NCBI GenBank assembly: GCA_021234155.1
Contig: JAJEKV010000100.1
Span: 970,116-1,034,115 of the forward strand
Direction: 5' to 3'
Length of the DNA: 64,000 nucleotides
Source of the DNA: Isoetes taiwanensis
Lineage: Eukaryota; Streptophyta; Lycopodiopsida; Isoetales; Isoetaceae
In this document: positions 1-64,000 of the stretch, one piece after another
Position numbering within the stretch: position 1 is the first letter of the stretch
How the letters are laid out: each line of letters starts with the position of its first letter
The notes under the pieces: generated by a model
Told to the model about the DNA's origin: nothing
What the model saw: only the letters and a program-made list of their open reading frames with translations
Database searches by the model: none
Translations under genes and position numbers: made by a program

Positions 1-62
1 GATCTTAGCCCTTCAAATTAGGGCGTGGTCCATTACTTGCACTAAAACATTATAATATAAGA
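1..62 (-). mobile_element. 5' end of a Helitron-like element running out of the window
   Basis: Read on the minus strand, position 62 begins TCTTATATTATAATGTT, directly after an A. This matches the 5' terminus of the complete copy at 54754. About 30 bases further in is the family's CCCTAATTTGAA(G)G segment. The element extends leftwards beyond the window, so only its first 62 bases are visible. Helitrons insert between A and T and begin with TC, which fits. The identification rests on matching the other copies here. Confidence 0.6.
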
Positions 63-679
63 TCAAGGAGTAACGTGCTTCCCTCTAGAATACGTTTAAA
101 TTCCTATTAGATTCCATCTACATTAATTGGAGTAAGACCTTAGGATCCCTCATCAAAAATAAGATTTTTGGAAGACCTACTTCAATTGTCTAGAAAATAA
201 CCATGGCAGGCATTTGAACGCACTTCCATTGTATGACTAGTTTCAAGATGAAGTTTAATGGGGAGATTGCATATTGCACCAGCTAAACAAAGGAACTCAA
301 ATTTCAATGGGTAGATTACGTATGGATATCTTACACCAGCTAAACAAAGGAACTCAAATTTCAATGGGTAGATTACGTATGGATGTGACATGTTCAAATT
401 TAAACCCATGGGCAAGAAACATGAAGAAATGCGTTACTGTGATGTGATTTTGATAGATATATGAGGTTTTCATTTTTTTTTTAATATCCCTTTTGACATG
501 TCTACCAAGTGATTATTGTGGTTCTTTGTTATAATCTCACAACATTATATGAGACAACCTTAGTGACATTAAGCTGTTCCAAGAGCTGCAACAGCGATTC
601 CACAGCAAGTAAATTTAGAACTAATAGGCTGATTTTATCACTACATCTGTGTTCTCAGATCTTCATATTACACCATCTA
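63..679. other. Unrecognised spacer with a 57-bp tandem duplication
   Basis: No gene is recognised. Positions 277-333 are repeated directly at 334-390 with near identity, beginning CACCAGCTAAACAAAGG. The short open frames are unsupported. The last ~20 bases may still belong to the isomerase pseudogene next door. Confidence 0.6.
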
Positions 680-1103
680 TTATCAGATCTGTGTGAAAAA
701 TATAATCCAGCATTCTTCAACATTCTCAACAGGCAAGAATGAAACTGGTGATGGGGGAGATTCTATCCTTTGCATGGCATCGATAGCCATTACACTTTCA
801 CAGATTGAACGTGCCAATTCGTAGTGGTTAGGATTAAGATCACTGCATTTTGTAATGATTGACCCTTAAATTTCAAAACTATTTTACCTGTTACACCTTT
901 TCGCAACTGTCAGCTTGAAAATCTCCTCCCCTTTCAATTCTAGAGGACGCCTAAGATCATCATCTGTAAATGTTCCAAGGAGGAATTTGTCTTTGTCCAC
1001 AACTATAACCACATCCTTTCACATTAACCTCCAAGAGCTTATCCATAATAAGATCCTTCTCTTTGCAGATAGATACTTCTTTATTTTTCATGACATCCTA
1101 AAG
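680..1103 (-). pseudogene. Arabinose-5-phosphate isomerase (KdsD/KPSF type), CBS-domain exons, broken
   Basis: Plant KdsD-type enzymes interconvert ribulose-5-phosphate and arabinose-5-phosphate for KDO synthesis. They have a SIS domain followed by two CBS domains. On the minus strand the exon-like block 1103-888 reads DVMKNKEVSICKEKDLIMD, then after a shift VVIVVDKDKFLLGTFTD with DDLRRP and EEIFKLTV. This is the expected CBS1 order. A second block at about 805-680 reads MAIDAMQRIESPPSPVSFLP, matching CBS2. The larger block has a TTTTGCAG acceptor side and an ACAG/GTAAAA donor. Breaks: the reading frame shifts in the KGCG region as if two bases are missing, an in-frame TAG precedes DVMK, and CBS2 runs off into unrelated sequence. 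No SIS domain was found. The family call is strong and non-function is likely. Confidence 0.72.
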
Positions 1104-1859
1104 CTGCAAAATATATTCCAGTAACACCTACTCCATCAAGAGATGGTAGGGGCATAGTTTTCGATAACTATTATATCATATTATAGTATTCAACCTATGT
1201 AGAACATTTACTGCTAGAATGTATCCACCAATTCAACCTTTTAGTCTAAACGAGGGAAATGAAATTAGATACTAACCTGCCGGAAAGTTGTAAATTTATA
1301 TGCTTTTAAGTAACACGATGCCATTAGATGTGACTGAGGCCAGGTTCACCACTGTTGTTAAATAGCACTAGGACATATTAGAACTTAATATGCCAATGTA
1401 ATTATGTAATGCATCTGGAGATAAGTAGACGGACTTAATCCCTATAGACACAAATATTTAGGAGAATTTTTGTGCAATGTAGCCACTTTTGCCCACACTA
1501 GAACTGTACTAACATCTTCCCAGTTTCTCTGATAGTTTGTCCTGCATCGAGCATTCTCCAATATCCCCAATTGAGAACGTAGGCACGCTAACGTCTTTCC
1601 CACGTATATGCCAATGTAATGCCCTGCTAACTACTGCACTTTCAATCCACAAATCTGCATTACGATTTATAGCCAGACATTCACACAAAGAGTCTACCTA
1701 AATGATAAGAAGCGTTATCTTCCAAAATCGTGCAGCAACAGAGTCGGAACACCTCACTGTCTTCCGTATTGGTCGATGCTGGATCTGAAATGATAAACAA
1801 AACACAAATTAGGCAAGAAATTTCTAGAGACCTTGGGGATCCCCTAGTTTGCATGCATT
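1104..1859. other. Spacer or former intron of the isomerase remnant
   Basis: Sequence upstream of the CBS exon. It holds a few short minus-strand open blocks with splice-like edges (for example near 1690-1790, preceded by a TTTCAG acceptor on the minus strand), but none resembles the missing SIS domain. No repeat or RNA gene was recognised. Confidence 0.4.
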
Positions 1860-3095
1860 CTTCCAATCAACGAAAACATATTGAAACAATTGACATAAAC
1901 ATACCTCATATTTTAGATTAATCTGTTTAAACTTCAACTCTTGCTTTGTGCCACATGATATTGTTCTGTAGAAATCAGATATTTGTGTAACAATTTGACC
2001 CGCAAGAAACACAAACATACCGACAGATTACTTTGCAAAAAAGAGATTAAACTACAAAATATCTTGAAAGGGGATGCAATGTGGCATGTCCACCAGCTAG
2101 CAAACATTTGGGCATAACTTGGAAATGCAAGATCCATTGCTCAAGCAAGAGTATCCATTGGAAAGCTTACAGGAAGCTCTAAAAATAAGTCTAGGTACAC
2201 ATCTTTCAAATTCCTACCGTATGTGTGTCAAATATGGCAAATTACATTTGCTGTTCTAATTTCACATCAGAGGACAAACATGGCGGTAACTCCAAAAAGA
2301 AAGCTCTATTGTCCGCACAACTACTCTAAACACATAACACATGCATATACAGGGATATACTTCCAATCAATGAAAACATATTGAAACAATTGACATAAAC
2401 ATACCTCATATTTTAGATTAATCTGTTTAAACTTCAACTCTTGCTTTGTGCCACATGATATTGTTCTGTAGAAATCAGATATTTGTGTAACAATTTGACC
2501 CGCAAGAAACACAAACATACCGACAGATTACTTTGCAAAAAGAGATTAAACTACAAAATATCTTGAAAGGGGATGCAATGTGGCATGTCCACCAGCTAGC
2601 AAACATTTGGGCATAACTTGCAAATGCAAGATCCATTGCTCAAGCAAGAGTATCCATTGGAAAGCTTACAGGAAGCTCTAAAAATAAGTCTAGGTACACA
2701 TCTTTCAAATTCCTACCGTATGTGTGTCAAATATGGCAAAATACATTTGCTGTTCTAATTTCACAGCAGAGGACAAACATGGCGGTAACTCCAAAAAGAA
2801 AGCTCTATTGTCCGCACAACTACTCTAAACACATAACACATGCATAACACATGCATATATGTTCACTATGTGGCATGTCCACCAGCTAACAGAGATTTGG
2901 GCATAACTTGCAAACGCAAAATCTATTTCTCAAGCAAGAATATCCATTAGAAAGCTTAATGGAAGCTCTAAAAATAAGTCTAGGTACATATCGTTCAAAT
3001 TCTTATCGTATATATGAGAAATATGGCCAAGTACATTTGCTGTTCTAACTCTACAGCAGAGTACTAAAACTCCAAAAAGAAAGCTCTATCATGAT
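1860..3095. repeat. Tandem triplication, unit ~500 bp (third copy partial)
   Basis: The segment 1860-2350 is repeated almost base for base at 2361-2845, an offset of 501. A partial and more diverged third copy is at about 2870-3095, beginning GTGGCATGTCCACCAGCTA. Copies one and two differ by only scattered substitutions, so that step is recent; the third copy is older. The unit has no recognisable coding content. The unit boundaries carry ACACATGCATA repeats. Confidence 0.85.
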
Positions 3096-4495
3096 CTAAT
3101 GTTCCTCTTCTCATGATGTGACTATGAATGACAACCACAACCATATGGTAGATGCAATAAATCTAATACAGCACACCTGATGTGCAAACAACTCTCCAAC
3201 AAGAATTCAGAGGTCTAAGAATGGCAAAAGAGATATGCATACCTTATATTCATGCTGCAACCTCATCCCCATTGCCACAAGCTGCTCACCAAGCAGTGAA
3301 GTTACATAATCAACCAAAGATAGGCAACTACATTGTAACAATAGAAAATGAAAAGATTCAATGCCATGCCTTTGTATGCTTACATTCTCTTTCAAGCTAG
3401 ATCGGAAGGCACATATTAGTTATCACCTTAAGATAAATGCATGTTATTGAAGAGTTCGTCACTCATGTCTGCAGGTAGAAAAATATGCTAGCTTCCATGC
3501 AATATAATGGAAGATCATAAAGTTGTCCTTTCGTGACTCCTCGAAGATGGTACTATCCTATTCTCTGTTAAGGTACGGGGGACAAAAGATCATTGGTAAG
3601 TAAACGATTAAAAAAGGAAAAATCGGGTGCATTAGCAGGCTCCAATGCCAAATAGCTGGATCATCAGTCTGGTGCATTAGCAGGCTCCAATGCCAAATAG
3701 CTGGAAAATAGTTCGTTAGATTATTTCAATCTAAAGCATGCAGCTGAGAACATTACCTGTGCGATTCTGGCTTCTGCCACAGCCAATAGTTGACATTCAG
3801 GCTCTTGATAAGATCTTGATAACGACAAATTGCCAGCGACTGACCTAATAGCAGACCTGCCATATCCATTGCAAGAGCTTCATAACCAACAGCCGGACCT
3901 TGCAAATGCCATTTAGGGAATGGGCATCATAGACTTTTGAGTTTTGGGAGCTTCAAAATCGACCAGAGTGTCGTCCCCTGCACAATCACTTTTAACTGAT
4001 CAAACCAGGAAACTTATAGCCTAACCACACAAGTGGACAGAAAAGCTAACCATCTTGGATTTCCCATGTGCGAACCATACCATCTGCTCAACCTATATTT
4101 CAATAAGAGGATACATCATTCAGTCCATTGCACGCTAGGCTTTGAAATGAGTGCAGACATACGTGATATAGCTTACCCATCCATTCCTGCACCTGCCAAT
4201 AGCTTCGTAGCATCATCGAAGTCCACACAAATTACATCACTTTCAATATGACCAATGGTCGCTACACATGCATCCGTTCTTCGGAAAGCATTCTAACATA
4301 GCTAACCTGCACAGTACATTGAAAGCTACGTTTAGCATCATCAGAACCAGACAATACGAAGGCAGGGGACAGAACCGGATCTTGCAAATGCCATTTATGG
4401 AATGGGCATCATAGACTTCTGCATCTCGACGAGCTCCAAAACTGGGAATGCCTGTTCACAGGCTTGAACCCAATAGAATAGCTCCGGCGGACCTC
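3096..4495 (-). other. Remnant exons of an unidentified minus-strand gene
   Basis: Several short minus-strand blocks look exonic. About 3858-3759 reads SAIRSVAGNLSLSRSYQEPE with QLLAVAEARIAQ and ends at a CAG/GTAATG donor. About 4290-4188 reads ACVATIGHIESDVICVDFDD with ATKLLAGAGMD and ends at a GTAAGC donor; the latter is loosely like a WD40 repeat strand. I do not recognise the protein. Direct duplications occur at 3626-3660/3671-3705 and between ~3893-3935 and ~4376-4420. Whether these exons belonged to the isomerase gene is unknown. Confidence 0.35.
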
Positions 4496-5542
4496 AGGGC
4501 GGCACAGAAGTGAAATGAATCAATGGTACACGTCAGAGATTTTTTCCCCTATCGATGGCCCAGAATAAATTCTTAAATCTAACGGTCTAGAACAAAAGCC
4601 CCAAATAAAGGGGATTTAAATCTGGGCCGTCGATCTCGCACATTCGACGGCTACGGCGGCGACACCTCAATCTTTATACCCAAGGGGGGTGCTTGGGGTG
4701 GTTTGGCATGTTTTCATCTCAACCGTTGATCTCAAAAAATGGACGGCTGCGGCGGCGACACCAAAATCTCTAGAAATAAGGGGGGTGCTTATATAATTGT
4801 ATATATATATATATAAGGGATATACAAGTCTTTGTACTATGTAGGGCCTGTATGAGTTAGGGACTGTACAAATCCAACTAGAAGCCAAATACAGAGATAT
4901 ATCTCTTAGATTTTACTGGATTCTCAAAGATTCTCTTGATATTTCCATAAATTCCAGTTTCTATGTAGATCCTCCTATATTCTTTAAGATTCCATCAAGA
5001 TTCCCCTAAATTCTTAAAGATTCTCTTGTGATTCCTAAAGATTCTCTAAGATTCTCTTGAGATTCTTCTAAAATCTCAAAGATTCTATGGAGATTCCCCT
5101 AGATTCCCATAAATTACTGTAGATTCCATAAAATTCTAAGATTCCAAGAAGACTCTTAGAATTTGATCACATTGACTCCAACTGCGACAGAATGATGCCA
5201 AAGCATCACTCATTGAAAAGCTCTCGACGAGCGGAATTTAAAGATGTGGGCCTCACCTTCAGCCAACCCCTCTGCTGCAAGTTATGAGCCTTTGAAGGTC
5301 GTTATAAAAAAGGAAGCTTCCTAGAAAGTACATTTGTAAAATGCTTTTGCCACCTCATTACTTATTTATTTACGACGGTGCCACCTCACCTCCTTTAATA
5401 TAAAAAATTACAATTTAATTAAAAAAATAATGGTTAGGATTTTTCCTTCTCTTTTGGTCTAAAGACTAAAGATTGGCAACAACAAATCCACTCTATGAAG
5501 GATTGTGTGAAGCCGACTCTGCAAAACACACCAGTGTGAAAG

Positions 5543-7815
5543 ATTCCCCTAGATTTTTAAAATTCTACAGAGATTTTTCTAGATTTCCAAAAACTATTCC
5601 AAGATTCGCATACATTCCTCAAGATTCTATGTAGATTCCCTAGATTCATTCAATTTTGATAAAGATTCACCTAGATTCCCCTATATTATCGAAGATTTTA
5701 TGAAGATTCCCTTAGATTCCCCTAAATTCTCAAAGATTTTTCTAAGATTCCCATAGATTCTATTGAGATTGCCCTAGATTTCCAAAGATTGTCTCAAGAT
5801 TCACCTAGACTTCCCACGATTCTATGTAGATCCTCTTGAATTCCTTTAGATTCTATGAAGATTTCTTTATGTTCTATAAGATTTCATTAAAATTCCCCTA
5901 GATTCTTAAAGCTTCCTTTAGATCATATAAAAATTCCCTTAGATTCCATCAAGTTTCCCCTAGATTCTCAAAGATTCTATGTAGATTTTCTTAGATTCTT
6001 TATGATTCTATCAATATTCCCTGGATTCTCAAATATTCTATGAAGATTCCCCAAATTCCCATAAATTCTCTCGAGATTCCCAAAGATGCCCCAAGATTCC
6101 CCATGATTCTATGTAGATTCTCTTGGATTCCCTTGGTTTATATAAAGATTCCTTTAGGTTCTCCATGATTTCATCAAGACTCTCCTAGATTCCTAAAGAT
6201 TTTATGAAGATTCCTTTAGATCATAGAAAGATTCCCTTAGGTTCTCCAAAAATCCATGAAGATTCTCTTAGATTCTCTCAACATTCACATAGTTTAATCA
6301 AGATTCTATGTATATTTCCTAGATTCTCTAAGATTCTATCAAGATTCCCCTAAATTATCAAGTATTTCTATGAAGATTCCCTAGGTTTCCATAAATTCTC
6401 TTGAGATTCCCCTACATTCCTAAAGATGCCTCAAGCTTCACACAGATTCCCCATGGTTCTATGTAGATTATCTTGGATTCCCATAGATTCTATAAAGATT
6501 CCTCTAGATTCTCCACAATTCCATCAAGATTCCATTAGATTTCTAAAGATTCTATATAGATTCCTCTAGATTCTCCATGATTCCATCAAGATTCCCCTAG
6601 ATTTCCAAAGATTTTATGAAGATTCTTTTAGATTCTCTTAGATTCTATGAAGACTTTTTTAGGTTCTCCAAGATTTCATCAAGATTCCCAGGGATTCCCC
6701 TCGATTCTTAAAGATTTTATGAAGATTCCTTTAGATCATATGTAGAGTCCCTTATGCTCTCCAAGATTCCATCAAGATTCCCCTAGAATCTCAAAGATCC
6801 CATCAAGATTCCCTAATATTCTCTCAAGATTCACATAAATTCCCCAAGATTCTATGTAAATTGATCCTAAGAAGATTCCCCTAGATTCTCAAATATTCTA
6901 TGAAGATTCCCTTCGATATCCTTACGTCCTCTCGAAATTCCCCTAGATTTCTAGAGATTGCCCCAAGATTCACCTAGATTTTCCATGATTCTTTGTATTG
7001 TCTCTTGATTTCCTTCGATTTTATGAAGATTCCTATAGTCTTTCAAAGATTTCATCAAGATTCCTAAAGATTTTATTGAGATTCCTTTAGATTCCCTTAG
7101 ATACTATGAAGATTGAGATTCCATCAAGATTCCCATAGAATCTAAAAGATTCTATCGAGATTCCCCTAGATTTTTTAAATATTCTATGAAGATTCCCTAG
7201 GCTAAGATTCTATCAAGGTTCACCTAGATTCTCAAATATTCTATGAAGATTCCCTAGGCTTCCATAAATTCTCTCGAGATTCCCATAGATCCTCAAAGAT
7301 TGTCCCAAGATTCACCTAGATTTCCTACAATTTATGTAGATTTCCTGATTTCCTTGGGTTGTCTAACATTTCATGAAGATACCCCTAGATTCTTAAAGAT
7401 TCCATCGAGATTCCCCTACATTCCGAACTATTCTCTCAAGATTCATATAGATTCTCCAAGATTCTATTTAGATTCTCTAAGATGCTATAAAGATTCCGTT
7501 AGATTCTCATAGATCCTCTTAAGTTTCCCATAGTCCCTAAGGTTTTCTTGAGATTCCCTAAATTCCCAAAGACTATATCAAGATTCCTCTACATTCTCCA
7601 AGATTCTATGTAGATTCTCTTAGCTTTCTTGAGATATTATGAGGATTCCCCTAGATTCCCAAAGATTCTCCCAAGAATCCTGAAGATTCTCTTGAGATTC
7701 TTCAGAGTCCCTAAGGTTCTGTTGAGATTCCTCTAGATTCCTAAAGATCCCATGAAGGTTCCCCTAGATTCCCTCAAATTACCATAGATTTCGTAAACTT
7801 CTAAGATTCTAAGAA
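5543..7815. repeat. Degenerate AGATTCC tandem array, ~2.3 kb
   Basis: Dense, irregular repetition of AGATTCC/AGATTCT joined by CCTAGATTC, TCAAAGATT, CTATGAAGATT and CATCAAGATT variants, giving loose periods of roughly 12-25 bases. There is no fixed monomer length. The small open frames inside (such as 7300-7512) are products of the repeat. Shorter arrays of the same type lie at 4918-5165, 8417-8895, 18655-19435, 20168-20945 and 28218-29100, with an inverted one at 27690-28080. Confidence 0.85.
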
Positions 7816-9436
7816 GATTCTTAGAATCTGATCACATTAACTCCAATTGCATCGGAATAGTGTCAAAGCACCAGTCATTGGAAAGTTCTCGACGAGAAGG
7901 ATCCAATGGCGCAGGCCTCACCTTCATCCGACCTCTGTACTGAATGTTACGTGCCTTTGAATGCGATTAAGAAAAAGAATCTTCTTGGAAAGTGCATTCA
8001 TAAATGCTTTCTAACTTTTTATTAATGAGAGTGCCACCTCACCTCTTTTAAAAAAAAATATCAATTTAATATAAAAAGTTAAGGGTTAGGATTTATCCTC
8101 ACTTTTTGATCTAACGGTTGCAATCTGTTGCACCAAATCCACTTTTTGGCACCTTCCTTGCACCTTCCTCACAAAATTGAAGGGCTAAGATTTCTTCTCC
8201 CCTTTTGATCCAATGGCTTGGGGATGTGGTGCATGCTCCCATGCATGCCCATGCATGCCCCCCATGGAGATCCAATGGCTATGTGTTTACCACCTCATCT
8301 ATTTTCAAATGAACGGCCTAGATTGATTTGAATATATAGATATCTATTCCATGGGGGCATCCAAAGTAATATTATGATATATTATGATATATTTTTTATT
8401 TAATAAAAAATATTATATTTCCTTGGGTTGTCTAACATTTCATGAAGATACCCCTAGATTCTTAAAGATTCCATCGAGATTCCCCTACATTCCGAACTAT
8501 TCTCTCAAGATTCATATAGATTCTCCAAGATTCTATTTAGATTCTCTAAGATGCTATAAAGATTCCGTTAGATTCTCATAGATCCTCTTAAGTTTCCCAT
8601 AGTCCCTAAGGTTTTCTTGAGATTCCCTAAATTCCCAAAGACTATATCAAGATTCCTCTACATTCTCCAAGATTCTATGTAGATTCTCTTAGCTTTCTTG
8701 AGATATTATGAGGATTCCCCTAGATTCCCAAAGATTCTCCCAAGAATCCTGAAGATTCTCTTGAGATTCTTCAGAGTCCCTAAGGTTCTGTTGAGATTCC
8801 TCTAGATTCCTAAAGATCCCATGAAGATTCCCCTAGATTCCCTCAAATTACCATAGATTTCGTAAACTTCTAAGATTCTAAGAAGATTCTTAGAATCTGA
8901 TCACATTAACTCCAATTGCATCGGAATAGTGTCAAAGCACCAGTCATTGGAAAGTTCTCGACGAGAAGGATCCAATGGCGCAGGCCTCACCTTTATCCGA
9001 CCTCTGTACTGAATGTTACGTGCCTTTGAATGCGATTAAGAAAAAGAATCTTCTTGGAAAGTGCATTCATAAATGCTTTCTAACTTTTTATTAATGAGAG
9101 TGCCACCTCACCTCTTTTAAAAAAAAATATCAATTTAATATAAAAAGTTAAGGGTTAGGATTTATCCTCACTTTTTGATCTAACGGTTGCAATCTGTTGC
9201 ACCAAATCCACTTTTTGGCACCTTCCTTGCACCTTCCTCACAAAATTGAAGGGCTAGGAATCTAGGATTTCTTCTCCCCTTTTGATCCAATGGCTTGGGG
9301 ATGTGGTGCATGCCCCCATGCATGCCCCCCATGGAGATCCAATGGCTATGTGTTTACCACCTCATCTATTTTCAAATGAACGGCCTAGATTGATTTGAAT
9401 ATATAGATATCTATTCCATGGGGCATCCAAAGTAAT
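7348..9436. repeat. Direct duplication of ~1.02 kb (7348-8370 and 8417-9436)
   Basis: The two halves begin ATTTCCTTGGGTTGTC and end CATCCAAAGTAAT, at an offset of about 1069. They are nearly identical apart from small indels, for example in the ATGCATGCCC run. Each includes the end of an AGATTCC array, the TTAGAATCTGATCACATT junction and the full conserved tail module. An AT-rich linker (8371-8416) separates them. Near identity implies a recent event. Confidence 0.85.
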
Positions 9437-9440
9437 TTTA

Positions 9441-10419
9441 TATATATTATGATATACAAGTCTTTGTACTATAAATGGGTCTATGAACTATGGTCTATGA
9501 ACATCTGGGAACAAAATCCAAGCTTAAATAAATCAAGGTCTAAAGTCGAGTGTCAAGAATTAAATTAGAAGAAGTCAAATCGAATTTAATTGAGCTGCAC
9601 TATGTCCTCATAATATGCACAGCACTGTCAATGCTATCTCTATGCTATCTTTGATAGTTATTAACAGACGTAGCAGACATAGTTATTCACTGAGAAGTTG
9701 GTTGCCAATGGGGCACAACCACATGCCAAATTACCCCTTAAGTTCAAGCAAGAAAGATATGCGAAAAGGCTCAAATGTTAAAACTCTAAACAAGTTCCTA
9801 CCCAGAATGTCAAACTCTAAACAAGCTCCTACCTGGAATGCCGTTAGATCAAAAGGAAAGGAGAAATCATAGGGAATTCCATGGCATCACTAAGAATCTT
9901 CTAGATTCCTCCAAGATTCACTAAGATTCTATCAAGTCCACATATACATATTTGCCCATTTAAGAAACTGAATTGAATATTTAAATGGGCAATTCTTACG
10001 AAACATAACAGTTTCTAAGAATGAAAAAAGCGTGCAAGTTCCCTTCATGAACATAAGGAGAAACCAATATGATCCAGAAGTTCACACTTCATTCTGCCAA
10101 TGTTTGAAATAGCCTATCCCTTTTGTACATGGCCATTCTGGCAATAGGTAGACATCAACATATTCCATGAGACTATGTCTTTCAATGGTATTTGCGCAAA
10201 AAGCTCAACAGCTTCCACACCTTCCTTGAACTGCTCCTACTGACCATAAGCCATTATCATAGTGATCCATGATGGAAAACACTAAAATCATCTTCTAACT
10301 GACCACCATTAGCCATGATATCACAATTCCTATTCAGAACGGGCTTTCTATATGTTCATGGTTGGAGGAATTGGACGTTTCTCTACATTTCACAAATTTT
10401 TGGAGGAGCATATTGACAG
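9441..10419. other. Unrecognised spacer
   Basis: It contains a short stray AGATTCC stretch near 9890-9940 and a ~30-bp direct duplication of AACTCTAAACAAG around 9777-9835. The ORF at 9615-9872 has no recognisable domain and is probably fortuitous. No RNA gene or splice-supported exon was recognised. Confidence 0.5.
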
Positions 10420-11300
10420 AGATCAAATGCACCCATAATTGTTTGCATTAAGTGTGGTACAAAAGCTCTTCTTTGGTTGTCTTATCGCAATTTGCATATA
10501 TGATTTTATATTATATTGTGACGGTTGGAGTTCTAATAGATTCTACAAATATGTTTTTTTAATTCCAAGTCTAAACAATAATGATGATTTGCATATTATA
10601 AGCTAGACAACAATATGGTCAAACATAGGTCCAGGCTACCCCATAAGCATTGTCGATGTCGGAGGAGCAAAAATAGCATAATATCGTAAAATTAAACGGT
10701 CGGCCTAGAAGAAGCTATTTATTCACGTGAATATTTTTTTAGTGGTTTCTTTGAATTTTTTACTTTATTGTGTGCACAATGGCAATGATATCATGTCACA
10801 AAATCGAATAGTAAGCCCAAAAGAAGCGATTTACTCGTAAGGAATACATCCCTGTGCTCTAGATAAACTGAAATCTATATGCAAGTTGGATCAACTGACA
10901 TTCTAATGGAGTTTCATTTAGATAAGTTGAACTCTTTGGATCAACTGACATTCTAATGGAGTTTCATTTAGATAAGTTGAACTCTTTGAACTCCAATTTA
11001 CTGTTATATTTCAAGTATTTCCACCCGCACAGGACCGATTTAACTTTTACTTCTAGAACTACCATAACTATATTTGTCGACTCTCGTGATCAAATGCACC
11101 CATAATTGTTCGCATTAAGTATGGTACAAAAGTTCTCTGGTTTTCTTTTATCACAATTTGTATATACATTTTTTATATGATATTGTGGCAGTTGGAGTTG
11201 TAACAAGATTCTACCAATGTATTTATTAAATTCCAAGTGTAAACAATAATGGGGCTTTTGCATAATATGAGCTAGCCAAATATGGTCAAACATAGGGTCA
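10420..11300. repeat. Diverged ~215-bp direct repeats enclosing a 50-bp tandem duplication
   Basis: The stretch 10420-10635 (starting GATCAAATGCACCCATAATT) recurs at 11087-11300 in the same orientation with many substitutions and indels; both copies end at TATGGTCAAACATAGG. Between them 10886-10935 is perfectly duplicated at 10936-10985. The outer pair could be old solo or terminal repeats of a small element, but no TG/CA ends, primer-binding site or coding content was found. Confidence 0.6.
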
Positions 11301-13900
11301 ACTTAACCCATGACTAGGACCAAGTCACTCTCGAATAAAGACACCTATTCTTTGCTCGATATTGAGTACATTTTGACATTTTTTAAGGATATTTTGAGAA
11401 AGTAATGACAAAAAACAAAAATTTCTAAACTCATGAAACGCTTTTGTTCGAGGGGCTGCAACAACTAACGGTTATACCAGTTATACCAGCTAGACTGCAT
11501 TGTAATGCTACCATGCTTAACAAAGATGAGCAACACTTGCCACTAAACATTTGGACATCCAAGTTTCCACCATTCACGAGCAATTGTACTGATCTTCACT
11601 ATCAACTACCATACTGCATATGGTTTCAAAATGCAAATGCCAGTACTGGAGTATCTCGCTGAAGCTAAAGGGAGAGAGCGCGAATCATTTTTAGCTTCAA
11701 TATAGTTTAGTTTTTAAAGGATGTTCTGCTATTTGTATTTATCTTCAACGCACGTTGCACAAAAGGCCACAATGATAGCAACATTTTGGCATCAGAGACC
11801 CCAAATGAAGATGGTACACATCAACTGCATTAAACCTGGAAATTCAAAGTGTAAGAAATGCAGGAGGAAACACTTTAATTACCCATGATTACCCAAGGCA
11901 AAATCTGCAAAGGCGTACAAAATCACATAGCAGGCTAATTATATTTTTGTGATTCGATATATGAACTAAGAAATTACTTATGGCAATAACATGTCCAAGC
12001 AGTACAGAATAAATCAATAAGACCAATTACATCTTGGGCCAGAACTATAACTGGGTTCAAAATTATCAAAGGATTAAGTTAGGGCTGGGTTTTATCAAAA
12101 GACCGATCGTTTCAGATCCAAGTCAGATCCTTCTGTAAATACCAAAATGTATTTCAAATATAGATGAGAAATACCCCCTCACTATATATCATCTGCAGCC
12201 ATCCATAATAGATATGAACATAAACATATTAGATACACTAAACAACATATTAATTTAATAAAGATGAGAACTGCGCTGTTATATCCCCAGGAAATTTCCT
12301 TTTTTTCTTTATATAGAAGGATCTAACGTAAGATCCTATTTAGATGCTGCAGATCTTTAGAGGATCTTATCTTTAGATTTGCCGATCTATCAAACACTGC
12401 TATGCTGCTCCAATTTCCATCTTTATGGCAACACATTCCACGAAAAAATGGCAGATAAACCAAGCCACACAACATATGCATATAAGTCCAACTCTAGTGA
12501 TTCCATCAACTGCTGCAGTTTTAGCAATCACAATAAAGCTCACAACCAATTTCCTTTTTTAATCGATGCAGTTGGCTTCACCAATTTGAGAGGAGAGCAT
12601 TAATTTAGCCAATATATTCCATTGGAAAAGGATGGTGGTCCTCAAAAACATTTTCAACCCGTTTCAACATTCCCCCCTGCTTAGCCAGCCTCCCTATTTA
12701 AGAATTGCTATTTGTTGCACAACTGTCAATATTTTTGTTCGTATCTATGTTGCTGGAATTGGCTGGATTCTGAAGTACTGCTTTGCAATTCATTTGTACC
12801 CCACAGAAGTTCCTTTCTCCAATCACGAGCATAAATAAAATAGGTTCTCCGCATAATGAAAATGAGTGTCCTAACTCAAAAAGACATCATAATCACACAG
12901 GCCTGAAACTATGATTTCCTGATGAAAGAACAGACTCTGACAACATTTGGTACCAAAAACCAGCAGTAAAATACTGCTATAAAGGCGTGGATCATATAAA
13001 GGTTAATAATAAACAAAAGAAAAATGGAAATATAAATTGAAAGTAACAATATCCTCTATGACCATATCAAAGCACTTCAACCATGGGATCTGGCAATATC
13101 ATACGAGAGGATTGAGAAAATTGACGAATGATATCTATGCTCACTTGTTTCACTTGGAATGATCAAACAAGCTGTGTTTCAGTTATGTTCATTTAAAAAG
13201 AACTTCATACAAATTCGATGTATTTAGAAAACCCATGTTACCTTTCACCAGTCCTCTTTCCACAATGATGGCAACCGAAACGTTTGAACATGACTTCAAT
13301 CAAGCTCTTAGCCATGAGGCCAGCATACCAATAGCTACTTGCTAAGACATTAAGCATGAGCTTATTAGAAAAACAGTACATGGGAACTGAAACCTCATGC
13401 TTAGAAACACATACTCACCAGGAATAGCATCTTTTACCTGCGCCCCAGGAAACCTAAGATTACTTGGCAGTGTACTTTGCCTCCCAACAGCTGCAGCAAA
13501 GCAGATCAGGACTTTTATAGCCATATATGCTGCTCAGGACTGCAAAAGCCCTCTATCATTCATGTTGTTGCCGTTGATGAAGGAACGAGCCTTTTGGAGA
13601 AGGATTCCCAACTACACATTAAGAAACAAAAGAAAAAATGAGAAAGAAATGCTTGTGATCATAATGCACAAAGAACAAAAGATATCTTTTTGCTACATGG
13701 GTGGACTGATCTCCTTTTCAAATAAAGATCAAATGCAGCTTTGCATCCATGTAAAGAACACAGCCTTTAACAAACATGATTCCAGGTCTAAAATAGGACC
13801 ACAAAAATGAGCTACAGGATAAAGTTATTTGCTATTATTGGGTCTGCTTTCTATGTTGGTCATGCAAGTCAGATTAGGGCCTTGGATATACAATAATCTA
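11301..13900. other. Unrecognised spacer or intronic sequence
   Basis: AT-rich sequence with scattered short open frames on both strands. The longest (13397-13810, +, 137 codons) has no recognisable domain, and the opposite strand there has splice-like edges. I see no transposon ends or RNA genes. Confidence 0.4.
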
Positions 13901-13967
13901 GAATGAGCAGAAGCATGTCTTCAAGAGTTGTTGCATGTACATATTCCACAGCAAAACATAAGCAAGG

Positions 13968-14410
13968 TTATTCAGTTGTTCTGCAGGCAATCAAATACAA
14001 ATTGACCGCAAGAACAGAGCGTTGGTCTAGTAGCCCAGGAAAATAAGCATTCGCTTCAAAATCCAAAACGTAGCCCAAGAAGAGATTGGATGCAAACATT
14101 GAGCAAGTCCAGCATAGGCAGTATTCAACAGGTGATTCTGCGTGATGTTCATCGGCCAGCAATGCCAGACAATCCTGCAAAAAAAAAAACTTCTAAATGT
14201 TGTGGCATTACCAAATAACAACACTTTCTATTGGATAACTTCAAGGGAAGTAAACAAACCTGAAGTATGTTGATAAGGGGCAGTGTCAAGAAAACCAGCC
14301 AGTTCAAAATGGTTGATATCATGGGCATGTTTCCGCCTGATTAACATGAGAAATAAGGATTCCATTGTACCTCGGGAAAATGTAGAGCAGCATGGTCTGC
14401 CAAGACATCA
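13968..14410 (-). other. Exon-like blocks of an unidentified minus-strand gene
   Basis: On the minus strand a block ending near 14260 reads NMPMISTILNWLVFLTLPLI with NILQ (membrane-like) and stops at a CTTCAG/GTTTGT donor. The next block starts at about 14173 after a long pyrimidine run and TTGCAG, and reads DCLALLADEHHAESPVEY. The join is in phase. A further small block near 14400 reads HAALHFPE before a GAG/GTACAA donor. This suggests a degraded or weakly conserved intron-rich gene. I do not recognise the family. Confidence 0.3.
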
Positions 14411-16644
14411 TGCACAGGAATGATGTTATGAAATGATATGATATTATTCTAGGCCACCACTCCATAACATTGACTTCTTCATAATGATATAACTGCTAAA
14501 TTATAATTATGTAGCCCATTGTGGCAAGCACTAAGCCACATTGCCAATTTAACAATGATTGTTGTTTGGGATGCTAATGTTCTATGCTCTGCACTTGCAA
14601 ACCAGTCTTACATGGATTGGAAATCTTGTAGCCTACCATATCTGACATTTTCCTCCTGAAGATGTAAAATAAGGATGTCAAATTGCAAAATAATGGCAAA
14701 TATAGTTGGTTGGGATTTGGCTGCGATGAGATCAGGCTTTGAATGATACAGGTTGCTAGTTCTAACCATATCAAACTTGGCCAGACTAGTGGCTACCGCA
14801 AGCACCCCATTCCGATAAACATCTGCCTAATTTTTTGTACCAATCTGCAAGGCATTTGGAGAATTTGCATCTGGCGGACGGAACAAAACGAAACACCAGA
14901 ACAGGACATAATTGGCTGGGTCGCTTTACCTTTGTTCACACTGTCAAACTAGAATTGATGCCTTTCATGAGAAAGAAAACCAAAATGAACAGTCAATTAT
15001 AATGACCAACGAAATACCAGAACAATGGCATGTAACACTGTGCAAAATCCCAACCCTAAATAAAAAATGGAGTCAGCTTAAAAAAGAAAGCAGGCCCGAT
15101 GATAAGTGGCAACTGTGTCATCATTCTAGATCTTGAACCCGCTAGGACGATAACGCAATGGCGATCCAAAGCGTCTTCTTTCTCAGGATTTGAAGTTGGG
15201 AGCAAAATTCCAAAAAAGCCCTCCGGAAACACAGAAAGGAATAAGCACGAAGCCCCCGAAATTGGCAAGGGATGCCATATCTAAATCGCTGCTACTAGAA
15301 GGAACCCATAGTTTGTGCTTCAAAAAACGAGTTGATGATGTAATGACATCAAGCATGGTCAATTTGTACAGATAGTAATGTGCAAGTGTTATACAAAATA
15401 AAGCAGACTGCAATAATGCCTAAAATAGTATTCAACCTACTCTTATGAGTATCTTGCCGACATGATTGATTTAAACCCACACAGGCTGGTACATGGTATC
15501 TAAATCAACCTGATGGTTTCTTCGGCAAAAGAGCATCTATCTATTCAACCACTAGATGGTTTCTTCGGCAAAAGAGCATCTATCTATTCAACCAGTGCAA
15601 ACCAGCACACCACATTCTACTACAAATTTCTCAAGCAAGAAGCTACATGTTTTAATTTACTTTATCAACACCTGCGAGGGTGTCTAAATCAAACCAGACA
15701 TCCAATGAAAAGACACAAGGACAGAGCAAAGATTCATACCTCTGCAAAGGGCAAAAACAAAATCTCTTTGATACTTTAGGGAAAAATTCGTCAACAAAAA
15801 CCCTTTCAACAAAAAGTTGCATAGACCTGTATGGATATCTTCCGATCGTAAGCAATAAAAAATACAAAGTACTAAAAAACACAGCACCAAGAAAACACCG
15901 TATGGGCACAAAGATCACTGCAAGAGAAGTAACTACTTTGTTGCTCGGAATGATTTACCAAGAGAGCTCCAAGAACCCATGCTACAACGCCATCGATTTA
16001 AAGTTGCACAAATGCCAAACGATGGATTCCTAATCCATGAATGCATCATCATATAAGATAGAAACAATTTTGAACAACATCGCACCGTACCAGCAGAGGA
16101 GGCGTTCAATGATGTAAGATAGACCATGAACTTCAACTGGTCTTAAATAGAGCATGTACTCCTACACCAAATTGGTAACATCTGTGTCAAATTAGCATAC
16201 GAAACAAAAGAGGCTACAATAGCTCAAAAATTCAATTCTGGATAAATCCAAAAGAAGAAGATGCTACCAGTGTGCTTTAAAGAAGACGGGATGACTTGTG
16301 CCGGAAAAAATGGCTCCCTATAGCAACGTCCAGCTTTCCTGTTGAGTTAAAACAATTATTCAAGTTTTCTAGTACGAAAACTTCCAACTGATTGCAATTG
16401 AAAATGTGGAAAAATAACTAACGGTGATACATCAAAATATATTAAGGCATGGAAGAATAGACTAAATGTTGCAAAATCGGCAGAGTTATTATGTCTGCTA
16501 GCACCAAACGACCACACATATGCACCTGCAATGCGAAACCAGTCTCAGTACCTATAGACTTAGGTACCAAGCTTCATGCAGATGCAGACGGCAACTCTTG
16601 TGACAGTACTTTATACCAAAGTCTCGTTGGAAGTCTGCTCTCTT
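14411..16644. other. Unrecognised spacer with a 43-bp-offset tandem duplication
   Basis: Positions 15512-15550 recur at 15555-15593 (GATGGTTTCTTCGGCAAAAG). Several short open frames overlap on both strands between 15056 and 16033. None has a recognisable motif or supporting splice sites, and coding on both strands at once argues against them. Confidence 0.4.
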
Positions 16645-16915
16645 GCTTCAATGGGATATGATTGAACTCGTGCAGATCCTAATTTTTATTACAAGACTGC
16701 AGGTACTAAAGTTTCTATCGTTCTACTATATGTAGATGATACTATTATGACGAGAGATGCTGTTCAGCTTATTAACCAAACAAAGGACTTTCTTAAACAG
16801 GAATTTGAGTTGACAGATCCGAGCATAATGCACTAGTGCCTAGGTCTTGAAGTGTGCCAACAGTCAGATGGCATTGCAGAAGTATATTGCTGAATTGTGG
16901 ATAAATTTCACATGA
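16645..16915 (+). pseudogene. Ty1/copia reverse transcriptase fragment
   Basis: The frame reads DPNFYYK, then VSIVLLYVDDTIMT with the catalytic YVDD of copia reverse transcriptase, and continues FLKQEFELTDP and CLGLEV. An in-frame TAG sits between SIMH and CLGLEV. The copia motif YQSLVGSLL, which normally follows the polymerase, is seen just upstream at about 16605, so the piece is rearranged as well as truncated. No LTRs were identified. Not functional. Confidence 0.85.
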
Positions 16916-18084
16916 CAGATTGTAAATGAGAATCAGTGTACCTGTGAGATAGCAGAGTCAATAAACGCGGAACAGAGCAATGCAGTGATCAGCAAGGTCC
17001 TTATCTGCCATTGTTGGCATGCTAGAAAGCTCGAAGGCAGAGTTCTTGGGGCTTGGCTTCAAGCAGAATACTCTGTTTTGCGTCACTTTCTAATTACAGT
17101 GGACCACCTGCATTATTTGTAAGTTGTAACGATGGCTGGAAGCTTTATCGAATCTCGGATTATCATTTGCCTTGGAGGGGTAGAGAGAGCAATCACTTAC
17201 CTGCAAATTGTCTAGAAGAGGTGCCCAGAAGCTAAGGGGACATATATCTCCTTCTGTATTTTCCCTTCGTCAAAGAGCTTCAGATCTTCAATAAGTAAAT
17301 AAAGCAGGAGGGATTTGCTTAGTACAAAGAAATATCAAAAGGTTTATCTACTATTGAAGCTCAAAATCAAGTTATCTGGTCAGAGACGCTGGGTGCCTTC
17401 ATTTTACAGAGCAAAACATGCAAAAGAAAAAGAAAAAGCCCATTTGCATCCCTCAAAAAAAAATATGCCTTCCAGATTCAATAGTCGGTAAACTAAGTGA
17501 ATCTCCGAAGCATTCGCATGAAAAAGGCAGCTGCACTATGGGAAAGCTTGAAGAAGCGGCCAAATGGCGGCAAATGTACAGTCCGGCACTGGGAACCGGC
17601 TGTTGTGAAAGAGTAAACAAAGCGTAGAATTGCACAATCCGGAAAAGCCGACCAAGCATACCTGTCCTGTTCTTGCCGTCTATTTTTTTTTTCCTCCGAC
17701 CGAACATATAGCATGTATGCATGAGTCAACAACACGACGATTGCAGAACCGTAGTTCACCTGCAAGATGCAAATCCAGTGATTCGACTGCACTAGAAAAT
17801 CAAAAGGCAAAGGCCGAGGCATCAACACCCGTACCTGGTGATTGTAAGTAACGTAGCCAGCCCAGCATATCTTGCCATAAGAGCCCGTTTTTGGAAACTG
17901 AATTCAAAGCTTTGCCATGGCACCGATTTAGTAGCTCCGAAATCACTGGAAAAAACCCAGAATGGCGCCGAACTTGTTCTATGTCGGAAGTTTTTGTCTT
18001 TGGGGAGCCACCGCCACTTCAGTGCAAGAAAAACCGAACAGAGTGTCGTCCCTTTTTTTTCGAAACCAGATGAAAATTATAAAC
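16916..18084. other. Unrecognised spacer; includes a segment shared with 23400-23530
   Basis: The minus strand around 17640-17480 (reading LYICRHLAAS in one frame) resembles the plus strand at about 23440-23510 (LYICHHLVAS), so a dispersed repeat is present. A minus-strand ORF at 17493-17828 has a membrane-like segment (YGSAIVVLLTHAYMLYV) but no recognised family. Confidence 0.35.
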
Positions 18085-18537
18085 ATTTATTTTTCCTTGC
18101 CACCTCATCATATCACATTTAATCAATTACATTCAACGGCCCAAATCAATCTCTAAAAAATGCATCGACGGCTGAAATCAAAAGCCCCAAATCTTGCTGC
18201 CACCTCATCACATGACATTTATTGCACTTAATTTATGTGCCTAAATCTTGTCCATTGATCCGGCACATTCGACGGCCTAGATCAAAAGCCCCAAATAAGG
18301 GGGGTGTTTGGGGTGGATTGAGGTGGCTCCACCAGGGCCGTCGAATCTCAGATCTGGACGGTCCAGACGGCGACACCAAAATCTCTATATACATTTGGTA
18401 CACTTATATAATTGTATTGGGGTGGATTGAGGTGGCTCCACCAGGGCCGTCGGATCTCAGATCTGGACGATCCAGGTGGCGACACCAAAATCTCTATATA
18501 CATTTGGTACACTTATATAATTGTATATATATAACAG

Positions 18538-18590
<53 letters not shown>

Positions 18591-18594
<4 letters not shown>

Positions 18595-20014
18595 AGTGGT
18601 TCTACTATGAGGGACTGCACAAATTCGACCGGAAGCCAATGCAGAGTCATTCAATGAAGATTCTATAAGCATTTCCCTAGGCTCTTTATGAATCCTATGT
18701 TAACAAAGATTCTTTTTAGAATCTCCTAGATTTCCAAAGATTATGCCAAGATTCTCCAAGATTCTATAGAGATTCCCCTAGATTCTATGAAGATTTCCCT
18801 AGATTTCCCAAGATTCTATCAAGATTCTTAAAGATTTTATAAACATTCCCTTAATTCCCCTAGGTTCCCAAAGATTCTCTTGATATTCGTCTAGATTCCC
18901 AAAGATTATCCCAAGACTCCTCTAGATTCCCCAAAATTCTATGTACTTCTATTGAATTCTCCAAGATTTGATGAAGATTCTCCTAGATTCCTTTAGATTA
19001 TAGGAAAATTCTCCATGATTCTCCAAGATTCCATCATGATTTCACTAGATTCTCAAAGCTTTTAGAAAGATTCCTTTAGATTCCCAAAGATTCTCTTAAG
19101 ATTCCTCTATTCTCTAAGATCCTATGAAGATTCCCTTAGACTTGACATGATTCTATCAAGATTCCTCTAGATTCTTAAAGATTCCCTTAGATTCCCTTAA
19201 ATTCTCAAAGATTCTCTCGTGATTCCTATAGATTCCCGTTGATTTTCCAAAGATTCTCTTGAGATTCCCTTTGATTTCCAAGATTCTCTTGAGATTCCTT
19301 TAGATTCTCTAAGATTCTATGAAGATTCACCTAGATTCTCCAAGATTGCATCAGGATTCCTCTAGATTCTCCAAGTATTTATGAAGATTCCTTTAGATTC
19401 TCTGAGATTCCTATGGATTCCCTTAGAGTTTGATCACATTGGCTCCAACTACAACGGAACTGTGCCAAACCACCACTCATTGGAAAGCTCTCGATGAGAG
19501 GAGTCCAATGGCGTGGGTCCCACCTTCATCCGACCCCTCTACTGCAAGCTATGTACCCTTGAATGCGATTAAACAGAAGGAAGCTTCATAGAAAGTCCAC
19601 TCATAAATGCTTTGCCACCTCATTACCTTTTTTATTAATGATGAGGGTGACACCTCACCTCCTTTAAAAAAAAATCAATTTAATATTAAAAAGTCAATGG
19701 CTAAGATTTATGCTCACCTTTTGATCTAACGGTTAAGATCTGCTACACCAAAGTCACTTTAAAGGACCTTCCTTGCACCTTCCTCATAAAAAACCAAGGG
19801 CTAGGATTTATCCTCCCCTTTTGATCCAACGGTCCGGGGATGTGGTGCATGTGGTGCATGCCCCCATGCATGACCCATGCATGCCTCCATGCATGCCCAT
19901 AAGGAATGGATGGCTCGATCTTTCGCCACCTCCTTTGGACCCACCTTAAACGGGACGACATCCCAGGGCATGTAAGAATCAAACACATTATATAGAAAAA
20001 AGTTTATGATATAC

Positions 20015-20020
<6 letters not shown>
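18591..20020 (+). repeat. AGATTCC-family unit A (~1.43 kb)
   Basis: It starts TACAAGTGGTTCTACTATGA after a (TA)n run. It then carries an AGATTCC array (18655-19435), a TTTGATCACATTGG junction and a conserved tail. The tail includes TTTGCCACCTCATTACC, TTTTGATCTAACGG, TTTTGATCCAACGG, a run of ATGCATGCC variants and GGGCATGTAAGAATCAAAC. The unit ends at GATATACCTTTATATA. The next unit is almost identical. Confidence 0.85.

Positions 20021-20103
<83 letters not shown>
20021..20103. repeat. (TA)n microsatellite between the two units
   Basis: An almost pure TA dinucleotide run of about 80 bases. A similar run of about 45 bases precedes unit A (18546-18590), and shorter ones bound the other copies (4800-4817, 28133-28160, 29683-29703), so TA runs mark unit junctions in this family. 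Confidence 0.95.
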
Positions 20104-20105
<2 letters not shown>

Positions 20106-21530
20106 CAAGTGGTTCTACTATGAGGGACTGCACAAATTCGACCGGAAGCCAATGCAGAGTCATTCAATGAAGATTCTATAAGCATTTCCCTAGGCTCTTT
20201 ATGAATCCTATGTTAACAAAGATTCTTTTTAGAATCTCCTAGATTTCCAAAGATTATGCCAAGATTCTCCAAGATTCTATAGAGATTCCCCTAGATTCTA
20301 TGAAGATTTCCCTAGATTTCCCAAGATTCTATCAAGATTCTTAAAGATTTTATAAACATTCCCTTAATTCCCCTAGGTTCCCAAAGATTCTCTTGATATT
20401 CGTCTAGATTCCCAAAGATTATCCCAAGACTCCTCTAGATTCCCCAAAATTCTATGTACTTCTATTGAATTCTCCAAGATTTGATGAAGATTCTCCTAGA
20501 TTCCTTTAGATTATAGGAAAATTCTCCATGATTCTCCAAGATTCCATCATGATTTCACTAGATTCTCAAAGCTTTTAGAAAGATTCCTTTAGATTCCCAA
20601 AGATTCTCTTAAGATTCCTCTATTCTCTAAGATCCTATGAAGATTCCCTTAGACTTGACATGATTCTATCAAGATTCCTCTAGATTCTTAAAGATTCCCT
20701 TAGATTCCCTTAAATTCTCAAAGATTCTCTCGTGATTCCTATAGATTCCCGTTGATTTTCCAAAGATTCTCTTGAGATTCCCTTTGATTTCCAAGATTCT
20801 CTTGAGATTCCTTTAGATTCTCTAAGATTCTATGAAGATTCACCTAGATTCTCCAAGATTGCATCAGGATTCCTCTAGATTCTCCAAGTATTTATGAAGA
20901 TTCCTTTAGATTCTCTGAGATTCCTATGGATTCCCTTAGAGTTTGATCACATTGGCTCCAACTACAACGGAACTGTGCCAAACCACCACTCATTGGAAAG
21001 CTCTCGATGAGAGGAGTCCAATGGCGTGGGTCCCACCTTCATCCGGAGCCCCCTCTTTGCAAGCTATGTACCCTTGAATGCGATTAAACAGAAGGAAGCT
21101 TCATAGAAAGTCCACTCATAAATGCTTTGCCACCTCATTACCTTTTTTATTAATGATGAGGGTGACACCTCACCTCCTTTAAAAAAAAATCAATTTAATA
21201 TTAAAAAGTCAATGGCTAAGATTTATGCTCACCTTTTGATCTAACGGTTAAGATCTGCTACACCAAAGTCACTTTAAAGGACCTTCCTTGCACCTTCCTC
21301 ATAAAAAACCAAGGGCTAGGATTTATCCTCCCCTTTTGATCCAACGGTCCGGGGATGTGGTGCATGTGGTGCATGCCCCCATGCATGACCCATGCATGCC
21401 TCCATGCATGCCCATAAGGAATGGATGGCTCTGATGCTGCCACCTCACTGGACCCACCTTAAACGGACGACATCCGGGCATGTAAGAATCAAACACATTA
21501 TATAGAAAAGTTTATGATATACCTTTATAT
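20104..21530 (+). repeat. AGATTCC-family unit B, near-identical to unit A
   Basis: It repeats 18591-20020 at an offset of about 1513, with differences mainly near the tail (for example CCGGAGCCCCC for CCGACCCCT at about 21042, and a shorter CCACCTCACTGGACCC stretch). It is followed by a short TATATAACTGATATATATATATCAG inverted repeat that leads into the right TIR. Confidence 0.85.
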
Positions 21531-21858
21531 ATATAACTGATATATATATATCAGTTATATATATACAATTATATAAGCTGCCCCCTTGTTTGTAACCCGA
21601 GGTGTCGCCGTCTGAACGGTCCAGATTGTGAGATCCAACGGCCTAGACGAAGCCACGTCATGATCCCCAAGCAACCCCCTTATTTGGGGCTTTTAATCTA
21701 GGCCATTGGATTTAGGGGTTCGATCTGGACCATTGGCTAAAAAGTCAATGCAATTTAATACAATTTAAAGCATTGAAATTAATGCATTTGAAGAGGTGGC
21801 ACCACTTTAGGCCACCTATCTGACTCCACAACATGAGGTGGCAAAAAAAAATAATGAT

Positions 21859-24800
21859 ATTCTCTCCTCCCCAAGTTTGCATCGTTTACCTTTGCTAAAC
21901 GTGTCAAAAACCATTAATGAATATGCCAAAAGAGCCGATATTCATTTAAAATTTGCATTACATGAAGTTTACTCGTGATTCCACCCATCGGGGACCTCCC
22001 CTCCCTCCCGAATGCGGTATTTTTACAAGAAGCCGGCGCAATCTTGGCCATTTTGCTCGCGTCTCTTCTTGGTACATTTTCTATCTTAGCTCTCATAGTT
22101 CTTTATTTCTGTAGAAGATCCGTGAAGGTGGCGGCAATCCATTTTCGGGAGGGATTATGCTTGAGGGGATTAAGGAAAATATATAAAGACTATGAAAAGT
22201 TTGGCTGGGCTATTCTAACATTTAGCATTTTGGGCGGGGCCTTCCTCATTTGGCAGCTTCATTATTTTCCGGAGGTGGATTCAAGCGAGAGAATAAGGCG
22301 GCGTGAAGGTATCTTCCAACATATTTTAGCATGCATATTTTCCGGCATATTCGAGTTTTTATCACATGAAGGTATTTTCCAGATTCTTTGATTCGTTTCT
22401 TGCACGAGCTCTAGAAATTTCGTTGAGCTTTTATTGCCTCTGAAGCTTTTCATTTCTTCGTTTAGCAAGCTCACATGAAGTCTCGTTGGCCTTAATGCAT
22501 TTTTTATCGTTGTTTTGAGCCTCAAAGGCTGCTCTAATTCGTAGCCGCGGCGTGAGACCATTCAACATCTACCCCTTAGCTCCTTTTTGTCATCTGCGAT
22601 CTGTCAATGGCAATGCGGGGTTCAGGCCCATGTAACTACCGGTGCTAAAATCTTTACGCAATCGGTATTTATAGTATCACGGGTTGATGAATCGCAAGAG
22701 ATCGCCAGTAAAATTTGTAAGTCCCTTTCAAGCTTAGGTGAAGTTGTTCTTAGCTGGAAGCATCCACGGCAGTTTTGTCATTTTAAATATTTGTGTTTAT
22801 CTTGGAAAAATGCCACATGTGGTCTGCATTAATGCAGTAGGCATATCCACAACAAAGAGTACCAAGCTCACACTTTTATAGGATGTCGATTGGTGTCCTT
22901 AAGCACGAAGTTAGCTTTTGTGTGAATAGACCAATACAAGTTTCATTAATAGGAATTGAAAGACAAATTGCCCTTTCTTTTACTGAGAATGACACCTGCT
23001 TTGCTAGGTCCGCCAAGTTCGAAAAACAAGTCTTCTTTTGGCCTTGGTGGAAAGCTTGATAAAGACCTAAAGGTAGACCGGATGGATTTCTTGTATGCTC
23101 ACGGCGAATTTCTCATTGATGTTAACAACCAATAATGCGGGCTAAGGGGCAAATTACACAGTAATGGCTATGGATTGCAAGAGTTTATTCCATGAAAACC
23201 TCTGCATATATAAGCCAATTTGATTTTATGTGGGTGACATGATTTGTAGGAGCGTTAGAATTCCTCGCACATTGTCAAGTGAGGATCACATCAATGTTTA
23301 CGTTAGAATTCCACGCACATTGTCAAGTGAGGATCACATCAATGTTTCTGATTACTTTATTCTCTTTATGTGTGTTGTTTTTACGTTTAATATCACACTA
23401 TTTGTGGATGTCCGGGGATTAGCTGAGCTTGCTTGCAAACCGGATTTGTACATTTGCCACCATTTGGTCGCTTCTTTCGGATTTTTCGAGGTGGATTCAA
23501 GTTCCATAAATGTGTAGGTCTCTCATTTGTGGCTGATCTGTGACTCTTGGTTAGAAGTGATTGAATAGGCCTATGCTTCATGGTTGCGCTTCATCCCTTC
23601 TGTTTGAGCATGAACCCTCCTTGAAAGTAGAGAATAAGGTGGCGTGAAGGTGCAAGTAAGAGCTCCATGCCGTAATCTTTGAACAAAGAACACTGACTTG
23701 CTAGATTTGGATGGCCTACAAATCGGGGAAGATATGTGCGGTTCATGACACGGGTAAGAGATTCAAATCACTCTTGGTGCATTAACATCATTTTTTTTCT
23801 GTTATTGATAGAACATATTTGCTAGGCCAACTATTTTTTGGCAAACAAAATACATATAATATAAAACATATGCATGAAGCCTATCAAATCTACGAAGAAC
23901 AAATTGAATTGTTGGTAAGACATCCTTATGACCTGCTTGAGTATTCCACAGGCCTCTATCAATGCAAACCCGTCGTGAAGTCATAGCTATAATAGTCACA
24001 GTGCGCCTTTTTTGTGCAAAGCAATGTGCCCATATATTAAGTGACAAAAAGAATCAAAGCAGAGTGAAGTACTAGAATCCAGTCATAAAAAATAACTCGA
24101 AGTAGTTATGTCGGCATTTTTATCCGCTAGTGCATATAGATATAGAAACGGTGCATTGCAATGCTAGATATAGTTTTTAACATTTTTTTTGCTATGGTTC
24201 TTTGGGCGTTTATTGTCTTTATATGCTATATGACGGTTGCATCCCTATAAGACATGGCGGGAAAATCATCTATCAATCAATTGAAAATGTAATCTGTCAA
24301 TACACGTCCTTAGAAGAGAGGCATGGAGAACATAGGTTTTAGGTGTAAAAATCCCTCATATGGAAAGCGTAAATTGTTTTGTAGATGAGTTATTTGCTCA
24401 AGAGAGGTCTCGTGACATTATGCTTGCCCGCACATGATTTTTTGTTTATAATGCTTTCACCGACCAACGCAACTAATTCGTTCCTTGGTTCAACAACTAA
24501 TTAGCCAACTTTGCCCAATTGTCTCATGTGAGAGAAAGAAATCTTTGAAGCGGTTCGAAGCTAAACATCAATCTTAGCCGAAGCTCATAAGAGTCCCACG
24601 AAATCATCAATGTAAAGGCCTCATGAGGGAAACAAGCCAAATCTTTGAAGAAGTTCTAAGCTAGCCATGCAATCGACACGAGAGTACGGTGAGAATGTCA
24701 TTGTCAATAGAAAGGCTGCGACATCAAATACATGATCTCTGCGAAGGATTTGGCAAGATATCGATGGCTTCCATCACCATCGAATCAAGTAGCTAGAATG

Positions 24801-26226
24801 AACTCGGAAAGGCCTAAATTGCTTCTTCAACCCCGGTAAGGGTATTTGTGTATCGGCAGACCCTATGTGCAAACAAATTAGAGAATATTTCTCAAGCAGT
24901 CTTGCATTGTGCAGTTCATAAATGCGAGTCGCCGCTTTCGAGTTGGTCTATTGTGCAAAGATTGCAGACATGGATAACTACCCTGCCATGCTATTGTTCA
25001 CTTCCACAATGAAGAAACAAGGTGCAACATGAAAACTAGCCCTCAATTTGTAATATGAAAAGCATATAGCAAGTCTGTTATAGACAATATATATGACATT
25101 CGGGCCAATCACATGCAATGTGAAAATTTGCCCGTGCATAATGTCTTATACAATGATGTGGCTTTCAAATATTCATGCGAGAAAGATGGCTCGAGAATAT
25201 GCTCTTCATCTGAATTCCCTGGTCTTTTTCAAAAGAAGTTAAGTAGCCTTGAAAGGCAATGGTGGCATGGTGAATATGCATGGCATCCAAAGACGACGTT
25301 ACCTCCGAGTGTACGTGATGTTTTATTGATAGATTTTAGAGAAAACAAAACTCATAGGATTTGTCATGACAAAATGCGCTTCGGTTGGAACTTCATGAAG
25401 TTTGTTGCCATGCACACAATTCGGAAATGAGCAGCTTTTGGCATTTGCAAGAGCCGATTTGTGGCCGGGATGTTCTATTTTTGCTTTGTAACTTCGGGAC
25501 CATGTGTGTTTTTTTGATCTTTGGATGGCCGATGAATCTGTTCTCTGACTATATTCATTTTTTCTTCTTTTGCCTTTTGACTTAATATATGTATTGGTTA
25601 CTTACATTGACCCTTGAGTGACATCAGTTCATGTTTAGTGGAGGAAATGCCTTGTCTGAAAAGTCTTTTACCTATCCTATAAATGGATATGCATTTGTCC
25701 CCAAGCACTATTTGGACCTTTTTTAAATTGGTGCTATGTATAGAAAGAAATGGAAGGGTCTTAATATGTTCAATGTTGTTATGTTTAGTTTTCCATTCCT
25801 TGGTCGGGGTTTCAAATTATCCCTTGTCAAATGGATGTTTTGAAGTCATTAGGTCTATTAGCTGATTTGGCATATTTATATTGTTAATTTAGTTTTAGAT
25901 TTTTTGCGGTGCTAATTGAATTTATCAATGATGTATATTGGGAACATAAGATGGTGGATGACTTTCCGGGAGTTCTCATGATGGAGCCATTGTCAATGCT
26001 ACAACCTTCAAGGAAAGGCGATTGCTTATCACAAGGCCTCTGTATCGGTGGATTTATCTCTCACGCATCTCGATTATTTATCTTCTTTTTTGGCGATAAA
26101 TTATTTAAATCCTGTCTGTGATGCTTTTGCGGGAAGGGTTATCTTAGCTTACGCTTTTCGATTACGGTGACATCGTGTATTTTGTTATGGTCCTTGCGAG
26201 CCCCTTTGCACAAATGGAGGGCTTCA
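21859..26226. other. Unrecognised spacer with a 48-bp tandem duplication
   Basis: Positions 23253-23299 recur at 23301-23347 (CGTTAGAATTCC...). The open frame at 21975-22391 has two hydrophobic segments but begins with GTG rather than ATG and matches no family I know. Phrases near 22275 and 23490 (GAGGTGGATTCAAG) and near 22290/23630 (GAGAATAAGG-GGCGTGAAGG) recur, indicating dispersed repeats. No exon with good splice support was seen. Confidence 0.4.
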
Positions 26227-26335
26227 CTTGAATCGGGTTTGAGTACTTGATTTGGAGGAGTTGTGGAAGTCCTGAGGAAGCTTGAATCAGGCTTGAGTAT
26301 TTCAGATTTGGAGGAGTTGTGAAAGTCCCGAGGAA
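26227..26335. repeat. Imperfect ~54-bp tandem duplication
   Basis: CTTGAATC(G/A)GG(T/C)TTGAGTA through GAGGAAG occurs twice in tandem with several substitutions and a 2-base indel, so it is older than the perfect short duplications elsewhere in the window. Confidence 0.75.
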
Positions 26336-26433
26336 GCTTATAGAGTGTATGAAGCACACTCAAATCAAAATGTATTTGCATGGGGAACAATGATTCTTTG
26401 GGCGTGCATAGCTTGGCAATGCTAATGCTTTCG

Positions 26434-26765
26434 GATTGCTCTAAAGTCGTGAGTGACATCCAACCAAGCGAAATGTCATTTGTTGTTATCCTTGATGCAT
26501 GCACCCATGCAGCCTCTATCTTGGATAGAGGTTGTGATTGATTTACATCTATGAGTGAATGTCATGGTAATGTGCCAAATGTGTCACAGAAGTTGAAGAG
26601 TTGCTTAGGACTCTCTCTGAGCCCAAAATAAGTGGCTGGAGCACACTTCTTTGTTCTTGCAGAGCTCATGGGAGCCTTGAGGTAGAGAAACAATGTTTCA
26701 AAGAAACCATCGATTTAGCATCTAATTATGTTGTGGCTTATGTAGCTGTCACAATGTTGGTATGT
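26434..26765 (+). pseudogene. Pentatricopeptide repeat (PPR, E/DYW-type) protein fragment
   Basis: The reading frame gives SDIQPSEMSFVVILDACTHA, then ILDRGCD, a stop, FTSMSECHGNVPN, and further on SGWSTLLCSCRAHGSLEVEK with YVVAYVAV. This is the usual run at the end of a plant PLS-class PPR protein: P-E-x-T-F-V-x-V-L-x-A-C-x-H, then SM...G..P, then W-x-T-L-L-x-x-C-R-x-H-G-x-x-E. Such proteins act in organelles on RNA. The TGA after RGCD, frame changes between the two blocks and loss of upstream repeats and of the DYW end show it is a remnant. Confidence 0.75.
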
Positions 26766-27686
26766 ATTGTGAAAATATGATTGTATCTTAATCGATGCTC
26801 TGAGGATCCTTTGAGCGAGGCACATCATTGGACTTTATATTATGTATATGCAATGTGGAGATCACAATGCAATTTGCAAAGTTTAGTTTGCGAATGGAAT
26901 GCATATGGTTACCGTTAAAGTTTGCAATATAGCTATTTCAGATGTTTAAAATGTTGATTCCTTGGCCATTGTCTTTTACACATGATTTTACAATTAGGTA
27001 AAAGCTGAGGCAAAGCTGATGATTTTTTCAGTTTTTTTGAGGCAAGTTCTTACTGGAGTAGAAGAGTAAATAATGTTACATTCACTGAGGAACAGGTTGC
27101 GAGTTCTGTTGGCCATTGTGTTGGCAATAGCACACTCTATGTTAAATTTTATAATGACTGGCCTCTTTATGTTAAGGTCATTGTGTGGACAACAGCCCAC
27201 TTTATGTTATGTTCACAATAATGTTGGCTCTTCGTAGTAAATCATGGTAGTATATGCCAACATAATCTATCTGCTTAGCCGCTCTTAACGTAGCATCTGC
27301 CTAGCCTCTTCTAGTATCTCATTTTGCTGGTGTTTTCTAACGTTTTATCTGCTTAGCATTTATTATGTTTTGATGTATTGAGGATGTTGGGAATAACCAT
27401 TCTTCTTGGTTTTTACCTCACTTCTAGTGGTCTTTTAGAGTGGTCGTCCAATTAACACCACCTCGTCCCTAAATTGTTCATTGGAGTACCCTTTTACGTT
27501 CCCTCAATCAACTCTTGCGCTTACAAACTTGGACTTCATTAAGAGTGTTACAAGTAATTTGCATGTTACAAGACTTAGAGGTGATAGAAAAAACCAAATG
27601 TTTCAAATCATAAATGTGCAGCCTGGGACATTGAGTCTTACCTTTTTTTTGCTTTTTGTTTCCTTATCACCAATTTCTTTTTTCTA
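26766..27686. other. Unrecognised spacer
   Basis: AT-rich sequence with no recognised gene. The small plus-strand frame ending at 27687 finishes exactly where the inverted AGATTCC array begins and has no recognised domain. Confidence 0.5.
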
Positions 27687-29703
27687 GGAACCTTGGAGAA
27701 TCTAGGAAAATCTTCATAGGATTTTAGAGATCTAAGAGAATTTACATAGAATCTTGGGTAATTTACAGGAATCTTGAGAGAATTGTTGGAATCTAGGGGA
27801 ATAAGGGAATCTTCATAAAATCTTTGAGAATATAGGGAATCCTGATGAAATCTTAGAGATTCTAGGGGAACCTTAGGGGAATCTTTATGGAATCTTGAGA
27901 AAATCTAGATATATCTTTCACGTTGGGTATGCTTTGTAGTGTCTTTATATAATCTAAGGAATACTTGCGATATCTTGGGGAATCTTTATAGATTCCTAGA
28001 AAACCTTGATTTTATAGAAACTGTCTTGATGGAATGTTGGTAAACTTGGAAATCTTATAGAAATTTTGGAAATCTATTCTTCCCAACGTACGTACATTCG
28101 ACTTCGTACACTCCCTCATAGTACAAAGACTTGTATATATATATATATATATATATATATACAAGTGGTTCTACTATGAGGGACTGCACAAATTCGACCG
28201 GAAGCCAATGCAAAGTCATTCAATGAAGATTCTATAAGCATTCCCCTAGATTCTTTATGATTCTATGAAGATTCCCCTAGATTCTCAAAGATTTTATGAA
28301 GATTCCCTTAGATCTCCTATGTTCACAAAGATTCTTTTTAGATTCTCCTAGATTTCCGAAGATTATGCCAAGATTCCTCAAAATTCTATGTAGATTCTCC
28401 AAGATTTTATCCCTAGATTCAGAGAAGTTCTCTTGATATTCTCATAGATTCCTCAAGATTTCCCAAGATTCTCCAAGATTCCCTCTAGATTCCCCAAGAT
28501 TTTATGTAATTCTATTGAATTCTCCAAGATTTGATGAAGATTCTCCTAGATTCCTTTAGATTATAGGAAAATTCTCCATGATTTTCATGATTTCACTAGA
28601 TTCTCAAAGCTTCTAAAAAGATTCCCTTAGATTCCTAAAGATTCTCTTAAGATTCCTCGAGATTCTCTAAGATCCTATGAAGATTCCCTTAGACTTTACA
28701 TGATTCCATCAAGATTCCTCTAGATTCTTAAAGATTCTATGAAGATTCCCTTGGATTCCCTTAATTTCTCAAAGATTCTCTCGTGATTCCTATAGATTCC
28801 CTTCGATTTTCCAAAGATTCTCTTGAGATTCCCTTTTATTCCCAAAGGTTCTCTTAAGATTCCCATAGATTCTATAAAGATTCCTCTAGATTCTCCAAGA
28901 TTGCATCAAGATTCCTCTAGATTCTCCACGTATTTATAAAGATTCCTTTAGATTCCCTCAGATTCCTATGGATTCCCTTTAGATTCCCTAAGATTCTCTT
29001 GAAATTCCTCTAGATTCTCTAAGATCTCTGATGATTCTCTAGATTCCTATAAATTACCATGAATTCTGTAAAACTCTAAGATTCCAAAAAGATTCTTAGT
29101 GTTCGATCACGTTGCCCGCAACTGCGACGAAATAGTGCCAAAGCACCACTCATTGGAAAGCTCTCAACGAGAGGAATCCAATGGCGTGGGTCCCACCTTT
29201 ATCCGACCCCTCTACCGCAAGCTACGTGCCTTTGAAGGCGATTAAACAAAAGGAAGCTTCCCAGAAAGTGTAATCATAAATGTTTTGCCACCTCATTACC
29301 TTTTTATTAATGAGGGTGCCACCTCACCTCCTTTAAATAAAAAAAATCAATTTAATATTAAAAAGTTAATGGCTAGGATTTATGCTCACTTTTTGATCCA
29401 ACGGCCAAGATCTGCTACACCAAATCTACTTTAAGGGACCTTCCTTGCACCTTCCTTACAAAAAATCAAGGGCTAGGATTTATCCTCCCCTTTCGATCCA
29501 ACGGTCCAGAGATGTGGTGCATGCCCCCATGCACGACCCATGCATGCCTCCATGCATGCCCATAAGGAATGGATGGCCATGATGCTGCCACCTCACTGGC
29601 CCCACTTTAAATGGACGGCATTCGGGCATGTAAGAATCAAACACATGATATACCAAAGTTTATGATATACCTTTATATATATAACTGATATATATATATA
29701 TAT
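27687..29703. mobile_element. AGATTCC-family insertion: inverted partial copy plus unit C
   Basis: 27687-28130 is an AGATTCC array in reverse orientation (GGAATCTAGGG phrasing) that ends in the reverse of the TACAAGTCTTTGTACTAT start module. A (TA)n run follows, then unit C (28160-29680) in the forward direction with the same start, array, TCGATCACGTTG junction and tail as units A and B but visibly more diverged. The right junction (TATATATACAAG/GTAGCTACC) lies inside the phosphatase exon of the neighbouring gene. No outer TIRs are present. Confidence 0.7.
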
Positions 29704-32411
29704 ACAAGGTAGCTACCATATTCCTTGTGTTGCGAAGAAGAGAGGCACTCCATATTACAACTTCAAATTTTTGCAAAGCCCACTCCACAAACTCATGGTA
29801 ACCTGGTCTGCAAATCAGGTACTTGTTTGCAGTCTCTTTCACTACATGGTGCGTATCAGGTCGAGGCAGTACTTTTTCACTGGTTCTCCTCTGCTGTGTA
29901 TGTACCAGTACTCCATTTATATCCAGAACTATGAGCTTCTTCGGAGGTTGCCATCCCTCACCCCCTTCTTCCATGTGCTGAACATTGTAGTCATGTGCTG
30001 TGGCTTTGCTGGTCGGTGATAGCGAGTGCTAACGTTCATGCTGAGATGCACCTGCCCCATGATCTCCCTGCCCCCAAAAAATCTGTGTCTCCTGGCTATC
30101 CGCAGCCTTGGCACGGGGACTAGGTGGTTTATCAACCTTGTCCACAGAAACTACTTTCCTTGTTCTCCTGCAAAATCAAAAGTGGTGCTACAATTACCAA
30201 CTGAAACTTGCAGAACATTGTGCCAAGTGAAATAAGACAAGAAAAATAACTGCTTGAACTTAAATATTGGATTGCACCTTTTATATATAATAGGTTGTTT
30301 TGGCACTTTGGTTTCTTCATTATCTGTCTGGGTTCTCTCACTATCTTCATCTTCAGATTCACTAAGTACCACTTGTGTCTGCCTTCTCCTTCTGCAGGCA
30401 AATGCATATTGATCCATAGGTTGAAACTCCAAACAAATTTTACAAGGACACAATGGGGGAAAATAAATATATTCTGGTATTAAACAAAAACCTTTTAGCT
30501 GCTCGTTTTGGCAAGTCTTGTGCAATCAAAATTGGGCCTGAAACAAGTATGGGAAAATTACATTAGACTGGGGGTTTTTTCCCTAGTGCGACGTCTATAG
30601 GCACGTCCTCATCAACCGAATCATCTGACTCACCCTCACTCTCGGGTTCTGTAACATTTTTTGTCCTTGACCTTGTGAACCTAGTGATTCGGGTCACAAC
30701 CTTGTTGACCTGCTTCTCCACATCTTCAACATCCTTGTCTGCCCCTGCATCAACAGTGTCAGAGGAGGCCTTTGTAGAGGCTGCTGCAGAATTTGGAACT
30801 ATAGTGTAATTGTCAACATCGTCAGAACTACTAGAATCTGCTTTGGACCGTGTTGGTGTCTTTAGCACTGTGCTTTCAGTCTTTGCATTGTCTTCTTGTT
30901 GCTTCCATCTTCGCGTATTGCTTGTTTAAAGCGCTTCTAATGTTCCCAATTGAGGAAAACAAGCGTGTACCTTTTCGGGTTTGTTCTTGCTTGTGGAGTT
31001 CGAGGTCCTTGTAGACTTGTGTCGGGGTCCTTTTACTAAGAGGTGTTCTAACATGCTTCCTTTTCTGTTCTTTCATGCGGAGTTGTAGCTACCACCTCAT
31101 CTATATCAATTGTCTCAACTATGTGTTTGTGTGCTGCCCCAGCATATAAGGGTTCCTGCTTGATTGTCTTCCCCAATTCCTCCACTAAGCCTGTTGGAAC
31201 TGTTTCTGAGCATTCGAGGCAGTGTGTCTTCTCCATAAGCAAACTCAGGCACCACATTTGACTTCGGTGAGAGGGTGTAATCATCCGGAATGCGAGCCGC
31301 ATGTGGAGCATCTCTCCTCATCTCCAATTGGCAACTTGAATGGCACGGGATAGATGCTCACAAGCCGCCCGCCTGACTCTCTTTGTAAGTTCCTAAGCCT
31401 GTTGACATTCGTAAATCTTCTTTGGGCTTTTGCAAGCTGCACTTCATTGTTTGCAACCTCGGCTGACTCACTGGTGGCCACTGTTGAACTATCCCATCAT
31501 CTCTTGGGCCACCCCCATTTCAACAAGGGGCTTTGAGCATGTACTACGCCATGTCTTTCTCTCTCTCTAAGCTCTGTAGCTCAACAGAGGCACCGACATC
31601 GGGACTGTCGGGGCTTGAAGGCGTGACATGTTGTCTTTTATTGTCTGTAATTTCTCTTACGGGCCAGGAAGAAAGTTCCCTTAGCTGGGATTTGGACAAC
31701 TAGCTCCTTCTTGGAGACTAAATCAAGCCTTCTTGCGTGTTTAGGGTTTCACCGCAAAGCTTTGCACATGACTTCGGGCGTGATATGTTCTCCCCATAAG
31801 GCATTGTAAGGCTGTTGGGCACATTACAAGCAGCTCTAATGGACGGCCTCCCTTCTAATTTAATACCGGTGCCTCAGGAAACTTGCCTTTCGCTATGCTT
31901 TCAGTCTTTGTGGTTTCTTGAGATTTTCTCGTCTACGCTCGCTTCTTGGAGCCTTCTTTGGTGGGTTCACTTTTAACCTTCTTCTTTGTAGGCTCGACTC
32001 TTTGTTGCAAGCTGGCGCCCAATTAACCTTGAACTTCTCACGGATCTGCTTTGCTCTCTGGCAGTTATTGAATGCAAATAGGTATGATACTGTCTTTCTA
32101 ACTTCTCTGTTCTTCAATCCGTCCAGGTATATTTTGCTCAGAAGTTCAATTAGAGCTTCTTCGTGCTCTGGCCTTACCTGCTGCCTTGTGGCGTGACGTT
32201 AAAATCTCTTCTTCTTCTTCTTGTCAATAGAAGTTTTGCCAGGAATGACCCCGTTGGTATCCCAAACTTCATTGTACTCTGCTGCAGATATGATATCTGT
32301 TCGAAATTGAGAGGGATGAACGCCCTCGTTTGGCAGACCCGCATACGCATGGAAGTCTTCTTCGGTTTGGCAATCAGCCAGGTCCGGACTTAAGGGAACG
32401 TTTCTTCTGGC
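29704..32411 (-). pseudogene. FCP1/NIF-like (HAD) phosphatase gene with long charged N-terminus, inactivated and truncated
   Basis: The terminal exon 30167-29704 reads KKLIVLDINGVLVHT, YLICRPGYHEFVEWAL and FEVVIWSASLLRNTRNMVAT: a HAD/FCP1-type domain of the plant subgroup with D-x-N-G where classic FCP1 has D-x-D. Two upstream exons (30391-30278, 30537-30492) join it in one frame with consistent phase-2 AG/G-A splices and encode a basic then acidic stretch (RRRRQTQVV, SESEDEDSE). Further upstream, 30868-30563, 31481-31048 and 32411-31560 carry long, shifted open blocks such as ALIELLSKIYLDGLKNREVR and RLDLVSKKELVVQIPAKGTF that I do not recognise. In-frame stops: TAG at 30031-30029, TAA at 32201-32199 and several TGA/TAA between. 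The exon is cut at 29703 by a repeat. Joining the upstream blocks into the same gene is inference. Confidence 0.65.
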
Positions 32412-34922
32412 CTGGAAGAATGCAAGAAAATCGAATTAACAGGGGACTCTAAACCCATAGAAATTTTGTTTAGTTGCTTTTTGCTTACCCGGCGCATGGC
32501 CTCCGTTGGAATTACTGCTTAGCGGGCGGATCAATCACCTTCTTTACCATGGTTGATCTGTTTGTTTAATATGGAAATCCGAGAGCACAAATTCGCGGGT
32601 TGCTTGGCCGGAGTAGAGAAAGTTGGGGAAGAGAGATTTGGAAAATACAAATTCAAAAGTTAGTTTGTCTACTGGTTACAGACTGCAGCGGGTCGCATTC
32701 ATTACCGCGGGCGGCAAACAGGTAATGATTGTATAAACGGGTACAAGCTAGACGAAGAGACAGGCAGAAAATAGGTGGTACTATATAGGTGAAGGGTGGG
32801 AAAATAATGTATGAAGGGTGGAAAAAAATGCATTTTGGGTGCTTTTGATCATGATAGAATTTTTGATGTTGAAGTTTCAAAAAGCCTGAAACATAAATAT
32901 ACAGATAAAAATATGCTTTAGATTTTATTATGCAGAACTTTCGATGTTGAGATTTCAAGGCCTCGAAACACAAAAAATACAGATCTTACATGTGGCAAAT
33001 ATCAGAGCATCATGCAAGCAAGAATATGAGACCCAGGTTCGTTGTCTTAAAATTCCAGTTTGACGTCTTTTAAGAGCTTTCAAGCCTCTCATGCAGCAAC
33101 ACCAGCAGGGAAGCCCCAGAATAGGGTGACTTCTAGTTTGCGGCCCCTCCTGTCCCGGTGAACACGACAGCCTGCAGTAGGTGAATACGACAGAACAGCC
33201 GAAAGAAGAAAAAAAAAACTGTTCTTGATATAAGTAAATCCAAAAACAATTCCAACATCGATCAATAGCTATCAGATATATATATGACCATTTACAACAT
33301 TCAAGAATGTTCTACAATTTTCTAACATGCTCTAGAATTTCTGTAACATTCCAAGGCACTCTAGAAGCCACCATCTGGTCTGCCAAGAACCTTCCGGAAG
33401 CCACCAGATCTGGCGGCCGAGATCGCGTGGGATCTAATGGGCGCCTAGGATCTGACGGCTGATATATAATGGAACTTTCCGGAAGCCACCACTAGAAATT
33501 ACATATATATTATGATATTCTTGCATGCTACTCTCGGCTTTAATTTCGAAGCCCAACTTGTATGAGAAAAAATCCTTACGAAAATTTTACCTTTACTTCC
33601 ATCGAAATAACATTCAGCCTTAGACTTTTTGCCTTTAAAATTTTCACAATCTTCACATCAACGAGGCCACCATTGCAACATATTAACTCTTCCAAAACCA
33701 CATTGGACCATTTATCCAAAAAGTGGCCGTAGTCCAATATGCTTAAAACCATCAAAAAGCATTTAATGTGCTATAAATTAGTGTGTCATCTAAAGATAGT
33801 CATCCAACTTGCATATTTTGCCTTTTTTATTTTAAGATGGTTCTCCCATCACTTCATTACTTAAAGTCGTTGTCAATATTGAAGTAGCATACAATTTTAT
33901 ATTTCTCATACATGAGCTCTTTTTGAATTAATAATAAGTTACAGAGAAATTGACATGTAAAGCACAATTGCATATACCACCACATGTCATGTCATGCTTT
34001 GCCTATTCACCATTATTAATTTGCATGCCACTTTAATGATACAATATTGTCCCTAATGTGTACAACATCAAGGCATCCATATGCAAAGACGTAGAGCCAC
34101 CTTTCCCACAATGTAATATCAAGTAATGACATTGAAGAAATGCAAAAAAGAGAGTTTTTTCATTATACTACTGGGCAATAAATTCCTTACCCATTTTTTT
34201 TATGATTTGAGGATTCAAAGAGAATATTCTCTCCTCCTCCTCCTCCTCCCTCCCCTCCCCCCCCACAAGGATGTAGGATACCTCTTTTTATAAGAAAAGC
34301 ACTAAGAAAATGCAGTATTCTAACACCTTCCTTTACTAAAATTTACACGGCCTGAATTTTGTTATACTTTAATCAATACTCAAGACTAATACTTGATATT
34401 ATGAGTATATTTAGGGAAACCCAATTACATATGTTTTATAGGACAACTTGGAACATTTATACTTTCCTCAGATTAACTCTATGCTTATACATAATATAAT
34501 TATCTTATTATTTGAATCTTATATGTTTCACACAATGTCATATATATGTAAAAAGTTATCTTCCGAACTAGCATTTTTTTCTTAATTTATTGAATACATT
34601 GAAAATAGACAATGCATAGGATTGTTTGGGTGATAACTTAGAGACATCTAATGAGTTTTCTCGTGACATAGAAGGGTTTCTCTCAAGGAATAAAATTCTA
34701 AACTAGACATCGAAGAAAAATTGTCTAAGGCCTCAAGCTTAACGAAATAATTTGTATGTATATTACAAAATTGACATGAAACGACCTCCTAGATTGAGTG
34801 CATACTATGGGTTATTAATGTAATGTATGATGACACAATACTTCAACCCTCATGGATGACTAGATAGTAGAATATTTAAGGGGTAATGGAACAGAAGTTT
34901 CATATTTCTATTCAGAGTAAAT
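32412..34922. other. Unrecognised spacer with TIR-like and microsatellite patches
   Basis: 33360-33500 has two CTTCCGGAAGCCACCA segments around GATCTAATGG/GATCTGACGG phrases, similar in style to repeat ends elsewhere here. 34230-34265 is a short CTC-rich microsatellite. A minus-strand ATG at 32550 with a GTAAGC donor at 32488 could be a first exon of the pseudogene, but it has an early TAA and does not join in phase. Nothing else was recognised. Confidence 0.45.
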
Positions 34923-35470
34923 AGGCCATTATTGATGATCGGAAGATCGAGGGTAGCTCGAAGTTTACGCAGCTACTCCTCAAGGATCAAGACCCTTCTG
35001 TTGTCTTGGAGACACAAGAAGCTCAACCTGTGGACCCGCTACCATCAGAGCAAGAAAAGGATGTCGAAAAGGAGAAGGAGGATGAGGAAGTTGAGAAGGA
35101 GGACGAGGAAGATGAGAAGGAGGACGAGGAAGGTGAGAAGGAGGATGATGTTGAAATGGAAATTGAGAAGGATGCTCCTGACGCTACACTAACCTCTGAA
35201 GAATTCCTCGCCCAGATGGAACTCCTTAAGCAAGCGGCACAGGCAGGGGGAGAAGAAAGCGAAGCTGCTCACAACGGCATCATTTATAATGTCATATTAA
35301 CGGCATTCGTAGAGTCATGTATAGCTTCACATATAGCATCATCTATAGTTTCATATATACCAATATCTATAATTTCACATATAACGTCATGTGTCATGTG
35401 TAAGGTCACTAGCAACACCATTTATCATGCTAAAATTATTGTCATGTATAATGTCACTAGTAACTGGTAA
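34923..35470 (+). other. Acidic low-complexity open frame, function unknown
   Basis: A frame open from a TAG at about 34920 reads DDRKIEGSSKFTQLLLKDQD, then a region almost entirely of E, K and D (about 35050-35170), then TLTSEEFLAQMELLKQAAQA. There is no ATG near the start, so it would be an internal or final exon. The tail after about 35290 runs into AT-rich repeats. It may be a remnant of a retroelement gag or a nuclear protein exon; neither can be shown. Confidence 0.3.
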
Positions 35471-35760
35471 TGCCACCCATAATGTTAAAATGTTTGTCGC
35501 TAATTATAGTAATATCTAATATCAACCTGCCATGTATTTTCTCAATATGAATGTCATCTATTTTTTCAATATGAATGTCATCTATTTTCTCAATATCGAT
35601 GTCATCTACTTTGTCAAATTTCTATCATTTTTTGATTCATTATTCTTAGAGATTGCCGCCGTAGTGGCACTACTTATATCACTTACCAGGTCATATATAA
35701 TGCAATCTCAATTGTAAGGTCATATATAATGCCATCTACAAAATCAATTGCATTTTAGTG
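35290..35760. repeat. AT-rich degenerate tandem repeats
   Basis: Loosely repeated ATGTCATCTATTTTCTCAAT and CATATA(A/G)CATCATCTATA phrases with a period of about 24-27 bases. No gene is visible. The same flavour returns at 40860-41150. Confidence 0.6.
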
Positions 35761-35898
35761 AATCAACTAAAATAATCATTCATTTAATCTTTAATATAAA
35801 GGCCTTGTGCAATTGAATTAAGATATATAATACGTTTTTTGCAAGTAAGAAGTTTAACTCATATCCTAAGATTTTTAACCAACAGCTTAATTATAAAA

Positions 35899-37778
35899 CT
35901 AGTAATGGTGCCCAGCGTTGCTGGGCATAAGTTGAGAGCCTGTAAATGCTTTGGGATGCAGTGAGAAAAGCCCTATCCCTTTCCCTTTCCCTTTCCCTTT
36001 TGCTCTATCCCGCATTTCATTTTTTCTTATTTTCTCTACTTTTTTTTTTCTTTTCCTTTTTTTTCTCGTCTTTCTCACATGTTTCCTTGTTTTCCCATCC
36101 CTTTCCTTCCCCCTTCCCTGTTCCCGATAACCTTTTTCCCTTCCCTTTTGCTCCTTTCTCCACCTTTCCCTCTTCTCTTTTTTCTTTGCCCTTTTCCCTT
36201 CCCCTTTCTCTTTTTTTATGCCTTCTCTTTTCCCCACCCTTTTTCCATGTCTTCCTTTTTTCTCAACCTTTGACTCTTTCGCCCTTTTCCATGCCTATTT
36301 TCCCTTCTCTTTTCCTCCTTTTCCCACTCTTTTCCTCCCTTTTTTGTGTGCCCTTTTCCCTTCCATTTTTCTTTTCTCCCTCCCGTTTTCCATGTCCTTT
36401 TTACCTTCCCTTTTTCCATCTCCTCACCCTTTCCCTTTTCCATGTTCCCTTTTTCTCTTCCCCTTTTCCATTTTCCTCATTTCCTTTTTCCCTTGCCTCT
36501 CTCTCTTTCCCCCCTTTTCCATTCTTTTTTCTTTTCTATTTCCCTTTTCCCATGCCCTTTTTCCCACCCTTTTCTTCTTTCTATTTTTTTCGTGCTTCCT
36601 TTTCCTCCTTTTCCCACCCTTCCCCTCTTCCCGTGCAATTTTCCTTTCTTTCAACCCTTCCTTTTTCTTTTCTCTTTTCCTTTCCTCATGTCCTTTTTCC
36701 CTTTCCCTCCCCTCCATCACTCCCTGCTTCCCTTTCCCTTTCCCTTTTTTCCCGTTTCCTTTTCTTGATGGAATTTTTTCTTTCCGTTTTCCTCCTTTGC
36801 CGATCCTTTTCCTGTGCACTTTTTCCCTTCCTTTCCTTTTCCTTTTCCCTTTTTCCATGCCTTTTACACATTTGTTTTATTCTCTTATTTCCTATACCCA
36901 TTTTCCTCTTTTCCCCACCCTTTCTCTCTTGCCCCTTTTTTTTTTCCCCTTTTTTCTTTTTTTCCTTTCTTCACCATTTTCCTCTTCCCTTTTCTCTCAT
37001 GCCCTCCCCCCCTTCCCTTTTCTCGTTTCCCTCTTTCTTTTTCCTTGTGACCTTTACCTAGGTTCCCTTTCCCCCTTTCCCTTTCCTTTTTCTTTCTTCT
37101 CAGTTTCCCTTTTTCTATGCCCCTTTTCTTTTCCCCTCTCCCCATCCTTTTCTTGTTCCCCTTGTCCCTTCTCTTTTCCTCATTTTTTCAACCTTTCACT
37201 CTTCCCCTTTTCTTGATGCATTTTTTTCCTTCCCTTTCCCTCTTTTTTTTTTCCCTTTTCCTATGCCATTTATCCCTTCCTTTTTCCTCTTTCCTCAACG
37301 CTTCTCTTTTTCCCCCTTTTCCCATGCTCCTTCCTTTTCCCATGCTTTTTTTCTCCTCCCCTTTTCCATGCTTTTTTTCTCCTTCATTTTCTCCTTTTTT
37401 CAACCTTTTCCTCTTTCCTTTTTTTTTTCATGCCCTTTCCATTTACCTTTTCCACTTTATCTCTTCCTCCTTCCCTTGTGCCCTTTTCCCAGGTTCCCTT
37501 TCCCTTTTTCGTTTTCCATGCCTTTTTCTCTTCTTTTATCCCCACCCTTTTCCCTTTTCCCCATGCCTTTTTGCCCTTCACATTCTCTCTTTCCACTTCC
37601 CTTTTCCTTTTCCCCCTTTTCATTTACCCTTTCCCCTTAAGAGATCGAAGCATGACCAATCACAGTGTTGGTAAGTCGTGCAATAAATCTAGGCCTTCGG
37701 ATGCATCCAGATGATCTCGGCCATTCAAACTAGGGCTCGATGCACTATAGAGTTACGGTATAACATTATAATATAAAA
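35899..37778 (-). mobile_element. Helitron-like element, polypurine core, complete
   Basis: The 3' end is CTAG (35902-35899 on the minus strand), followed by T. The hairpin GCCCAGCAACGCTGGGC (35926-35910) lies 7 bases inside it, exactly the layout of Helitron 3' ends. The other end (37778) begins TTTTATATTATAATGTTATA after an A, one change from the family's TC start. Next to the 5' end is the conserved leader with ATTGGTCATGCT. Between about 35985 and 37640 the plus strand is a nearly pure pyrimidine tract of CCCTTTTCC-like units. No Rep/helicase is encoded, so it is non-autonomous. Reading frames across the tract are artefacts. Confidence 0.75.
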
Positions 37779-38053
37779 TAATTTCAAACATGTGTCTTCA
37801 AGCTGGACATTTTATAGTTTTTACAGAAAAGATTCCACTTGCTATGTTAAAGAAACTGTCAAATTCTCTAACATTTGAACAATCATCACAACATATAGAT
37901 TTCATTGGTCTTGAACTATTGAAATTATCAAATGTCATAGAGAAACAAGTAAAGATTAAAATGGCGGCGATAAATTGTGAAATTAAAACTTTTATTCTTA
38001 TATATATGGGTTTAAGTGGTAGTGGTAGTGGGTCAACTGGATCAATTTTGATC
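37779..38053. other. Spacer between Helitron copies
   Basis: An open frame from about 37790 runs into the purine tract (HFIVFTEKIPLAMLKKLSNS...). It has no recognised domain and is probably fortuitous, though a captured exon cannot be excluded. Confidence 0.35.
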
Positions 38054-39000
38054 CACGGATTAGGAATAGTCACCATGACCACTAGTGTTAAGGGGAAAGG
38101 GAAAAAGAAAAAAAAAAAAGGAGGACAAAAGGGAAAAAGGGAAGGACAAAAAGGCATGAGGAAAAGAGAAAGAGGAAAAAGGTGAGGAAAAGAAAAATTG
38201 GCATCGAAAAAGGGAAAGAGAAAGGGAAAACAAGAGGGGAGAGAGGAAAGGGAAGGGTAAAACGGCAATGAGAAAGGGGAAGAGGGAAAAGATGGGAAAA
38301 AGAGGAAAATGGAAGGGAAAACAATGGAGAGAAGGGAAGGGAAGGGAAAAAAATACATGGGAAAAGGAGAAAGGGAAAGGAAAAAGAAAAACGGCGGCGG
38401 AAAAAGAGGGGGGAGGGGGGATAAAAGAGATAAAAAGCATGGGTGGAGAAAGGAGGAAAAGAGACACATGACAAGGTTGGAGAAAGTTAAACAGAAAAAA
38501 TGCATGGAAAAGGGGAAAGAAAACAAAAAAGGGTGGAAAAGAAAGGGAAAAAGGGCAGGGGGAAAAGAGGAAGGGCTGGAAACGAATGAAAAAGGAAGGA
38601 AAAGGAAAAAGAAAAAGAGAAGCAGAAAGGAGGAAACATAAGGGAAAAAAGGCACGAGGAAAAAGAGAGAGAAATAGAAAAAGAGAAGGGGAAAGGGGGA
38701 TTAAAGAAGAGGAGAAAGGAGAAGAGCATGGGGATAAGGACAAAATATGACACATAAAAAAAAGTGGCAAAAAATAAATGGAAAAAAATGCATGGGAAAA
38801 AGGAAAGGGAAAAAGAAAAAAATAGAGGAAAAGAGGAAGGGCGACAAAAGGATGAAAAAAGAAGGGAAGAAGCCCATCATAAAAAGGAGAAAGGAAGGGA
38901 AGGATAGGGGAAAGGGGGTTAAAAGAAGAGAAAAGGGAAAAAGAAAACATGTGAAGAAAATAAGAAAAAAGGAAAAAGAAGGTGCGTAGGAAAATAAGAT
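38054..39000 (+). repeat. Polypurine tract, incomplete Helitron-family copy
   Basis: About 0.9 kb of almost pure purines (GGGAAAAGG-type units) on the plus strand. It is preceded by a weakly preserved stretch (CACCATGACCACTAGTG) that may be the worn end of the family's 5' leader. It stops where the next copy's leader begins, so two copies appear to stand in tandem. No terminal hairpin is present. Confidence 0.6.
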
Positions 39001-39009
39001 CAAATGTAT

Positions 39010-40707
39010 CAAATTCTAATTTGAATGATTGAGACCATCTGATTGTATCAGAAAACCTAGATTTATCGCAAGACTTTCCACCATTGTGACTGGTCATGCT
39101 TTAATATCGTAAGGAGAAAAGGAAAGGGAAAATGGAAGAGGAAAGGGAAAAAGGGAAGGGAAAAGAAACACAAGAAAAGGAGAAGAGGGAAAGCGGAACA
39201 TGAAAAGAGAAAACGGGACGAGAAAAAGAGAAGGATGAAGAAAGAGAAAAATGGAAGGAATAATGACATCACAAAAGGGAAAGAGAAAAGAAAAAGAGGG
39301 GAAAAAAAGAAGGGAAAAGGACACCAGGAAAAGAGGAAGAGAGAAAAGGTGAGGAAAAAAAGGAAAATAGAAAGAGGAAAAGGATGAGAAAAAAGGGCAT
39401 GGGATATAGAAAAGAGAAAGGGAAAAGAAAAATGGAGGGGTTTAAGGGATAAAGAGAAGGTAACAAAGGCATGATGATGGCCTTGGTGGTGGCCAGGTCC
39501 TGCTGAACGATGGCCTTGGTGGATTGAAAATCTCATTGAGCTTTCACAAAATAATGTTAATAATGTTGAAGGATTATTTTGCACCGAGTGTAAAGTCTTT
39601 GTAGACCACCTTCATATTCCTCATGCTATCGATGGTGGGATTGGGATAGTTACGATTTTCAAAAGTTTGAAGGGATTTCCAATGTTGAATGCAGTTGAAG
39701 TGGCGGAAGAAGTTGATTTAGATTATGTGGCAATGCATTCACTCCATGAGGGTGGAAATGAGATTGACTACGTTTACATATGGTTACCTGAACCTCTTCT
39801 ACAAGAGCGAAGAGGAGGTTGTGAGTATTGTAGCAGAATTGTGAGCTCGTTGAACAAGTTTTATTGTTCCATCTATTGTAAACATCAAGAAATATTAAAT
39901 GATGATAGTGACAGTGACAGTGACTGAAGACATCGAATAAGAAGAAAGATACATAATTTCTTCTTGTTGTTGAACCCTTTGTTTGCTGCAATGTAAAGGT
40001 TTTACTCGTTTTCAACTCCAGTCTGCCTTTCTGTAAAAAAAAACCTCCCCCCCTCGGAAACACACACCCAAAAGGGCCCGGCAACAGACTCCTCAAATCT
40101 TCTTGCATCGCCTAATTAACTTCTCAAACTATAACGCCTTTGCTGTAAGGAAGTTCTACATTATTTGGCACAGCTTAGAAGTTTGACAGTTTGACAGGGA
40201 AACATCCATCTAGCTCTTCTGCTGCCATAAATTGGTAGACAATCTCAAGAGTTGGAGCCTAAAGATGCCGTATGGAAAAAGGCTAATTCTTATATCCAAG
40301 GCACCTCTTTTGCTGCAGATTTGCTCGAAACACAGAAACAGATATATGAAACTGTGATGTCAAATACCGAAAAGGGAAAGGGGGACCTCCGAGGCAAGAC
40401 TAAGACTTCATTGCCTGTTTCTGGAACCTAGATATGAATATCAAAAATGTAGGGAAGGGTGGGAAAAGAGGAAAAGGGGCGCACGAAAAAAGTGGGAAAA
40501 ATGGGAAGAGAAAGAGGAAAAGAAAAATAAGGGAGAAGGAAATAGAAAAAGGAAAAAAAACGTGTAGGGAAACAAGGAAAAGAGAAAAGAGAAAAAGGAG
40601 GTGTATAAGGAAAAGAAAAAAGCGAGATAGAGCAAAAGGCAAAGGGAAGGAAAAATAATGTCGAATGCAACGTCTTATAGCCCAGCAACGATGGGTTTGG
40701 TTTCTAG
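39010..40707 (+). mobile_element. Helitron-like element carrying a PLATZ-like gene fragment
   Basis: The leader starts with TTCTAATTTGAATGATTGAG and includes ATTTATCGCAAGACTTTCC and GGTCATGCTTTAATAT, matching the copy at 54754. A purine tract follows (39113-39460). The 3' end has GCCCAGCAACGATGGG then 8 bases and CTAG (40704-40707), a slightly degraded form of the family terminus. Its outermost 5' bases are missing or replaced. Between tract and terminus lies unrelated sequence including a PLATZ-like coding block (39474-39927) and a second small purine tract (40440-40660). Confidence 0.65.
39474..39927 (+). pseudogene. PLATZ-like zinc-binding protein fragment
   Basis: The frame is open from two TGA codons at about 39475 and reads WPWWIENLIEL, LFCTECKVFVDHLHIPHAI, VEVAEEVDLDYVAM, DYVYIWLPEP and GGCEYCSRIVSSLNKFYCSI with YCKH, ending in DDSDSDSD and a stop. 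This follows the PLATZ order: a PPWL-like start, a C-x2-C plus H cluster, the V-x-E-x3-D segment and the closing C-x2-C-x11-C-x3-C pattern. PLATZ proteins are plant DNA-binding repressors. The first zinc cluster is shortened and no ATG leads the block. It could be a captured 3' exon or a divergent family member. Its place inside a Helitron-like element supports capture. Confidence 0.5.
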
Positions 40708-41290
40708 CAATCTTATATATTTTATGTCATATACCATATGTGTCATGCCACATATTTTAGATAGATATGACATGTCTATGTACCCTCGTAAGTACCTTGA
40801 CGTTGGAACAAATATCTTGTTCTGTAGCTTCAATTAATAGCTGATTGATAACATAGGTAATGCATGAGCAAGAAGATATGTCATATATCATATACGATAT
40901 GATATATGAATATGATATTTGTCATATATATCTATTTATAACATATGTCCATCATATATATCATATATGTATATTTGTTACACATATATTCATCATATGT
41001 CCTATATATTTGTTACCTATGTCATATGTTATTTACCATATAATATTATGTCATACGCGTTTATCACATATGTTTTATATGTCATATGTCATATATGTCA
41101 TGCCACATGCTTTATATAGATAAGTCATTCATTACAAATGTCACATATGTCATTTTTGTCGTAATGAATTTGTCACAATCTTCCTAGTGTTGATGCGCCA
41201 CAATAGTGTCTTAGAACTCTACCTATAGAAGTATAGCCTATGATTGATTTTGTGTAAGTATTTGCATTCTATATGATGTGAAACAAGGCT
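40708..41290. repeat. Degenerate (TCATATATG)-type tandem repeats
   Basis: From about 40860 to 41150 the sequence is a loose series of TCATATAT, GTCATATGT and ACATATGTC units, giving spurious tyrosine/isoleucine-rich frames on the plus strand. The flanks hold nothing recognisable. Confidence 0.7.
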
Positions 41291-41309
41291 AAAAAAGCAC
41301 AGTTTCATT

Positions 41310-41338
41310 ATTTATGGACTTTCCACAAGTCCATAAAT
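41310..41338. repeat. 12-bp perfect inverted repeat
   Basis: ATTTATGGACTT and AAGTCCATAAAT with a 5-base loop. Its role is unknown; it lies about 280 bp upstream of the ORF at 41615. Confidence 0.8.
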
Positions 41339-41614
41339 ATCTCAAATTAGCGCCAGTGGTAAGAATATAGGATTTTTTCTTGAAAATATAGGGTTTTTGC
41401 TTAAAAAAGAACTCGGATTCCGTGCGGGTAGCTGACATGGCAGGTCGTGGAACCCAATGCGAATTTTTAGATTTCGTCATTTCTTGTTATTAAAAGGAGC
41501 CACAATTTCGGGAATCGTGCAAGTAGGTGAGGTAGGAGGTCCCTTCATCCAGTCTCTTCATCGTCTCTTCATTACCTTCATTCGCTCTCTTACATTCATC
41601 TCAGGACACTCAAA

Positions 41615-42115
41615 ATGGTCGACACAAGGCACAGACGGGGACACACCATCACCGAAATGCAGTCTCATATTAGTGAGGCAATCTTAGGCCGGGCGAATCA
41701 GTTGCAGCTGGAGGTACAAAACGAGATGAACCAGATCCGAACGAGAGAAGTTAGCGCCCAATTCACGAAGCTCCTCGAAGGGGATGGGTTGATAAGGAAT
41801 GGCGACGAGGAACAACTCAGTAGGGTGGAGCTGGAGGACTGCCTCATATCTTTGAAACACTTTATTTACAGGGCAAAGGCACTGAAAAGGCTACTGAAAA
41901 TGGAGGACGTTTGGATGCACAACACGTTCCGACCTCTGTTTAAGAAGCTTTACAAGAAGCAAAGAAGACAATGCGAAGGTTTGGTAACCAAGCTCATCGT
42001 CAGCAGTGGTCACTCTCTCAAAAACTTGGATGACTGGCTGGATCTGTTCAGTCGAAGTCATATTGATGAGTTTGATCTGGAGGATCTTATTGAGGTTGAA
42101 GTGGGCATAGAGTGA
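41615..42115 (+). CDS. Hypothetical 166-residue helical protein
   Basis: A single open frame starts at ATG in an AAAATGG context and ends in a TGA stop. The product is rich in charged residues and looks largely helical. It has a basic start (MVDTRHRRGH), an early amphipathic stretch (ANQLQLEVQNEMNQIRTREV), a basic middle (FKKLYKKQRRQ) and an acidic tail (DEFDLEDLIEVEVG). There are no cysteine clusters, membrane segments or signal peptide. I do not recognise it. A putative Helitron-type hairpin with CTAG follows about 220 bp downstream (42334-42376), so it may be mobile-element cargo. Transcription is unproven. Confidence 0.5.
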   Translation: MVDTRHRRGHTITEMQSHISEAILGRANQLQLEVQNEMNQIRTREVSAQFTKLLEGDGLIRNGDEEQLSRVELEDCLISLKHFIYRAKALKRLLKMEDVWMHNTFRPLFKKLYKKQRRQCEGLVTKLIVSSGHSLKNLDDWLDLFSRSHIDEFDLEDLIEVEVGIE

Positions 42116-42333
42116 AGCTTTGATCTTTTCTATTATATGTTGTCTATTATCTAGTATGTTTGTGTTGAATTAGCCGTGTCTTGTAAGACCTATGTATTTT
42201 CTTTATCTAAAAGAATACCAAACATTGGAAAGTAATACCAAAAATTTTTGACATGTATTTATTTTCTTTGTCAATGTACATAAGTTTTTTTTCACTCAAT
42301 TTCATTATAAAAACATATACAGTGAGTAACAGT

Positions 42334-42376
42334 GGTGCAAAATTGGGCGCCCGCCCAATTTGCACCCCTGTGCTAG
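42334..42376 (+). mobile_element. Possible Helitron 3' terminus of a second family
   Basis: A strong hairpin, GGTGCAAAATTGGGCG with CGCCCAATTTGCACC and a 2-base loop, is followed after 6 bases by CTAG at 42373-42376. The layout mimics Helitron 3' ends, but the base after CTAG is C and no partner 5' end was found. The hairpin is certain; the element call is tentative. Confidence 0.35.
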
Positions 42377-43887
42377 CAAAACATACTCCTTGTGCTTAAG
42401 GGTCCACCCCTTCAGCTGACCTTATAAGTGACATTATCTATGACGTCACAGTTGGCACTAGGACTAGCGCTATAAATGACAAAGGTGCTGCCAGTATATG
42501 TGACGTTCTCATTGTTACATTAGTGTCATCAGTCCGTGTCATACCTACAGCGTCAGCTATAAAAATTTTGAGTTGCAATCCTAGACTAAAAATTGACACA
42601 AATATAGACAGTACTTGATCCCTTCTCTTGTAGTGAATCTATGTCCAGCATTTGTTACTAGTAGTTATCTTATGTCATTAGGATCATCTTCGCATCTCTT
42701 CTTAGCTTGTTTCTTCATGACCCTAACCGCAATGCTTCCGAGCAATACCGTAGCAGATAATAATATTGCTTTTCTATGCCAGGGTTCGGCATCCCCATAT
42801 TATTAAGAATTAGTTTCAATAAACGAAACCTTAAGAGCCTATAGAAATTCGTGGGGTAAACCTTTTGGGGCCTTATACGTTATATATGTAGCAAAATAAC
42901 AGGGGGTTTCTTTTGTATTTTTATACTTTTTTTCTTAAGGTTTTTATATGATTTGATGACGGTATTCCATGAGACGTACTAATCGGTACATCTAGAGTGC
43001 ACATACGCTGGCGTTGATTTTGATGCCAATTTCCAATGGTTCACCTATGAATTTCGAAAGCTCAAGCATGCAGGCCTCGACCTAATCCATTTTAGGGTTC
43101 TATGTTCAAGGCCAAGGAACTTTGCATACAGGTCGCTTTTCTTTGATTTGTGTAGCGAAGTGCGCCAGAAGAAGCATAGTAGAGCGGCCAGAAGAAAGCG
43201 AGCCAAAGGATGGGCTCTAATTGCTTTCTGACCCTTTTTATTTCTTCTCGCCCCTTTTTCTTCTTTCGGCAATGATAGGCATTCCTATAGTAATGCTTTT
43301 GAGCGAATCTATTCTTGAGTACAGAATTAAAAAACAGTGAATTCATGCAAGGTTGTGGCAGAGCCGAAGAAGCAGAGCGAGCGAGCCGAGAAGGATGTGC
43401 TCTATTCTTTTTTTCTTACGCCTTGAAGGTTATTTTAGATCTTTGGCGTGTCTAGTGTTACATTTGCCCCGGTGTTGGTTTTTTGTAATGGTTTTGTAAT
43501 GTAATGGTTCGAAATTGGTGGCTATGGCGCATTGCAAAGGCAAAGAAGGCGGTCACGGTTCTCCAAAGGTAGGTCGGTTCTTTGTTGCAATTTCTCAATT
43601 TGAATTCATTCTTGTTTTTGTGCTTACGTGCCTTCCTCCATCGGACCAAATTAGGGCTCCCTTTCGGGAAAGAAAAGTTGGAGCTTTGGTCCATAGTGGT
43701 CGCCCTTACCTCCACATCAAAACCTAGTATGCGATCGACATCTTGACATCCGAAAAATACAGCCTGGGGGTTCACCTGTCACATTCGTTCCATTCGGGGC
43801 TATAACAATAAGCTGTAAGTTGAACTGTTATAAGCCCACATTTGTTACTTTTCTTCTAAATATGAGGATTTAGTATCAGATATAGAA
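42377..43887. other. Unrecognised spacer
   Basis: A small frame at about 42660-42806 has a hydrophobic signal-like start (SHLFLACFFMTLTAMLPSNT) but stops after a few dozen residues. 43130-43400 has an organelle-like style with GCGAGC and AGAAGAAAG phrases, which might be a nuclear insertion of mitochondrial DNA; I cannot name a gene in it. No repeat ends were found. Confidence 0.35.
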
Positions 43888-44080
43888 TTAAACACAGCGA
43901 TGAGAGATGTAGTCTTGCACAGCTAGATCATAAACAAGACCAGGAGTGAGAGCTTGTTGTGGGTTAGCATGTCCCGATCCATAGGCAACTACATCAACAA
44001 ATAAACCTCTTGATCCATCACATATATTTTGCCAAGATTATCACCCCAAGAGAAGGGGCACAAGTCATAGGGCTCACAAT
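43888..44080 (-). pseudogene. Subtilisin-like protease (SBT) C-terminal fragment
   Basis: The minus strand reads VVAYGSGHANPQQALTPGLV followed by YDLAVQDYIS and ends at a TAA at 43890-43888. This matches the plant subtilase motif (F-x-Y-G-x-G-H-x-N-P-x-x-A-x-x-P-G-L-V-Y-D) that follows the catalytic serine domain. Upstream, in a shifted frame, WGDNLGKIYVMD resembles the preceding DN-G-x-x-I-x-D segment. The catalytic Asp, His and Ser regions are absent. Plant subtilases are secreted serine proteases; this is only a shard. Confidence 0.75.
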
Positions 44081-44300
44081 GCGATCCTAAATTGAAGCAA
44101 GCCTCCAATCCAGGAAGCACAATTTCGGCCGATTCTATAGTTGGGCGTCTGCCGGGGAGCCAAAAGTGCGAGGGGAAAATTCTCGGTTTGCAACAAAGTA
44201 AAAGAGCTTCCACGACCCGCGTTTCAACTTTGGTTTTGAACAGGTATTTATTTCTTTGTGGAGAATTTTATGCATTCTTTTTTGAACGTGAGTCATTTAA

Positions 44301-45087
<787 letters not shown>

Positions 45088-45365
45088 GGTTTGGGTGCAT
45101 ATTCACACGGGGGGTGACGTAGGGCAGCGAGAGCCCCCATAATTAGGTTTTGCCCGTATAAAATCAAGACCATATAGTATATTGCCTGAAATCTTATAGT
45201 ATTTTGCAAATCTTGTTATACAGTATAGCAAATTCCATACATCCATACCCCACAAACGAGGAACTTTGTGTACGGTGTAGATTGAGGAACAAGGGGTGAA
45301 TATGCCTATCCAAGCGACTCTCGTTGCTTTCGGAGTCACCCCAGGTGTGAATATGCACCCAAACC
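45088..45365. mobile_element. MITE-like element with ~31-bp terminal inverted repeats
   Basis: The left end 45088-45118 begins GGTTTGGGTGCATATTCACAC and ends GGGGTGAC. The right end 45335-45365 is its reverse complement apart from two bases. The element is 278 bp, has no coding capacity and has a non-repetitive core. Target-site duplication is unclear because C-rich sequence flanks both sides. The superfamily is not assigned. Just to its right, CCCCCAATTCTAACTAGTA is duplicated at a 26-bp offset. Confidence 0.75.
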
Positions 45366-46182
45366 CCCAATTCTAACTAGTATATAAACCCCCAATTCTA
45401 ACTAGTAACATGAGTTTAAGTGTTGAGCTCCTAGACCTTGAAAGTTACCGGAAGATTAATAGTTAAGCCTTAGAGGATTATTTGGTCTCCTTGCAAACTA
45501 GCCTGTAATATACCTTGCTAGCCGCATAACTGTTAGGACCAAGTTTTTCGCTAGCTGTAAGTAAAAGTCTTAGGCATATAACTGTGCTTGGTATCCTGAA
45601 CCATAATCACCAACCGTGAGACTATGTTTGTTCTTGGAATCTTTAGTCGTATGGTTATGGTTTAAGGGTTATTAGATGGAAGTCGTGATTCTTACATGTT
45701 AAGGGAGTTTCTTGTATGATATCTCGTATTGGACCAATTGCAAGGTTATGGGTGATATTTTATCTAGTAAGGTTCTTAGTGACATCTTGCATTGAACAGC
45801 CCATCTTCGGAGGGGTGGGACGGCCGTGTAACTCCGCATCCATGGCCAGAGGGCTAGACGAATGAGGCCAAGGGGAGAGCCTCCTTGTATTGAGGCCTGT
45901 ACGTACAGTGGATTGGAATATGTCTCCTTGGGGTCGCGACCCAAGGGAAAGTTGAACTGGATCAGAGATCCTAGGCATGTAGTTATGCATTTAGACTTGA
46001 GATTGTTTGAGATGAATCATCTAACCTTTTGCAGGAAACATGGAGCGAGGTAAGTTCCCTTGTCGTATATTCAACTTAGATTAATATTTCATGATTGATA
46101 TAGCTCTGGGTTCCCTACCCTAGTGTTCTCCACTTAGTCCATGTGGACTAACCCCATCTTGCTTGTTGTATGTTTGCTAAAG
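45366..46182. other. Unrecognised spacer, moderately GC-rich
   Basis: Its style resembles long terminal repeat or leader sequence of plant retroelements, but no paired copy, TG/CA ends or primer-binding site was found. A GAG/GTAAGT donor-like site is at about 46050. Confidence 0.3.
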
Positions 46183-46443
46183 ATGGCACGTCCGGATGAG
46201 CCAAGCATCACGTTACAATTAGATTCCTTCGTAACATGGTGGTTTCGAGAAACCGGGGATGAGCCAGAGTTGGTGTCGAAGCACCGGATCTATGAGCTTC
46301 TGATTGACCTCTTCAGAAAGATTTATTATGAGCAAAGGCAACCGAGGGTTGACCTCTTGGATGGAGAGCCTGGAGGGGAACCCTTAGGAGATTCTGGTTC
46401 TATTGGATCCTCTTCAGTCATCTCGGATGGAGGATCTGAGTGA
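46183..46443 (+). CDS. Small hypothetical protein, 86 residues
   Basis: ATG at 46183 is followed by an open frame reading MARPDEPSITLQLDSFVTWW and RIYELLIDLFRKIYYEQRQP, then a Gly/Ser/Glu-rich tail. An upstream in-frame ATG at 46141 would add a short hydrophobic lead. No known domain was recognised. It is short, has no conservation evidence and may be chance or gag-related. Confidence 0.25.
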   Translation: MARPDEPSITLQLDSFVTWWFRETGDEPELVSKHRIYELLIDLFRKIYYEQRQPRVDLLDGEPGGEPLGDSGSIGSSSVISDGGSE

Positions 46444-46663
46444 TCTTGCTATGTTTTGTTGTATAGACGTCTGTGGTTATCTTTTGGACATGCTATTAGC
46501 ATATCTTTTGTATATTAAGCTGTGAGACTATTTGTTATGTGATATCATATGGGGTGATGGGATCTTTGTATTGTGTGCACCTAAGTTATTGTCATTTTGG
46601 GATCTAATGAATATGATGTGGAGATTTGGCAGTTTTTGTATGATTTGTATTGTTACGATAGTT

Positions 46664-46699
<36 letters not shown>

Positions 46700-49600
46700 A
46701 AGGCAAGAATGATCTGTATTGTATTCAAAAGATAAGAGTGTTTACACATACAGTGAGTCCAGAGCTGCTATCACTTCTCAAATCCATGATAAGCAGTCCA
46801 GACTCTAGACCCAGTACTTAGAGCCTCTCTCAACTTCTTCTCCATAGGATACTATAGGAGAGAAGGGCTCAGTTCCTAGGCTAAATTTTATAAAGAAACG
46901 GTCTAAGACCTTATTACAAAGGCTCCACAATAGGCCTGATAAGAGATTTTAAGCACCTGGTCACCAGATATACGTTAATCATGTCTCAACCGCCCAGGAT
47001 CAAGAGCAGGGTTCAGGCTGCTACTTCCCGTTCTAGAATGGCCATAAGAGATCTTAAGTGTAGTTAGGTTACCTTGTATTAAGTGTAGTTATGTTATAAC
47101 GCGGGCGACGGCTCATGCCAAGAGGGCTGGGTCTGTCTCATGTCCCCAAATCATGAAAATCCTATTGGGTCTTTAATATCAGGAATGAGATTTAGAGTTG
47201 AAAATTTTATTGGGCCTTGAATAGTCGGAATCTATGCCCACAGGAATAGGCCCAGATATGATAATCCACTTGGGATTTTTTCCTCTTCCCCATTTTTTCT
47301 ACCAATTTCGTTTGTGTCGGAGATCGACCTTCCATGACTTTCTTGCTTTACACGACTTATAGGAGATCTAACCCATCTAACACAATTTATGTAGTTTTGT
47401 TTTGCTTCAAAATGATAAGTCCGGCCTCCAACCGTTTTAACCAAATTCGCTCTATAAAGGTAAGAATTTTGTCTATTCTAAACTCTAATTGAGCATGGAG
47501 CATGTGCTCAGGGAAATCTTCTAGACCAAACACGGGGCTTCATAGCCCATGCGTTCCTTGAGCTTAAAAGGAGAAAAAACGACCCAATTTGGGAGAGCTC
47601 CATATCACATAGAAGAGCATCCGGGCCCTATAAATTCTAGAACTATTCCATTCAATCTGCATCAAACAGCTGCTAAGACTTTCCATTCTTCAAATTAGGT
47701 ATCCAAGCTACACGAATCTTCGACCCAAAATGAGCAGGAAAAATGATATATTTGCCCCAGATTTGTAGATTATATTGGCTAGATGCTCCGATAGATTGGA
47801 ATTGCTTTTTCTTCGTGCATTTCTGAATCAGTAATTCCCTTTTGTGTCTTTAATGCTTATTAATGTCTGTCTACCGGAATTATGAAAAATTTGGCTCGAA
47901 GTGAAGTTTAGAAAGAATCCTGTGCCACATTTGATCAATTTAGCAGCTTATTTAAATTCACCGCTGCAATTTCTGTGATTGTAGACCCATTGGCAAAGTT
48001 TAAAAACTGGAGCAAAGCTTCAATTGTGCCCATTTGTCCGAAATTAATCAAACAAACCCTCAGTTCGAATCTTGAACTCTAATCAATGAACCCTAACTGT
48101 AAGTTAGATGCATGCGATTAGGATTAGATGTTATTCTCATTATTTATCATGTTATGTGGATATATGATGTTGGTTGATCAAGTTTGCACCTCTTGTATTG
48201 GGAAGGGGGGTAGAGACCTAGTAGCCTTGTTTAGATGATGCTTCTAGTTTAGACGCTTTAGTTCCTATTATATGTGGCCTGTGCATAGAGCTCACTAGGC
48301 TATGGAAGTTATGGAGTGGCTGAGCACCACACATGGGGTCATTGGCAAGATAGAGGGGGTCTGCTGAGCGCGGCTACTGGGGACCTACTGTGGGCTAGGC
48401 TTATAGCCGGTCACTTCGTGACGGCCGGGCATGGGTCCGACACTTCTTGGATCGATGGTGTCGCCCTGACACTCAAGAGTTGCAGGGTTGGGCTTGGCTC
48501 CTATTTCGGAATGTTCAATCGGAGACAAGTGCGTCTCACCATGTCTAGCCTTCTATCGAACCATTGTGCTTCGGGAAGGGGGTCCCTCTCTTCCTACCTC
48601 ATCAAACCGGGGAGATGCAACCTGGAGTAGCCTTGTAGGGTGATACCTCGAGGTTGCATATTTGGCAGGTTACAGTCACCTCAGAGCTTGTTGTAACCCA
48701 TCTGCAAAGTATGCACAAGAGTGGCGGGTGGAGTGATCAACCCTAGCCATTTATAGATAGCCCCACCATTGTTATATCTCGGTCTGCTCTATCTCGAGAC
48801 TCAGCCATCAGTCTACTTTTCCTACGAGTCTGATATTGGGTAGGAGCTTATGTGTCTTATGATGTGTTGATATCTATGATGGATCTATGGATGGATGGAT
48901 GTGCTACCCTTCGTGGTAATTTATTATGTTGTGATATTGCTAGTGCTGATGTTATAGTATGCTTCCGCTGTTATAGGAGCCCATAGGGATGGGCGCGCAA
49001 GACACCTCAGTGTCTCCCTACCCGGATCCGGGGCGGAGGGCCCATGTAGCAGACGATGCTGGATGGGGGATTTCCCGTAGAGTATATGGTAGGGTGTCGT
49101 ATACCTTCGGGAAGCGTCACATATGCTCAATGGCATTTGACTAACCTAATGATGATTTTTAGTAGTCCAAGGGCTACAATATATTTGTTATTCGTCAGAT
49201 CTTCGTTTGGTAATACTAGGAGCATATTCCAGAGTCTCTAGTAGACAAATTTTTTCTTTTCCCTTTTTTCTTGTTCTGCGCCGCAATCGACGCTCTTCTC
49301 CTCGTGCCACGTAGCACGCCATACCCATCTAACAGAGGAGAGGATGGAGGTTGCTTGCCGGTTAAGGCATCGTTTTTTTCCTTCGAGCTCCACCTGTTTC
49401 TGTTTCTAGCTGTCTAGACTTCCCTTTACTTCCCCTTCTCCGACGGCCATATAAGGCATAAGCGAGAGGATATGACCCTTGAGGGAGGAGGAGCGCCTGA
49501 GCTTAAGATCTGCCCGCACGGTGGCCGGATTTTGATTCGGCATCAACCCGGCTTTTCAGATAAGCATCGCATTGCCTCTGAGGTAGCCTTAACTTCGGAT

Positions 49601-50187
49601 CGACAATTTGTTTCTTTGCTGGCGATTGAATCGATTCAAAGGGATTGCGATTCATGATTTGTTTGAAGTTTGGGCCATCCCGTCGCTTCTCGGATTTTGG
49701 TACTAAGTGGGGTTGTTGAGATGTGCAAGTTAAATTTTGGAAGGGTTGGGAATTTTGTTGGATGAGTAGGAATGGAGTATTGAGTTTGTCCTTGATTTTG
49801 TATAAGGTGGTTCGCAAGACATGGGTGCTTCCCTCAGAGGGTCCGAGACATTGGTGCCATTGGCATGATATCGTATAAGCTCCACAGAGTGTATCATTAG
49901 ATATTTTGGGGATTGATGAGGGGAAAGGTTGTCGACTATTCAAAAGAAGTTCGAGAGGTCAATTCATTCTTTGCGTGTCTTGTTGATAGGCACAACAAGA
50001 AGATCGCAGTGGTGACTCTCAGCGTAAGGTATTAAACTATGATTTTGCCTTAATTTAAAACATGTTACTCTTTATCACTTGGATCTGAAATTAAAAACTA
50101 AATTGACCATTGAGTCCTAGAAGAGGGCTTATGGAGCTCTTGTTTGTTTTAAAATTTACAATATATAATTCTCCTTTTCTGTCTTGC
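46444..50187. other. Long unrecognised stretch, GC-rich repeat-like in 48200-49250
   Basis: 46666-46698 is a 33-base T run, which could be the poly(A) tail of a retroposed sequence on the minus strand. 48250-49240 is GC-richer and lacks coding signal, like a retroelement LTR or leader, but I found no second copy. No intact ORF of note; the 49503-49943 minus-strand frame has no recognisable domain. Confidence 0.35.
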
Positions 50188-50331
50188 GAGTATGGGGAGA
50201 CCGAAGTTTTTTCTGAGTATGGAGAAGCAAATCGTTACAAGATCCGTGAAGTCATAGGCAAGGGAAGTTATGGGGTGGTGTGCAAAGAATAGATACACAT
50301 CTTTGGAGAAAGTAGCCATCAAGAAGATATC
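50188..50331 (+). pseudogene. MAP kinase N-terminal fragment (TDY-type)
   Basis: The frame reads EYGEANRYKIREVIGKGSYG with VVCK, then a stop. In a shifted frame VAIKKI follows 30 bases later. This is the start of plant TDY-class MAP kinases: the EYG-x-A-x-x-Y-x-I lead, the GKGSYGVV glycine loop and the ATP-binding lysine in VAIKKI. The EYGE lead is partly doubled. Everything after the lysine is missing, so no kinase could be made. Confidence 0.85.
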
Positions 50332-51965
50332 AATAAAAGAGTTGACAAATGCAAATTTTACTTTTTGTACTTGGGTCCATCAGTTGAAGATGCATTATGC
50401 TTTGGGAATTTGACTTTAATTATATAAGCAAGCAGGGGATTCTGCGAACAAGGGATTTTTTAAACCGGGGATTCTTAGAAAACAGCGGATTCCTAGCAAA
50501 TTGAGAATTCTGTAACCAGGGGATTTTTTAGCAAACGGGAGATTCTAGAAAAATGGAATCGATCTTAGAGCAAATTCAAGAGTTTTTTCTAGACTTTAAG
50601 ACATCTGGAGGCAGATTAAGAGCAGATTTAGGCTTATTTTTTCCAGGCACATTTAGGGCAGTTTCAAGGCATAACCAAGCTGATTCAAGGTTTCTAGGTA
50701 GAAACAAAGCATCATTCTTGCTTTATTTGTATTTGTATTTTTAAGGTCAGATTTTTTGTTCTCAATTACCTCGATTTCTAGTTGCCTCCTTATTTTTGCT
50801 TGATTTGGCACAGGAATAAGCATGGCCAGATTGTCATTGCAATCTTGGTGACCTAGTAGAAGAATGGAGAGCTTGTGAAAGCTATAAGGAGCTCAATTAG
50901 ATCACATTTGGCGATCTGTCCAATGCCTAATCTTTTTATTTGCAAAAAAACTATTTTGAATGTTTTATTTCTTCCCGCGCTAGTTCCTAATCACATATGC
51001 TGCTCTTATAGTCTTTTTACATGCTCAAGGACTATGCAGGTGTGACATTATACATGTTATTTTGTTCTAACGATATGCTAATAGCAACGCAATGCTTAGT
51101 AGCAAGTTGAAGCCCATCTACATGCATACTTATCGCTTCCACAAAGTATTGCTTCTGCAGGTTCTATACAGCTGCTAGAATTAAATGTAATATCTTCAAA
51201 CCTTTAAGAAGATTTATTTATCTGAGGTATTTCATTTCACGTGCAACATCCCTAGAATTAAATATCATATCTTCAAAGCTTTAAGAAGATTTATTTTTTT
51301 GAGGTATTTCATCTCACGTGCAACATCCATTTCACATATATAGGAATTCATACGAAGCGTTGTATGTTGTATATTGTGATATTCCAACATTAACTAGAAC
51401 TTACCTGAATCCTTTGTTTCATCGTCATATAGAGGGAGCTAAGTTTGCCTTAAATGCAATCCTTCTTATGCATTTTTTTTTGGTAGAACATGAACACTTG
51501 TTTATCAAGTTCATGCACTTACAAAACAATGATCACCTATAATACAGTTTCCATCGATGTCAAATCGTTCGGTAAATGCTTATACATCAATTTTTTTTGT
51601 TTGCAGAACCAACATTACAACATTGTTAAAAATACAGTATACCTATGATGAATTGTTGCCATGTTTACCAGATTGAAGGGTTCAACTAGCTTTAATTGTT
51701 AATGTGCATATCAAGAGCAGAAATTCTATTTGGAAAGCATAGTTATATGTGAGGTAACTTGATCCAAATCCGGAGGAATGCATTGAACCGTGAAAAGACC
51801 TAATTTCTCTTTTGAAGAAGGTTTCTCTTTGAAGAGGGTTTTGAAGAGCATGGAAGTCGGCTAAAGAGTGTAAACTATTCTTTGATTAGGAGACGGTTGG
51901 AGCCAGTGTGTCCAATGTTGCACAAGTGTCTTCTACATAGGGTGTCCTTTGCATCCAGTCGAACT
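50332..51965. repeat. Spacer with degenerate GGGGATTCT repeats and a 77-bp-offset duplication
   Basis: 50430-50560 contains several copies of a (G/A)GGGATTCTT-AA-AA type unit of about 25-30 bases. 51175-51250 (CTAGAATTAAAT...) recurs at 51252-51328 with a few substitutions. The rest is AT-rich without recognised genes. Confidence 0.55.
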
Positions 51966-52009
51966 AAAGAAATGTTCGCGGCGGCCTTGGCCGCCGCGAT
52001 AAATTTCTT
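51966..52009. repeat. GC-rich hairpin element, copy 1
   Basis: AAAGAAAT, three bases, CGCGGCGGCC, TT, GGCCGCCGCG, AT-rich spacer, ATTTCTT: a nearly perfect palindrome with a GC stem core inside AT-rich arms. Two further copies are in this window. It is about 300 bp upstream of the pectate lyase remnant. Confidence 0.8.
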
Positions 52010-52312
52010 GTATATATATCTACTCTTATATAATTTATTCACACCAAGATTCGATGCCTTGATGCTCTAGATTCCCGGGTGAGGGAAAAATTAGGAAGGA
52101 AAAAAAAAAAAAAAAAAAATTTCACGAGCCACGCCGTTGATCTTATCCGCTCGGAAACTCGCTCCGGTCGAATGCTCTCGCCGCCTTGCTTTCTCCGGTT
52201 CGTTTGCTCCATTCCGGCGAGCTCTGCTTTTCCTCAAATTTCTAATAGCCAAAAACATGCTTACCTATTGATTCACTGATACACTCTCATATATTTGTAA
52301 ATTCGTTTAGGT

Positions 52313-53632
52313 ACAGATAATGGAGGACAGAATGGGTGCCCTCCATCTGAAGTAGATGGAACAACATGTCAATACTCAGAGTGTGGCACGGGGTTTGGCC
52401 TTGCATCTTGCTCCATTGGATTTGCGCAGGGAGTAAAAGGAGGCAAAAATGGACAAAAGTATGTGCTGATCCACGATTTAGATCACCCCAGTTCTCCTAC
52501 GAAAGGGAGTCTCAGATATGGAGTTAATCTGGCTAGAGAAAGCTCTGGAATTTGGATCATGTTTGAGAAGGATATGATCATCCATCTAGAGGATATGCTA
52601 TGGGTCCAAAGCCGCACCACATATATTTGCTGGTTCTAAGCGCGTCTGGATTGATCATGTTACCTCCTTTTCCGGTTCTTTAGGTCTCATCAGTGTGTTG
52701 CAAGGTGCTACTGATGTTATCATTTCTATAATATGCTATTGGAGGCTTCTGATGTTGATATTGAAGACAAGGTCATGAGAGTAACAGTTTACAGGAATTA
52801 TTTCTATAATTCTAATCAGCGGATGCAGCACTGCAGGTGAGTGAAGTCATCAATGATAAATGTTTTGCTAATCTCTTCTAATCTCTTTAAATCGTCATTA
52901 ACACCTACCATTTGCCAAGCACAGTAATCCATACAATCTGCCTGGTGGATGATCTCTTATGCTATTGCAAAGTTTTAGCATATCCTGAAAGTTGCCTCCA
53001 TCCACCAATGACCATAAGCTACAAATACAAGAACTATTCTACTGCCGACCTGCATTGAAATAACCTAACAGTTTGTGAACATAACCCACATAAACTGCTC
53101 ATATTGTTTATAATATAAGAACTATGAAGAATTTCCCTCCTAAGCACCAAATTCACTCAATGATAATGATGGCAACAGTTCATTCCTTAACGTAGCCTGT
53201 ACTGACCGTTTCACATCCTTCGCCTATACTGCACTAGACCTATGCATTCATAACCTGCATAGAAAAACTGCTTTCTATTAAGATCCAACTTTACCTAAAT
53301 TCTAAACGATGCTATAATCTATAGATGGGCAAAGCATGAACTTGGATTGATGATGGGCAAAGCATGAACTTGGATTGATGATAATGCTTGACTGTATTCA
53401 GATGGGGCTTCTGCCATGTTGTGAATAATCTCTACTAAGATTGGGGCTACTATGCCATAGGAGCAAGAGCCCATGCCAAGGTTCAAGCAGACATCAACGT
53501 ATTCATTGGAGCAAGAAAGAAAGAGATAACACCGTGGTTCGAAGCAACGTATTCATTGGAGCAAGAAAGAAAGAGATAACACCGTGGTTCAGAGGGCACG
53601 ACAAATCATTTGATGAGATAGACAACTATTGA
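52313..53632 (+). pseudogene. Pectate lyase, two-exon pseudogene with internal deletion
   Basis: Exon 1 (52313-52836) reads CPPSEVDGTTCQYSECGTGF, KGGKNGQKYVLIHDLD, KGSLRYGV and SGIWIMFEKDMIIHLEDML. After a frame change it gives GSKRVWIDHVTSFSGSLGLI and MRVTVYRNYFYNSNQRMQHC. It ends CAG/GTGAGT. Exon 2 (from 53402, after TTCAG) continues in phase as RWGFCHVVNNLY, then a TAA, then DWGYYAIGARAHAKVQAD. This is the PF00544-type order for secreted plant pectate lyases, which cleave pectate with calcium. The central stretch between HLEDML and GSKRVWIDH is largely deleted. A 50-bp tandem duplication (53495-53594) shifts the end of the frame. No signal-peptide exon was identified. Confidence 0.85.
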
Positions 53633-53860
53633 ATCGAAGAACAACCTGCTGGATAATTCATTCGACAATTGATAAGAAAGCCATGTAAAAAGTTGTGGGG
53701 TAAAGGTATCATGTTTTGTAGGTATGCTTTTATTTGAATAACCATTTTGCATAATCGATATCAGACCTTTAGAATTCTCCAAGGCTAGATACAATTAATT
53801 CAATTTTCGCATATCCATGACTGAGATACTTTCGACTTAATACAAAAGTTCTTTTATCTC

Positions 53861-53920
53861 GAGTTGGACAAAAGAAATGTTCGCGGCGGCCGCCGCCGCG
53901 ATAAATTTCTTGTATAATAA
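53861..53920. repeat. GC-rich hairpin element, copy 2
   Basis: GAGTTGGACAAAAGAAATG, then CGCGGCGGCCGCCGCCGCG, then ATAAATTTCTTGTATAATAA. It shares the core and right arm with copy 1 and the GAGTTGGACAAA lead with copy 3. It lies just after the pectate lyase remnant, in the same orientation as copy 1. Confidence 0.8.
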
Positions 53921-54753
53921 TAAGTAAGATGAAACATGATCTATACAACGGACATGTATATTGCAAGATCCATATAACAAATGTGTTTGTATCAGATATC
54001 AGCCACTGTGATACCGCCGAGGAAAACCATCCTAGACCAATAGGTCGTGTAACTTCAATAGGTTGATATGTGTATGTATAAGAGCGAGCATCCGTTGTAC
54101 TTTAGATACAATGGTGGTCTCCATCTTTGGCCCGATTCCACTCGGACGGCAAGTTTGGAGGTTGAAACAACAAATACTAGGTTGTTGGCAAGAAATCGGA
54201 GCCAAATGCTAAAATTGGGATTCCACTGCATTCTTAGGGCCAGATTCCACTATCGCCATTTTGGTTCCTGGAAGTTAAGGACAACCAATCAAGAGGCACG
54301 ATTTACAAATTACCGAGCTGCGCGATTCCACTAGCGGTGGAAGTTAAGCTGGGATTTTGGTTGGAAGGGGTATGGAAGCGGGCGTGGAAGCAAAAAGTGT
54401 TGCGCTTAAGCTGGCGTGGGATGCCCTCCGTCTTTTATACCCCCGCGCGCGACGGATCAATGCTTGGACATTTGTGGTTTAATTGCCTCCCACCATAGTG
54501 GAATACCTTGGCGAAGCTTTGTTCCATTCAATTGAAGGCGGTTCATGAAAACCATCAAACTTCCGCCTCTGCAAGTGGAATCTCGCCCTTAGAAGTTTGT
54601 CGGTTAAAGCTTTGCTCAGCTTAGGTGGCAGGATCTCGATGCATCTCCTGGGCAAGCTCCCTACACCCGTTGCCAGACTCCACTAGTATAATGTGCGCAA
54701 CGCCATATAGAAGTTCCACGTAAGCGCTACGTGGAGGTTCCACGTAAACACCA
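53921..54753. other. Unrecognised spacer; small palindrome at its end
   Basis: No gene was recognised. 54716-54734 is CCACGTA-AGCGC-TACGTGG, followed at once by another TTCCACGTAAA, immediately upstream of the Helitron insertion point. A TATA-like TTTTATACCCC is at about 54435 but leads to no clear ORF. Confidence 0.45.
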
Positions 54754-56423
54754 TCTTATATTATAATGTTATAGCATAAGTATGTCATGAATGAAACCCT
54801 AATTTGGATGGTTGAGATCATCCGATTGCATTCGAAGGTCGAGATTTATCGCACGACTTCCCTCCACCATGATTGGCCATGCTCTAATGTCTGAAGAGGG
54901 AAGGAAAAAGGAAAAGGGAAAAGGAAAGAAAAGGGAAAGGGAAAGGAAAAGGTAAAAGAAAGGGGGAGGAGGAGGGAGTGAAAAGGAACACTGGGAAAGG
55001 GGAAGAGTAAAAAGGTGGGGAAAGGAGGAAAAGGGAGGAAATAAAGGCAAAGTGAAAGGCAAAAAAGCCACGGATAAAAGGGAAAAGGAAATAGAAAATA
55101 GCACAAAAAAGAGAAAGAAAAAGTAAGAGAGAAAATAAAGGAAAAAATGACACTATGAAAAGGAGAAGAGGGAAAGGGTGAGGACAGGAGTAAAAGGGAA
55201 GGAAAAAAGGGGATGAGGAAAAGGGTAGAGAGAAGGGAAGGGAAAAGGAAAAGGAAAAAGGAAAGGAAAATGGAAAGGGAAAAATGGGAGAGGAGGAGGG
55301 AGCAAAAAGGGACAGTGGGAAAGGGGGAGAGAAAAAAGGTGGGGAAAGGAGAAAAAAGGAAGGGAAAAAGGACACGAAAAAAAAAAAGGAAAGAGAAAAA
55401 GGGAGGAGAGAAGGGATGGAAAGGGTAAAAGGAAAAAGTGAGGGGAGGGGCAAAAGGGAAAAAGGGCATGGGGAAAAGAGGAAGAGAAAAGAAGGAGAGA
55501 AGCGGAAAAAAGGAAGAGAAAGGAGGGAGGAAAAGGGAAAAAAGTGGAAGCAAATGGAAAAAGGCAAAAGGGAAAAAACGGGAGGTAAAATGGGAAAATA
55601 GAAAGGGGAGGTGAATAAAAAGGAAGAGCAAAATAGAAAAAGAAAAAGAGAAGGAAAAAAGGAAAAAGGAGGGGGAGGAGGAAAAAGGTGAAGAAAGGGG
55701 AAAAGAGGAGCGAAAAAAGAGCATGAAAAAATAGAAGAGAAAAGGGACATGGTAAAAAAGGGAAGAGGGAAAGGGTGAGGAAAGGGGAAAACCGAAGGAA
55801 AAATGGACATGGAAAAGGGAAAGGGAAAAGAGGGAAAAAAAAAGGAGGGGGAAAAGGAAGGGAAAAAGGGCACTAGAAAAAAAGGAAGAATGGAAGAATT
55901 TGGGCAAAAGAGGAAAAGGGAAGGGAAAAATGGGAAAAAAGAAAAGGTGGGGAGAAGGAAAGGGAAAAGGGAAAAGGGAAAGGAAAGGGGAAAGCAGAAA
56001 GGAAAACTTAGAAAGAAGGGCACGAGGAAAAGGGGAAGAGGAAAATGGGAAAAGAGAGGGGGGAAAGGGCACAAGGAAAGGGAAAAAGGGCAACCACAAA
56101 TTGGAGAAAATGGAAGGGAAAAATAGAAAAGGAAAAATGGGGAAGCAGAAACAAAAAAGAGAAAAAGAGGAAATGGAATAATGGAAAAAAAAAGTAAATT
56201 GAAAAATGTAAAAAGGGAAAAGGGGCAAGGGGGAAATAGGAAAAAAAAAATAGTAGACAAAGGCAAAATGAAAAAGGAAAACGGAAAAGATAAGGGGAAG
56301 TGCGAAATGTGGTCGAATGCTCTTGATTATCCAATTTTAAAAACAAGAATCCATTTAACAATTGCTCCAGTATGTCATTCACAGTTTCTAGCTATGCCCA
56401 GCAACGCTGGGCACTGTTACTAG
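54754..56423 (+). mobile_element. Helitron-like element, complete, polypurine core
   Basis: The 5' end is A/TCTTATATTATAATGTTATA. The leader contains ACCCTAATTTGGATGGTTGA and ATTTATCGCACGACTTCC and ends ATTGGCCATGCTCTAATGTC. The core (about 54895-56300) is almost only purines on this strand. The 3' end has GCCCAGCAACGCTGGGC (56396-56412), seven bases, then CTAG/T at 56420-56423. This is the best-preserved copy and defines the family. No Rep/helicase or other gene is present. Long minus-strand frames of 460 codons across the core are compositional artefacts. Confidence 0.8.
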
Positions 56424-56469
56424 TCTCAAATTAACTAGGCAATAATACAGAGAAGAGGAAAAGGGCGAG

Positions 56470-57516
56470 ATGCTGGGCGATGGCAGTCTCGGAATGGCCA
56501 TGGGCATTCTGCCTCCTCTTCATTCTCAGCCCCTTCAGCCCACTTCTCAACTCCAGCTTCAAATCCAAAACGACGAACCCCAAATGGAATCCCCTGCAAG
56601 TGGGGCTGTGGAAGATAGCGGAGTTTCGACCCCTATTCTTTACGTCAGTGATGGACAGAGAAAAGAGGACCGTTTGCCTCAGTGGGGTTATCATGAAACG
56701 AAAGATCTGATCTCTATTAGGGCAGAACTCGAGTTGAGTTTTACCCAGACAAAACGTAACAAAACTCTCTGGGAGCTCATCTCTAGAAAGATGAAGGAAA
56801 AAGGTTTTCGCCGAAGTGCTGACCAGTGTAAATGCAAGTGGAAAAATTTGGTGAACAGATATAAGGTACGTTGTTCTCTTTGCTAAAATTAGGTTTAGAC
56901 TTGTTCATTTCTTTAGATCTCAGATATTAGACAGGATCATATGCAGGGAAAAGAGATTTCCGATTCTGATAACGGAAGACAATGTCCATTCTTTGAAGAG
57001 CTGGATGAAATTTTCACGAATCGTGTAAAAAATATGGACAGGGTTTTGTTAGAATCTGAAGGGAATAGGCACAAAAAGAAAGAGAAGAAGTTAAAAGCTG
57101 GAGATAATATGATGGTAAAGTTTTCAGATGATGATACTGAAGATGAAGAGGATGATGGGGATGATAGTGAAGATGATCAGATACATAAGAAAAAAAAGAG
57201 GAAAATAGAAGGTGATGCCCTTAAGGGGGTTTACAGGGCAAATAATATGCAGGAAGTATTGGAGGAATTTTTTCATCAGCAGAAGCTTGTGGAAGAACAA
57301 TGGCGTGAGGCGTTAGAGAGAAGGTATCAAGAACGGCAACTGCGAGAACAGCAGTGGAGGGAGTCAATGCACAGACTGGAACAGGAAAGAATGATGAGGG
57401 AGCAGGCATGGTGGGAAAGACAGGAACAGAGACGCGCACAAGCAGAATTAAGATCTCAGAAATGGGATGAACTCCTTGCTGCTGTTATCAACAAAATTGT
57501 GCATGAAGAAGGTTGA
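56470..57516 (+). CDS. Trihelix transcription factor, GT-1/GT-3-like
   Basis: A nuclear DNA-binding protein of 321 residues in two exons: 56470-56865 and 56947-57516. The 81-bp intron starts GTACGT, ends GCAG and keeps phase 0. The trihelix domain spans about residues 70-135: WGYHETKDLISIRAELELSF, LWELISRKMKEKGFRRSADQ, then QCKCKWKNLVNRYK across to FFEELDEIF. An acidic run (about 175-195), a KKKKRK nuclear signal and a long glutamate/arginine coiled coil (HQQKLVEEQWREALERRYQE onward) follow, as in GT-3-type factors. The family binds GT elements in light- and stress-responsive promoters. The frame is intact with an ATG start. The start codon is only 46 bp from a Helitron 3' end, so any promoter must lie within or beyond that element. 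Confidence 0.88.
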
Positions 57517-58182
57517 CAAATGATAGCCTCATTTGTCTTTATTTAAACAACCTTAGGGAAGTCATACATTTGAGGCAGGAGTATGACATGAGATCTGCAA
57601 CTGATCTGTTCTAGTTTTTCATGGCATTTTTTTGGCATGACAAATTGGAGCATGCCATTTTGGCACCAGAATGTGAAGGTTTACCTGCATAATTCACAAA
57701 CTCAAGGTATCTCTTTTACCAGCGGTGGAGATATGAACTTGATGGTTCTAATTGGCAATTTGCAACACCAAAAACAACTATGCCTGCAGGGGTTCAGATC
57801 GTTACGACTTGTACAACAAATGGCAATTGACAATTAAGCAAATTCTTATATGATCGGAAGGTGGTGTTGTCTTACTTTTAAGACATTTTAGAAATCCTTT
57901 CTGTTTACTATTATTCGAGTGCAGGTATGCATCTTAACGAGCTCATGCCGAGGGATTGCTTGGCTGCTAAAGCTAACTAACAACAGCAGCTCTAGAAAAT
58001 TTGTACTTAATGCCATATAATCTAGGATAGAAGCCTGAATTCATGAGCAGAACAATCATTGTGCTTAGAATCTATTTACTGCAATAAAAATGCTTAATTT
58101 TTCTATGCTCAACTCGGTGCAAACAGACATTAGAAAATCGACGATGCATGATTATGCATTGCCATTACCTTTACATTAGGGG
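57517..58182. other. 3' flank of the trihelix gene
   Basis: AT-rich sequence that probably holds the 3' UTR; an AATAAAAATG motif at about 58083 could be one polyadenylation signal. No second gene was recognised. Confidence 0.4.
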
Positions 58183-58560
58183 GATTTGGATGCTCAAAGA
58201 TCTACTTCTGGCTATGCTTTAATGCTTGCAGGAGGCCTAATATCATGGAGGCAAAAAACACAATCATTTGTTGCTATGTCTTCTGCTGAAGCTGAATACT
58301 CGGCATCTTCACTAGTAGCTAAAGAAATTGCATGGGTGAGTAGACTATTAAATGAAAAAACAAATATACCTCAGCCTAATCCTGCAACGCTTTTGACAGA
58401 TAGCAAAAGTTGTATTGCTATAGCAAGAAGCTGGCGCACCATACAAAGCAAGGAATGAACTAATTATGCAGTATGTATGTGGAGACCTTATACTAAGCGG
58501 CAAAACTTAATTACAAAAGCAATTATAGAATGAAAGTCAAAGCTGTTCAAGAGATATTTG
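58183..58560 (+). pseudogene. Ty1/copia RNase H fragment
   Basis: The frame reads LDAQRSTSGYALMLAGGLIS, WRQKTQSFVAMSSAEAEYSA and LLTDSKSCIAIA, the standard copia RNase H block with D...E...D residues. The tail after ARSWRT is scrambled, with QNLITKAII recalling the LTKAL end. Reverse transcriptase and LTRs are missing nearby. Confidence 0.88.
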
Positions 58561-59697
58561 GCATATCAAAGGGAGAAATATGGCATGAAGGGAAAGTGTA
58601 GACGTATCATGCCATATAGTATATGATTTACATAAAATACTACCCTATTTTAATAAAAGAAAACAGTGCACGTGGTTTTAAGGTTAGTTTGGCCAAGACT
58701 ATAAAATTTGTGACGAATCGGGTGCCAAACACGGATATCGTAAATTTGTAGATCTTCGGATATCTTATTAAAGACTGAAGTGATTTGTGGTAGATCAGAG
58801 GTTGAAAGAATCCGAACAATGGAACAATTGATTTTGAGGTGAGGCAGGGGTCTATGCCAACTGTATTTGTTTTTCAAAAGGAAATTGGAGCTGGTCTATG
58901 GCACCTGGTCGACTTGCACGATTGGATCTAAAGCTAATTGGATTGCGATCATAAGCTAGTGTTATTAGCTCAAAATTAGAAGGCCCTCTGTGATCCACTG
59001 CAAGAAATATTCAGTAAGCAGTCCCTTGTTTCTGTTGGTGTTGATTGTTATATAGGTGTTGTTTGTATCTGTAATAGAGCTTGGTAGCTTTGATTCTCTT
59101 TATCTCCTTCGGGACCGATCTAGCAGCAGAAGCATATACACATAAGCACATAACAATATATAACAATGAATATATATCCACCTCGAATAGTGGAAGCACC
59201 CTAATTTCATAACAATATATAACAATGAATATATATCCATCTCAAATAGTGGAAGCACCCTAATTTCATACGACTACCAAACGCATAACATCAACATAAC
59301 ATGACATAGATGTTACCCTGGCTCAGACTCTTGGGGGATAACTAGCGATCTAGTCCTTAAGAGATGCACATACAGAAGATATAACACTGGGATGGGCTGG
59401 CATAGATAAAATGGCAACGGTACTCTGCTCTACTTGTGCACACTTTGCAGAGAGATAAGAAAACATCGGGTCTCGACTGTAGCGTGCCACAAACGTAACC
59501 TCTAAGGTTACTCCAATGTTTCATTTCCCCCAATCTGATGAAGTAGGAAGAGGCTATCCTTTTTAGAAAGTAGCATGCAAGTGCAAGCAGCTAAAGGTCC
59601 ATGGTCCTTTCAAGTATAGGAGTTTGTCTTCCTTCTAAAAATGTTTGAAATGTCTCTCTCCTTCTAAAGATTCTTTATATAGGCTAGTTGCTCGCTG
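58561..59697. other. Spacer with a 59-bp tandem duplication
   Basis: 59149-59207 recurs at 59208-59269 (CATAACAATATATAACAATG through CACCCTAATTTCAT). The rest may be degraded retroelement sequence; no motif was recognised. Confidence 0.5.
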
Positions 59698-61030
59698 CTA
59701 GGTCTCTTTGATACTCTTCCCAAACTCTATTGCAAGAATTGAGACTACATTGCAATGAACTTGAGGCATCACGAGAGGATGAGACAAGGCTTCAGCAACC
59801 AAGTTAAGCTTTCTTGACTTATTTGTTATCCCAAAATCGTACTCTTCAAGAAACTCCATCCATCTTCGTTGCCTCAGGTTCAGGTGTGGTTGTGTAAAGA
59901 CACATTGGATGCTTTGGTGATCGGTGTCCAATTGGAACTTTCGTCCTAGCAAATAATGCCTTACATCTAATAGAAGTTCCTAGTCATGCTCATGCATTGG
60001 GTGGCGAGTTTTCGCCTCATTCATCTTCCTGAAATCATAAGCAACAACTAGGCCTTTGTACATGAAGCTCCTCAAATAGCAACCTTCCGTTGTGACGAGC
60101 TTATCCTTTTCAGGATCTGGCACTATGAGAATTGACGCCCTCGTCGAAGCTTCCTTCAAAGGTTCAAAGCTTGCTTGAACTTTGCCCCAATAAACCTTGA
60201 AAGAAGTGATCGCATCGACTGGGGCAATTACAATAGGAAGCAAGGCTGCAAGGCGGAGCGAATCCGGAAAGATTGCCGGAAAAAGTCCAGATTGTTCTCT
60301 GCAACTCGAAAACATGAAGTTGGAATCACTAGTAATCGCGGATCAGCATGCTGCGGTTTCTCATCTTTAACCTTCCTTCTTGGTGAGGTCGGAGAACGGG
60401 GCCACAACTTTGGCAAAGTCTCCCATGAACTTCCTGTAATGCTCCTTTTGTCATGCATGTTTCTTGAGACTGGCCATTCTGCTATGTCTTAGATATTTGT
60501 CGAGTCAGTTGAGATTTCTTTCGACGATATAATGTTCAGAAAGTACTCGACTCTACTAGTTGTGAAGTGGCATTTTGACAGCTTTGCATAGAGTTGGTGC
60601 CTCCATAACTTCTCTAGGGCTCTTCTTAAATAGTTGGCATGCTCGAGCAAGCTATAGACTAAGACGCCGTCGAAAAATATTATCGCAAAGTTATTGAGAA
60701 ATTTACAAAATACTTAGTGCCGGCGTATTAGACGACCCAAATCGCATTACTATAAACTCGTAATGACCATATTTATTTCTAAAGACTGCCTTGTGAACAT
60801 CCTTTTCTTTGATCTAATTTCGGATCTCATGTCGACCTTGAAGAAGAACTTGGCGCCTTGGAGCTGATCCATCTAATCATCTGCTCGAGGTAAGGTCGTA
60901 CCTATTCTCGATTGTGTGCTTGTTTAATTGACAATAGTGAATACACATGCTCAAGCTTCCATCGACATTTAATTGACAATAGTGAATACACATGCTCAAG
61001 CTTCCATCCTTTTTTTTAACAAAGACATTC
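59698..61030 (-). pseudogene. Ty3/gypsy reverse transcriptase-RNase H remnant
   Basis: The minus strand reads MCIHYCQLNKHTIENRYDL (polymerase start), [19 protein letters not shown], then in another frame FFDGVLVYS where the catalytic FxDD should be, and LYAKLSKCHFTTSRVEYF. RNase H follows: HYLLGRKFQLDTDHQSIQ and LNLRQRRWMEFLEEYDFGI with AEALSH. There are many stops and shifts, a D-to-G change at the polymerase site, and a 45-bp-offset duplication (60923-60963/60968-61008) at its 5' end. Integrase and LTRs were not found. Confidence 0.85.
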
Positions 61031-61859
61031 TACGGTCTAACTAAAAGTACCATCTCTTAGGAGGAACTTTGTTATTTAGTGGAATTACTATGTGTAAAAC
61101 TTTTGCACTCTTTAGTTGCATAACATTTATGGTGCATCATTATATACATATTCTTACATTTATGATAGAAATCTACTTATTTAAAAAAGTTTAATTGATG
61201 CTTCCTCCTAAAAATGGCACGTAGTTTTCTGAGAAAAAATATGGATTAAAAATAGCCCAACAAATATGGCCTGCGGGAGATGGCCTAGTTGCTAATCCGT
61301 TTGTCGGTTCCATTGCCGAGCAACTATAACCAGGTATGGTATGCCTTCTATATTGATTCCCATGAAATTATGGTCAAAATTGACTATGAATCACCAAAAC
61401 GTAACCCAATGTAATTCTTCTGTGTTATCTGTAGCAACAGTCCATATCCCTAAAGGAGTTTAATCATAATGGTATTATTATATCCACTTGCAAATGGGTT
61501 TCTGATGCATCCGTTCATCAATGCTTAAAGTGTCAAAATTGCAGAAGCCAACATTCACTACAAAAACCACAAAGCTATTCAAGAAAAAAAATCAAGGAAT
61601 TAGAGGCACAACTTACCGCTCCTGAAGCAGCCTAGTGTAAAGTCAGAATGAGAATTATCTAGCTCCTCTTACCGTCAATGAGACAAAATTAAGATGCATA
61701 TTATTATGTGGAGATGCAACAAGGCGTTTTACCAGTTTTAGTGTTTTGCACAAACTAGGGGACTATGCTTACATTAGGAACCTTTTTTGACCCTTTTCTG
61801 GCCAATATTGAATGTAAAATATGTTGTACATCAATTGCTTTATGCGATACTGATGGCTT
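61031..61859. other. Unrecognised spacer, probably degraded retroelement
   Basis: No open frame or motif is clear. It lies between gypsy and copia remnants, so decayed LTR or gag sequence is likely but not shown. Confidence 0.35.
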
Positions 61860-62010
61860 ATATTTAAGCTCAAAGACAATACTCTGCCATTTCCAATCTG
61901 CATCTGAATGTGCAAATAAGACCAAACTATCATAATCAAAAGTGATTCAAAATTTTTTATATCTTCTAAATATCTTAAGATCCTTTTGGTTGCAACACAA
62001 TGTCCTTTGC
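61860..62010 (-). pseudogene. Ty1/copia pre-RNase H segment
   Basis: The minus strand reads ATKRILRYLEDIKNFESLL and then, after a shift, FAHSDADWKWQS. These match the copia A-x-K-R-I-L-R-Y-L-x-x-T and S-D-A-D-W motifs. Upstream sequence is interrupted by hairpin copy 3. Confidence 0.75.
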
Positions 62011-62020
62011 CTAGATTGTT

Positions 62021-62080
62021 ATTATAAGAAATTTATCCTTGGCGGCCTTGGCGCGCTGAAACATTCTTTGTCCAACTCGT
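62021..62080 (-). repeat. GC-rich hairpin element, copy 3 (diverged, reverse)
   Basis: On the minus strand it reads ACGAGTTGGACAAAGAATGT, a GCGCGCC-AAGGCCGCC core and AAGGATAAATTTCTTATAA. The core has lost perfect symmetry. It sits next to, and may interrupt, a copia coding segment, which suggests it is mobile or spread with its host repeat. Confidence 0.65.
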
Positions 62081-63279
62081 GGCAAAGGAGGTTTTGTATT
62101 GAGTCAAATAGATCTCACTATAGACCTGCAAAAATTGAACTAAATGTGTCTAACTTGAGAACTCTAACATCGATACTTTTTTCTACAAATAAAAAGCAAT
62201 GCAAAAATGTATATGATAATGAATATGGTTTCTACGCCTGATTTTGTTTTGTATTCATGTCCAGTCTCATATGCAAATATGGCCATCAAAAACTCGGAAG
62301 GTTGATCGATGCTGCTTGTTTGAACTATTTTATACCCATGACTTACAAATGTCAAGAAGAGCGGATTTGAAGCAAGATTAAATTTTGAAGTGGGGAATGC
62401 TGCAAGTACTTGTGGCAATCCAACAATCAAGGAAGCCAATATGATCCAATATCAAGAGGCCAATTAAAACTACTATAGAAAGTTGAGTTGAGTTTGAGTA
62501 AGGATTTAGTGTGATTTTGAAGGGATTTGGAGAGTGAAAATTGCTGGAATACTCAATTGAAATCAATAACATGATGAAAAGCAAGCACAATAAGAAGTAA
62601 ATAAAGATCCACCCGAGTTGGATCCAGAAGAATCGGCTGTGGTGGAAAGCAAGCATAAAGGCCCTTATGATTTGCAAACTGGAGAGAGGCATTTCTAGCC
62701 TGCAATGCCATAGCCAATAGAAGGACTGAAGCGCCTAAGAAATCGAAAGCTAGAACAAGATCTAAGATAAGATAAGAACAAAAGGCAGCAAAAACTTAGG
62801 TCCGTTTCGGAAGACTCTTAGATCCAAAAGGGGAGTCTAATCAATGATACATGCTCTGCTTCACACGAGCAGAGCAATACTGCGTTTGCAGATTATAGGG
62901 AGCACTGGAAGATGATGCAGAAATTCCTGACCGAGCTGCAAAAAATTGCAAATCTAAATAGCAGAAAGAACTAGGCAGAAGTAAAATCGTCATAGCTTAC
63001 TTGGGCTCCGCGGGATGCAGTAGCGGTACAAATTTGAATTGAATATGGAGCAGAGACGCAATAATCGCCAGAGCACCAGTGATTGCCCTGCAACAATTCG
63101 GAGTTCAGAACCAGAGGTTGCTTCCAAAGTGGTTAAGGAGGAGGCCATTGGTGCTCCGGATAACTCCAGGCTATTCAGAGCTCCGGATAATTCAAGAACA
63201 TCAGTCCCTTCAAAATCAGCTGCCAGGGACACACATTTCACGAGTATAATATGGGCGAATGCATTCTGACTCCCACACT
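62081..63279. other. Unrecognised spacer
   Basis: Small open frames on both strands lack domains. 63130-63200 has a short GCTCCGGATAA-type repeat. Degraded retroelement sequence is likely given both flanks. Confidence 0.35.
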
Positions 63280-63960
63280 ATTGTTGGCCACATAGAGCAG
63301 ACATCCCATGAGCTCCTTGTATGGTATATATTTTATAACCTGCTACAAGAGGCATATTCACTATTTTTGCATTTTCTAACTCGAACCTCCTTATCATATT
63401 TTCAATGTTTCTTGTCTGGCAAAATCTGAGCATTTTATTTTCTTTATCTCTACTCATTTCAATATCCAAAAACTCCCAAAAACTGTTTCAATTCTCCAAG
63501 ATCTATCATTTTAAATCTTTTCTTCAAGATTCCCTTGCATCTATCTAGATATTTTAAAAAATTTGATGCCATTATGCAGTCATCTACATACAAAGCAATA
63601 ATGCAAAATTTATCTCCATCTTTGTGCATGTATAGACTCCCATTATTATTAAGTTTCTCAACTCCTTGTTCTCTCATATACTTATCCATGCATTTATACT
63701 ATTCCCCGGGTGCTTGTCTTAGACCATAGACTACATGTTCTAATTTTCAAACCATGCCATTACCTACCTGAAAGCCTAGAGCTTGTTTCACATATATCTC
63801 TTCCTGTAATATTGCATTTAAAAGCTGCAATTTTTCATATCAAGTATGATGTCGTCAAGATTGAATGCATTAAGCTAATCTTGACGATACAATGTTGTAG
63901 ATACATTCTTGGTGCACCACGGTGTTGATTGTCTTTGCATCACTATCTTCCCCATCATCC
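63280..63960 (-). pseudogene. Ty1/copia reverse transcriptase fragment
   Basis: The minus strand reads EEIYVKQALGFQVGNGMV, LEHVVYGLRQAPG, GSLYMHKDGDKFCIIALYVD with YVDD intact, FKMIDLGELKQFLG, and after a one-base shift DIEMSRDKENKMLRFCQTRN with ELENAKIVNMPL. Order and motifs are those of copia polymerase. Internal stops (for example after APGE) and the shift make it non-functional. The upstream part leaves the window on the right. Confidence 0.88.
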
Positions 63961-64000
63961 TCGTCATCTGCTCTGTGCACATTCATTCTCTTCATCAAAG

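Follow-up and report, generated by a model that had tools for sequence, protein, structure and literature searches.

A Helitron family of Isoetes taiwanensis with a polypurine core in some of its subfamilies

Described Helitrons and the copies in the window

Plant Helitrons have 5' TC and 3' CTAG ends, a hairpin about 11 nt from the 3' end and an insertion site between A and T; these hallmarks, checked against the available sections of PMC10741241, are the same in the family reported here, as are the absence of a target duplication (two empty sites) and the occurrence of relatives with matches to Rep and to a PIF1-type helicase. What sets this family apart from plant Helitrons is a polypurine core, mostly of 1.2-1.9 kb, present in about a third of the members sampled.

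As for repeats within non-autonomous elements, the closest systems are from animals. The Cg_HINE non-autonomous Helentrons of the Pacific oyster contain central satellite-like repeats, some of them from independent events; in the available sections of PMC7492417 they are non-autonomous rolling-circle elements with a central tandem-repeat array, like those studied here, and they differ in being animal Helentrons with satellite-like clusters, whereas here the ends are CTAG, the target is A|T and the core is a degenerate purine tract confined to one strand. The DINE-1-like Helitrons of the fly Calliphora (protosatellites, GTCY-rich repeats, <1 kb, subterminal inverted repeats) likewise have short repeats in non-autonomous elements and a hairpin near the 3' end, and the excerpts of PMC3630058 that were available make no mention of a kilobase purine tract. 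A helitron of Drosophila miranda carries a GA-rich MSL recognition motif, recruited for dosage compensation; from the accessible part of PMC6417741, the likeness is the purine-rich motif, and the difference is that it is a motif and not a kilobase core. Tandem-repeat cores are, then, known from animal Helentrons; a limited literature search, confined to papers and based on partial texts, returned neither a description of a Helitron with a polypurine core nor anything equivalent to this core.

The window, namely the whole stretch of 64,000 nucleotides that was analysed, contains these features:

54754..56423, + strand: copy A, a non-autonomous Helitron; both ends intact (A|TC at 5', hairpin and CTAG|T at 3'), core polypurine
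54754..54892, + strand: leader of copy A (~140 nt), with 72-86% identity to nine other aligned polypurine leaders
54893..56317, + strand: polypurine tract of copy A, purine-rich on the TC...CTAG strand, with up to 60 nt of uninterrupted purine
56396..56412, + strand: terminal hairpin of copy A, GCCCAGC-AAC-GCTGGGC (GCCCAGCAACGCTGGGC), with one extra flanking pair in the predicted fold
56420..56423, + strand: 3' terminus of copy A, CTAG, then T; 7 nt between hairpin and CTAG
35899..37778, - strand: copy B, a non-autonomous Helitron with a polypurine core (polypyrimidine on the + strand)
35964..37647, - strand: polypurine tract of copy B, 90.0% purine
35910..35926, - strand: terminal hairpin of copy B
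about 39003..40707, + strand: copy C, a degenerate relative without intact ends
38071..39009, + strand: a further polypurine tract adjoining copy C, with no ends recognised, perhaps the remnant of another copy
1..62, - strand: copy D, an intact A|TCTTATATTATAATG 5' end and leader only, from a family member running out of the window

An earlier note on this DNA had ascribed one architecture to four loci, with an A/TC 5' end and a GCCCAGC-N3-GCTGGGC hairpin before CTAG and then T. The description is accurate for copy A, which starts with A|TCTTATATTATAATG and has a core with 91.2% purine, and also for copy B, with the reservation that its 5' end reads TT and not TC; the 3' end of B has the same exact hairpin as A, 7 nt, and CTAG|T. 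Copy D agrees with it in the A/TC 5' end, the one end that the window contains. Copy C, which the note had placed at 39010-40707, is degenerate: its leader is without the first ~30 nt, TCTTATATTATAATG is absent, the hairpin has 2 mismatches, CTAG is followed by C, and the tract is broken by a gene fragment (a non-purine insert at about 39468-40440). Allowing up to 3 mismatches, the hairpin pattern has 4 matches in the window, 2 of them exact; 100 shuffles gave a mean of 0.79 and a largest value of 6.

Regarding the insert of copy C, its open frame (39468-40440, + strand, limits approximate) is PLATZ-like, its score of 17.4 bits falling short of the Pfam cut-off of 25. At G000:C1060 there is a frame 96% identical to it, and the preceding 400 bases match the window at 96.5%, so that the combination of tract and gene fragment exists in no fewer than two places. 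Of 27 genomic matches, several end near residue 49-50, a sign that the copy in the window may have no intron. Close to copy A, an open frame with a Myb/SANT-like domain (56470-56886; PF13837, E 3.3e-19) starts 46 bp past the 3' end, and copy A may lie in the promoter or 5' UTR of this frame.

Ends, target sites and candidate partner elements

A genome search, a step that the earlier note had proposed with longer end sequences, returned 6,167 exact hairpin sites in the 1.66-Gb genome of the window, with none for the reversed pattern, and 2,905 places where the 16-nt 5' end is matched exactly, with 13 for the reversed control. Three samples were drawn: 20 loci picked by the hairpin alone among its first 33 listed sites (L005-L024); a consecutive run of 20 exact 5' ends (L030-L049), where A and TC were part of the search pattern and which, being preselected in this respect, were not counted in the test of the A-preceded TC end; and eight loci picked by likeness to the leader of copy B (L050-L057).

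At the 3' side, CTAG follows the hairpin in 18 of the 20 hairpin-picked loci, at 7 nt in 17 and at 6 nt in one, and the next base is T in all 18; the two misses are L005 and L014. The same CTAG and T occur in 6/6 of L051-L056, L050 and L057 being without a readable 3' end. At the 5' side, A precedes the end in 9/9 aligned polypurine copies (C excluded) and 8 of these start with TC, the exception being B with TT; A was also found in 8/8 of L050-L057, for which it sat in a search pattern tolerating 3 mismatches. Alignment placed a window-like leader upstream of the hairpin in 13/20 hairpin-picked loci. The hairpin stem, with a fold predicted in both A and B, stops 11 nt before their 3' end, and there are no terminal inverted repeats, since TCTTATATTATAATG does not recur in inverted form at the 3' end (...ACTGTTACTAG).

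As for the target, 18 insertions (A, B and those of 16 other loci) were examined by joining their flanks and comparing them with the DNA fetched for this study; the 5' ends taken for L006, L007 and L008, with 1-3 mismatches, may be chance matches, the right flank of L018 was taken 6 nt too early, and no empty site was used from these four. Two clear empty sites reading AT, as the earlier note had anticipated, emerged, both with the exact A|T and no duplication: that of the polypurine insertion L009, found in L011 (ACATTTA|TTAAG, 81% over 457 columns), and that of the non-purine insertion L017, found in L016 (CATTAA|TTCCC, 72% over 495 columns). For most of the 18 insertions, no empty site was found in the DNA compared; more distant copies of the same target repeats also align across the junction, and some junctions are not clean. 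L010 goes against the rule, since a direct repeat of ~400 bp, 87% identical, abuts both ends of the element (oriented 5731-6128 and 8011-8381); it shows long identical runs with clustered differences, and it may be a tandem target, the reading that we prefer, an insertion-linked duplication or an effect of the assembly. Helentrons and HINE elements have ends and a target other than CTAG and A|T; the family differs from them in this respect, having CTAG ends and an A|T target.

The search for a Rep/helicase element with the same ends, also advised in the earlier note, led to two elements, L012 and L028, both of them candidates. In L012, family ends 7.65 kb apart (the 5' end with 1 mismatch) enclose matches above the cut-off to Helitron_like_N, PIF1 and Pif1_2B, in a coding region spread over several frames. 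L028 has a Rep open frame of 903 aa (Helitron_like_N, E 7.8e-62), with the exact family GCCCAGCAACGCTGGGC-ACCGTTA-CTAG|T downstream and, upstream, a 5' end with 3 mismatches, which could be a chance match; these ends are 7.4 kb apart. The L028 element was partly read in separate stretches (with L058/L059), and its helicase is represented by a Pif1_2B match below the cut-off (22.1 vs 23.9 bits). Across the genome, PF14214 matched above the cut-off in 150 of 150 scored candidates, taken from 1,813 first-look candidates. The L012 and L028 elements are plausible candidates for autonomous relatives, or mobilisers, of the family.

The ends, the target site and the empty sites show that A and B belong, as non-autonomous elements, to a large Helitron family. 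The Helitron assignment of the earlier note is in this way upheld, by the TC/CTAG ends, the hairpin, the A|T target, the two empty sites and the Rep elements with family ends.

The polypurine core and its lineages

The earlier note had also regarded the family as built around the purine tract. The core is real and is copied with the element; it belongs to certain subfamilies and was found in 14 of the 40 sampled loci. Among L005-L024, the tract lies directly before the hairpin in six (L009, L010, L011, L013, L018 and L020); the seventh, L019, has the tract after its 5' end and may be composite because a second 5' end, with 3 mismatches, occurs further on. L021, with a purine stretch of 187 bp only, and L023, with unassigned stretches, were not counted as polypurine. 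Seven members were identified in L030-L049 (L031, L032, L035, L040, L045, L046 and L048). Of the 26 loci without the core, 18 were profiled, and in these no 200-bp window was >70% or <32% purine.

Sixteen tracts were compared: they are 88.8-91.2% purine, with 51-55% A and 36-40% G, and are interrupted by ~10% pyrimidines; as cut, 15 of them measure 1.2-1.9 kb, and that of L048 is 843 nt. Tracts were looked for on both strands in L005-L024 and L030-L049, and the purines are on the TC...CTAG strand in 24/24 polypurine copies for which at least one end could be read (A, B, seven of L005-L024, seven of L030-L049 and the eight L050-L057); these copies stem from few lineages and are therefore not 24 independent observations.

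Some further features of the tracts and their surroundings were recorded. The pyrimidine strand holds long open frames, at 54846-56266 (minus) and 35946-37216 (plus) in the window and in the tracts of L009-L020, including two of 460 aa in A and up to 558 codons between stops in L010; they seem to arise from the base composition, and annotation might mistake them for genes. In L023, a polypurine segment of 316 bp (oriented 2728-3043) has a pure purine run of 117 nt, and two shorter segments lie at 8338-8452 and 8899-9113. The left flank of L018 (oriented about 5422-5757) contains a family leader in inverted orientation together with a short run of pyrimidines, which would fit a second copy placed head-to-head.

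The alignment of full copies recommended in the earlier note was done on 13 copies with the B leader at different places (B, L009-L011, L045 and L050-L057, the last eight picked by leader similarity). Identity averages 0.930 over the tract and 0.951 over the leader, the tail values being set aside because L050 and L057 have no readable 3' end; the value for the tract shows that the core has been copied along with the element. Between subfamilies, the leader is 70-89% identical (C left out), and identity in the tract, computed without C and L019, is 46-59%, to be compared with the 0.41-0.44 per site expected by chance from base composition alone.

Smith-Waterman scores, set against those of the reversed sequence, point to two groups of tracts. 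In lineage 1, which comprises A, B and their relatives, oriented motifs are shared, as in the pairs A-L020 (334/183) and B-L018 (388/155), with weaker signals for B-L013 (239/202) and B-L020 (173/143). Lineage 2 consists of L032, L035 and L046, which share their tract (2,726 for L035-L046 and 1,645 for L035-L032). Between the lineages, most scores equal the control (L035-B 336/317, L035-A 331/325, L035-L020 228/242, L032-L020 169/167); the pairs L032-A (282/222) and L032-B (237/169) leave some doubt. These values suggest two tract lineages with little or no detectable homology. A leader tree of 35 rows gave 3 changes of core state (bootstrap 3-4), and a single polypurine clade was not rejected (p-AU 0.202); L006, L039 and L042 were left out of this tree, and L007, L015, L016, L021 and L023 gave no leader. 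Given the doubtful pairs and this p-AU value, two independent origins of the core are likely, not proved.

Internal repeats are visible in several tracts: hexamer arrays of the (AGGAAA)n type in L040 and L019, 6- and 13-nt arrays in L035 and L046, the latter with a 41-nt one as well, and a 161-nt unit in L013; the arrays of copies A and B are short and weaker. An autocorrelation peak at 6 nt was found in 9/9 tracts, with peaks at 7, 13, 14 and 20 nt in most, and in the 13 B-leader copies there are 28.5 gap runs per kb in the tract vs 13.4 in the leader. Arrays, periodicity and gap runs fit a process of slippage and tandem duplication inside the element, followed by decay; the similarity between the tracts of most subfamilies is too low for this growth to be followed stepwise.

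Probable growth, strand and possible roles of the core

The explanation that we regard as probable for the data as a whole is that these Helitrons are non-autonomous and are moved in trans, and that their core, having grown by slippage of repeats, was amplified with them as a passenger. The Rep/helicase of longer relatives with the same ends would most likely mobilise A- and B-type copies in trans. From the ends and from what is known of Helitron biology, a nick at the 5' TC end would be followed by displacement of the TC...CTAG strand, by a stop at the terminal hairpin and CTAG, and by insertion between A and T. The core, a degenerate repeat of G- and A-runs, would have grown inside the element by slippage and tandem duplication; it was then copied along with it, and its repeats would have decayed afterwards. 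Slippage accounts for the repeats; it does not explain that both tract lineages carry their purines on the transferred strand, an agreement that, for two lineages, has a 1 in 2 probability by chance.

The strand preference makes it necessary to consider the core as an adaptation by composition, where cores would have arisen at least twice from unrelated sequence, with the purines on the transferred strand each time, since an unfoldable strand was favoured; we hold this to be rather unlikely. An unstructured transferred strand would be more easily displaced, kept single-stranded and replicated, and the purines would have been selected in the source elements, a proposal to which we give an equally low probability. 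Predicted folding with DNA parameters is in keeping with it: six tracts average between -0.06 and -1.4 kcal/mol per 200 nt, six non-purine members lie at -15 to -17 kcal/mol per 200 nt, and the terminal 60 nt of A and B are predicted at about -10 kcal/mol, chiefly from the hairpin. With the purines on the transferred strand, this strand is therefore almost free of predicted structure apart from the terminal hairpin, an arrangement that would be favourable to rolling-circle transposition; the data can be accounted for without selection. Also in favour are the strand agreement in all readable copies and the likeness in composition of the two lineages, which, with little or no detectable homology between them, do not differ in purine content (0.89-0.91) or in their proportions of A and G. 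On the other hand, the pyrimidine strand of the tracts is predicted to be as unstructured as the purine strand, and fold alone therefore does not explain the strand preference; the 24 copies stem from few lineages, with two tract lineages distinguishable; 26 of the 40 sampled loci manage without a long core; and a non-purine sister subfamily is about as numerous, with 1,111 vs 1,447 first-look candidates, both loose counts. Changes within the tract point in no clear direction, as transitions and transversions number 381/165 in the tract vs 22/17 in the leader (Fisher p 0.11), with no clear excess of purine-keeping changes. Per base-copy in the 13 B-leader copies, pyrimidine-to-purine changes (40/1,941) are more frequent than the reverse (125/17,906), an excess that would favour the keeping of purines and that misalignment in a purine-rich tract can also give.

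Two related ideas were considered and set aside. Purifying selection on the purines after insertion is not claimed, given the lack of a clear transition/transversion difference between tract and leader and the ambiguity of the pyrimidine-to-purine excess; a higher success of the polypurine members is unsupported by the two loose counts.

It is also improbable, to about the same degree as adaptation, that the core was captured from a polypurine locus of the host and then spread, instead of growing inside the element. Gene fragments can be captured by plant Helitrons, according to the sections of PMC10741241 available, and copy C has a gene-like fragment; the existence of two tract lineages and the L023 segment at 2728-3043, outside any assigned copy, would agree with capture as well. 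Yet tandem arrays in several tracts point to growth in place, and 10 of the 12 polypurine segments of at least 300 bp in the window and L005-L024 (254 kb) are within family copies, a census biased toward the family because the loci were picked by the hairpin; the remaining two are the L023 segment and 38071-39009, adjoining copy C. The earlier note had further described the core as a triplex-capable mirror repeat. That the core works through triplex (H-DNA) formed by purine mirror repeats is very improbable: pure purine runs reach 60 nt in A, 75 nt in L020 and 83 nt in L019, and mirror repeats exceed all 20 dinucleotide shuffles in six of the 16 tracts (L019, L031, L032, L035, L040 and L046), of which L019, L035, L040 and L046 hold strong short-period arrays, but the other ten are within the shuffle range, including A (10 mirror repeats; shuffles 5.5, sd 3.2, max 12) and B (3; shuffles 5.2, sd 3.2), and pyrimidines interrupt the tracts at ~10%. 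As a general feature of the family, a mirror-repeat or triplex core is not supported by the counts in A and B, and neither, for these two copies, is this part of the note. Finally, ordinary microsatellite or satellite stretches lying by chance near similar ends, with no single mobile unit, would match the low complexity of the tracts and their poor alignment between subfamilies; this is hardly credible, in that copies of the B subfamily at separate places, each with flanks of its own, combine leader, tract and tail, and the whole unit is missing from the empty site of the polypurine insertion L009.

Should the core be a passenger, the family would be a remarkable example of how Helitrons can distribute kilobase polypurine DNA over a large genome, in very roughly a thousand polypurine copies (7/20 sampled 5' ends, extrapolated to the 2,905 exact ends); nearby genes, and the annotation of genes, may be affected. 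Should it have been selected, this would show that the secondary structure of the transferred strand limits Helitron transposition.

The window also contains a second degenerate repeat type, of a different family. It is of the AAGATTCC type, with periods of 10, 21 and 31 nt, and occupies 4920-9100, 18706-19422, 20219-20935 and 28226-29050; the later blocks have (TA)n and ACAAGTGGTTCTACTATGAGGGACTGCACAAATTCGACCGGAAGCCAATG before them. A direct duplication with a shift of ~1.5 kb, at about 18600-21415, contains a AAGATTCC block and its 3' region, and a tandem duplication of 499 bp, 98% matching, lies at 1860-2846.
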